The translations under genes and the position numbers were made by a program. 40,566 nt of DNA from Deltaproteobacteria bacterium (GTDB lineage Bacteria; UBA10199; JACPAL01): NCBI GenBank assembly GCA_016180855.1, contig JACPAL010000005.1, forward strand, positions 116,905 to 157,470, given 5' to 3'. The notes under the pieces are model-generated. The model was not told the DNA's origin. It did not search any database and worked only from the letters and a program-made list of their open reading frames with translations. This document shows, piece after piece, positions 1 through 40,566 of the stretch (within the stretch, counting starts at the first letter, position 1; each line of letters opens with the position of its first letter).

Positions 1-1
1 G

Positions 2-1105
2 CTGGAGATGCTCGAGGGTGACGAAATCCAGCACACGAGTGCTATTTATCTGACACGCTATCCGGTTGAACTGGCTGAGGCATTGCTCGAAGAGGCGCCC
101 GCCGGTTTAAATCGCGTCATGTTCACCAACTCCGGGTCGGAGGCGAACGAGTTTGCCTTCTTGGCCGCCCGCCAGGCAACGGGGGAGTCGACCGTTGTCA
201 ATCTCCGGCATGGTTATCATGGTGGGACCTCCGGGACCTTGGCCCAGTGTGGGCACCACACCTGGCGGTTTCGTTCCCAGCCGGTTGCTGCAACAACATC
301 GGCCCTGGAACCTTATTGTTATCGATGTCCCTTTAATAAAACGCCGGACAGCTGCTCCCTGGAGTGTGCCAAGAATGTTGAAACGACGATTCAGACCACG
401 ACGCATGGAAAGATTGCCGCCTTCATTGCAGAACCGGTGATGGGCGTTGGTGGTTTTATAACGCCTCCGGATGATTATTTTCACGAAGTCGTAAAGATCG
501 TTCATCGTTACGGCGGTCAGTATATCAGTGACGAGGTCCAGACCGGTGTCGGTCGTTCCGGCGGCTCCTTTTTCATGACAAAGGAGATTGGGATCGACGC
601 CGATATTATCACGATGGCGAAGGGACTGGGGAACGGTGCCCCTGTCGGTGCTGTCCTTCTCAAAACGGGAGTGGTTGAGGGGATGAAGGGAAAGTTTCAT
701 TTCAATACCTTTGGCGGTGATCCGTATCAGTCACGACAGGCAACGGAGAACATTAATATTATTCGTGAGGAAAGGCTTATTCAGAATGCCCAACGGATGG
801 GAACGAGACTCAAAGAGGGGCTTCAAGATTTGATGAAGAGGCATGAGTTGATTGGAGAGGTCAGGGGGCGTGGCCTATTGGTTGGAATTGAATTAGTCAA
901 GGATAGAAAGACAAAGGCGTATGCCCCCGAAGAGACAGTCGAATTGATGGAGTTGTGCAAAGAGGAGGGGGTTCTTGTTGGTAAGGGAGGTCTCTTTGGT
1001 AATGTTATCAGGATAGCACCGCCGCTTTCCATCAGTAGCGATGAAATAGATTTATTAGTTCAGACCATCGACAGATCTCTTGGTAAAATTTCAAAGAAGG
1101 GGTAA
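2..1105 (+). CDS. Class III PLP aminotransferase, 5' end outside the window (probable beta-alanine/3-aminoisobutyrate transaminase)
   Basis: Fold-type I, class III omega-aminotransferase. The frame is open to the left edge, and the family is usually about 430-450 residues, so roughly 70-80 N-terminal residues are missing. Numbering from the ATG at 8, the sequence shows NSGSEANEFA, the PLP-site Asp175 (ISDEVQTGVGR) and the Schiff-base Lys205 in ITMAKGLGNG. A Cys-containing insert (YCYRCPF then CSLEC) is typical of AGXT2-like and reductive-pyrimidine-pathway transaminases. It ends three bases before an NCS1 permease, and preT-preA lie nearby, so the likely role is transferring the amino group from beta-alanine or 3-aminoisobutyrate, the end products of uracil/thymine reduction. 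Family assignment is firm; substrate is inferred from context. A 4-aminobutyrate or other omega-amino acid transaminase remains possible. Confidence 0.9.
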   Translation: MEMLEGDEIQHTSAIYLTRYPVELAEALLEEAPAGLNRVMFTNSGSEANEFAFLAARQATGESTVVNLRHGYHGGTSGTLAQCGHHTWRFRSQPVAATTSALEPYCYRCPFNKTPDSCSLECAKNVETTIQTTTHGKIAAFIAEPVMGVGGFITPPDDYFHEVVKIVHRYGGQYISDEVQTGVGRSGGSFFMTKEIGIDADIITMAKGLGNGAPVGAVLLKTGVVEGMKGKFHFNTFGGDPYQSRQATENINIIREERLIQNAQRMGTRLKEGLQDLMKRHELIGEVRGRGLLVGIELVKDRKTKAYAPEETVELMELCKEEGVLVGKGGLFGNVIRIAPPLSISSDEIDLLVQTIDRSLGKISKKG

Positions 1106-1108
1106 TTT

Positions 1109-2581
1109 ATGGAGAACAGTCTCATCAATCCGGACATTGCACCAGTCCCGTGTGAGAAGAGGACCTGGAGCGCCTTGCACTTTTTCTCGCTCTGGGTCGG
1201 GATGGCGGTCTGTATCCCGACTTACATGCTCGCCTCGTCGCTGATTGATGGTGGGATGAATTGGTCTCAGGCGATCCTGACGGTTTTGCTGGGGAACAGC
1301 ATTGTCCTGATCCCGATGATCTTAAATGGCCATGTCGGTGTGAAATATGGGATTCCTTACCCTGTCTTTGCCCGGGCCAGTTTTGGAATCCGTGGTTCAA
1401 ATATCGCGGCGATGCTTCGGGCGATCGTTGCGTGTGGCTGGTTTGGGATCCAGACCTGGATTGGCGGCGCGGCGATTTACAGTGCTGTTCTTGTCCTCTG
1501 GCCGGAGGCGGCAAATCTTCCAACGGTCCTGCCGGAATTTATTGGTGTCGGGCTCGTTCCGTTTCTCTGCTTCCTTCTTTTTTGGCTGATCAACCTCTAT
1601 TTTATCTGGAAGGGGACCGAATCGATCAAATGGCTCGAGACTGCCTGTGCGCCGTTTCTGATCCTCTGTGGATTGGCCCTGCTTGGTTGGGCGATCATGA
1701 AGGCGGATGGATTGGGACCGATCTTGTCCTCTCCGTCCCGGTTTGAGACCTCCGATGCCTTTTGGGCCTTTTTTGTCCCCGGTCTGACCGGAATGGTCGG
1801 CTTTTGGGCAACGCTCAGTCTGAACATTACCGACTTTACGCGGTATGCGGCGAATCAGAAGTCTCAGGTCGTAGGGCAGGCGTTAGGGCTGCCAACGACG
1901 ATGACCCTTTTTGCCTTTATCGGGGTTGTTGTAACGAGTGCGACGGTTATTCTCTATGGCGAGGCGATCTGGGATCCCGTCCTGTTGGTCCGGCGGTTTG
2001 ATTCTCCAATGATCGTTCTGGTCTCAATGTTTGCCGTTTTGATCGCCACGCTGTCCACCAATGTGGCGGCGAATGTTGTGGGACCGGCCAATGACTTTTC
2101 TAATTTGAGCCCTTCCCGCATCAGTTTCAAGCAGGGGGGGTATATCACCGGACTGATCGGGATTTTGATGATGCCGTGGAAACTGGTGAAAGATCCGTCG
2201 GGATACATCTTTACCTGGCTGATCGGCTACTCGGCACTGCTCGGGCCGATTGGAGGGATTCTCCTCGTTGATTACTATCTTGTCCGACGATGTGAACTCT
2301 CCGTCAACGATCTCTATCGCCGGGGTGGGGCCTATTGGTACAGAAATGGGATTAACTGGAGGGCGGTTGTTGCATTTCTTTTAGGTGTCTTGCCGAACCT
2401 TCCCGGCTTTTTGACCCAGGTAAAGGTTCTCGATCTCTCTAACTACCCTCTGTTGATTTCATTCTATCACTACGCCTGGTTCATCGGCTTCTTCCTCGCA
2501 GGGGTCAGTTACTATCTCTTCTCACTGATTGAGCGGACAGAAGCAGAGGGAGAGACTGAAACCGAAGAGGTGACGGTTTAG
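1109..2581 (+). CDS. NCS1-family nucleobase/hydantoin/allantoin permease
   Basis: Inner-membrane cation symporter of the NCS1 family (Mhp1, PucI, FurE relatives), 490 residues, the usual length, with about 12 hydrophobic segments. Diagnostic features are the N-terminal WSALHFFSLWVGMAVCIPTY stretch, the FARASFGIRGSN loop, WFGIQTWIGG, the NITDFTRYA segment and LLGPIGGILLVDYYLVRR near the C-terminus. It starts three bases after the aminotransferase stop, so the two are co-transcribed and probably translationally coupled. Next to preT-preA the likely substrate is uracil or another pyrimidine, or a dihydropyrimidine/hydantoin. The exact substrate cannot be read from sequence. The C-terminal tail is acidic and looks cytoplasmic. 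Confidence 0.92.
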   Translation: MENSLINPDIAPVPCEKRTWSALHFFSLWVGMAVCIPTYMLASSLIDGGMNWSQAILTVLLGNSIVLIPMILNGHVGVKYGIPYPVFARASFGIRGSNIAAMLRAIVACGWFGIQTWIGGAAIYSAVLVLWPEAANLPTVLPEFIGVGLVPFLCFLLFWLINLYFIWKGTESIKWLETACAPFLILCGLALLGWAIMKADGLGPILSSPSRFETSDAFWAFFVPGLTGMVGFWATLSLNITDFTRYAANQKSQVVGQALGLPTTMTLFAFIGVVVTSATVILYGEAIWDPVLLVRRFDSPMIVLVSMFAVLIATLSTNVAANVVGPANDFSNLSPSRISFKQGGYITGLIGILMMPWKLVKDPSGYIFTWLIGYSALLGPIGGILLVDYYLVRRCELSVNDLYRRGGAYWYRNGINWRAVVAFLLGVLPNLPGFLTQVKVLDLSNYPLLISFYHYAWFIGFFLAGVSYYLFSLIERTEAEGETETEEVTV

Positions 2582-2584
2582 TTC

Positions 2585-3526
2585 TTATGACAGCTTTACT
2601 CGGTCGCCCGCTTCTGCTTCCGCTAACCAACGGATTAGGTCAAAGGTTCGTCCCGGTCCTCGTGCCATCGACATCGCTGTTGGATCTTGAGTCCCCAGAG
2701 TTAGAATTCTTGAAAAAACTTCATAAGTCTGAGGGTCGCCATAAATAGCGATAATGATTTTTTGGGGTATAGTGTTCGGTTTTGCAAGTCGGAATTGTTC
2801 TACGGCGTGGAGGATCGTCCAAGCAGACTGGGCTGGTGTTAGTTTGCCAATGATGCCTGTCCCCAAAGCAGGAATGACAACTGAATCAATTCGATGTTCG
2901 CTCGCGGTTTGAAGGGCACTGAGTACAGATTTTAATATGGTGAATGCTTCGTCTTGCGGTGTTCCAGGGTTTCCAACACTCACGACATTAAGAAGATATT
3001 TTGACTGACCCCCTCCACTTTGAGTCAGAGTACAAGTGCCCCAGGGAACGTCAATGCCCCGATTTCGATTGATATCGGCAATTCTGGCATAATCCCTCAT
3101 TCCCTGGACGGCACCTGATCGGTAGATAGCAGCCCCAACACCGCCATTGGAGGCACCGCCTTTAAAATGTGGGACAACATAGGCATCGGCCTTAATCGTT
3201 GTCATGTCCCCCATAATAATGGCGGTCTCTTCGCCGGTGTTTACCCCTGCCTTAATAGTTTTTGTTTTAATGCCACAACGTTCCAGTAAAGCTGCAAGGG
3301 TATCAGTGCTTCCTGTTACCCCAGAAGGAGATCGTCTTGACCAAAGCGTTCCTGCAACAAAAGCGGTTCCGGCAATAAAAGAGAGGGTATTTATTATAGT
3401 TCTATTTTTGGCGTAAAAGGAGAGGAGGATTTCTCTAATTTCTCCGCCTGAAGAATGATCCCCGGAATCAGTTATCGGGTTTTTTGGGGAAGCGCCGGGT
3501 TTTTGAGCAATTGTGATAACGCTCAT
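2585..3526 (-). CDS. Membrane-anchored macro-domain protein
   Basis: 313 residues. An N-terminal stretch of about 40 polar residues is followed by one hydrophobic segment (about 43-62, ending LWSRR), then a macro domain at about 105-245. Macro signatures are GDMTTIKADAYVVP (usual form GDIT..DAIVN), SNGGVGAAIYRSGA and PALGTGIIGKL. Macro domains bind ADP-ribose and related ligands, and some remove ADP-ribose from proteins or nucleic acids. A TM-anchored version is uncommon. The gene is 9 bp downstream of the HETGH-motif protein on the same strand, so they form a pair. It converges on the permease with a 3-bp gap. Domain call is confident; ligand and hydrolase activity are unknown. Confidence 0.8.
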   Translation of the reverse strand: MSVITIAQKPGASPKNPITDSGDHSSGGEIREILLSFYAKNRTIINTLSFIAGTAFVAGTLWSRRSPSGVTGSTDTLAALLERCGIKTKTIKAGVNTGEETAIIMGDMTTIKADAYVVPHFKGGASNGGVGAAIYRSGAVQGMRDYARIADINRNRGIDVPWGTCTLTQSGGGQSKYLLNVVSVGNPGTPQDEAFTILKSVLSALQTASEHRIDSVVIPALGTGIIGKLTPAQSAWTILHAVEQFRLAKPNTIPQKIIIAIYGDPQTYEVFSRILTLGTQDPTAMSMARGPGRTFDLIRWLAEAEAGDRVKLS

Positions 3527-3535
3527 AAAATTACT

Positions 3536-3946
3536 TTATCCTCTCAAGAGGCCTGCAAGACCGCCAAGATGGCCCGTCTCATGCAGGACAACATCAGAAT
3601 CAGCCAATCTTCCCCCAGAAAAAACCATTGTGCCACCAGGGGTGAAAAAGGCGTTCAGACCCGTTGCTGCAAATAAATCATCCCCCTCAACAACTAAGCC
3701 ATCTACTCCTAACCTATCCACGTCTCTCCATAGAGCACCTGCGACAGAGCTTCGAAGAGCACCAACTTTTCGGGCAAGAGCGGTTTCAACTGGTTCAAAA
3801 AAGAGTGTATCTCCATCAATCACCCGGGTAACGACCTGACCTGTATGTCGACTAAAAGGGCCTGTCGGTTTTAATAAAACCGCTTCTAGCTTTGTGATCA
3901 ATCTCAATGCCTCAAAACCAGCTCCTATTCTTCGCATGAGTGACAT
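3536..3946 (-). CDS. Small protein of unknown function ending in an HExxH-like motif
   Basis: 136 residues, preceded by a strong ribosome binding site (GGGAGGG just 5' of the ATG), so expression is likely. I do not recognise the family. The C-terminus reads VVLHETGHLGGLAGLLRG: an HExxH zinc-metallopeptidase-type motif only about 15 residues from the stop. That leaves little room for a third zinc ligand. Either the protein is a truncated metallopeptidase, or the motif serves another role. The middle (VTRVIDGDTLFFEPV, LGVDGLVVEGDDLF) looks like beta-strand-rich sequence. Genes encoding it and the macro-domain protein are 9 bp apart, suggesting joint function. Confidence 0.65.
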   Translation of the reverse strand: MSLMRRIGAGFEALRLITKLEAVLLKPTGPFSRHTGQVVTRVIDGDTLFFEPVETALARKVGALRSSVAGALWRDVDRLGVDGLVVEGDDLFAATGLNAFFTPGGTMVFSGGRLADSDVVLHETGHLGGLAGLLRG

Positions 3947-4070
3947 AGTCCCTCCCTTTTATTTTTTAAGTGCCGAGTAGCTGGTTTTGTTTTCGGGGGG
4001 GGCAAGAAATGTTGCGAAGCATTTCTTATCTTGATATTATTTTTTAACAATACTATTATTAATATCTGTT

Positions 4071-4307
4071 ATGAGTAAAACCATCTCTACCAGCATCTCA
4101 CTCCCACTCCCTCTGGAAAAGGCCGTTCAAAAGGAGGCCCGGGCGGAGCATCGGACCAAGAGCGGGTTCATCCAGGAGGCTATCCGCTATTACCTGGAGG
4201 CCAAGCGATGGAAGAGACTGCAAAGAGAGACGGCGGAACGGGCACGTCAGCTCGGAATTCGTTCCGAAGAAGATGTTGAAGAGCTCGTTGACTCGGTACG
4301 CACGTGA
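4071..4307 (+). CDS. Ribbon-helix-helix (CopG/RHH) antitoxin
   Basis: 78 residues. The N-terminal strand TISTSISLPLPLEKAVQKEA followed by two helices (RTKSGFIQEAIRYYLE) is the MetJ/Arc-type ribbon-helix-helix DNA-binding fold used by type II antitoxins, with a charged C-terminal tail that would wrap the toxin. The stop overlaps the GTG start of the PIN gene by four bases (GTGA at 4304-4307), so the pair is translationally coupled, as is usual for toxin-antitoxin operons. RHH antitoxins normally repress their own promoter. The 124-bp AT-rich region upstream would hold the operator. Confidence 0.88.
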   Translation: MSKTISTSISLPLPLEKAVQKEARAEHRTKSGFIQEAIRYYLEAKRWKRLQRETAERARQLGIRSEEDVEELVDSVRT

Positions 4308-4723
4308 AGATCGTTTGTGATACCAATGTTCTTATTTCCGCCTACATCTTTCCGGGCGGGCCTCCAGAGGAGATAATCAATCTAGCAAGGGTCAAGGAGG
4401 TTACGCTCTGTATTTCACCTGACATTGTGACTGAATTCAAAAAAGTCCTTCTCATGAAATTCAAGCATACTGAGAGAGAGGCGGATGACCGTGTGGAACG
4501 CCTGACACAGATTTCCGAGATCGTTTATCCCAAGGAAAGAATAAGTCTCATTCAGAGAAAAGATTCCGATAACCGGATTCTGGAGTGTGCCCAAGCGGCT
4601 GAGGTTGATTACCTGGTTTCTGGAGACAAGAGGGACATTCTCCCACTTGGAAAAATTGGTCAAACCGAGATCCTAACGGCTACCGTATTTCTCGAAAGAT
4701 ACAAAGAACGAAATACTCGCTAA
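4304..4723 (+). CDS. PIN-domain ribonuclease toxin
   Basis: 139 residues, the usual size of COG1569-type PIN toxins. The acidic metal-binding residues are in place: Asp6 (CDTNVLISAY), Glu44 (VTEFKKVL), Asp87/Asp89 (RKDSDNRILECA) and Asp108 (VSGDKRD). PIN toxins are Mg-dependent endoribonucleases, often acting on tRNA or mRNA. The start is GTG, overlapping the antitoxin stop. It ends 4 bp before the convergent tyrosine phenol-lyase gene. The module may stabilise this chromosomal segment; no other mobile-element gene is visible beside it. Confidence 0.88.
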   Translation: MKIVCDTNVLISAYIFPGGPPEEIINLARVKEVTLCISPDIVTEFKKVLLMKFKHTEREADDRVERLTQISEIVYPKERISLIQRKDSDNRILECAQAAEVDYLVSGDKRDILPLGKIGQTEILTATVFLERYKERNTR

Positions 4724-4727
4724 CGGT

Positions 4728-6122
<1,395 letters not shown>

Positions 6123-6167
6123 CTATCCTGTTTTGAGGCTCTCTTCAAGAACTTCAGATAGGCAACG

Positions 6168-7421
6168 TCAGGCGGTTTTTCGGAGCGGGTTTTTCGGGTG
6201 ATCGGGCCAGGTCAATTTGGGGAGGCCTCGATCAATAGAAACCATCGTGATACAATCCTCCACCGGGCAGACGTGACTGCAGAGATTGCAGCCGACGCAA
6301 TGATCTTCAATAATCTCTGGGATACGGGAGCCGGGGTTCAAACGGATCGATTGATGGGCCCCATCCTCACAGGCGATGTAACAAAGCTGGCAGGCAATAC
6401 ACTTTTTCTCATCAATATGGGCGATCACCTTGTAATTTAAATCAAGATTTTCCCATCGCCGGAGTTTCTTGGCCGCGATGCCTGTTAAATCGGTTGGGCG
6501 CCGCATCCCTTTTTCCTCAAGATAATTTGAAAACCCGTCGATCAAGTCGGTTACGATCCGGAAACCGTAATGCATCACGGCAGTGCAGACCTGAACGGTC
6601 GAGGCGCCCATCAGGAAAAATTCAACGCAATCGGCCCAGGTCTCGATACCGCCGATACCGGAGATCGGGAGCTTGAAGTCAGGGTGGTTGTAAAGCTCGG
6701 AGACCATATTCAGGGCGATCGGTTTGACCGCCGGACCGCAGTAACCGCCATGGCTTGAAAAGCCGCCGACACGAGGGTTCGGTTCCATCGTTTTCAGGTC
6801 AATGCCAGTGACCGAATTGATGGTGTTGATCAGTGAAACGGCGTCGGCCCCACCCCGTTGTGCCGCGAGTCCTGCGGCGGTGATATCCGTGATGTTGGGA
6901 GTCAGTTTGACAATGACCGGTTTGGTCGCCGCCTCTTTCACCCATGAGGTGATCTTTTCGGCGACAGCCGGATTCTGGCCAACGGCTGATCCCATGCCCC
7001 GCTCGCACATCCCGTGGGGACAGCCGTAGTTCAGCTCAAAACCGTCCACACCGACATCCTCACACCGCCTGATGCCGTCGTGCCATTCCTCTTTCCCCTC
7101 GAACATGAGTGAGGCGATCAACGCATGATGGGGGAAGTTCTTTTTGACCTCGGCCATTTCAGCCAGGTTTGCCTCGAGAGGTCGATCGGTAATCAGCTCA
7201 ATGTTGTTGAATCCCATCATCCGCTTGTCACGGTAATGAAGGGCCCCGTACCGACTGGAGACATTGACAATCGGTTGGCCCAGGGTCTTCCAGACGGCCC
7301 CACCCCAACCGGAGCGGAACGCCTTCATGACCTGATACCCTGTGTTGGTTGGTGGCGCCGAGGCGAGCCAGAAAGGGTTTGGGGATTTGATTCCGGCAAA
7401 ATTAACATTGAGATCGATCAT
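6168..7421 (-). CDS. preA: NAD-dependent dihydropyrimidine dehydrogenase, catalytic subunit PreA
   Basis: 417 residues, matching PreA length. The N-terminal TIM-barrel FMN domain resembles dihydroorotate dehydrogenase (PFWLASAPPTNTG near the start). It carries the active-site loop NYGCPHGMCERGMGSAVGQ with Cys134 at the position of the catalytic Cys of mammalian DPD. The C-terminal ferredoxin-like part has two 4Fe-4S motifs: C341/344/347/351 and C375/378/381/385. With PreT it interconverts uracil/thymine and dihydropyrimidines. The ATG overlaps the preT stop by 4 bp (ATGA, 7418-7421), indicating coupled translation of an equimolar complex. Confidence 0.95.
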   Translation of the reverse strand: MIDLNVNFAGIKSPNPFWLASAPPTNTGYQVMKAFRSGWGGAVWKTLGQPIVNVSSRYGALHYRDKRMMGFNNIELITDRPLEANLAEMAEVKKNFPHHALIASLMFEGKEEWHDGIRRCEDVGVDGFELNYGCPHGMCERGMGSAVGQNPAVAEKITSWVKEAATKPVIVKLTPNITDITAAGLAAQRGGADAVSLINTINSVTGIDLKTMEPNPRVGGFSSHGGYCGPAVKPIALNMVSELYNHPDFKLPISGIGGIETWADCVEFFLMGASTVQVCTAVMHYGFRIVTDLIDGFSNYLEEKGMRRPTDLTGIAAKKLRRWENLDLNYKVIAHIDEKKCIACQLCYIACEDGAHQSIRLNPGSRIPEIIEDHCVGCNLCSHVCPVEDCITMVSIDRGLPKLTWPDHPKNPLRKTA

Positions 7422-8728
7422 AAAAGTTTCCTCTTAAAATAGGAGTCAATCCCTCGTGCGGCTTCACGCCCATGGGCGACCGCATGGACCACCTCCTTGC
7501 CGCCGTTGACGCAGTCACCACCGGCAAAATATCTCTCATTCGTCGTTTCAAAATCTTTGTTCACCTTGATCTTTCCATTCTCCAATTCCAGGCCGGGGAT
7601 CGATTTTAAAAAGGAGAGTTGTTTTTCCTGGCCGGTCGCGAAAATGACCATGTCGCATGAGAGGAGGCCCCCCTCACCCCATCCCTCTCCCTCGAGGGGA
7701 GAGGGTGATAATTGAATACCTTCAACTTTCTTGTTCCCAAGGATTTCTACCGGCGTTGCCTGGAATATCAGCTGAACCCCATGTTGTCTCGCCAGTTCCA
7801 CCTCAAAATCGTAGGCGCTCATCTTGTCTTCAGTTCGGCGGTACACGAGAGTCACTTGGCTTCCAAGCTTTGCTGATTCAACCGCGGCGTCGATTGCTGT
7901 GTTGCCACCACCGATCACAACAACGCGACGCCCTATCGGTACCCTGAGATTGTTCTTTCTCAAGTTGTAGATGAAGTCGGAGGCGGCGAAGGCCCCTTCT
8001 TTTTCAATGCCGGGCAGGGGAGGGGGCCTGGTCTCCCCAAGACCAATCCCGATAAAAATGGCATCAAATCTCTTCTCAAGCGGTTTCAAGGCATTGGTTT
8101 CAATCTGTTGGCCTGTTTTGATCTCAAAACCGATTTCGGCAACATAGGCGACTTCACGATCGGAGCTTTGATTGGAATATTTGTAGGGTGCGACGCCGTA
8201 ACGATTTAAACCACCTGCCTTTTCACTCGCCTCAAAAACAACCGCTTCATGTCCCAGAACAGTCAATTCATGGGCACAGGCAAGACCTGCGGGACCGGCG
8301 CCAAGGATCGCAACCCTCCGGCCGGAAGGTCTTCCCTTTTTGAAGAAATGGATGTTTTGGTCGATCGTCTTCGCTGTGGCGTAGCCTTGAAGTCGTCCGA
8401 TCTCTATCGGGTTCTTGTTCATTCCTAAATAAACGCACGACCCTTCGCACAAGACCTCCGTCGGGCAGACATCGGCGCAGGATTGCCCCAGAATATTCTG
8501 GGTAAAAATTGTCTTGGCGGCCCCTTTCGGATTTCGGGTCATGATCTGCCGGATGAACATAGGAATATCGATAGAGGTCGGGCAGGCGTTGATGCAGGGG
8601 GCATCGTGGCAAAAGAGACAACGGGACGCCTCCCCCATCGCCTCCTGATCGGTCATTCGGGGCTTAATCTTGGCGAATCTCTCTTGAAGTTCCTGTTCGG
8701 AAAGAGTTGGTAGTGGTATCCCCGCCAT
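7418..8728 (-). CDS. preT: NAD-dependent dihydropyrimidine dehydrogenase, flavin subunit PreT
   Basis: 436 residues, of the GltD/PreT family that passes electrons between NAD(H) and PreA through FAD. The N-terminal Cys cluster (CLFCHDAPCINACP, then CADVCPTEVLCEGSC, residues 37-98) binds Fe-S centres. Dinucleotide motifs are GAGPAGLACA (about 143-152) and VIGGGNTAID (271-280), and the FAD tail is FAGGDCVNGGKEVVHAVAHG. Residues about 341-354 (SPSPLEGEGWGEGG) are encoded by a palindromic repeat inserted in frame in a loop before LLSCDMVIFATG. It is the first gene of preT-preA-tpl on this strand. No strong Shine-Dalgarno is seen before the ATG. Confidence 0.93.
   Translation of the reverse strand: MAGIPLPTLSEQELQERFAKIKPRMTDQEAMGEASRCLFCHDAPCINACPTSIDIPMFIRQIMTRNPKGAAKTIFTQNILGQSCADVCPTEVLCEGSCVYLGMNKNPIEIGRLQGYATAKTIDQNIHFFKKGRPSGRRVAILGAGPAGLACAHELTVLGHEAVVFEASEKAGGLNRYGVAPYKYSNQSSDREVAYVAEIGFEIKTGQQIETNALKPLEKRFDAIFIGIGLGETRPPPLPGIEKEGAFAASDFIYNLRKNNLRVPIGRRVVVIGGGNTAIDAAVESAKLGSQVTLVYRRTEDKMSAYDFEVELARQHGVQLIFQATPVEILGNKKVEGIQLSPSPLEGEGWGEGGLLSCDMVIFATGQEKQLSFLKSIPGLELENGKIKVNKDFETTNERYFAGGDCVNGGKEVVHAVAHGREAARGIDSYFKRKLL
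7666..7712. repeat. REP-like palindromic repeat inside preT
   Basis: The core hairpin has arms CCCTCTCCC at 7683-7691 and GGGAGAGGG at 7697-7705 with a 5-nt spacer, flanked by a CCCCCTCACCCC tract. This is the widespread type of dispersed bacterial repeat normally found between genes. Here it is read in frame and adds about 14 residues (SPSPLEGEGWGEGG) to PreT. Confidence 0.75.
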
Positions 8729-8879
8729 GATGCTTGTTTAATCGATTTTCAGGCGGGGTGGTTGTGTTAAAACTGGGCTGTTTGCAGGTAGTCAATAGGA
8801 CCAGTGTGCTGGAGTTTATCCGCCTCCGCCAGAAAACCCTGCCGTCTTGCGGCGGAGAGATTCATTGCTTTGCGCACTA
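8729..8879. other. Intergenic region upstream of preT / downstream of the LysM gene
   Basis: 151 bp with no gene that I can support. It would contain the preT-preA-tpl promoter. A short inverted repeat (CTCCGCC at about 8824 with GGCGGAG at about 8852) may form a weak hairpin. I see no clear terminator with a T tract. Confidence 0.4.
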
Positions 8880-9569
8880 CTACCACTTACCAAACAAATG
8901 AGACAGGTCGACTGTCACTCCAAAGTCAACTCTTTCTCCACCTACTTCATGGCCTAAACCAAGTGTAAGTCCAAGACGAGGTGCTTCGCATCCAAGTGAA
9001 GAATTGCCGGTATTAAATCCGCAGTTGAATACGGGCTCCGCTGCTGAATATTCTGCACAGTTCTCCTCAGCAGAGGTTCTCCTTACCCTGACCTTATCTC
9101 CCGGATAGATCCAGTTTCCTTCGGCATCCCGTTTTGGACCCCCTGGGGTTTGTGTCGTTAGGTGAGGGTTTTCTTCCAAAACTTGTTTTAAAACTTGATC
9201 ATTCCTGCCGGCAATCTCTCCCAAAGTATCACCTTTTCTAACAATAACGACTACCCGATCCTGAATAAGAGCCTTTGCGGCGGCCAGTTTTTCTGGGGCA
9301 ATAGAGCCCCGTTTTACTCGATCAGCGTTGTGGCAATAAGCCCCTTCGCTTTCACTACAATACTTGGTGAAGAATTTATCGCCATTGTTCGTGATTTCTA
9401 CCTGGGTAGTTGTCCCTATGGCATTCGTTTGAGTTGCCTTGATTCCTCCCTCACGGGTAATCCTAATGGTGGCACAATCGGGGAGATCAGTTCCTAATGC
9501 CTCCCCAATTGACTCAACATGAGATTGGGCTTCTTCGGTACAATGGCCGATTGGTTTAGTGACACTCAT
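8880..9569 (-). CDS. LysM-domain protein of unknown function
   Basis: 229 residues, with a strong ribosome binding site (AAGGAGG before the ATG at 9569). The middle region at about 107-163 is a LysM module (VVIVRKGDTLGEIAGRNDQV, NPHL, YPGDKVRV), which binds peptidoglycan-type glycans. It is interrupted by a slightly longer loop (TTQTPGGPKRDAEGNWIYPGD). There is no obvious signal peptide, so export is unclear. The C-terminus (GLTLGLGHEVGGERVDFGVTV) is Gly-rich and beta-strand-like. Several Cys residues (31, 71, 79, and later NCAEYS, FNCGF, GCEAP) could form disulfides. The family is not recognised beyond LysM. Confidence 0.75.
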   Translation of the reverse strand: MSVTKPIGHCTEEAQSHVESIGEALGTDLPDCATIRITREGGIKATQTNAIGTTTQVEITNNGDKFFTKYCSESEGAYCHNADRVKRGSIAPEKLAAAKALIQDRVVVIVRKGDTLGEIAGRNDQVLKQVLEENPHLTTQTPGGPKRDAEGNWIYPGDKVRVRRTSAEENCAEYSAAEPVFNCGFNTGNSSLGCEAPRLGLTLGLGHEVGGERVDFGVTVDLSHLFGKW

Positions 9570-9682
9570 AGGTAACCTCCTTCAAAATTATTGGCTGTTT
9601 TATTATCGTATCTGGCGTCAGTCCGGGTGCCTTAAAAACAACATAATTCCTACGCAGAAAATTGATCATTATTTTCAAGCAG

Positions 9683-12610
9683 TTAAATAGAGTATGACTG
9701 ATCAATCAGTTTCAAGATCTCAGGGCCGTTTACGGTCCAATCATGGAGAAGGTAGTGGGCACCGCTTGTGACTAAAGGATAACTTCGATAATCCCAATCT
9801 TTTCCACGTCCTTGAGGAATACCAAAGTTAATTCCACCGGCCTCTGATACAGACATCATCCCATCTGGGGTATCATTAAAGAAAAGGATCTGCGCTCCTG
9901 GATATTTTTTCCGGACCCTCTCTACCACCGCCTCCCGAAATCGATGCCGATCCAAAGTCCCCTGAAAAGATTCTTTTGTCAGGATATCCTCCTCTTGAAA
10001 CAGGCGGAGGATTCCACTTTCGGCAAGCTGGTCTACTGTTCTTTTGCGTGGTGTATGGGCGAATGTTCCAGCCACCATCGGAACACCTTTGGCATGAAGA
10101 GCCTGTAAAAATTCGACCGCCCCTGGCAGCGCCTCGAGAGGTGAATGAAGCCCCACATTTCTTCTTTCCTCCTGAAATAATTTTTGGACCTCATCAACGG
10201 TTGTTCCTGCCTTAAGGGCGGCGACTCTTTGCAAGACTTCACTGTCGGTGGCGCCATAGGTTATCCCTTCCATCAAATGGGTGACAGCCTCATCATCGAG
10301 TCGTTCATCAAGCCGCTGACAAACACGTCCCATCGCCTTTTTCCAGTTCGGTTTTGCCAACGTTCCATGCAGATCAAAAATCGCTATAACAGGCTGTTGG
10401 ATCGAAGGGACTTCTTCTCGTACACGAACCAGACCTCTTCTTGTAATAACATCATTTGCTTCTGGTTCTGACATCCCCACCGGCAGAATTTGGCCCTGTT
10501 CGTTGGTTCGAATGTAGGCGCTCTTAAAGTTTTCTGGGAGGATGGCGTAGACATCGTTGTTGCCCAGAGAGACCAAAACACTTCCGGTCGGGGCATAGGC
10601 CCAAGCACCCCACGGTGAACGATATCGAATCGGCTTTGTTATCTTGACCATCTTGGTTGCTGTTGAACGAGGCCGATAAATAGCCTCACGTAGACCATCC
10701 TCGACGTAATAGCGTGCCCTAAATTTTGTATCGCTCAAGAAGTATTTATCCCCTTGGCTTGTGGTGATCTTCCAATCCCCCTCATTGGCAATATTGAAAG
10801 TCGATCGAAATTTTCCATTTTGACTGATTGTCTCCAACATTTCTCCAGTCTTTGCCCGTTCAGCGCGAACTGGTTCGATCTTCTTGCCCCAGAAGAATTC
10901 AGAATCAAGCCAGTCTGCATTTGGTTTCTCAGCAGAGAAATCGATTGCTGAAGGTTCGATGCGCAGGAAACGGTCACGGTCTTCCCGATCCCATCCGATG
11001 ATCGAATTTCGGTTGTTCCGTCCTTCTGCATCGCGGGCAACCCATGTCCAGCCCTCATAATCAAAAATTGGTTTCCCCTCTTTGCCAACAACCCGATTGA
11101 TTCCATTTCCTATTCGGTTCAACTTGTCTCGACTAAACTGGATCTTGACGAAGGTCCGAACAATTGGACGATTTGTTCTGTTCGTGTCCGGAGTATGAAT
11201 ATCATAGGGTGTCATTCGGAGCAGCTCATAGGGCTTATAAGTAAGAGGAGTTTTGCCGTCAGCCAGGCGGTCAAACTGTTTTAGTACCGCTCTGAAATTG
11301 GTTGCATCGACCCCATCCAGAGGAAAAGGGCCTGGTAGAAACAACGTTGGGAGATCATCACAGACGACGTAGGTATTGTCGCAGATGACCCGCCGGGTCA
11401 AATCACTTGTTTCAGGAGAGACAAATGCGTCTCCGTGCCAACCGACCCGTCGCTGCGCCTTGCCCGGTTGAACCGTTTTTTGATCGACAGTGAAATAGAC
11501 ATAGTAGCTATCGTCGAAGTCAGGGTTAATGGCTCGCTCATGTTCGACAGCCCGTTGAATTACTTCTTGATATTGTGCGAACGCCCTTGGAATTGCCCAT
11601 CCCTTGCCCGGCATTCGAATCGCCATGTCCAAAACCCTGAGTTCGCGTTGATGACTAAATCTTCTCTTGTCCTGAAGGGTGCCAACCCGAGAGGGGAGGT
11701 GTTCACGGTGGTATTGAGTTGTATCCCACGTCACCATTGTGAGAAGTTTTTGAGGGTCGGAGTATCCGGGATTTAGCTCCAGAGCTCGATGACGAATCTG
11801 TTCACGGTGATCTACCGGAAACGGTTTTTCCAAAAAAGAGGTGTCAATCCCTTCTTCCCAGAGTTGGTCAGTGATCGATTGGCGGTATCTTGATTCGAGA
11901 TTTAATGTTTTTGTCCGAACCCTGCCTTGTCCGACCATCCAGGCGGTATCAAGATACTCCAGAAAGATTCCTTGGACAGTCCGGTCTTCAGAAAAAGGAT
12001 TGGGCGTTCTGTTGTTTATCTTATGGCTAGTAAAGCGAGCGGCCATCCCTCCAAGCATCAGTAGAGCTCCCATAGCCAAAAATCGACCGACGGCTATCCC
12101 CCAGGTTTTTCCACCTGTCTTAAGTGGTTTTTTGAAGATCGACAAAGGAGTCGGATTCGCTATCCCAAAGAAAAAGAGAGTCGACGTTTGCAGGATTGCC
12201 CGGTGGATTCCCCCCTCCAGCCACTCCGTCTTAAGATTCTCCCAGGACCATCCCCCCTCTCGGTTAAAGGTGGTGAGAGCGCCTGTCCCAATCTCTTCTG
12301 TTAATACGGGCAGGAGAAAGGAGAGCGCTCGTCCCTGTCCGCGACTGATTCTCCATCCAACGAGGGAGAGAAAATCACCTGCCAGGCCGAAGCTGCCCAC
12401 AGTGATAGCGTTTTTAAAAAGAGAACCGATTTTTAAACGTTCTCGGACGGCCTGAAAAAAATGATCCCAGTTTTCAGGTTCCCCGGTTTGAAGGCTTTGT
12501 GTCTCCCTTTGAGAGTATCGGTATTCACCCGAACCGCCATAAGGACGGAGGAGTTGGTCAATCCCATTTAGTAAAGGGGCTGAAGGCATCAGTGGGTTTA
12601 TTCTCGACAC
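9683..12610 (-). CDS. 975-residue multidomain protein with C-terminal HAD-like hydrolase domain
   Basis: Three weakly to moderately hydrophobic segments lie at about 66-86, 138-152 and 170-190, so the N-terminus may be membrane-associated. The central part contains WHGD (His392/Asp394) and, 78 residues on, His472 followed by NRPIVRTFVKIQFS. That spacing resembles the HxD...H...R set of Fe(II)/2-oxoglutarate dioxygenases, which is only a suggestion. Residues about 740-960 are a HAD domain: IFDLHGTL (nucleophile Asp746), VAGTFAHT (motif II) and FFNDTPDGM (Asp913). The second motif I Asp is replaced by His, which argues against a standard phosphatase mechanism. I do not recognise the whole architecture. 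The next genes are the LysM protein downstream and the divergent cNMP gene upstream. Confidence 0.7.
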   Translation of the reverse strand: MSRINPLMPSAPLLNGIDQLLRPYGGSGEYRYSQRETQSLQTGEPENWDHFFQAVRERLKIGSLFKNAITVGSFGLAGDFLSLVGWRISRGQGRALSFLLPVLTEEIGTGALTTFNREGGWSWENLKTEWLEGGIHRAILQTSTLFFFGIANPTPLSIFKKPLKTGGKTWGIAVGRFLAMGALLMLGGMAARFTSHKINNRTPNPFSEDRTVQGIFLEYLDTAWMVGQGRVRTKTLNLESRYRQSITDQLWEEGIDTSFLEKPFPVDHREQIRHRALELNPGYSDPQKLLTMVTWDTTQYHREHLPSRVGTLQDKRRFSHQRELRVLDMAIRMPGKGWAIPRAFAQYQEVIQRAVEHERAINPDFDDSYYVYFTVDQKTVQPGKAQRRVGWHGDAFVSPETSDLTRRVICDNTYVVCDDLPTLFLPGPFPLDGVDATNFRAVLKQFDRLADGKTPLTYKPYELLRMTPYDIHTPDTNRTNRPIVRTFVKIQFSRDKLNRIGNGINRVVGKEGKPIFDYEGWTWVARDAEGRNNRNSIIGWDREDRDRFLRIEPSAIDFSAEKPNADWLDSEFFWGKKIEPVRAERAKTGEMLETISQNGKFRSTFNIANEGDWKITTSQGDKYFLSDTKFRARYYVEDGLREAIYRPRSTATKMVKITKPIRYRSPWGAWAYAPTGSVLVSLGNNDVYAILPENFKSAYIRTNEQGQILPVGMSEPEANDVITRRGLVRVREEVPSIQQPVIAIFDLHGTLAKPNWKKAMGRVCQRLDERLDDEAVTHLMEGITYGATDSEVLQRVAALKAGTTVDEVQKLFQEERRNVGLHSPLEALPGAVEFLQALHAKGVPMVAGTFAHTPRKRTVDQLAESGILRLFQEEDILTKESFQGTLDRHRFREAVVERVRKKYPGAQILFFNDTPDGMMSVSEAGGINFGIPQGRGKDWDYRSYPLVTSGAHYLLHDWTVNGPEILKLIDQSYSI

Positions 12611-12659
12611 GACCTCAAAATTAGTTGTGAAATGATCTTAAAACTGTTTCAATCCTTGC

Positions 12660-13841
12660 ATGGGGAGTCGATCTGTTCAGGAAAATAAAGAAGCTCTCCT
12701 TCGTCATGTTCATGCCCATCCCACCTTCTCTCTCCTGCCGACGGAGACTGTTCTTGAAATATTTAAAAATATTGAACCGGTATTTTGTCCTGCTGGTTCA
12801 GTGATCCTTCAGGAAGGGAGGGAGGCGGACCGGTTCTTTCTTCTCCTGAAGGGAAAGGTGGAGGTCATTCTTCAATCCTCTTGTGGCGTTGAGCCGATCA
12901 CCCTCCTTTCGGAGGGGGATTTTTTTGGGGAGGAGGCGTTGTTTGATGCCGGGAAAAAGAGAACGGCCTCCGTTCGCGCGGTGACTCCGGTTGAAGTGGC
13001 AAGCGTTACCTGCTCCCTGTTTGATGATATTCTGTCCCGTTTTCCCGAGGTGCGATGGCGGATAAAAGAATTGGCAACGCAGCATCTGCTTGTTAATTTT
13101 CTCAAGCGCTCCACCCCCTTTCAGATGCTCTCCCCAACGGAACTTCAACAATTGGCACGTCGGTCTCTCAAGGTGACAATACCGGCAAAGGAGCTGATTA
13201 TCGGTGAGGGAGAATGGGGGAGAAATTTCTACCTCATTCGAAGAGGGCAGGTACAGATTTTACGTAAGGAGAATGAAACGGAAAAGCAGATCGAAGTCTT
13301 GGGTCCAGGTTCCCTCTTTGGAGAGGCGTCTCTCCTCACGGCCTCTCCCAGGAATGCAACCGTTTGTGCGGTGGAGAATTGTGATCTCCTCGTTTTTGAG
13401 AGAGAGGATCTGCTTCGTCTGATCGGTTCCGACAAAAAATTTGCCCTTTATATGAAAGATCTCCTGAAATCCCGTGATAGACCCCGCCGAGCCGGTGGTA
13501 TCGAAGTTCATCAAACAACTGTTTCCAACGGCCCTTTTCAGATTGTTCTTGAAGACAGACAGAGTGGTCGTCAGTTGAGTCTTTCACCGGAAGGATTCTT
13601 TATTTGGCAACAATTGGATGGGAAACGGACGTTGGCTGAGGTTCAGGCGGTATTTACACAGAAATTTCAGCGTGAATCCCCCCATTTTGTCGCTGAGACG
13701 GTGGCGACGTTGATCTCCTCTGATTTTGTTATCAGTCGTGTTGATCCGTTGAAGCGGTATATTCTTTTCCCCTCCTCTTTATTGCGTAAAGGGGTGAGTC
13801 TCGTTCGTCACTTTTTCAACTCTTTTGAAAAGGAAGGTTAA
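12660..13841 (+). CDS. Double cyclic-nucleotide-binding protein with PqqD-like C-terminal domain
   Basis: 393 residues. Two tandem cNMP-binding folds lie at about 20-135 and 140-265, with phosphate-binding cassettes GDFFGEEALFDAGKKRTASV and GSLFGEASLLTASPRNATV. The first keeps the R-T-A signature of cAMP binders; the second has R-N-A. Residues about 290-370 (RQLSLSPEGFFIWQQLDGKRTLAEVQ) look like the PqqD fold, a small winged-helix-like domain that binds peptides in PQQ and RiPP pathways and also occurs in unrelated proteins. No DNA-binding or kinase domain follows, so it is probably a scaffold or regulatory partner. It diverges from the 975-residue gene with a 49-bp gap. Confidence 0.8.
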   Translation: MGSRSVQENKEALLRHVHAHPTFSLLPTETVLEIFKNIEPVFCPAGSVILQEGREADRFFLLLKGKVEVILQSSCGVEPITLLSEGDFFGEEALFDAGKKRTASVRAVTPVEVASVTCSLFDDILSRFPEVRWRIKELATQHLLVNFLKRSTPFQMLSPTELQQLARRSLKVTIPAKELIIGEGEWGRNFYLIRRGQVQILRKENETEKQIEVLGPGSLFGEASLLTASPRNATVCAVENCDLLVFEREDLLRLIGSDKKFALYMKDLLKSRDRPRRAGGIEVHQTTVSNGPFQIVLEDRQSGRQLSLSPEGFFIWQQLDGKRTLAEVQAVFTQKFQRESPHFVAETVATLISSDFVISRVDPLKRYILFPSSLLRKGVSLVRHFFNSFEKEG

Positions 13842-13979
13842 GTCTTACCCCTTTGGGTCGATTTGCTTGTCCAATAATATTAAGTAGTTATTGTTTTTCC
13901 GGGTAAAAATCAACCTGCAATGACCCCGCTAACTTAAAAAAAATATAAGTAATATTAATAAGTTATATATTTTTTTCTC
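13842..13979. other. AT-rich intergenic region before the Cys-rich surface protein
   Basis: 138 bp, very AT-rich (runs such as TAATATTAATAAGTTATATA). It holds no gene that I can support and probably contains the upstream regulatory DNA of the 13995 gene. No convincing sigma-70 hexamer pair stands out. Confidence 0.4.
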
Positions 13980-13995
13980 TGGCATCAAGTCTGCA
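13980..13995 (+). promoter_or_regulatory. Possible sigma-54 (-24/-12) promoter
   Basis: TGGCATCAAGTCTGCA has the GG-N10-GC spacing of sigma-54 promoters (GG at 13981-13982, GC at 13993-13994) and matches TGGCAC-N5-TTGC except at a few positions. If real, transcription would begin near 14006, only a few bases before the ATG at 14010, so the annotated 13995 ATG would lie upstream of the transcript. Chance occurrence is possible. Confidence 0.35.
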
Positions 13996-16900
13996 TGTTC
14001 CTCCAGGCGATGGGAAGAAAACAGCAAATCTCTTTTTGGGTCGTGATGGTCGCTGTTTTCTTTTCTGCGACTGCTTTAGAGGCAGCGCCGTACCTCAACG
14101 GGACCGTTAAATTAAATGGGGTTGCTTATACCAAAGAGGCTTCGGTTTATCTCAACTGTCAGGGTTCGAATTACAGTTATTGTTCTGATAATGACCAGAT
14201 TTCGAGTTCAGGTCAGTATAGCCTCGAGGGGACGTCCGAATGGAACTGCTGCTCCTCTACCAATGCCTCCAGGACCTGGTCCTCCTGCCAGATTTACGCC
14301 TATCAATGGAATGATCAGACCGTGGCAAGCGGTAGATATGTCGATGTCTCGCTTGATTGTGATACGACATTGACCCAGGACCTTGCTCTAACCCCGAAGG
14401 ATAAGACGATTGAGGTGACTTTAAAGGTGGGAGAAGAGACGCTAGCGTCCGGTATGAATGTCAGTTGTTCCGAGACATCCGCTCCCTGGGCCTCCAGCTA
14501 CATCACCTCACCCACCAATGGTGTCTGGCGAGTCCCCGTCACGGCGGGGACGTTTCGCTGTTATGCCTACTGTGATTGGGCGACCTGGCAAGGGGCCTGT
14601 CCCTATGGTGGTAATCCCGAAAAAACGATAATCGTTAATGAGTCTGACACGACTGTTTCAACAACCCTCAATTTTTCCGTGAAGGACAAAACGATACAGG
14701 TCTCTGTCTATCAGGGTGATAACCTGATTACCGATAGGATCTCTGTTTCCTGTAATCAGCAGTCGCCTCCTTACACATGGGGAAGTGATACGACCGCTTC
14801 GAGTGAGGGGACCTACGACATCCTTGTTACGGAGGGGAGATATTATTGTTACTCCTATTGTAACAGCTGGCCTTGCGAAGACTTTTCGGGGAGCCCCAAT
14901 ACCTATGTCGATGTTGGCCCTTCCGATTCCGTCGTTCCGGCGACCTTGCGATACCAGCTACGTGACAAGAAGATCCGGACGACCCTGGTCGTCGGCAGTC
15001 GCCAGATTACGAGTGGAATGTCCGTCTATTGCAGTCAGCAGGGAGGGAGTTGGGATTATAGCAACGCCACCTATGAGGGGGGTGTTTATACCTGCAATGT
15101 TGGAACCGGCAGCTACCGTGTCTACGCCTACTGTACCGATTACAATCAGTGCGCCGTCTCCGGAAATCCGAGCGCAACCGTCGACTTTACGAGTTCTGAT
15201 CCGACCGGAACGACGGCGGATGTCACGCTGGTGTTTCTTGAAAATGACGCCACATTGAGCGGTCTTGTGACGGATGGGAGTAGTGGTGTTGGAAACGTTT
15301 GGGTCAATGCCAATGCCAACAGTATCTCAGGTGGCAGCCATGGCGGGATAGCCTCCCTCACCTACAAAGGAGTTACTGTCTCGGGGGGAAGTGCCGATGC
15401 AGCGCAGGTCTATCGGTCCGCACAGACAGATTCAAGCGGTGCCTTCACCATGACGTTACCGGCAGGGACCTATCAGGTTTCCGTTTACCCCCCCTACGAT
15501 CGATCCGATCTGGCCCAGACATCCCAGGAGGTGACGGTTGCGACCGGAGGGACCTCGACGGTTGTATTGACGATGCAAAGGAAGACTGCCTCGATCACCG
15601 CCTGTTTAAGGGACGCCAACGGCAATGCGGTACGAGGGTACATCAATGGGTGGAGTCATAATGGAACTACCGGTGGGGGAGATTATATCTGGGGTCAGGT
15701 CAGTACGAGTGACGCCTGTGCCGATTTTGGTGCGGTTGAGGGGTATACCTATAACCTCTCGGCGAGTTGTGACACCTGGAGCAGCAATGACACGACCCTT
15801 TGCAACTATACCTCCGAGGGTATGCAATCGGTAACGGCGACCCGTGATGGAACAACGGTCGACTTCACCTGCCCGATCTGTGATTGCTCCATGACGGTTA
15901 ATCTCGTCGATCCCGATGGAGAGATTGTGCCAATAAATGGGAGTATTGATTGTACACCGAAGAGTTTTTCAACGGGTGAAAGCTACCATGGTATCTGGGG
16001 ATGGTCGAGTTCAGGGACCGGGGTATTGGATGTCGCATCGGGTGTTGAGTATCTTTGCAACGCCTGGATCTGGTCCGAGGATCACACCTCTTCCAATGAA
16101 GCGTCTTGCAGTTGTAGTGATGGGTCAAGTTCCTGTGAAATTACATTGGCCTCCGTTATTGAGGATTGTGTCTCCGGTTCTTTCTTGGACGACCAGGAGG
16201 CCGCGGTCGATACATCGGGTGGCAACTATTTCTATGTTTATGCAACCCAGGGAAGAAGTTATAAAAATTGTGACATCACGGCGACGGGATATTCCTGTGA
16301 CCTTTCAGAGGGGACGTGGAATCTCTGTTATTCGACCCAGACCTCCAGTGGCTATGCCTGTGCATCCCAGGGGGCTTCCTGTCAGGATGTGATCTGCGCG
16401 GTAGGAGGTACCTCACAAAACCTCTCCCTTTTAGGGACCGGCTCCGTATTGGTTACCGTAAAAGACCTGGATGGTACAGGACGGCCGAATGTCTGGGTGG
16501 AGGTTTGCCCCTATTCCGCCTCCCAGGAAGGGGCCAATTCCTATCAATACCGTTATGGATGTGGATGGGGTGAGAGTGACTCCGAAGGAAAGGTAACGGT
16601 AAATGTTGGGGCACCTCGTAACGAAGGGGTTGATTACTACTGTAATGCCTATATCCCCTATACAATGAAGACGGATGAGTCGCTCAATAATCCGGGAGAG
16701 CAGAAAGTGACGGTTGTTGCGGGGCAGACAGCGACCTGTGACCTGCAGTTTGAGACACCGGACGGTCTCATTGAGATTTTGCTTGAGACCATTTTGCTTA
16801 GCAATGCAGACAACTCTGTCTCTTCGCTTCAGAAAAGGAAGGTTGTCCTTGAGGAGAGACCTCTCAAGCAGGTTTTGAATGCCTCTACGACCGACAGTTC

Positions 16901-17786
16901 AGATCCCATTGCGTACGCGACGGTCGATTGTTTCTCTCCGGCGGGTGGTTCTTACCAAACAACGAGCGATGAAATCGGTCGGGCGACAACCTTATGTTCA
17001 AGTGATGATGTCTGGTACTGTGTTTGCTACAATATCGTCGGGAATGCGCTTTATATGTCGACGGTGGATGAGGTGACCTGCAGTGTTGGGGGGGCTTCTG
17101 CAACCTGTTTGCTTGATTTTATCGCGACAGTTCCCGAGGGGGATAGTCGCTCGATCACCGATGCAGCGACGCAATCCATTACGATTGAGCTGGCCGATGG
17201 GGCCTCCTTCTCCTTCCCACCCGGCTCTCTGGGTGGTACGGATGAGTCAGTTACCGTAACCGTTGATGTGGTCGTGACGCCTTTTACACCAAACAAGATA
17301 CCGGCCTCTTTCTGGGGGTACTTTGTCCGTGCGACCGATTCTAACGGGGTCTCGATTCAGCAATTGAGCTCCCCGGCAACCATTACCTTGCCGATCAACA
17401 TCGACCAGGTTGAGAATTTGGGGCTTACCGAGAATGACATCCATTGCAGTTACTTTAATGAAGCGACGGGGACCTATACGGAGGAGCCGTCGGCGATTTC
17501 AACGACCGTTTGCACCTTTGACGTCACTCATCTGACTGATTTTGCGGTCGTTGGAAACGGATTTCTCGGTGCTGTAACGGGTGAAGACGGGGGGGCGATC
17601 GGAAAAGAGACCGATACACCGGGTGATTCACCCTCGGCAACCGGTGAGAGTGGCAGCAGCGGGGTGGCCGGTGGGTGTGGTTGTTATCTGACAGACGGTA
17701 CGGTCGCCTGGGATGATCGGATATTCTGGTTTATTTTGTTAACGCTGTTCGGTCTTTTAAGGGCCGTTAGAAGATCTACTGTGTAA
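13995..17786 (+). CDS. Secreted Cys-rich repeat protein with C-terminal sorting/anchor tag
   Basis: 1263 residues. The signal peptide is QQISFWVVMVAVFFSATALEA. Three tandem units of about 90 residues follow (each opening DK[TK]I and containing CYAYC/CYSYC/VYAYC and GNP or SPN). Next come carboxypeptidase-regulatory-like beta-sandwich domains (LSGLVTDGSSGVGNVWV, DSSGAFTMTLPAGTYQVSVYP) and more Cys-rich units. A ZU5-like region lies near 1050-1190, ending FDVTHLTDFAVV. The C-terminus has a Ser/Gly linker, GGCGCYL, a hydrophobic helix and RAVRRS, the Cys-TM-Arg layout of MYXO-CTERM-like sorting signals. It is probably surface-anchored. The ATG at 14010 is an alternative start; neither start has a good ribosome binding site. 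Confidence 0.85.
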   Translation: MFLQAMGRKQQISFWVVMVAVFFSATALEAAPYLNGTVKLNGVAYTKEASVYLNCQGSNYSYCSDNDQISSSGQYSLEGTSEWNCCSSTNASRTWSSCQIYAYQWNDQTVASGRYVDVSLDCDTTLTQDLALTPKDKTIEVTLKVGEETLASGMNVSCSETSAPWASSYITSPTNGVWRVPVTAGTFRCYAYCDWATWQGACPYGGNPEKTIIVNESDTTVSTTLNFSVKDKTIQVSVYQGDNLITDRISVSCNQQSPPYTWGSDTTASSEGTYDILVTEGRYYCYSYCNSWPCEDFSGSPNTYVDVGPSDSVVPATLRYQLRDKKIRTTLVVGSRQITSGMSVYCSQQGGSWDYSNATYEGGVYTCNVGTGSYRVYAYCTDYNQCAVSGNPSATVDFTSSDPTGTTADVTLVFLENDATLSGLVTDGSSGVGNVWVNANANSISGGSHGGIASLTYKGVTVSGGSADAAQVYRSAQTDSSGAFTMTLPAGTYQVSVYPPYDRSDLAQTSQEVTVATGGTSTVVLTMQRKTASITACLRDANGNAVRGYINGWSHNGTTGGGDYIWGQVSTSDACADFGAVEGYTYNLSASCDTWSSNDTTLCNYTSEGMQSVTATRDGTTVDFTCPICDCSMTVNLVDPDGEIVPINGSIDCTPKSFSTGESYHGIWGWSSSGTGVLDVASGVEYLCNAWIWSEDHTSSNEASCSCSDGSSSCEITLASVIEDCVSGSFLDDQEAAVDTSGGNYFYVYATQGRSYKNCDITATGYSCDLSEGTWNLCYSTQTSSGYACASQGASCQDVICAVGGTSQNLSLLGTGSVLVTVKDLDGTGRPNVWVEVCPYSASQEGANSYQYRYGCGWGESDSEGKVTVNVGAPRNEGVDYYCNAYIPYTMKTDESLNNPGEQKVTVVAGQTATCDLQFETPDGLIEILLETILLSNADNSVSSLQKRKVVLEERPLKQVLNASTTDSSDPIAYATVDCFSPAGGSYQTTSDEIGRATTLCSSDDVWYCVCYNIVGNALYMSTVDEVTCSVGGASATCLLDFIATVPEGDSRSITDAATQSITIELADGASFSFPPGSLGGTDESVTVTVDVVVTPFTPNKIPASFWGYFVRATDSNGVSIQQLSSPATITLPINIDQVENLGLTENDIHCSYFNEATGTYTEEPSAISTTVCTFDVTHLTDFAVVGNGFLGAVTGEDGGAIGKETDTPGDSPSATGESGSSGVAGGCGCYLTDGTVAWDDRIFWFILLTLFGLLRAVRRSTV

Positions 17787-17802
17787 CCAACACTTCTTTG
17801 CA

Positions 17803-17926
17803 GTAGTGTCCCAGAAATTCTCTTTAGGCCAGGAGCCCTGAGAAGGGTACCGGAGGCGTACTTGACAGTACGTCGAGGATGCTCGACGAAGGGCGACGCC
17901 GCGTAAAGGGATTTATGGGACACTAC
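17803..17926 (+). repeat. Dispersed element, copy 1: shared core, copy-specific inverted arms
   Basis: The 124-nt element is bounded by GTAGTGTCCCAGAAAT and ATTTATGGGACACTAC, which pair at 15 of 16 positions. Inside is a core GGCGTACTTGACAGTACG then TCGAGGATGCTCGACGAAGG, shared with the elements at 34420-34544 and 37333-37494. It fills the space between the 3' ends of the convergent surface-protein and ACT genes, so it could act as part of a 3' UTR or terminator structure. Confidence 0.7.
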
Positions 17927-17928
17927 AA

Positions 17929-18318
17929 CTACGATCGTAAAACCTGCAACGCCTTCTTGTTATCACTGGTAGAGAAAACCGCCAGACAATCGGAACCTGC
18001 GACCGTTGCGTAGCAGTATCGGATGTCGATCCCTGCCTCGAGCAGCTTGTGGGCTGCCATATCGAGTGTCCCCACACGATGGGTGAGGGAGGTCAGAACG
18101 GCCTCCTCCTCGGTCGTTTCAAAACCGGCCTTGTTTAGCGATTCCATCGCCCTCTCGTTATCTTCCGTCAAAAAAATGAAATAAGCCTTGTTCCCCTGTT
18201 GATAGGCGCAGAAGGCGTTGATGTTAAGCCCTACTCCTCTGATTGCTGCAGTTGCCTTGGAGAAGGCGCCGTGCTTTGCGTCAGTCGCTACCCTTATTTC
18301 CTTGATGAGGCTAATCAT
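17929..18318 (-). CDS. ACT-domain protein (amino-acid-binding regulator)
   Basis: 129 residues from the ATG at 18318, chosen because AAGGAGG lies six bases before it. The frame extends 13 codons further up without a site. The first ACT repeat is ISLIKEIRVATDAKHGAFSKATAAIRGVGLNINAFCAYQQGNKAYFIFLT, followed by a second, more diverged half (VGTLDMAAHKLLEAGIDIRYCYATVAGSDCLAVFST). Stand-alone tandem ACT proteins sense amino acids and regulate enzymes or transport. No biosynthetic gene sits beside it; the thiolase upstream on the same strand is 91 bp away. The effector is not predictable. Confidence 0.82.
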   Translation of the reverse strand: MISLIKEIRVATDAKHGAFSKATAAIRGVGLNINAFCAYQQGNKAYFIFLTEDNERAMESLNKAGFETTEEEAVLTSLTHRVGTLDMAAHKLLEAGIDIRYCYATVAGSDCLAVFSTSDNKKALQVLRS

Positions 18319-18409
18319 AAGTCCTCCTTGAGAAAGCCTTCTCACCACGGTTGACACGGAATGTCAATCAAAGCCCCTTTGGTTCGGACTGGCAAAGCCA
18401 GATCCTCGC

Positions 18410-19564
18410 TCACAGCCTTTCAATAATTGAGGCGACGGCCATGCCAAGTCCTGTGCAGAGGGTAACAAGCCCGTATCGCTTGTCGGTCCTTTCCAGCTCG
18501 TCAAGGATTGTTCCGACCAGCATCGCTCCAGTCGCGCCGATAGGATGCCCCAAGGCGATTGCCCCACCATTCACGTTCAGTCTTTCCCAAGAGGCCCCTT
18601 CTGTCTTAAGGTCATGCAACCAGGCGATCGGGACCGGGGCGAAAGCCTCATTCACTTCATAAAGGTCAATGTCGCGTAGTTTGAGAGAGGCCTTTTGGAG
18701 CACCTTTCGTGTGCAGGGGATAGGCCCCAGGAGCATGATAACAGGATCATCACCGATCTGTGCCGTTGCTATGATCCGGGCCCTCGGTTTCAAGCCGGTT
18801 TTTTCAAGCCCCCTTTTAGAGGTGATGAGCACAGCGCCAGCCCCATCGACAATCCCTGAGGAATTTCCGGCATGAATTTTGCCGTCCGGCTTGAAAGGAG
18901 GCTTCAGCTTTGCGAGCCCCTCGACGGTTGTCGTGGGACGCAGATGTTCATCTTTTTCCACTAAAACCTCTTGGCCGTCCGCCGTCTTGACTTTTATCGG
19001 GATTATTCCCTGTTTGAATCGCTGCTCTTCCCAGGCCCTGGCGGCGCGGTGTTGTGACTCGACTGAAAATTGATCCAGTATAAGTCGTGAGAAGTGATAC
19101 CGATCGGCTATCCGTTCGGCCGAGAGTCCCTGTGAAATCAGTTCGGGATAGCGCTTTACGAGGAGTGAACCGTCCATGTTGAAATTGATATCCATCGGGA
19201 CACGCGTCATATGTTCGACCCCGCTGGCGATGATGATATCTTCCTGACCTGAGAGGCAGGCATGAACGGCTGCATTAACGGCTGTGAGACCAGAGCCACA
19301 AAACCGGTTGACCGTATAACCGGCGACTGACTCGGGGAACCCCGCTGCAAGGAGGGCCTCCCTTGCAATGACATTATCCTGCTCGCCCCGCTGGCTCACG
19401 CATCCCATAATCACCTCATCAACGAGGCCGACATCGAAATGATTTCTGTTGATGAGGGCCTGTAGTGGAGCTGCTGCCAAATCAATCGGGTGAACCGTTG
19501 AGAGGCCTCCATTCCTTTTGCCTCTTGGTGTCCTGACTGCATCGACGATATAAGCCTCACTCAT
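18410..19564 (-). CDS. Acetyl-CoA acyltransferase (thiolase)
   Basis: 384 residues, full-length thiolase superfamily member with a strong ribosome binding site (AAGGAGGG before the ATG). The nucleophile is Cys89 in NRFCGSGL. The second-half motifs are NEAFAPVP, GGAIALGHPIGATGA (His340) and the proton-transfer Cys370 in LCTGLGMA. It catalyses reversible thiolysis of 3-ketoacyl-CoA. The sequence style resembles degradative FadA/acyltransferase thiolases, but no hydratase, dehydrogenase or acyl-CoA dehydrogenase gene is in the window, so chain length and direction are open. The N-terminus YIVDAVRTPRGKRNGGL is standard. Confidence 0.93.
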   Translation of the reverse strand: MSEAYIVDAVRTPRGKRNGGLSTVHPIDLAAAPLQALINRNHFDVGLVDEVIMGCVSQRGEQDNVIAREALLAAGFPESVAGYTVNRFCGSGLTAVNAAVHACLSGQEDIIIASGVEHMTRVPMDINFNMDGSLLVKRYPELISQGLSAERIADRYHFSRLILDQFSVESQHRAARAWEEQRFKQGIIPIKVKTADGQEVLVEKDEHLRPTTTVEGLAKLKPPFKPDGKIHAGNSSGIVDGAGAVLITSKRGLEKTGLKPRARIIATAQIGDDPVIMLLGPIPCTRKVLQKASLKLRDIDLYEVNEAFAPVPIAWLHDLKTEGASWERLNVNGGAIALGHPIGATGAMLVGTILDELERTDKRYGLVTLCTGLGMAVASIIERL

Positions 19565-19747
19565 AGCAACCCTCCTTTATATAGAGAAATCATCCACATT
19601 TTTTGTTGGAAACCTTGTTGAAACGCCCCATTTTTCATATAGAAAATTTATTAATAATAATTAGTTACATTTGTATGCTCTTTTTTTGAGCATATTTTTT
19701 TCTAAGTTATCAACAGGTGTTAACAAGTTGTGACAATACATGTAATG
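19565..19747. other. AT-rich intergenic region between thiolase and acyltransferase
   Basis: 183 bp with no gene. It contains a small hairpin (ATGCTC, seven T, GAGCAT at about 19675-19693) followed by ATTTTTTTCT, and two near-matches to DnaA boxes (TCATCCACA at about 19590, TTATCAACA at about 19707) around an AT-rich stretch. It carries the thiolase promoter region on its complement side. I do not call an origin. Confidence 0.35.
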
Positions 19748-21643
19748 TCACCGCTGGTCAAAAAACGACTCCATCTTCTGGAGAGTCTCTGCGGGAACCT
19801 CCCGTGATCTTCGATAAACGATCCTCTTTTTTCGTCCCCATCCCTCTTTTTCCTGAACCAGAATACCCAGATCTCTAAAGGAAAGGAGCGCATTCTGAAA
19901 CAGAAAACGGGATACCGATTCGCTGTGGCTGATCTTTTCGCGCAGAAAATAGATATTTCCCTTACGGAGGAGCCACTTGATAATCTCCTTCTCCTCGATT
20001 CGCTGATATCCCAGTGTCCCCCATGACTTCCAGGCGACAAAATAAGCATCAATGTAGTTTCTGATGAGCGTTGCATATTGGGAGACATCCCTCTCCCTGG
20101 TTTTCTGGAGATAGACGATCTGATCCTCACGCCGGATCATTCCTCGCTGTTCCAGATAGGTTGTGATCTTTTGAAGGTGTTCGGTGAGCGGTTGGCGTTG
20201 GCTAAAGGTGAATTCGTACTTGAAGAGCTTTTTGAAAAATCGGAATTCCTCCTCAAGGGAAGTGAGCGAAACAGCCCCTTTGGGGTTTTGAAGCAAGAGG
20301 TGGGAAAAAGTGGCGAGGGAGGCCAGGAAATGGAGGGAACCATTTTTATAAAAATCGAGAAGGGGACGCTTCTCCTCAGGAATAAGATAGAAAACTCCGT
20401 CCTCGTCGTGAATCTCTCTGATGAGGTGTCGCTGGGTCAGGTCGCGCACTGACTCCTTCAGCGCCATGGAGGGAGCCTTCAGGAGTGTTTCGGAGAATAA
20501 ACATCCTTTGTATTGAAGATACTGCCTGAGAGGTTCAATCTCTTCCAGTAGCCCCCTCTCAGAGATAACCTTTTGGGGATGTGACAGAAGGGCAGCGGCG
20601 ACCATTGACCTGGGAGTCACCACGAACGATTTATTAATGGTATGGGTCAGCTGGTAGGCGAGTTTTTCAACCATCTCTCTCTTTTCCAGGTGGGGCAGAT
20701 TCTGTGACCATTCTTTGAGTGAGAGCGTCTCGCCAAACTGGATGTAAACCTTCCCCGAACGTCTCTTGAGGTACTTTGTTAGCCGGACAAGATCAAACCT
20801 GTTCTCCGGATTTTTCATTTGGCCGGCATGTTCCTCCAGATAATTTTTCTCCTCCAGGACTGAGTCGTAGGTGATCGCGGTTGGGACCAGCAAAATTTCC
20901 TTTTCTGCTCCATGCAGATAGGACTCTACGATATGAGTCAGGATCCCCATTCGTGGTGGCAGGAGTTTTCCGGTACGGCTGCGAGTCCCTTCAATAAAGA
21001 ACTCCAGGAAACATTTGTCCCGGATCAATTGCTCAATGTAGGCCTGAACGGTTGAGGCATACAGTTTATTTCCCTCATAGGAGCGTCGAATAAAAAAAGC
21101 GCCTGACTTTCTCCCAATCGGTCCCATAGGCCAAAAAGAGAGGTTGTTTCCGCCGCAGACGAGCGGCATCGGGATCCGATGCTGGTAGAAGAGGTAGTTC
21201 AATATCAGATAATCCATGTGGCTCCGATGATTCGGGACAAAGACGATTGGATGGGAGCCGGCCTGCCGTCGAAACTCCTCCAGTTTTCTTTCATCGACGA
21301 CAAGCCCTTCATAAATTCCGTTAAAAACCCAGGAGAGCAGCGATTCCCAAAAGGGGAAGATCATGTAATTTTGGTCCGCCGCAATTTCGAAGAGATAGGA
21401 GCGGGCAAGGGAGGTTGCCTGTTCCTCCGTGACATGTTGCTCGCTCGCGTAATTTCTAATCACCTCCTGAAACCGGTCCTGTGAGAGGACGGCATCAATG
21501 ATGGCGCGTCGCGTGCGTGGGAGATTGACCGGCGTCATCTTCACCTTGCTTCGAAGATAATTTTCAAGAGAATAGAGGAGGGATCCGCAGAAGGTTCTTA
21601 TTTTTACGAAAATCGATGCAACCCCACGGAATATTCTCCCCAT
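19748..21643 (-). CDS. PlsB-type glycerol-3-phosphate/dihydroxyacetone-phosphate acyltransferase
   Basis: 631 residues, shorter than Escherichia coli PlsB (about 800) but with all four acyltransferase blocks: NHRSHMDYL (His139/Asp144), GAFFIRR (181-187), FIEGTRSRTGK (from 216) and VPTAITYD. It transfers an acyl group to sn-1 of glycerol-3-phosphate, the first step of membrane phospholipid synthesis, at the inner membrane. The long C-terminal half (KRPLLDFYKNGSLHFLASLATF) resembles PlsB rather than PlsC. The N-terminus has an amphipathic segment but no clear TM helix. The TPR gene lies 30 bp upstream on the same strand. Confidence 0.9.
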   Translation of the reverse strand: MGRIFRGVASIFVKIRTFCGSLLYSLENYLRSKVKMTPVNLPRTRRAIIDAVLSQDRFQEVIRNYASEQHVTEEQATSLARSYLFEIAADQNYMIFPFWESLLSWVFNGIYEGLVVDERKLEEFRRQAGSHPIVFVPNHRSHMDYLILNYLFYQHRIPMPLVCGGNNLSFWPMGPIGRKSGAFFIRRSYEGNKLYASTVQAYIEQLIRDKCFLEFFIEGTRSRTGKLLPPRMGILTHIVESYLHGAEKEILLVPTAITYDSVLEEKNYLEEHAGQMKNPENRFDLVRLTKYLKRRSGKVYIQFGETLSLKEWSQNLPHLEKREMVEKLAYQLTHTINKSFVVTPRSMVAAALLSHPQKVISERGLLEEIEPLRQYLQYKGCLFSETLLKAPSMALKESVRDLTQRHLIREIHDEDGVFYLIPEEKRPLLDFYKNGSLHFLASLATFSHLLLQNPKGAVSLTSLEEEFRFFKKLFKYEFTFSQRQPLTEHLQKITTYLEQRGMIRREDQIVYLQKTRERDVSQYATLIRNYIDAYFVAWKSWGTLGYQRIEEKEIIKWLLRKGNIYFLREKISHSESVSRFLFQNALLSFRDLGILVQEKEGWGRKKRIVYRRSREVPAETLQKMESFFDQR

Positions 21644-21673
21644 AAGAGGGAAAGACTAATATGAATTCTTCTA

Positions 21674-22921
21674 TTATGGCAAGTGGCTCCCGAGGTCCGG
21701 ATTTCGCTGGAGCGCTTGCTGATAATACTGTTCGTAAAGGGCCTGATTCCCCATCTCTTTCTCCGCCAACGCTTTAAAGTAATACGCCTCGGCATTGTCA
21801 GGGTCGGCCACAAGGGCGTGGTCAGACGCCTTTGCAGCCTCTTCAAACCGGCCTGATTTTAAATAAGCCTCGCCAAGATTGCTGTGAACAACGCTTTCCG
21901 TTGGATTGGATTCTGCCAACTGTCTCCAAAGGTCAATCGCCTGCTCCGTCCTCCCTGTCTGGAGATAGACCGCTGCTAAACCGTTTTGGGCCTCCAAGTT
22001 TTCAGGGATTTGTTGAAGAAGGTCCTGATAATGCTGCTCGGCAACCGCTGGATTTGTTTTTTTGTCAAAGGTGTAAAGTTCAGCGAGATTGAACTTGGAA
22101 TCAAGGTGGTCCGGATTAACCGACAGGTTGTACTGAAAATATTTCTCGGCCTTGTTAAAATCGCCTTGGGCCGACTGGAGGATTCCCATCCCAAAAAGGG
22201 CCTCGGGGTCCTTGGGGTCTTTTTCGAGTTGTTGCTCGAAGAGAGATTTTGCCTCTTCAAAATTTTTGTTCTCAATCAGGGCAAGGCCAAGATCGGTGGC
22301 TAAAGCCGGATTACCCGGATTTTTATTAACCGCTTCTTTCAAAAAATCGATTGTTGCCTCTGGGCCATTAAGATTCATCATCTCTTCTGCCAGGAGACGA
22401 TAGATCTCTGTTTTTTGTGCCGCATTTTCTAGTCTGGCTGTCTGATCCAGGATCAACTCCTGGGCTTCATTGGCCCTCCCTTGTTTTTGGAGGTTATTGA
22501 CAAGACGCCAAAGGATCTCTCTGTTGGATTCATCGATATCCAGGAGCCGGCGCCAGACTTCGAAGGCAACTTTCTCCTGTTGATTCTCTTCAAGCCAGGT
22601 ACCGATCGCAAGCAACTGAGAATAATCCTCCGGCGCGACCTCCAGGAGCCAGTGTTCAAGAAAGTCGATTGCACGCCCAGTGTTCTCCGTGGCCAATTTA
22701 AAAAACTTTGCCCCCTTGCTGGATGACTCCGGATTGGGAGGGGAGGGGAGAGATTGATTGATTTCCGAGGGATTGAGACCGTCTGTTTCTGATTTGTAAG
22801 ATTCAATCCTTCTGGCTGAAGGACTTTTTCGGATCGACTTTGAATATCTAAGCCGTTCCCGATTTTTTTGAGAGAATTGATGATCGATCAGAAAATAGAC
22901 CAAAAACAGCGTGAGCCCCAA
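21674..22921 (-). CDS. Membrane-anchored tetratricopeptide-repeat protein
   Basis: 415 residues. A short hydrophobic N-terminus (GLTLFLVYFLI) probably anchors it, with a Ser/Pro/Lys-rich linker to about residue 75. Then come repeated 34-residue TPR helices, for example GNPALATDLGLALIENKNFEEA, DPEALFGMGILQSAQGDFNKA, ESVVHSNLGEAYLKSGRFEEA and DPDNAEAYYFKALAEKEMGN. TPRs mediate protein-protein contacts. The first possible start is TTG, directly after an in-frame stop and without a good ribosome binding site, so the true start may be internal. It is likely co-transcribed with the acyltransferase gene 30 bp downstream. Confidence 0.8.
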   Translation of the reverse strand: MGLTLFLVYFLIDHQFSQKNRERLRYSKSIRKSPSARRIESYKSETDGLNPSEINQSLPSPPNPESSSKGAKFFKLATENTGRAIDFLEHWLLEVAPEDYSQLLAIGTWLEENQQEKVAFEVWRRLLDIDESNREILWRLVNNLQKQGRANEAQELILDQTARLENAAQKTEIYRLLAEEMMNLNGPEATIDFLKEAVNKNPGNPALATDLGLALIENKNFEEAKSLFEQQLEKDPKDPEALFGMGILQSAQGDFNKAEKYFQYNLSVNPDHLDSKFNLAELYTFDKKTNPAVAEQHYQDLLQQIPENLEAQNGLAAVYLQTGRTEQAIDLWRQLAESNPTESVVHSNLGEAYLKSGRFEEAAKASDHALVADPDNAEAYYFKALAEKEMGNQALYEQYYQQALQRNPDLGSHLP

Positions 22922-23060
22922 GAGTTAAAGAGGATCGGTCTTTTCTGTCAGATCTTTCATGAATGACACACAGATTTTTAAACCTTGCTGAATGCACATC
23001 AATTATGGTTGATCAGCTTTTGGTTAGTATATTTTTGTTGATAAACCATTAAGTATTTCT

Positions 23061-23096
23061 AACTTTTAGCGGGTACAGTCGTATCCGCTAAAAGTT
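23061..23096. promoter_or_regulatory. Perfect 16-bp-arm inverted repeat at the start of the GNAT gene
   Basis: AACTTTTAGCGGGTAC, loop AGTC, then GTATCCGCTAAAAGTT: all 16 positions pair, counting one G-T wobble. There is no following T tract on either strand, so it is not a standard terminator. It covers the TTG at 23095 and would hide it in RNA. It could be an operator or a translation-control hairpin. Confidence 0.6.
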
Positions 23097-23619
23097 GAAA
23101 TGCTATATTGATAGTCTTGGTTTGAGGGGAGGACGGCATCTGTCACAAAAAAGAGTTTCTATACGACACACAACAAGGCAGGACTTTAAAGCGATAAAAC
23201 GACTTCTGGAGATCTCTTTTGCCGATCAAAGGCAGATTTATCGACCGAGCTCCAAAGCTGTTGCAAGAACAGCCAAAAGAATGCCCCGGTTTACCTATGT
23301 GGTGGCGATTTTCAGACAAACAATCGTAGGAACCGCCGCCTATTTTCTGACCAAAAAAAAGATTCATATTAGTCAGTGGGCCACCCATCCTCAGTGGCAA
23401 CGGAGGGGAATTGCCACTCAGCTTGTTGATCATCTTGAAGAGATTGCTATTCAAGCAAAAGTATCTTTAATGACTCTTTGGACAGTTGAGGAGTCAGGGA
23501 ATGTTCCTATTTTTGAACGACTTGGTTTTAAATCGGTGGAGAAAAAGGTTTCAGATATTTTTCAGTCAACTAAGGGTGATTTGATTCATGAGGTTTTGAT
23601 GGTTAAGTCCATTCCCTAG
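23095..23619 (+). CDS. GNAT-family N-acetyltransferase
   Basis: 174 residues at most. The GNAT fold is visible: VSIRHTTRQDFKAIKRLLEIS (alpha1), FTYVVAIFRQTIVGTAAYFLT (beta2-4), HISQWATHPQWQRRGIATQLVDHL (the acetyl-CoA loop, QRRGIA), then a C-terminal VPIFERLGFKS. It transfers an acetyl group from acetyl-CoA to an amine; the target is unknown. The start is unclear. The first in-frame codon is TTG inside a hairpin arm; a CTG at 23140 sits 7 nt after GGGGAGG and is an attractive alternative. It ends 62 bp before the first repeat-peptide gene on the same strand, so it could act on that peptide, but this is only proximity. Confidence 0.8.
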   Translation: MKCYIDSLGLRGGRHLSQKRVSIRHTTRQDFKAIKRLLEISFADQRQIYRPSSKAVARTAKRMPRFTYVVAIFRQTIVGTAAYFLTKKKIHISQWATHPQWQRRGIATQLVDHLEEIAIQAKVSLMTLWTVEESGNVPIFERLGFKSVEKKVSDIFQSTKGDLIHEVLMVKSIP

Positions 23620-23630
23620 GGAAAATTACA

Positions 23631-23658
23631 TTGCCTTGTCTATTTCATCTGATACAAT
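23631..23658 (+). promoter_or_regulatory. Sigma-70-type promoter for the first repeat-peptide gene
   Basis: TTGCCT (23631-23636), 16-bp spacer, TACAAT (23653-23658), then an excellent ribosome binding site AAGGAGG at 23671-23677 before the ATG at 23682. The hexamers and spacing are close to consensus. It lies between the GNAT stop and the short gene. Confidence 0.5.
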
Positions 23659-23681
23659 AGAACGACCATAAAGGAGGATCC

Positions 23682-23858
23682 ATGGCAGAGCGTATCCGAA
23701 GAAGTTCAAAGAGTGGTAGTCGAGGTGGTTCCCATGAGTATGTGCGGGGTGGGTCTCATGAGTACGTTCGGGGGAGATCCCATGAATATGTTAGGGGGAG
23801 GTCCCATGAGTATGTGAGATCAACCCAGTCAGGTAGGGTTAATAAAAAGAGAAATTAA
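23682..23858 (+). CDS. Repeat-peptide gene 1: candidate RiPP precursor with four SHEYVR units
   Basis: 58-residue basic peptide with an ideal ribosome binding site (AAGGAGG, 4 nt before the ATG). Residues 1-14 are a Ser/Arg/Lys-rich leader. Residues 15-46 are four tandem 8-residue units G[GR]SHEYVR, followed by a 12-residue basic tail. Across the four 24-nt copies the codons for Glu, Tyr, Val and Arg vary (GAG/GAA, TAT/TAC, GTG/GTT, CGG/AGG/AGA) while the amino acids stay fixed, so selection acts on the peptide. It ends 7 bp from the stop of the convergent radical SAM-methyltransferase. Leader plus repeated core next to a SPASM enzyme is the layout of radical-SAM RiPP precursors. Tyr-Val-Arg would suit an aromatic-to-side-chain crosslink, which is inference. 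Confidence 0.75.
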   Translation: MAERIRRSSKSGSRGGSHEYVRGGSHEYVRGRSHEYVRGRSHEYVRSTQSGRVNKKRN

Positions 23859-23865
23859 TTCATAT

Positions 23866-25686
23866 TTATTTTATTTCTGAATGAGATAGACCTACTCGAA
23901 AAGGGAGTGGGTTTGGTCTGTGGCGTGTAGCAGAGAGCTGCAACCTCCGGTTTTTATCAAAGTCAATCACCCTAATATCTTCATAGCCAACGGTCCGAAG
24001 CAATTCGAGTAATGTCAAACGACTTGGATTATTCCAAACGAATCCATCCCTCGAATCGCCGACAAACTCATCGGCACCTGTTTGTAAATAACTTGTCTGT
24101 GTTTCAAGAAGGCACTTGCCCCCATCTTTAAGGCAGTTATAGGTGATCCGTAAAGCAACAATCATATCAGAAAGATGACTGAGTACCCCGCAAAAATAAA
24201 CGACATCATATTTTCCCTCCATTGCCTCTTTAAGATCGTAGATGGAGGCGCCTTTTAAAGAGATTTTAAGATCAAACTGGTTTGCTAAGTAGCGAAGGGT
24301 TTCTCGATAAAGGGAAGACTCTTCACAGACATCGACACAAGCTCCCAATTTGGCAAGCAAGAGAGGCTCTTTGCCAAGGCCTGGCCCAATATCAAGTATA
24401 TTGAGACCACTCAAATTTAATGAGATTTCACCAGAACGAATCCAACTTTTTAATATATTGAGATCTCTCCGGCCCAGAGGGCCGTCTATTGAAAGGTCCT
24501 TGCCAAAATCGAAATTGTGGAACCAACGTGCGGTGCTAGAAGGCTCTTTTGATATTTTATCGAGATGCTTTGCTGTATCAAGAAACCATCTCTCAAATTC
24601 GAGAGGTGATTTCGCGTTAGAAGCCGTTAACTCTTCCAGGATTTTTTTGAGATGAGAATTGATCGATTCTTGATTGATAACTGATTTTACTTTGGGGCAG
24701 AGGGGATCTGATCCAAGAAATCCTGTTTCGACGCTGGAGCGACAACGGCACCCACCGCATTGATGGTTAAACTCACAAGATCCACAGGCTCCTTGGATTC
24801 CTCCCTCAGGTTCTCTCTCCAGAATACATTGAAGCCGTCTGTCTTCTGCTACCACCTCACGTAGCCTTGGTCCCAACACTTCGATGTTTCCAAGAGAGGC
24901 ATCACAACTTGTACAAAGAAGAACCGTGCCATTACACTGAATGTGAAGTGATGAACCACCTGCTCCGCAGGTCTTGATTTTGTCTTCCTCCTCGATCAGA
25001 GAAACATCAAAAATATGTGCTAGGGGGTCTGTGAAACTTACCGACATCTCAGGTTCGAAATCCCTTTTTGCTAAAAGGAATTGCCTTCCCACCTCCACAA
25101 ATACACTAGATACATTGTTGATTGGCTTACCCCTCCCCTGGGGTTTAACAAGTGCAACACTAATGTCTCGTGCTCCCAAATCATAAGCCAATGCACAGGT
25201 TTGGTATGCAGAGAGATAATTCTTTTCGTTGACAGTCATGTTGATAAAAAAGGGAATGTCAATCTCTCCAATAAATTTTATGAACTGTATCGTTTTTTGA
25301 AAGGCTCCCGGAAGTTCTCGGATGCGATCATGTATCTCAGCCGACGGGCCATCAAGAGATACCATAAAATGACAGCAATCGAGACTACGAATTTTTTCCA
25401 GTAGAGCAGGATTTAAGACTGTCCCATTGGTTGTTATTGAGGACCTTGATCCTTGCTCCTTAATAGTCTCCAAAAATTGTAGAAGTTGATTGTGCAAAAA
25501 AGGCTCACCTCCTGTGAGAGCAATTTGGGATAGAGACGGAAAAGCCCCTTTTACAACATCGATTCGTTTCCTAAACTGATCAAGGGAGAGCTTTCCTTTA
25601 AGATCGCGTCGGGCGTTCCTGACGCAAAAATCACAATAAAGATTACACTTCTCTATAATCTCCATGGCGATCAGATCAACAATCAT
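23866..25686 (-). CDS. Radical SAM/SPASM peptide-modifying enzyme fused to a C-terminal methyltransferase
   Basis: 606 residues. The radical SAM core has the CxxxCxxC cluster CNLYCDFC (Cys14/18/21), TGGEPF and SLDGPSAEIHDRIR. A SPASM-type region at about 240-330 has Cys at 240, 251, 258, 261, 301, 304, 310, 313, 315 and 330, enough for two auxiliary 4Fe-4S clusters. Residues about 427-585 form a class I SAM methyltransferase (LDIGPGLGKE motif I; WNNPSRLTLLELLRTVGYEDIRVID recalls CmoB-like enzymes). SPASM enzymes usually modify ribosomal peptides, so with the convergent repeat peptide this is probably a two-step maturase: radical modification and methylation. The start is ATG at 25686 without a clear ribosome binding site. 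Confidence 0.88.
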   Translation of the reverse strand: MIVDLIAMEIIEKCNLYCDFCVRNARRDLKGKLSLDQFRKRIDVVKGAFPSLSQIALTGGEPFLHNQLLQFLETIKEQGSRSSITTNGTVLNPALLEKIRSLDCCHFMVSLDGPSAEIHDRIRELPGAFQKTIQFIKFIGEIDIPFFINMTVNEKNYLSAYQTCALAYDLGARDISVALVKPQGRGKPINNVSSVFVEVGRQFLLAKRDFEPEMSVSFTDPLAHIFDVSLIEEEDKIKTCGAGGSSLHIQCNGTVLLCTSCDASLGNIEVLGPRLREVVAEDRRLQCILEREPEGGIQGACGSCEFNHQCGGCRCRSSVETGFLGSDPLCPKVKSVINQESINSHLKKILEELTASNAKSPLEFERWFLDTAKHLDKISKEPSSTARWFHNFDFGKDLSIDGPLGRRDLNILKSWIRSGEISLNLSGLNILDIGPGLGKEPLLLAKLGACVDVCEESSLYRETLRYLANQFDLKISLKGASIYDLKEAMEGKYDVVYFCGVLSHLSDMIVALRITYNCLKDGGKCLLETQTSYLQTGADEFVGDSRDGFVWNNPSRLTLLELLRTVGYEDIRVIDFDKNRRLQLSATRHRPNPLPFRVGLSHSEIK

Positions 25687-25777
25687 AAATGAAATTCCAT
25701 CGAGTATCGCCTTTGTTTAGAAAACTCATCCTATAGCATATCCTTTTTGCCGAGACTAGTTTTGCAGAGGAGCTCAG

Positions 25778-25808
25778 TATCAAAATGATAAAATTTATCA
25801 TTTTGATA
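25778..25808. promoter_or_regulatory. Perfect 15-bp-arm AT-rich palindrome in the divergent maturase promoter region
   Basis: TATCAAAATGATAAA is followed by one centre base and its exact complement TTTATCATTTTGATA. It sits 92 bp from the start of the radical SAM-methyltransferase gene and 130 bp upstream of the sigma-54 promoter of the second repeat peptide. A site for a dimeric regulator controlling both directions is the simplest reading. An outer 7-bp inverted repeat (TTGCCGA at 25747, TCGGCAA at 25836) encloses it. Confidence 0.55.
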
Positions 25809-25938
25809 GAAAAAATGTTTTTTTGTGAACTCTTTTCGGCAATGGTCTTTCGGTCTCTAATTTAAAATTGAAATTGTTATTCAAGTACTTATTCAACCAT
25901 TCTTTGTCTGCCACTGCCCACAAGCAACAATTGGGATT

Positions 25939-25955
25939 TTGGCATGATACTTGCA
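25939..25955 (+). promoter_or_regulatory. Sigma-54 (-24/-12) promoter of repeat-peptide gene 2
   Basis: TTGGCATGATACTTGCA fits the sigma-54 consensus (YTGGCACGRNNNTTGCW) with one mismatch. GG at 25941-25942 and GC at 25953-25954 are separated by exactly 10 bp. The predicted start near 25966 leaves a short leader carrying AAGGAGG at 25972-25978 and the ATG at 25984. Sigma-54 promoters need an enhancer-binding activator. The palindrome at 25778-25808 is in the usual upstream range. Confidence 0.72.
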
Positions 25956-25983
25956 TTTCACTCTCACACACAAGGAGGTTGCC

Positions 25984-26160
25984 ATGAGCAAAAGAGCCAC
26001 CACATCCAGTAGTAAGAGAATCACAAGAAAAGATGTCTCCAGACCATCGGGAAAACTCTCTGATAACGTCCGAATTTGGTTCGCGAAGGGTGGAGAAAGG
26101 CCGGCGGAAAAGCTGTCAGATAATGTTCGGATCTGGTTTGCACGCGGAAAGAAGAAGTAA
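25984..26160 (+). CDS. Repeat-peptide gene 2: candidate RiPP precursor with two KLSDNVRIWFA[KR]G units
   Basis: 58 residues, the same length as repeat-peptide 1. ATG 25984 is chosen over an upstream TTG because AAGGAGG precedes it. The leader (1-19) is rich in Ser, Thr, Lys and Arg. Two 19-residue units follow (20-38 and 39-57), each RP..KLSDNVRIWFA[KR]G. In the shared 13 codons, ten differ synonymously, one is Lys to Arg, and only GAT and TGG are identical: strong purifying selection on the peptide. There is no Cys. The next gene, starting two bases after this stop, is a radical SAM/SPASM enzyme, the normal partner of such precursors. The core again places an aromatic residue two before a basic one (Phe-Ala-Arg/Lys), as in Tyr-Val-Arg of peptide 1. 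Confidence 0.8.
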   Translation: MSKRATTSSSKRITRKDVSRPSGKLSDNVRIWFAKGGERPAEKLSDNVRIWFARGKKK

Positions 26161-26161
26161 A

Positions 26162-27520
26162 TTGCATCCAAAAAAGAATACACTCTACGATCTCCAGAAG
26201 ATCGACTATGCACTTGCCCATGTGATATGGAAAATCACGCTGGGCTGTAATTTTCGCTGCATCCACTGTGGCTTCGCAGCGGGGAAGCGCGATCCCAACG
26301 AGTTAACCTTGGAGGAGGCCCTTGATGTTTGTGATCAGCTTAAGGAACTCCAAGCTGAAAACGTCGTTTTGACGGGAGGGGAGCCTCTCCTTAGAAAAGA
26401 TTGGCCCCTCTTGGCGAAACGACTCAGTTCCGGAACAGACCGCGTCGATAAGGTCCATATTGTTTCTAATGGATGGACGCACTCCGATCGAACCTATGAG
26501 CAGTTTCTCGATTCCGGTGTTTCTCAGCTAACCCTGAGCATCGATGGCAACCGCCAAGTACATGATCGGGTTAGGGGGCAAGGCTCTTTCGATCGCGTTG
26601 TCAATGCCATGAAGCTTGCCAACAAGTGGTCGTTTCCCTTTGGTGTCATCACTACAGTTCACAAGCTTAACCTACCCATTCTTGATGAGCTCTTTGCTAT
26701 TCTCTCCGAAAATCAGGTGGTCTTCTGGCAGCTTGAACTAGCCGACGGCGTCGGCTATATGGATGTTCATCGCGACTTCATGATCGCACCTTCTGATCTG
26801 GAGCTCTTGAGCAACAAGATGATCGAGTTTCTGGAGCGGTCTGATGGTAAGATGCAAGTGGTACCAGGCAATAACCTCGGTTATTTCACCGAGGAGGATC
26901 GCATCTTACGGGGCGACTACTTTGGAGGATGCTACACCGGTTGCTTCGCCGGAATTTTTGTTATGTCGATCGAACCAAACGGGGATATCAGGGGATGTCC
27001 TGTCCTTCCCAAGGAGTTTGGCGAAGGAAATGTCCGGAAACAACGAATTCGTGATATCTGGCTAGATAAGAACAAATTCAGTTACAACCGCCAATGGGAT
27101 GTTAATTCTCTATCCGGTTTTTGTGGTGGGTGTGAGCACAGCTTGACATGTCGAGGAGGCTGCATGGCCTCTCGGATCGGCGCGATTGGGGATCTTAGCC
27201 ATAACCTTTACTGTCTTTACCGCGTGAAGAAAGAAAAAGAGAATGGCCGAACTCTAGAACTCCCTTCTCATCCTGGACCGATGAATCCACGCCCCCAACT
27301 TGATCCCTATGCGGAGGCGGTTTTTCTGAAGGGACGAAACCCTGATAACGAACGCCAAACGCAAGAACTCTCCAGTCAATTCTCACCGGTCGCTTCTCCC
27401 CAAAAGATACTTGAGATTAACAAAGGTCAGATGGCTGTTGCCACAACAATGATTCGTCGAGAAGTCAATGAAAATGGGGTTCCATCAACATCACCAAAAA
27501 CAGCCTCAATGCGGAAGTGA
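26162..27520 (+). CDS. Radical SAM/SPASM peptide maturase
   Basis: 452 residues from the TTG at 26162, chosen because it immediately follows the peptide 2 stop and has a GAAGAAG stretch upstream. An ATG at 26123, inside the peptide gene in another frame, is the alternative. The CxxxCxxC motif is CNFRCIHC (Cys29/33/36), followed by LTGGEPLLRKDW and LSIDGNRQVHDRVRG. The SPASM region has GGCYTGCFAG, RGCPVLP, FCGGCEHSLTCRGGCMA and a final YCLYR. It then continues about 75 residues in a Pro/Asn-rich tail. SPASM proteins install thioether, C-C or ether crosslinks or epimerise RiPP cores; without Cys in the precursor, thioethers are excluded. Its last 94 bp overlap the convergent methyltransferase gene. 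Confidence 0.9.
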   Translation: MHPKKNTLYDLQKIDYALAHVIWKITLGCNFRCIHCGFAAGKRDPNELTLEEALDVCDQLKELQAENVVLTGGEPLLRKDWPLLAKRLSSGTDRVDKVHIVSNGWTHSDRTYEQFLDSGVSQLTLSIDGNRQVHDRVRGQGSFDRVVNAMKLANKWSFPFGVITTVHKLNLPILDELFAILSENQVVFWQLELADGVGYMDVHRDFMIAPSDLELLSNKMIEFLERSDGKMQVVPGNNLGYFTEEDRILRGDYFGGCYTGCFAGIFVMSIEPNGDIRGCPVLPKEFGEGNVRKQRIRDIWLDKNKFSYNRQWDVNSLSGFCGGCEHSLTCRGGCMASRIGAIGDLSHNLYCLYRVKKEKENGRTLELPSHPGPMNPRPQLDPYAEAVFLKGRNPDNERQTQELSSQFSPVASPQKILEINKGQMAVATTMIRREVNENGVPSTSPKTASMRK

Positions 27521-28167
27521 TTCTCATGAAGAAGTCTATCGATTTCAGGCCGGCGATAGGCTCGAAGTGCGACCTCCACCCTCTTTTCCAGGCGCCCCTT
27601 TCTTTTAAAAATCCATTTTCCTAAGACACGATTGTTTTCCTCGTCCCATCTCTCCGATCGTTGCAGGATGAGATTCCCCCTTTTCATTCTGACGATTTTT
27701 CTCAAGTGGGTCTTTAACCAATCTCCGTTGACAATATCGAGATAAAGCCGCCCCCCCTTCCTCAGTGCTCGCCTCATTCCCTGAAGAACGACTTGATTCT
27801 CCCGGTCGTCAAAATAACCAAAAGAGGTAAAGATGCTGGTGACGGCATCAAACTTTTCAAAATAATCCAGCCGCCTCATATCACAGACGCGAAATCGTAT
27901 CCGACGGCCTCTCCCTTTCTTTTGAGCCCGCCAAATCAGTTGTGGTGCGATGTCAATTCCCGTCACATCATATCCCCGGGCGGCGATCTGGATGGCATGT
28001 TCCCCGCTTCCACACCCCACATCAAGGAACCGTCCGCCGGGGAAGATTCGAAGGTGCCTCAACACGAAGTCAACCTCACGATTAATGTCTGAAGAGGTTC
28101 GAGGTCGAAACCTCTGGTAAGCCCCTACGAACAGCCGCTTCCACCAAGGAACTGCGCCTATGCTCAT
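27427..28167 (-). CDS. SAM-dependent methyltransferase (class I)
   Basis: 246 residues from the ATG at 28167. Motif I is FLDVGCGSGEHA, with GIDIAPQLIWRAQ (acidic ribose-binding strand) and FDAVTSIFTSFGYFDD (motif IV region). The start is supported by an ATGA overlap with the stop of the small membrane protein gene; the frame could extend to a TTG at 28194. It is the last gene of the exporter operon and overlaps, antisense, the 3' end of the radical SAM maturase gene by 94 bp. Small-molecule or peptide methylation in the RiPP pathway is likely from context. No substrate-specific feature is visible. Confidence 0.85.
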   Translation of the reverse strand: MSIGAVPWWKRLFVGAYQRFRPRTSSDINREVDFVLRHLRIFPGGRFLDVGCGSGEHAIQIAARGYDVTGIDIAPQLIWRAQKKGRGRRIRFRVCDMRRLDYFEKFDAVTSIFTSFGYFDDRENQVVLQGMRRALRKGGRLYLDIVNGDWLKTHLRKIVRMKRGNLILQRSERWDEENNRVLGKWIFKRKGRLEKRVEVALRAYRRPEIDRLLHENHFRIEAVFGDVDGTPFSLTSRRIIVVATAI

Positions 28168-28385
28168 TGATGATTCCCCAACATTGCCTTCCAAATGGGA
28201 AGGGATTTTTTAGAGGGGACTCCTTTCTGGGAGGGGATTTTGAGATGAGCGGCGTTGATCAACAAAAAAAGAGTGATGACAATGGCTGTCAGAGTAGCCC
28301 ATGAAATTTTTTTGACCCGATTTTCCCAATTGCCCCGCAAAAGTTTATCGACGATTTTTTCAAAGTATGTTTCTAAACGATTCAT
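28164..28385 (-). CDS. Small single-pass membrane protein
   Basis: 73 residues with one TM helix (ISWATLTAIVITLFLLINAAHL, about 27-48), a charged N-terminus and a basic C-terminal tail. It overlaps both neighbours by ATGA: its start overlaps the stop of the ABC exporter, and its stop overlaps the start of the methyltransferase. This double coupling argues that it is a real gene and part of the same complex, perhaps an exporter accessory subunit. Not a recognised family. Confidence 0.7.
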   Translation of the reverse strand: MNRLETYFEKIVDKLLRGNWENRVKKISWATLTAIVITLFLLINAAHLKIPSQKGVPSKKSLPIWKAMLGNHQ

Positions 28386-30604
28386 AAAAAAACAGTCCCT
28401 TCCTGTTTGGTCGTTTGGGAAAGTAGGGAATCATCTGCCTTTTCTAAGAGGAGTTCAGGTAAAACAGGGTTCGATCCAAAGCTTGTGGCTGTCCCAAAAG
28501 AGAGAGACAAGGAAAAAGATTTTTGATCGAGAGGTATTTCCTCCTCTTTGAGTCGTTCTTGAATCCTCTTGCCAAATTGAATGGCCCCCTCAGTGTCAGT
28601 CTCTGGTAGTGCCACGACAATTCGGTTTTCTTGAAAGACCGATGAAAAATCCATGATTCTTAAGTAACGTCGGATAAAAAGATTCATCCTCTCCATCAGT
28701 CGAGCTAAATCTTTTGTTTCCAGAGTGTGTAACAAAGTAGCATATTCCTTTACCTCAAAGATCAAGGCCGACAAATCCTGCTTGTATCGTCGTGTTCTTT
28801 CGGTTTCCATGTTGAGTCGCTGAAAGAATTCCTCCAGACTGCTGAATTGAAGGGTGTAGAGAGTAAAAAAAACACCTTTCTTATCCATCAGTTCTTTGAA
28901 AGAACCTTGCTCAACGATCTCTCCTTTTTGGAGGGTGATAATTTGGTCAAAAGACCTCACAGATGACAGGCGATGCGCGACAAAAACGATGGTCATTCTT
29001 TTTTTACATCGGTGAATTGTTTCTTGAATAACAAATTCACTCTCGGCATCCAAGGCATTTGTCGCTTCGTCCAGAATGAGAATTTTTGGTTTATGAAGGA
29101 GGGCCCTGGCAATCGCAATCCGCTGTCTTTGGCCTCCGGACAGGCCTTGGCCGGCCTGTTCTAAAAATGTGTCATACCTGTTCGGGAGTCTTTCAATAAA
29201 ATCATGGGCCCCCGCCATTTTGGCTGCTTCGATTATTTCTGATTCTGTCGCTTGAGGGTTTCCATAGACAATATTTTCTCGGATCGTCCGTGAAAAGAGA
29301 GATATCTCCTGAAAAACGACACCGATCTTGTTTCTTAATAACTGAAGCTTGAGATCCTGGATACGGTGTCCGTTGATCAGAATAATCCCTTGAGAGGGGT
29401 CATAAAAACGGATCAGCAGATTAAAAAGGGTTGATTTTCCTGAACCGCTCTCTCCAACAATCGCCAGCGAAGAGTGGGGAGGGATTTGTAGAGTGAGGTT
29501 TTTAAGAATGGGGAAGGTTGGCTCATAAGAGAAAGAGACCTGTTTAAAGTCGATTGGCCCTTCCCCTGTCATAAAGCCTTCTTCTTGCTCCAGCGGGGTT
29601 TCAGATCGCTTTCTCTCCTCCTCCTTTATAAAAAGGTCATCTACGCGCCGCAGGGAGACGATACCTATCTTGAGTTGTGTATAAAGATTAGCCAACTGCC
29701 GAATTGGCTCCTCCATAAGGGGGAGATACCCTCCTAACGCAACCGCCTGACCGATCGAGAGCTTGCCTTGAATCACCTCATAACCGATGACCCAAAAGAC
29801 AGCTGTTCCCCAAACTTGTAGGGTGATCGAGTTGGTAAATGTTGAAATGATGGAGATAATCTTCTCTTTCAGTCCCAACCGGACCCGGCTAAACAGCAGA
29901 TGACTAAACTTGTGGGTCTCATCCTCTTCTCGGGAAAATGCCTTGATTGTCTTCAGATTCCCCAGTCGTTCCTGGAGCCCGTCGTAAATCGCTGAGTTTT
30001 TGAGTTGGATATCATTTTGAAGCTCACCGAGCCGACCGGCATAAAAGTGGGTTTCCAAGGCGTAAAGAGGCACGGCCGCCAAGGCGAGCAAGGATAAAAT
30101 GGGATCGATGAGCAAAACCAGGGTCAGGAAGAGGATCCATTGAAACGAGGAAGCAAAGAGGACAGACAGCGTATTGACGATCATGCCAGCAGCAAGATCG
30201 GTATCATCCATGATGCGAACAGTTAAATCACCCAAATTGCTCTTTGACTGGGAATGGACGGGAAGACGAAGGATTTTTCCAAGGAGTTTTGACGAGAGAC
30301 TCGCTGTGTATGTCTGATCGATATAGAGGTGGTTGTAATCGGTAGCCGAAGAGAAGAAAAATCGGACAAAATAGATTGCTAGTCCTGCTAGAAGGGTGGC
30401 GGTCAAGAGGGAGAGATTTCTCTGAACGTATGCGTAATCAAAGATCAGGATAGAGAGAAGAGGGGAAATCATCTCCAGAACAATCGAAAAAGCGTCTGAG
30501 AGGAAACTTACACTGAGCGGAAAAAAATACGGTCGGAGCTCTCGGGCGTATTTCCAGAACAGTTTGAGTTCGGAGGTGATGGGCATCACAGTTTCAAAGG
30601 CCAA
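28382..30604 (-). CDS. ABC exporter (TMD-NBD) with C-terminal degenerate GGDEF-like domain
   Basis: 740 residues. The N-terminal six-helix type I exporter domain is followed by an ATPase: Walker A GESGSGKST (384-392), Q-loop VFQE, signature LSGGQ (488-492), Walker B ILILDEATNALD and H-loop AHR. Residues about 595-735 resemble a GGDEF domain (ERTRRYKQDLSALIFEV, ALPETDTEGAIQFGKRIQERL, SLSLSFGTATS, LLEKADDSLL), but the GGDEF motif itself is replaced by VFQENR, so it is not a diguanylate cyclase. It could bind c-di-GMP or another nucleotide. There is no C39 peptidase domain. As the first gene of a coupled three-gene operon beside two peptide maturases, it probably exports the mature peptide. Confidence 0.88.
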   Translation of the reverse strand: MAFETVMPITSELKLFWKYARELRPYFFPLSVSFLSDAFSIVLEMISPLLSILIFDYAYVQRNLSLLTATLLAGLAIYFVRFFFSSATDYNHLYIDQTYTASLSSKLLGKILRLPVHSQSKSNLGDLTVRIMDDTDLAAGMIVNTLSVLFASSFQWILFLTLVLLIDPILSLLALAAVPLYALETHFYAGRLGELQNDIQLKNSAIYDGLQERLGNLKTIKAFSREEDETHKFSHLLFSRVRLGLKEKIISIISTFTNSITLQVWGTAVFWVIGYEVIQGKLSIGQAVALGGYLPLMEEPIRQLANLYTQLKIGIVSLRRVDDLFIKEEERKRSETPLEQEEGFMTGEGPIDFKQVSFSYEPTFPILKNLTLQIPPHSSLAIVGESGSGKSTLFNLLIRFYDPSQGIILINGHRIQDLKLQLLRNKIGVVFQEISLFSRTIRENIVYGNPQATESEIIEAAKMAGAHDFIERLPNRYDTFLEQAGQGLSGGQRQRIAIARALLHKPKILILDEATNALDAESEFVIQETIHRCKKRMTIVFVAHRLSSVRSFDQIITLQKGEIVEQGSFKELMDKKGVFFTLYTLQFSSLEEFFQRLNMETERTRRYKQDLSALIFEVKEYATLLHTLETKDLARLMERMNLFIRRYLRIMDFSSVFQENRIVVALPETDTEGAIQFGKRIQERLKEEEIPLDQKSFSLSLSFGTATSFGSNPVLPELLLEKADDSLLSQTTKQEGTVFL

Positions 30605-30696
30605 CCCAGTCTAGCATCATTGGCAGTAAATTCAAAGATTTAAACCATATTCTTTTCTTGTTGGAAAAGTAATCCTGATTCTCATAGAAGGGGAGC

Positions 30697-32445
30697 GTGC
30701 CAAAAATTCAGAAGCTCTCGGAGAGTCTCATTGCCAAGATCGCCGCTGGTGAGGTGATTGAGCGCCCTTATTCGGTTGTGAAGGAGCTCGTAGAAAATTC
30801 AATCGATGCCGGGGCAAAAAACATTGAGATCGGCATTGCCGAAGGAGGTCGGAAGGAGATCCGTGTTGCCGACGACGGTTGTGGGATGGGTCGCGATCAG
30901 GCGCTTTTGGCGATTGAACGGCATGCGACGAGCAAGCTTCACACCGAAGAAGATCTTTTCAAGATTCAGACGTTGGGGTTTCGTGGTGAGGCGTTGCCGT
31001 CGATTGCGGCGGTATCGATGATGACCCTGGAGAGTTCGGGAAGGGGGGAGGCAGCCAACCGGATCGAAGTTGAGGGGGGTAAGGTCCTTCAGATCGCCTC
31101 CTCAGCTCGCAACGGGGGCACAACAATCACCGTTAACAACCTCTTTTTTAATACACCGGCCCGGCTTAAATTCATGAAGTCTCGCGAAACGGAGTTTTCA
31201 CACATCGCTCGATGGGTGGAACAGGTGGCACTGTCCCATCCGGAGATCGGTTTTGTGCTGACCCATCGGACCGGAGATATTGGTTCTGCACGAAGAGAGT
31301 TGCAGACCCAAGGCAGGGCTGAGACACGTGAACGGATTGGTGATCTCTTTGGCCCTGAGATTGAAAAATCGCTCCGACCGATCTCCTTTGGACGGGCTGG
31401 AATAGAACTGTGCGGTTATCTGGCAGACCATCAGGTAACCTCAACAACCCCACGAACCCTCTTCTTTTTTGTGAATGGCAGGATTGTTCGCGATCGAACA
31501 CTGCAACACGCCGTTCTTCAAGGATACGAAAATCTCCTCATGAAGCACCGGTACCCTTGGGTCTTTCTTTATCTGACGGTTTCACCGGATTCTGTCGATG
31601 TGAATGTCCATCCAACGAAGGCCGAGGTTCGGTTTGCCAACTCCCAACAGGTGCATGAGTTGGTGAGGCAAAGTGTGCGGAAAAGTCTCTCTCCTTCTCC
31701 CTCACCCTCAATGGTTACAAAGGTCTCAGATTCCCTCTCCCGCCCTTCGGCTCCTTCGACGATGCTCAGGACAGGTTCGCTCAGGGCAGGCCAAGGGGAG
31801 CGGGTCCTCTTGCCAGTTGAGCCCTCTCCCTCCGACGGGAGAGGGGAGATAAAACCGATGTTATCGAGCCGGGTGAGGGTCATCGGCCAAGTTCATTCTA
31901 CCTACTTGGTTTGTGAAGTCCCCGACAAACTAGTTCTGATCGACCAGCATGCCGCCCATGAACGGATTGGATTTGAGAAACTGAAGAGACAGTTCGAGGG
32001 AGGAGGGATTGAACGGCAGTCTTTGTTGATACCAAAAACCTTTGAGGTGAAACCTTCCGAGGCAGAAATCCTGAAGCTGTATGTAGAAGACCTTGAGCGG
32101 TTTGGATTTGAATTGGAACCGTTTGGTCGTTCCAGTTTTGTTTTAAGGGCGGTCCCGGCCCTTTTGTCTGACCGTGACTGTTCCGGCTTGATTGTTGATT
32201 TGATCGATTCTTTGCAAGCGGAGGGGAAGCTCGAGCCGCTGACAGAAAGGGCTCATCATGTTTTGGAGACGATCGCCTGTCACCGGCAGGTGAGGGCGGG
32301 CGATCAATTATCGACTCAAGAAATAGAAGCGTTGCTGAATCAGATGGGATCAACCGATTTTTCCTACAGTTGTCCTCACGGCCGTCCTTCGGTTCTGGAA
32401 GTTCCTTTTGATGAGATTGAGAAGTGGTTTAAGAGACGTCTTTAA
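30697..32445 (+). CDS. mutL: DNA mismatch repair protein MutL with endonuclease motif
   Basis: 582 residues, GTG start after GAAGGGGAGC. The GHKL ATPase motifs are all present: ELVENSIDAGA, DDGCGM, ATSKL, TLGFRGEAL, NGGTTITVNNLFFNTPAR, and VNVHPTKAEVRF at the end of the N-terminal domain. The C-terminal dimerisation domain carries DQHAAHERIGFE, fitting the DQHA(x)2E(x)4E nicking-endonuclease motif, plus ACHRQVRAGD and CPHGRPS. So this is an endonuclease MutL, as in bacteria lacking MutH. The linker (about residues 325-390) is built from repeat-derived sequence encoded by 31681-31850. It is followed by miaA, the common proteobacterial order. Confidence 0.97.
   Translation: MPKIQKLSESLIAKIAAGEVIERPYSVVKELVENSIDAGAKNIEIGIAEGGRKEIRVADDGCGMGRDQALLAIERHATSKLHTEEDLFKIQTLGFRGEALPSIAAVSMMTLESSGRGEAANRIEVEGGKVLQIASSARNGGTTITVNNLFFNTPARLKFMKSRETEFSHIARWVEQVALSHPEIGFVLTHRTGDIGSARRELQTQGRAETRERIGDLFGPEIEKSLRPISFGRAGIELCGYLADHQVTSTTPRTLFFFVNGRIVRDRTLQHAVLQGYENLLMKHRYPWVFLYLTVSPDSVDVNVHPTKAEVRFANSQQVHELVRQSVRKSLSPSPSPSMVTKVSDSLSRPSAPSTMLRTGSLRAGQGERVLLPVEPSPSDGRGEIKPMLSSRVRVIGQVHSTYLVCEVPDKLVLIDQHAAHERIGFEKLKRQFEGGGIERQSLLIPKTFEVKPSEAEILKLYVEDLERFGFELEPFGRSSFVLRAVPALLSDRDCSGLIVDLIDSLQAEGKLEPLTERAHHVLETIACHRQVRAGDQLSTQEIEALLNQMGSTDFSYSCPHGRPSVLEVPFDEIEKWFKRRL
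31753..31790. repeat. Dispersed palindromic repeat inside the mutL linker (TTCGAC/GCTCAGGAC type)
   Basis: CCTTCGACGATGCTCAGGAC and flank match the complement of a palindrome inside the intergenic element at 37358-37390. It is read in frame as PSTMLRTGSLRAGQ-like residues of the MutL linker. Confidence 0.6.
31822..31845. repeat. REP-like palindrome inside the mutL linker
   Basis: Arms CCCTCTCCC (31822-31830) and GGGAGAGGG (31837-31845) are identical to those of the repeat inside preT, with a TCCGAC spacer. It is translated in frame in the MutL linker (PSPSDGRGE). Confidence 0.7.
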
Positions 32446-32553
32446 CCCAATCCACAGATGATAGTTGTTGAGGGGCTTAATTTCTTTTGTGGTATCCTCT
32501 CTTAAGGTAAGAGAGGGATCGAGAACTCAGCTAATTCAGCGAGAGGGTGAGTT

Positions 32554-33429
32554 ATGGAAGTTACCATCATTTGCGGCCCAACAGCCGTCGGCAAAACGGC
32601 TTATGCTATTGAACAGGCCCTCCAGGCCCTCGAGCAGAACAGCGAAATCATTAGTGCCGATTCTGGCCAGGTTTATCGGGGACTCAATATTGGAACGGCA
32701 AAACCGAGCCGGGAAGAGCAGGCCAAGGTTCCTTTTCATTTAATTGATATCATTGATCCCTCCGAACGATTCAGCGCCGCCGGTTTTCGAACGTTCGCCC
32801 TGGAGAAGATTAAAGAAATAACCTCCCGAGGGAAAAGGCCGTTTGTCGTTGGTGGAACGGGTCTCTATATAAAGGTGTTGGAAGGGGGAATCTTTGAGGG
32901 GCCCTCGGCCGATCCAGATCTCCGAAGGAACTTAGAGGTTCGGATTCGGAATGAAGGGTTAGAATCTCTCTTTTCTGAGTTGGAGAGGAAGGATCCGGAA
33001 GCGGCCCGACAGATCGATCGGCATAACCGACAACGGCTCATTCGCGCGCTGGAGGTTTGTCTTTTAACAGGTGGGAAGATTTCGGAGTTTTGGAATCGGC
33101 ATCGTAGCGGCGCAGCAAGCAGCGCCCCTACCTTTAAAAAAATTGGACTCACCCTTCCCAAAGAGGAATTAAACCGACGGATCAACGAGAGGGTTCGTCA
33201 AATGATTCGACAGGGATGGATTGAAGAGACCGAATGGCTTCTTAAAGAATGGGGGATGGATGCCCCGGCCCTTCAGATCATCGGTTATAAAGAGATCCGT
33301 CTTTATTTAACAGGAAAACTTGGCAAGGACGAGGCGATTGAACGGATCAAAATCAACACGCGCCAGCTCGCCAAGAGACAGAGGACCTGGTTTAAGAGAG
33401 ACAGAGAGATAGAATGGATTAACCCATAA
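32554..33429 (+). CDS. miaA: tRNA dimethylallyltransferase MiaA
   Basis: 291 residues, usual length. It transfers dimethylallyl to N6 of A37 in tRNAs reading codons that start with U. Motifs are the P-loop GPTAVGKT, DSGQVYRGLNIGTAKPS, FHLIDIIDP, VVGGTGLYIKVL, the RQIDRHNRQRLIRALEV helix and GYKEI with TRQLAKRQRTWF. The segment SGAASSAPT before FKKIGL is encoded by an inserted palindromic repeat. The gene lies 108 bp after mutL. A tRNA-Leu(UAA), a typical MiaA substrate, lies about 0.9 kb downstream. Confidence 0.97.
   Translation: MEVTIICGPTAVGKTAYAIEQALQALEQNSEIISADSGQVYRGLNIGTAKPSREEQAKVPFHLIDIIDPSERFSAAGFRTFALEKIKEITSRGKRPFVVGGTGLYIKVLEGGIFEGPSADPDLRRNLEVRIRNEGLESLFSELERKDPEAARQIDRHNRQRLIRALEVCLLTGGKISEFWNRHRSGAASSAPTFKKIGLTLPKEELNRRINERVRQMIRQGWIEETEWLLKEWGMDAPALQIIGYKEIRLYLTGKLGKDEAIERIKINTRQLAKRQRTWFKRDREIEWINP
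33104..33131. repeat. Palindromic repeat inserted in frame in miaA
   Basis: Arms GTAGCGGCGC (33104-33113) and GCGCCCCTAC (33122-33131) pair at 9 of 10 positions around AGCAAGCA. This is another common dispersed GTAGGGGCGC-type repeat. It adds about nine residues (RSGAASSAP) between the NRH and FKKIGL segments of MiaA. Confidence 0.65.
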
Positions 33430-33471
33430 ATTTATGGTAAAGGCGAGCGAACCAATGGGGGGTTGGGGAAG

Positions 33472-34101
33472 ATGTCCCAGATGACATTAGATACTTTGTC
33501 TCACCTGAGAGACCCTTTGCTTTTTAAGTGGCACGTCATCTCTCTTTTTGCCTTTGTGGTTTATATTTATGCCGTCGAAATTGAGAGAAAGAATTGGGAT
33601 CTTGTTCTGGCAGGACTGGTTGTTTGGGGGATGGATACTTTTCTGGAAATTATCAATGCTCTTTTTCTCTATTTCAGCAAATTTTCTGCTGTTTGGATGG
33701 AAATCGGCCCCACCTCTTATCAAATTTTCATCGGCCTCAATATCGAAACGTATTTCATGTTTGCTGTGATGGGGATTGTCTTTGGCAAGATGCTTCCCAA
33801 GGATAAAAACAGGAAGATCCTTGGGCTGCCCAACCGTTGGTTTTTTATTGTCATCAATTCCTTATTTTGTGTCTTTATCGAAGTGTTGTTAAATCATATG
33901 GGAGTTTTAGTTTGGAACTACCATTGGTGGAATTTTCCAAACGTTTGGTTGATCATCCTATTCGGTTATGCGCCCTACTTCCTTGGGGCGTATTACATTA
34001 TTGATCTTCCCTCTATGAAAAATAAAATTTGTCTTGTTTCTGCCCTCTGGTTTATTGATTTAATTGCCTTGGCAGTCCTACTCCCGTTGGGGGTCATTTA
34101 A
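33472..34101 (+). CDS. Integral membrane protein of unknown function
   Basis: 209 residues from the ATG at 33472 (a TTG three codons earlier is possible). It has about six hydrophobic segments: HVISLFAFVVYIYAVEI, LVLAGLVVWGMDTFLEIINALFL, TYFMFAVMGIVFG, WFFIVINSLFCVFIEVLL, VWLIILFGYAPYFLGAYYI and ALWFIDLIALAVLLPLG. Conserved-looking charged and polar residues within the helices (Asp in WGMDTFLEIIN, Glu in FIEVLLNHMG) could bind a ligand or ion. I do not recognise the family. It is 42 bp downstream of miaA and followed by a hairpin terminator at 34235. Confidence 0.75.
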   Translation: MSQMTLDTLSHLRDPLLFKWHVISLFAFVVYIYAVEIERKNWDLVLAGLVVWGMDTFLEIINALFLYFSKFSAVWMEIGPTSYQIFIGLNIETYFMFAVMGIVFGKMLPKDKNRKILGLPNRWFFIVINSLFCVFIEVLLNHMGVLVWNYHWWNFPNVWLIILFGYAPYFLGAYYIIDLPSMKNKICLVSALWFIDLIALAVLLPLGVI

Positions 34102-34160
34102 GCTTTTTCCCCAGTAGCGAACGAAGATCGGAAGACAAGCGAGGGGAACGGTAGTGTATC

Positions 34161-34180
34161 TGTGCCCGGGGCTGGACTCG
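34161..34180. repeat. Partial duplicate of the tRNA-Leu 3' end
   Basis: TGTGCCCGGGGCTGGACTCG matches 34325-34344, the 3' end (acceptor and T-arm side) of tRNA-Leu, in 19 of 20 positions and in the same orientation, 164 bp away. It could be an att-like scar left by an integrated element or a decayed tRNA copy. Confidence 0.5.
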
Positions 34181-34234
34181 CCCTTCGCCTAAAAGCATGT
34201 CAATACGGCTCAGGGCGTCAGCGGCTCGCTGCCA

Positions 34235-34257
34235 GCCGCCGGAAGTGGCGGCTTTTT
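34235..34257 (+). terminator. Rho-independent terminator
   Basis: Stem GCCGCC (34235-34240), loop GGAAGT, stem GGCGGC (34247-34252), followed by five T. It is oriented to end plus-strand transcription from mutL-miaA-membrane protein. Confidence 0.65.
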
Positions 34258-34326
34258 CTTGGCTCATCGCCAAGCGCTCGCCGCCGTTCGATTCCGACGT
34301 CAATATAAAAGTGGGAATGATCTCTG

Positions 34327-34414
34327 TGCCCGGGGCCGGACTCGAACCGGCACGGTCCATTGCTGGACCTCAGGATTTTAAGTCCTGTGTGTCTACCAAT
34401 TCCACCACCCGGGC
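34327..34414 (-). tRNA. tRNA-Leu (anticodon UAA)
   Basis: 88 nt on the minus strand. The acceptor arm pairs GCCCGGG with CCCGGGC, with discriminator A. The D-arm is TGGTGGAATTGGTAGACAC. The anticodon stem CAGGA/TCCTG encloses loop CTTAAAA, giving anticodon TAA (reads UUA). A class II long variable arm (GGTCCAGCAATGGACC) and T-arm GCCGGTTCGAGTCCGGC follow. No CCA is encoded. It is typed as leucine from the anticodon and long variable arm. Confidence 0.96.
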
Positions 34415-34419
34415 TTTTG

Positions 34420-34544
34420 GCAAAACCACAAAAAAACATCGTCTACGGCGTTGCCTTCGTCGAAAGATCCTCGACGTACCCTCAAGTACGCCTACGGTCT
34501 TTCTCCTCATGCGCCTTGTATCCGATACTTTTTTGTGGTTTTGC
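34420..34544 (-). repeat. Dispersed element, copy 2, directly 5' of tRNA-Leu
   Basis: The 125-nt element has 22-nt ends (34420-34441 and 34523-34544, GCAAAACCACAAAAAA...ATCG) that pair at 20 of 22 positions. Read on the tRNA strand, the core is GGCGTACTTGAGGGTACG then TCGAGGATCTTTCGACGAAGG, as in copies 1 and 3. It starts five bases upstream of the tRNA 5' end, with the core in the tRNA orientation. Confidence 0.7.
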
Positions 34545-34656
34545 AACCTGGCATTTAGAACAGATCCCCCCTGTAGATCATTTCAGAACTGGATGAGCCC
34601 TATCAAATCTCCTTGGAAAAGCAACGAGAAGCGGTATACTGCCGCCCAGCTTGTTT

Positions 34657-36102
34657 ATGAGATCGCTTGTTCAAGAAATTAACGCCGCGATTGCCCTCAC
34701 ACTTCTGGTGGTGGCGATTATTGTCGGTGTCGGTTTTTTCCCTTACCAGCAAAAACAGAAGAACCGCTTTATTGATCAGAGACTGCTTCTCCTCAAAACC
34801 TTCAAGAAAAGTGAGGAGAGGACCCTCGTGGATCATATTTTTGAGCAAAAGGCGGAGGCGTTATATCTTCAGCTTGAGAGGTTGGGGGCAACCCCTGGCA
34901 TTGAACGGATCCGTGTTTACGATGCGGAAGGCCGTTTGTTGGCGGGTTATCCAAGAAGCGTTGCCGATACCGAGCTGAGTATCTCCCGGCGGATGTCCCT
35001 ATCGGCTGGAAAGGAGATTCATGAAATTGCCTCATGGAATAAGGCCGAGGCACTGATTTACTGGGCCCCTTTTGAGGTCGTGGGAGAGACACTGGGGTAT
35101 CTCCAGATCGTTTATTCACTTGAGGATCTTTCAATCTGGCAGAGGACTTCAATGATCTTTTTTATGCTCCTTCTTCTCTCCATGTTGATTACCTCGATGA
35201 TCCTCTTAAACCGCCTCATGTCACGCCTTGTTGCCAGGCCTATTCTGAAGCTTGCAACGACTGTGGAGAAGGTGGAAGGGGGAGATCTTTCGGCCCGTTC
35301 GGAAAATGCGAGAAATGATGAGATTGGCCAACTCAGTGACGCTTTTAACGGCATGATCGAACGGTTGCAGAAAGGTTTTCAGGAGATTGAAAAACAGAAT
35401 CTCGAATTAAAGGAGTTAGATCAGCTTAAAAATGAGTTTCTGGCGAATGTCTCTCATGAAATCCGCACACCTCTTCACGCGATCATCGGTTTTTCAGAGG
35501 GGATGGTGGGGGGAGAGGGCGGACTGTTAAATGAGGAGCAGAAAAAATATCTCAAGATGATCCTTGAGAGCGGTAAAACATTGAACTCGCTTGTGGGACA
35601 ACTGCTCGATTTTTCCCAAATCAAAGCGGGCAAGATGGTTATTCATCCCGAGGCATTCCCGATCCGTCGTATCCTGGAGGCCGTCTTGCCGGTTGTTCGT
35701 GAGATTCTTGGTAAAAAACCTGTCCAACTTGTGAATCACGTCCCGGAGGATCTCCCGTGGGTCATGGCGGATGAGGCGCGTGTCCGGCAGATCTTTTTGA
35801 ACCTCCTCGAAAATGCCGTTAAATTCACGAAAGAGGGGACGGTTGAGGTCTTGGCATGCCCAAAGGGGAAATGGGTGCAATTTACGGTCAAGGATACCGG
35901 AATCGGGATGGAACAGGAGACGATCCAGTTTATTTTTGATGAATTTCGTCAGGGAGATGGCTCGACGAGGCGAGAGTATGGTGGGACAGGTCTTGGTCTC
36001 TCGATTGTAAAACAATTGGTGACGCTCCATGGAGGAGAAATTTGGGTTGAGACGATGAAGGGGAAGGGGAGTTCATTTCATTTTACACTGCCATCGGCCT
36101 GA
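34657..36102 (+). CDS. Membrane sensor histidine kinase (HAMP-HisKA-HATPase)
   Basis: 481 residues from the ATG at 34657 (a TTG two codons earlier is also possible; no clear ribosome binding site). TM1 (about 10-30) and TM2 (about 166-187) flank a periplasmic sensor of about 130 residues. HAMP (RPILKLATTVEKVEGGDLSAR) and a coiled coil follow. The HisKA phospho-acceptor is NVSHEIRTPLHAI. The ATPase has N box NLLENAVKFT, G1 DTGIGM and G2 GGTGLGLSIV. It autophosphorylates and passes phosphate to an unseen response regulator. The next gene, 16 bp away, is a periplasmic binding protein that may supply the signal. Confidence 0.93.
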   Translation: MRSLVQEINAAIALTLLVVAIIVGVGFFPYQQKQKNRFIDQRLLLLKTFKKSEERTLVDHIFEQKAEALYLQLERLGATPGIERIRVYDAEGRLLAGYPRSVADTELSISRRMSLSAGKEIHEIASWNKAEALIYWAPFEVVGETLGYLQIVYSLEDLSIWQRTSMIFFMLLLLSMLITSMILLNRLMSRLVARPILKLATTVEKVEGGDLSARSENARNDEIGQLSDAFNGMIERLQKGFQEIEKQNLELKELDQLKNEFLANVSHEIRTPLHAIIGFSEGMVGGEGGLLNEEQKKYLKMILESGKTLNSLVGQLLDFSQIKAGKMVIHPEAFPIRRILEAVLPVVREILGKKPVQLVNHVPEDLPWVMADEARVRQIFLNLLENAVKFTKEGTVEVLACPKGKWVQFTVKDTGIGMEQETIQFIFDEFRQGDGSTRREYGGTGLGLSIVKQLVTLHGGEIWVETMKGKGSSFHFTLPSA

Positions 36103-36118
36103 AGAGGAATTCATAACG

Positions 36119-37255
36119 ATGAGAAAAAGAAGGGGTCTGTTTTTCATCACCATCTTTATCAGCCTGATCAACCTGCAAGAGGTTTGTGCCGGTGAGGAGA
36201 TAAAGATTGCAGCGATTTTTGCTGTCACCGGTCGTGCCAGTGGTTCCAACTTCTATGATCTCCGGGGAGCCGAGCTTGCTGCAAAAGAGATCAACCGAGG
36301 TGGTGGGCTTCTTGGAAATCCCCTGCAATTGATTCTCCTCAATAACCAGAGTACCGCTATCGGATCCGATCGTGCCGCGCGGGAGGCCCATAAAAGTGGT
36401 GTTGTTGCGATCCTGGGTGCCTCCTGGAGCGACCATTCTTTGGCGATTGCCCCGGTTGCCCAGAAGGCCGGCATTCCAATGGTGAGCAATTATTCCACCA
36501 ATCCCCACTTGACCAAGGTCGGCGATTTTATTTTCCGCGTCTGCTACGTCGACACCTTTCAGGCCAAGGTCATGGCACGGTTTGCCTATGGGAACTTGGG
36601 AATTCGCCGCATCGTCTCCCTGTATGAGAGTGGCAATGAATACAGTTCTGGCTTGAGCCGTGATTTTAGCATCGCCTTCCGGAAGACGGGTGGGACAATG
36701 CTCGACGCCCTGCCTTATCTGAAAGACTCCCTCGATTATTCAGAGATCTTGTCGCAGGTCAAAAAGCTTAGTCCTCAGGCGATTTATATCCCGGGCTATG
36801 AAAAAGAGGTTGGCCTTATTATTAAACAGGCGAAGAAGATGGGGATTGATGTTCCTTTTTTAGGTGGGGATGGATGGGGGGATACCTTGCCCCGATATCT
36901 GGGAGGGGTGATGAAAGAGGGGTATGAGGTCAAGCCCTGGAGTCCGGAACTCAAGGATCGTCTTAGCCGGAATTTTATTGCATCCTATGAAAAGGAGTAT
37001 GGTGAAGTTGTCGGATTAAGCGGTGGTGGTGCGGCCCTCGCTTATGATGCCGTTATGCTGATTGCCGATGCGATTCGTCGCGCGAAATCAGTTGATCCCA
37101 AAGAAATACGTTTAGCCCTGGCCAACACAAAATCTTTTCGTGGGGTGACGGGAACCCTTCGCTTCGATGGCAAACAGGATCCGGAGCGTGGCGTGGTGAT
37201 TAACCGCTATTTTCGCAGCGCTAAACCGGCCTTTTTTATGAAAGTCGGTCCGTGA
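36119..37255 (+). CDS. Periplasmic branched-chain-amino-acid-type (LivJ-like) substrate-binding protein
   Basis: 378 residues with a signal peptide (RKRRGLFFITIFISLINLQEVCAG). The type I periplasmic binding fold shows IKIAAIFAVTGRASGSNFYDLRGAELAAKEINRGGGLLG, the ILGASWSDHSLAIAPVAQKAGIPMVS strand-helix and FRVCYVDTFQAKVMARFAYG. Such proteins bind amino acids, amides or aromatic acids. No permease or ATPase genes follow, so it probably serves the upstream histidine kinase as a ligand-sensing partner rather than a transporter. This is inference from the 16-bp spacing. Confidence 0.9.
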   Translation: MRKRRGLFFITIFISLINLQEVCAGEEIKIAAIFAVTGRASGSNFYDLRGAELAAKEINRGGGLLGNPLQLILLNNQSTAIGSDRAAREAHKSGVVAILGASWSDHSLAIAPVAQKAGIPMVSNYSTNPHLTKVGDFIFRVCYVDTFQAKVMARFAYGNLGIRRIVSLYESGNEYSSGLSRDFSIAFRKTGGTMLDALPYLKDSLDYSEILSQVKKLSPQAIYIPGYEKEVGLIIKQAKKMGIDVPFLGGDGWGDTLPRYLGGVMKEGYEVKPWSPELKDRLSRNFIASYEKEYGEVVGLSGGGAALAYDAVMLIADAIRRAKSVDPKEIRLALANTKSFRGVTGTLRFDGKQDPERGVVINRYFRSAKPAFFMKVGP

Positions 37256-37332
37256 GAAACTTGACAAAAAACAATATTAAGAAGAATGAATTGCAAATTT
37301 GCTTTCTAGGGTGTGTTGAAAAATGGCTTTTG

Positions 37333-37494
37333 GGGACTGTTGAAAAATGCCCAGCGGTTCGACAAGCTCACCGTCCTGAGCAAAGTCGAAGGAATGCAAG
37401 GCACCCCGAGGAGCCGCGACGCAGGTGTACTTGAGGGTACGTCGAGGAGCCGGCGACGAGGGGAACGCAGCAGATGGCATTTTTCAACAGTCCC
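37333..37494 (+). repeat. Dispersed element, copy 3, upstream of tRNA-Cys
   Basis: The 162-nt element is bounded by perfect 19-bp inverted repeats GGGACTGTTGAAAAATGCC (37333-37351) and its complement (37476-37494). The core GTGTACTTGAGGGTACG then TCGAGGAGCCGGCGACGAGG matches copies 1 and 2. A second palindrome at 37358-37390 (TTCGAC...GTCGAA with inner GCTCA...TGAGC) is the same type as that inside mutL. It ends 32 bp before tRNA-Cys, and its core runs in the tRNA direction. The 77 bp between the upstream gene and this element hold nothing else except a second copy of GTTGAAAAATG. Confidence 0.72.
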
Positions 37495-37526
37495 TTCTAC
37501 TGTTTTTGCGAAGGCCAATAGAGATT

Positions 37527-37598
37527 GGCACGGTCGCCAAGTGGTAAGGCGGAAGTCTGCAAAACTTCTATACCGGGGTTCGATTCCCCGCCGTGCCT
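37527..37598 (+). tRNA. tRNA-Cys (anticodon GCA)
   Basis: 72 nt. Acceptor GGCACGG pairs with CCGTGCC, and the discriminator is U, the main identity base of tRNA-Cys. Anticodon stem GAAGT/ACTTC encloses loop CTGCAAA, giving anticodon GCA. The T-arm is CGGGGTTCGATTCCCCG. No CCA is encoded. Confidence 0.96.
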
Positions 37599-37641
37599 CA
37601 CTCCCAGACCCTCTTGTTCGAACCGACAAAGCAGGGTGGTC

Positions 37642-38586
37642 TTACGAAGCCAGCCGCCTCTTTCTCTCTTTTTGAATCTCAAAGGAATCGCCTTCGGAGA
37701 GAATACGAATCGTTCCATGCTGATCGCTTCTGAAGATCGGGATCTCAAGTTGTTCTAGACGGTTCAGGATGGTGGGGGCAGGATGCCCATAATCATTATC
37801 CGCTCCGACCGAAATAACGGCATTTTCGGGGCGAGTTGTTTTGAGAAAATATTCTGAGTTGCTTGTTTCGCTCCCATGATGCGATAGATGCAGGACATCG
37901 ATATCTCCCACAATCTCTGCGACATGATCCTCAAGATTCTTGGTTGGATAACCGCCGGGTGAGCCTCCTCCCGGCAGATCACCGAGCGTCAGGTACTCAA
38001 AATCACCGTAAGTAACCAAAACTCCTATAGAGGCGGCGTTTTCTTCATCAGGGTTTAGGTGAACTTGTTTCCCATCTACGTATTGTCCATTCACAATGAT
38101 GATTTGTGCCGAGGCCCCATCACCAAGATCGAATGATTCTCCGGGTACCGCCTCCTGCTGTCGGTCGCCGGCCAGCCTAAGATATTCGGTGAAGAGGGGA
38201 TGGTCTTGATCGGTTATCATTCCGCGATCAATCAGGGTCGGCGGATTAGAAAAGGATTCGAGCAGTCCCGGAACGCCTCCGATGTGATCGATATCGTAAT
38301 GGGAGAGAAGGATCCAATCTGGTTCTATAATCCCTTCTCTCAAAAAGATTTGACGAATAATTTTGTCACTCCCCTCGGGGCCTCCGTCAATGAGGAGAGA
38401 GCGGCGATTCGGGCCGATCACGAGCGTGGCATCGCCTTGCCCGACATCGATCGCTATAATTTTGAGAGGGGGATCGCTTTTTACAACAATCTCATCCGAT
38501 CGTGAGACCTCCTCAAACGGATTTTCAAGGGAGAGAATAGGTGAACAACTAGTTAAGAGAAAGATAGCTAAGAAAAGATGTTTCAT
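37642..38586 (-). CDS. ComEC-like metallo-beta-lactamase-fold lipoprotein
   Basis: 314 residues from the ATG at 38586, giving a lipoprotein signal (MKHLFLAIFLLTSC, lipobox LTSC); the open frame extends further upstream through repeat DNA. Zinc-site motifs are IDVGQGDATLVIG, HYDIDHIGG (HxDxDH), TLGDLPG, HLSHHGSETSNSEYFL and a ComEC-type GADNDYGHP. It resembles the soluble C-terminal domain of ComEC, which has phosphodiesterase or DNA-degrading activity, but is here a separate periplasmic or outer-membrane-tethered hydrolase. The substrate is unknown. Confidence 0.88.
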   Translation of the reverse strand: MKHLFLAIFLLTSCSPILSLENPFEEVSRSDEIVVKSDPPLKIIAIDVGQGDATLVIGPNRRSLLIDGGPEGSDKIIRQIFLREGIIEPDWILLSHYDIDHIGGVPGLLESFSNPPTLIDRGMITDQDHPLFTEYLRLAGDRQQEAVPGESFDLGDGASAQIIIVNGQYVDGKQVHLNPDEENAASIGVLVTYGDFEYLTLGDLPGGGSPGGYPTKNLEDHVAEIVGDIDVLHLSHHGSETSNSEYFLKTTRPENAVISVGADNDYGHPAPTILNRLEQLEIPIFRSDQHGTIRILSEGDSFEIQKERKRRLAS

Positions 38587-38647
38587 TCCCTTGCCAATTT
38601 GCAAAAGTGAGGCCGTACAGTAGCCGAGCGGGTCCTGCCCCTCCTCA

Positions 38648-38706
38648 CCCCCATCCGACGGCTTCCCTCGCTTACGCTCGGTCCAGGCGCTCGATGGGGG
38701 TCCCCC
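38648..38706. repeat. Intergenic palindromic repeat
   Basis: CCCCCATC (38648-38655) and GATGGGGG (38693-38700) form an 8-bp inverted repeat around 37 nt, with a nested GGGGGTCCCCC palindrome at the right edge. It lies in the 253-bp gap between two divergent exported-protein genes and holds no coding sequence that I can support. Confidence 0.5.
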
Positions 38707-38809
38707 AGTCGGGTCACCCACTCGGTAAAGATCGACCGATTTTCGAATGGACGGTTCTACAGATCGGTCGGATGGCGACGGATTTTTTTAGTTTTAGGAC
38801 AATTTCGAA

Positions 38810-38825
38810 TGGCATCGTTATTGCT
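38810..38825 (+). promoter_or_regulatory. Possible sigma-54 (-24/-12) promoter
   Basis: TGGCATCGTTATTGCT shows GG (38811-38812) and GC (38823-38824) separated by 10 bp, with TTGCT at the -12 side. The predicted start would be about four bases before the ATG at 38840, so the mRNA would be nearly leaderless. This makes it less certain than the site at 25939. Confidence 0.4.
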
Positions 38826-38839
38826 GTAGGCTGACAGCG

Positions 38840-39382
38840 ATGCGTCTTCTCCTTCTTGGTTTTTTTCTTTTGTCCCTTGCTTCCCCCGTTTGGGGAAAGA
38901 CTCCTTCTCTTTCGGAACTCCATCAGGAGACACTCCGGGTTGCAGGTTATGATCGGCACGAGATTTACGAGTGGAAGCAGAAATCCCGTTGGGCGGCCGC
39001 CTTGCCGCGACTTCAGGTCGGTTTTGACCGTCAACTGAAGGATGTTGTGAAGCTTACAACCGAAGATACTGTTTCGGTCTCCGGTGGGTCGGTGCAGGTT
39101 GGTCCTGATGAAAACAAATTTGACCAGGATTTTCAGCAGGGGTTCGGTATTGATGTTCGGGCAGTCTGGTATCTCGACCAACTGGTTTTCAGTGAAAATC
39201 GGATCGAGGTGAGTCGTGAGACAAGGAGTTGGATTCAAGAGAGGGGGAGGCTTCTGGAAAGGGTGACAGACCTTTACATGACCTGGCGCCATGAGAAGGA
39301 TCAGCGCAAGAGAGAACAACTTTCCGGATATCTGGATGCATACACTGATGGATGGTTTTCACGGGCCTGGAGGGAGAGGTGA
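38840..39382 (+). CDS. Exported protein of unknown function
   Basis: 180 residues with a clean signal peptide (RLLLLGFFLLSLASPVWG). The mature part is mixed: LPRLQVGFDRQLKDVVKLTT, GFGIDVRAVWYLDQLVFSENRIEVSRE, then a long charged helix (TRSWIQERGRLLERVTDLYMTWRHEKDQRKREQL). This strand-then-helix arrangement slightly resembles TolC-type outer-membrane proteins but is too short for one. Its TGA overlaps the GTG of the next gene (GTGA at 39379-39382), so the two proteins are made together. Not a recognised family. Confidence 0.8.
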   Translation: MRLLLLGFFLLSLASPVWGKTPSLSELHQETLRVAGYDRHEIYEWKQKSRWAAALPRLQVGFDRQLKDVVKLTTEDTVSVSGGSVQVGPDENKFDQDFQQGFGIDVRAVWYLDQLVFSENRIEVSRETRSWIQERGRLLERVTDLYMTWRHEKDQRKREQLSGYLDAYTDGWFSRAWRER

Positions 39383-40458
39383 TCAAGAAATCGCTCTTCG
39401 TCATTTTATTATTGACCTCCTGTGTCCAGGTGCCCTTGAAACCCGGTTCTCCCAATGAAAGTCGTCCGCAGGTTTTGTCCCTCTGGCCCCAAAATGAGGT
39501 GATCAGTTCAGGGGCCGATTTTTTTATCTGGTTTTCACACAAAATCGATCCGGCGACCTTAACGGAGGATTCGCTTTGGTTGATTGAGGGAGAGGTTTCT
39601 CCTCCCGATCAAGATGATTTCAGGATCTTAAAAAAATCAGTCGATGGAGGAGATCTCAAGAAGGTCTCTCTACAGATGGAGGGAGTGGAGGGAGGGCAAG
39701 GGGTGCATTTGAAAACGATCGAGACGCTATCACCAGGATCTTTCTATACACTGATTATAACTCCGTTTATCCTTTCCGAGGGGCGGCTTCCTGTCTTTCC
39801 ATATCTTGAGATTTATCATACCGGACTGGAAGGTGAGACAGAACGATCCAATGAATTATCTCCAGGGTCATCACCAGACCCGGCCGATCCGTTGGAAGAT
39901 CGAAGCTCTGGGGAAGTAGAGGCCCCTTCCTCGAGTGTGGCGGTTCAAGGATTCGTCGTCATCAACGAAATTCTATACGATGTTGCGGGAAGTGACACGA
40001 ATGGGGTTCTTTTTATCGAACTCTACGGCACCCCGTTTTTTGATCTCGGCGGATTTAAGATTCTCTTTGTCAACGGAGACAACGGGGAGATGACCGATTC
40101 CATAACCGTTCCCGCCGGCGCAAAAGTAGGTACAGACGGTTTTTATCTGATCGCCGACGCCAAGAACGGGATCCCATCAGAAAGTTTTGTACAAGGGGCC
40201 GATCTCATCGATGACTTTGATCCGCAAAATGGTCCGGATGCGGTCCTTCTTTTTGATTCAAACGGGAGCCTCGTTGATTCGTTAGGTTATGGTGATCTGA
40301 CAACGATCGGAACGGCGGAGGGGGAGCAACTTTTCGAAGGAGATCCGGCTCCCGATGTTGCCCAAGGCCATTCCCTTGAGAGGAATTTTCCTGGGGTCGA
40401 TATGAACAATAACCGGGATGATTTTGTTGAAAAGGTCATCCCCACGCCGGGTGTTTGA
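39379..40458 (+). CDS. Lipoprotein with Ig-like and lamin-tail-like domains
   Basis: 359 residues from the GTG at 39379, which overlaps the previous stop and gives a lipoprotein signal (IKKSLFVILLLTSC). Residues about 25-130 resemble a bacterial Ig-like (SbsA/Big_5) domain: PQNEVISSGADFFIWFSHKIDPATLTEDSL. An acidic Ser/Pro linker follows. The C-terminal 150 residues fit the lamin-tail domain: VVINEILYDVAGSDTNGVLFIELYG, LGGFKILFVNG, GFYLIADA, AVLLFDSNGSLVDSLGYG and the ending SLERNFPGVDMNNNRDDFV. It is probably outer-membrane or surface located. The pair with the upstream exported protein suggests a shared envelope function. Confidence 0.85.
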   Translation: MIKKSLFVILLLTSCVQVPLKPGSPNESRPQVLSLWPQNEVISSGADFFIWFSHKIDPATLTEDSLWLIEGEVSPPDQDDFRILKKSVDGGDLKKVSLQMEGVEGGQGVHLKTIETLSPGSFYTLIITPFILSEGRLPVFPYLEIYHTGLEGETERSNELSPGSSPDPADPLEDRSSGEVEAPSSSVAVQGFVVINEILYDVAGSDTNGVLFIELYGTPFFDLGGFKILFVNGDNGEMTDSITVPAGAKVGTDGFYLIADAKNGIPSESFVQGADLIDDFDPQNGPDAVLLFDSNGSLVDSLGYGDLTTIGTAEGEQLFEGDPAPDVAQGHSLERNFPGVDMNNNRDDFVEKVIPTPGV

Positions 40459-40566
40459 GCCTTAAAAGTGACCGTCACCCCCCCAACACCCATCGGGTAT
40501 TTTCCCACCCATTTTCTTTTCTGACCCCTCAATTTTCTGATTGATTTTATGGGGATAAGAATAGAG

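Follow-up and report, generated by a model that had tools for sequence, protein, structure and literature searches.

A 58-residue open reading frame with two head-to-tail copies of a 19-residue unit, here called precursor 2, and the radical SAM/SPASM gene directly behind it probably form a sigma-54-driven pair of two-core substrate and maturase, in which both copies would be modified alike. The best reading of this pair is an orphan RiPP-type system with one modification per copy near Trp-Phe. We have fair confidence in the substrate role, given the one-base spacing of the two genes, their shared sigma-54 promoter, and a parallel locus in which another duplicated core lies by a homologous maturase. 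Protein-level constraint on both copies, a strong Shine-Dalgarno sequence, and a complete set of enzyme cysteines also support the pair, as does a second repeat peptide that adjoins a second SPASM-like enzyme within the same island. Against it stands that we found no homologous precursor to show conservation or co-occurrence. In the window (the whole stretch of 40,566 nucleotides that was analysed), the locus has the following elements:

25778..25808, no strand: perfect 31-bp palindrome with two TATCANNNTGATA dyads, 131 bp above the promoter
25940..25955, + strand: sigma-54 promoter TGGCATGATACTTGCA (GG-N10-GC), 28 bp 5' of the precursor 2 ATG
25972..25978, + strand: Shine-Dalgarno sequence AAGGAGG, 5 bases 5' of the precursor 2 ATG
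25984..26160, + strand: precursor 2 open reading frame, 58 aa (MSKRATTSSSKRITRKDVS, two 19-residue units, and K)
25984..26040, + strand: putative precursor 2 leader, residues 1-19, assigned from the start of the repeat
26041..26097, + strand: core unit 1, RPSGKLSDNVRIWFAKGGE, residues 20-38
26098..26154, + strand: core unit 2, RPAEKLSDNVRIWFARGKK, residues 39-57
26162..27520, + strand: radical SAM/SPASM maturase, 452 aa, TTG start, with the full radical SAM and SPASM cysteine set

The duplicated core of precursor 2

The duplicated 19-residue unit described in an earlier note on this DNA is real, and its boundaries can be refined to residues 20-38 and 39-57, arranged head-to-tail with a period of 19. 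The repeat starts at Arg-Pro, four residues ahead of the core Lys, and the codons of these two residues (AGA/AGG and CCA/CCG) both differ silently between the copies. The peptide reads MSKRATTSSSKRITRKDVS-RPSGKLSDNVRIWFAKGGE-RPAEKLSDNVRIWFARGKK-K, with Lys as its final residue, and is very basic (Lys+Arg = 17). The AAGGAGG sequence reported ahead of it is present, and it does have the same length (58 residues) as precursor 1, a second peptide of the same island. The SPASM gene begins closer than had been stated, with one base and not two between the stop codon and the TTG at 26162, and the claimed likeness of the two leaders is one of composition alone; we rejected homology between them (shuffle P = 0.64). 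A short open reading frame with a conserved core is found here directly beside a radical SAM/SPASM gene, as in RiPP-type pairs. An antisense open reading frame (25893-26213) was rejected as coding, as the differences between the copies obey the frame of the + strand.

Our recount of the 13-codon core KLSDNVRIWFA[KR]G agrees with the earlier one: 10 of the 13 codons differ synonymously, one encodes Lys in one copy and Arg in the other, and GAT and TGG are unchanged. Over the full 19-codon units there are 12 silent differences, 2 identical codons, and 5 amino-acid differences. Base changes in the 13-residue core fall at codon positions 1, 2, and 3 in the numbers 1, 1, and 11, and of 200,000 simulated neutral cases, each given 13 base changes at random, none retained at least 12 residues; the purifying selection proposed for the duplicated core is borne out by this constraint at the protein level. 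The silent changes are exclusively in third positions, Leu, Ser, and Arg codons included, as expected if both copies descend by duplication. The earlier note also called the duplication old. At the 13 conserved non-Trp residues only one codon is identical, vs 4.4 expected at saturation (P = 0.028), and because identical codons are fewer than even full saturation predicts, the silent divergence gives no measure of the duplication's age. The silent sites of the two copies are saturated or actively diversified, and so neither support nor contradict "old". Rather than great age, the silent divergence may reflect selection against direct DNA repeats that recombine, which we put somewhat below an even chance. 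The deficit of identical codons argues for such codon diversification, as does a similarly diverged repeat in another genome (G149, see below), but the P value is modest and the four repeats of precursor 1, in the same island, are less diversified.

Searches for relatives of the peptide returned no homologue of precursor 2 in 46 genomes of the phylum or in the plasmids searched, and Pfam gave no family match. In 84,980 species genomes and IMG/VR, where NVRIWFA was sought with an exact degenerate pattern, no homologous precursor came to light: all matches were chance frames or large unrelated proteins. Nor did the core turn up in another short basic open reading frame of the collections searched.

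Among comparative evidence, the parallel in G149 (L190 3484-6363) argues most strongly for precursor 2 as a substrate. There, a 240-aa protein, whose tail carries YKGVDFS twice, is encoded directly ahead of two tandem SPASM maturases, homologous to the one in the window, at a distance of 5 bases. The two YKGVDFS copies differ silently at 5 of 7 codons, with no residue changed. Like ours, this locus has a short motif in two copies, with codons that have diverged silently, beside homologous SPASM genes; it differs in the size of the protein, in the two maturases, and in lying outside the phylum of the window's genome. A duplicated, silently diverged core by this kind of enzyme hence occurs twice, on unrelated substrates. 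These observations bear on the idea that precursor 2 is an unmodified small basic protein, e.g., one that binds nucleic acids, with the SPASM gene there only through the shared promoter. Its basicity, the want of a recognisable leader, and the failure to find homologues would suit such a protein, but we consider it improbable in view of the single base between the genes, the duplicated-core gene by homologous maturases in G149, and the second repeat peptide by a second SPASM-like enzyme of the same island.

Predicted sigma-54 control and the accessory island

The promoter TGGCATGATACTTGCA is the sole exact match to the sigma-54 consensus within the window. The genome has 9 such exact sites (vs 0 for a reversed-pattern control), one rpoN, and seven full sigma-54 activator domains. 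With its GG-N10-GC element, activator-like sites nearby, and rpoN and activators in the genome, the operon has the predicted features of sigma-54 dependence. Sigma-54 control of natural-product genes has reportedly been seen before. The TATCANNNTGATA dyads of the palindrome at 25778-25808 are 18 bp apart and probably represent the site of a putative enhancer-binding protein. With up to 3 mismatches allowed, the genome has three instances of this palindrome, all at most 165 bp from one of the 9 sigma-54 sites (chance ~4e-9). At C7 it lies above the promoter, as in the window, and at C5:59005 it lies downstream of the promoter, over a start codon; farther upstream of a fourth sigma-54 promoter there are two dyads of weaker match. 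The remaining promoters of the palindrome set precede exported-looking proteins. As judged from these patterns, promoter and palindrome argue independently for a real and inducible peptide gene. An enhancer-binding protein would bind the two dyads and switch on the promoter at 25940, so that peptide and SPASM enzyme would be produced together.

At the C5 locus (G000:C5, L044 4884-5819), promoter and palindrome stand ahead of a probable lipoprotein gene, which is followed by a gene for a 125-aa exported protein ending in CDDDCNWCCCDSNGQNCRCC. At the C7 locus (G000:C7, L045 2635-8045), they belong to the 679-aa member of a group of three large exported proteins encoded near one another; the C-termini of the three read GCGLIR, GCSLIR, and GGCSLVR and may represent a sorting tag.

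Both precursors lie between plsB and mutL, in a region with these further features:

21674..30604, no strand: accessory island between plsB and mutL, ~9 kb, none of its genes detected in three relatives
23682..23858, + strand: precursor 1, 58 aa, with four GSHEYVR-type units
23866..25686, - strand: 606-aa fusion of a radical SAM/SPASM-like enzyme and a class I methyltransferase
27427..28194, - strand: class I methyltransferase, 255 aa; the gene shares 94 bases with the 3' end of that for the maturase
28382..30604, - strand: ABC exporter with a C-terminal GGDEF-like domain, a candidate exporter

The gap between plsB and mutL measures 122 bp in G002 (same order), 1.5 kb in G004, and ~9 kb here, and in G001, of the same family, mutL lies 1.6 kb from a thiolase gene. 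None of the island genes was detected in these three relatives. The region is therefore best read, from gene order, as an accessory insertion; its G+C content is lower over 22.5-25.5 kb. We rejected a plasmid origin, since the plasmid matches are short ABC-transporter stretches only, and an annotation as anti-phage defence, for which there were only weak matches to parts of enzymes. Precursor 1 has a sigma-70-like promoter in front, and its units have only partly accumulated silent differences. The SPASM-methyltransferase fusion is tail to tail with precursor 1 and divergent from precursor 2; none of 145 other genomes has a relative of it at E <= 1e-40. The overlap of the convergent maturase and methyltransferase genes (27427-27520) falls in the non-conserved C-terminal extension of the maturase.

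The maturase and its clade

The maturase has the radical SAM cysteines 29, 33, and 36 and seven conserved SPASM cysteines, and its Pfam domains are Radical_SAM, SPASM, and Fer4_12 only. The RRE leader-binding domain is common in RiPP-type pairs, though not universal; it was detected neither in the maturase with Pfam nor in a 73-aa neighbour, for which no family was found. The enzyme reaches the cut-off of no named maturase family. Its best-scoring one is TIGR03913, the maturases of GDL/DUF1843 peptides, which have at least one short peptide directly upstream as here, but the score (198 bits vs a cut-off of 592) is below membership and precursor 2 has no GDL motif. The second, TIGR04103 (Nif11 maturase 3), is also below membership, with 189 bits vs a cut-off of 725. 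The known cyclophane-forming families are absent from the best 25 of its 88 NCBIfam matches (25th: E = 7e-16).

The maximum-likelihood tree places the maturase in a clade with PlpX-type spliceases and GDL enzymes (support 100/100). Its branch is long (1.54) and its exact place unsure; the grouping with the enzymes of G149 and Agathobacter is weak (fork 86/91). Small precursors accompany members of this clade: DUF1843 peptides, peptides with VPLYGVP in the relatives G341 and G312, and, at a Nostoc locus, a Nif11 peptide ending in ALYGLPPELF, an XYG core. The Nostoc locus supports equating TIGR04103 with the PlpX splicease class, which we assume here; to our knowledge, PlpX-type spliceases are the only characterised members of the clade. 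A pattern scan found no close relatives of the maturase (best identity 40%), and a single-sequence structure prediction was unusable (mean pLDDT 38). In G310 (L189 370-4426), a weak M50 peptidase match and a slipin-like protein are followed by a SPASM maturase 40% identical to that of the window; the C-terminal half of the slipin-like protein reads as a radical SAM/SPASM enzyme.

Candidate chemistries

The enzyme would change each KLSDNVRIWFA[KR]G identically, at or next to Trp-Phe and once per copy. The most likely chemistry, which we propose tentatively, would be a C-C crosslink that joins Phe or Trp to the Lys/Arg beta carbon, with -2 Da per copy. Other SPASM enzymes crosslink Phe, Trp, Tyr, and His to beta carbons two residues on, in Asn, Asp, Ser, Ala, and Arg, Trp-Arg, Tyr-Arg, and His-Arg links included (PMC11002830). 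Such i to i+2 crosslinks would fit FA[KR] in precursor 2 and YVR in precursor 1, aromatic-X-basic motifs with the geometry that is crosslinked in triceptides (XncB, OscB, MscB, YhhB; PMC11002830). Unlike in triceptides, the maturase lacks those families among its best 25 of 88 matches and the motif is not above chance: an enrichment of aromatic-X-basic motifs in the two precursors was rejected by comparison with shuffles. The -2 Da per core that the earlier note had suggested appears doubtful because the maturase falls in the PlpX-type clade and these motifs occur at chance frequency. This clade would point to splicing as much as to a crosslink, though the Tyr-Gly motif is missing in precursor 2. 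Since the motifs are unenriched and the clade points equally to splicing, we hold the substrate role fairly and the chemistry loosely.

PlpXY takes tyramine out of X-Tyr-Gly (PMC11002830; PMC10533398). Splicing of this type in each core copy would agree with the nearest characterised clade (by the TIGR04103 score, the tree, and the LYG peptides beside relatives), and at spliceotide PlpX/PlpY loci, as here, a small precursor adjoins a maturase of this 100/100 clade. It is nonetheless unlikely, because precursor 2 has neither Tyr nor a YG or XYG motif nor a Nif11 leader, a PlpY-like partner did not turn up, and the score is far from the TIGR04103 cut-off. We favour a crosslink over splicing for precursor 2. 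It seems very unlikely that a member of the splicease clade acts off Tyr-Gly, on demand under sigma-54, and cuts an arylethylamine from the Phe/Trp of both cores to leave two keto-beta-amino-acid residues. Each core could instead undergo another SPASM chemistry (for example, epimerisation, beta-hydroxylation, or linkage to Asp/Asn/Arg rather than Lys/Arg), which is possible if doubtful: the whole of SDNVRIWFA, beyond FA[KR], is kept between the copies and the chemistry of the clade is mostly uncharacterised, yet nothing specific speaks for any of these.

Repeated cores by a SPASM enzyme are also found in TvgA (TVGG repeats) and in the Tyr-Asn-Arg/His-Asn-Arg family, where the repeats are modified, or expected to be, many times (PMC9062424). 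Their core sequences are different and their units shorter than the 19 residues here, and the partner iron/2-oxoglutarate oxygenase of that group was not seen at the window locus. The modified product would probably be exported, and the island's ABC exporter (28382-30604) may be a putative route for it; no protease gene for release of the cores is evident.

Since other SPASM enzymes also have repeated cores next to them (TVGG, YNR/HNR; PMC9062424), the kind of system is not new. What appears new is precursor 2 itself, its placement in this maturase clade, and its predicted sigma-54 control. The locus brings a precursor type that has no known relative into a SPASM clade of which the chemistry is known in one branch only, and this one small two-gene operon could show if the clade goes beyond the splicing out of tyramine. 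Because the two cores differ in their codons, either site can be edited on its own, with the other copy as internal control, and the sigma-54 promoter with its shared palindrome offers a route to the signal that induces the peptide.
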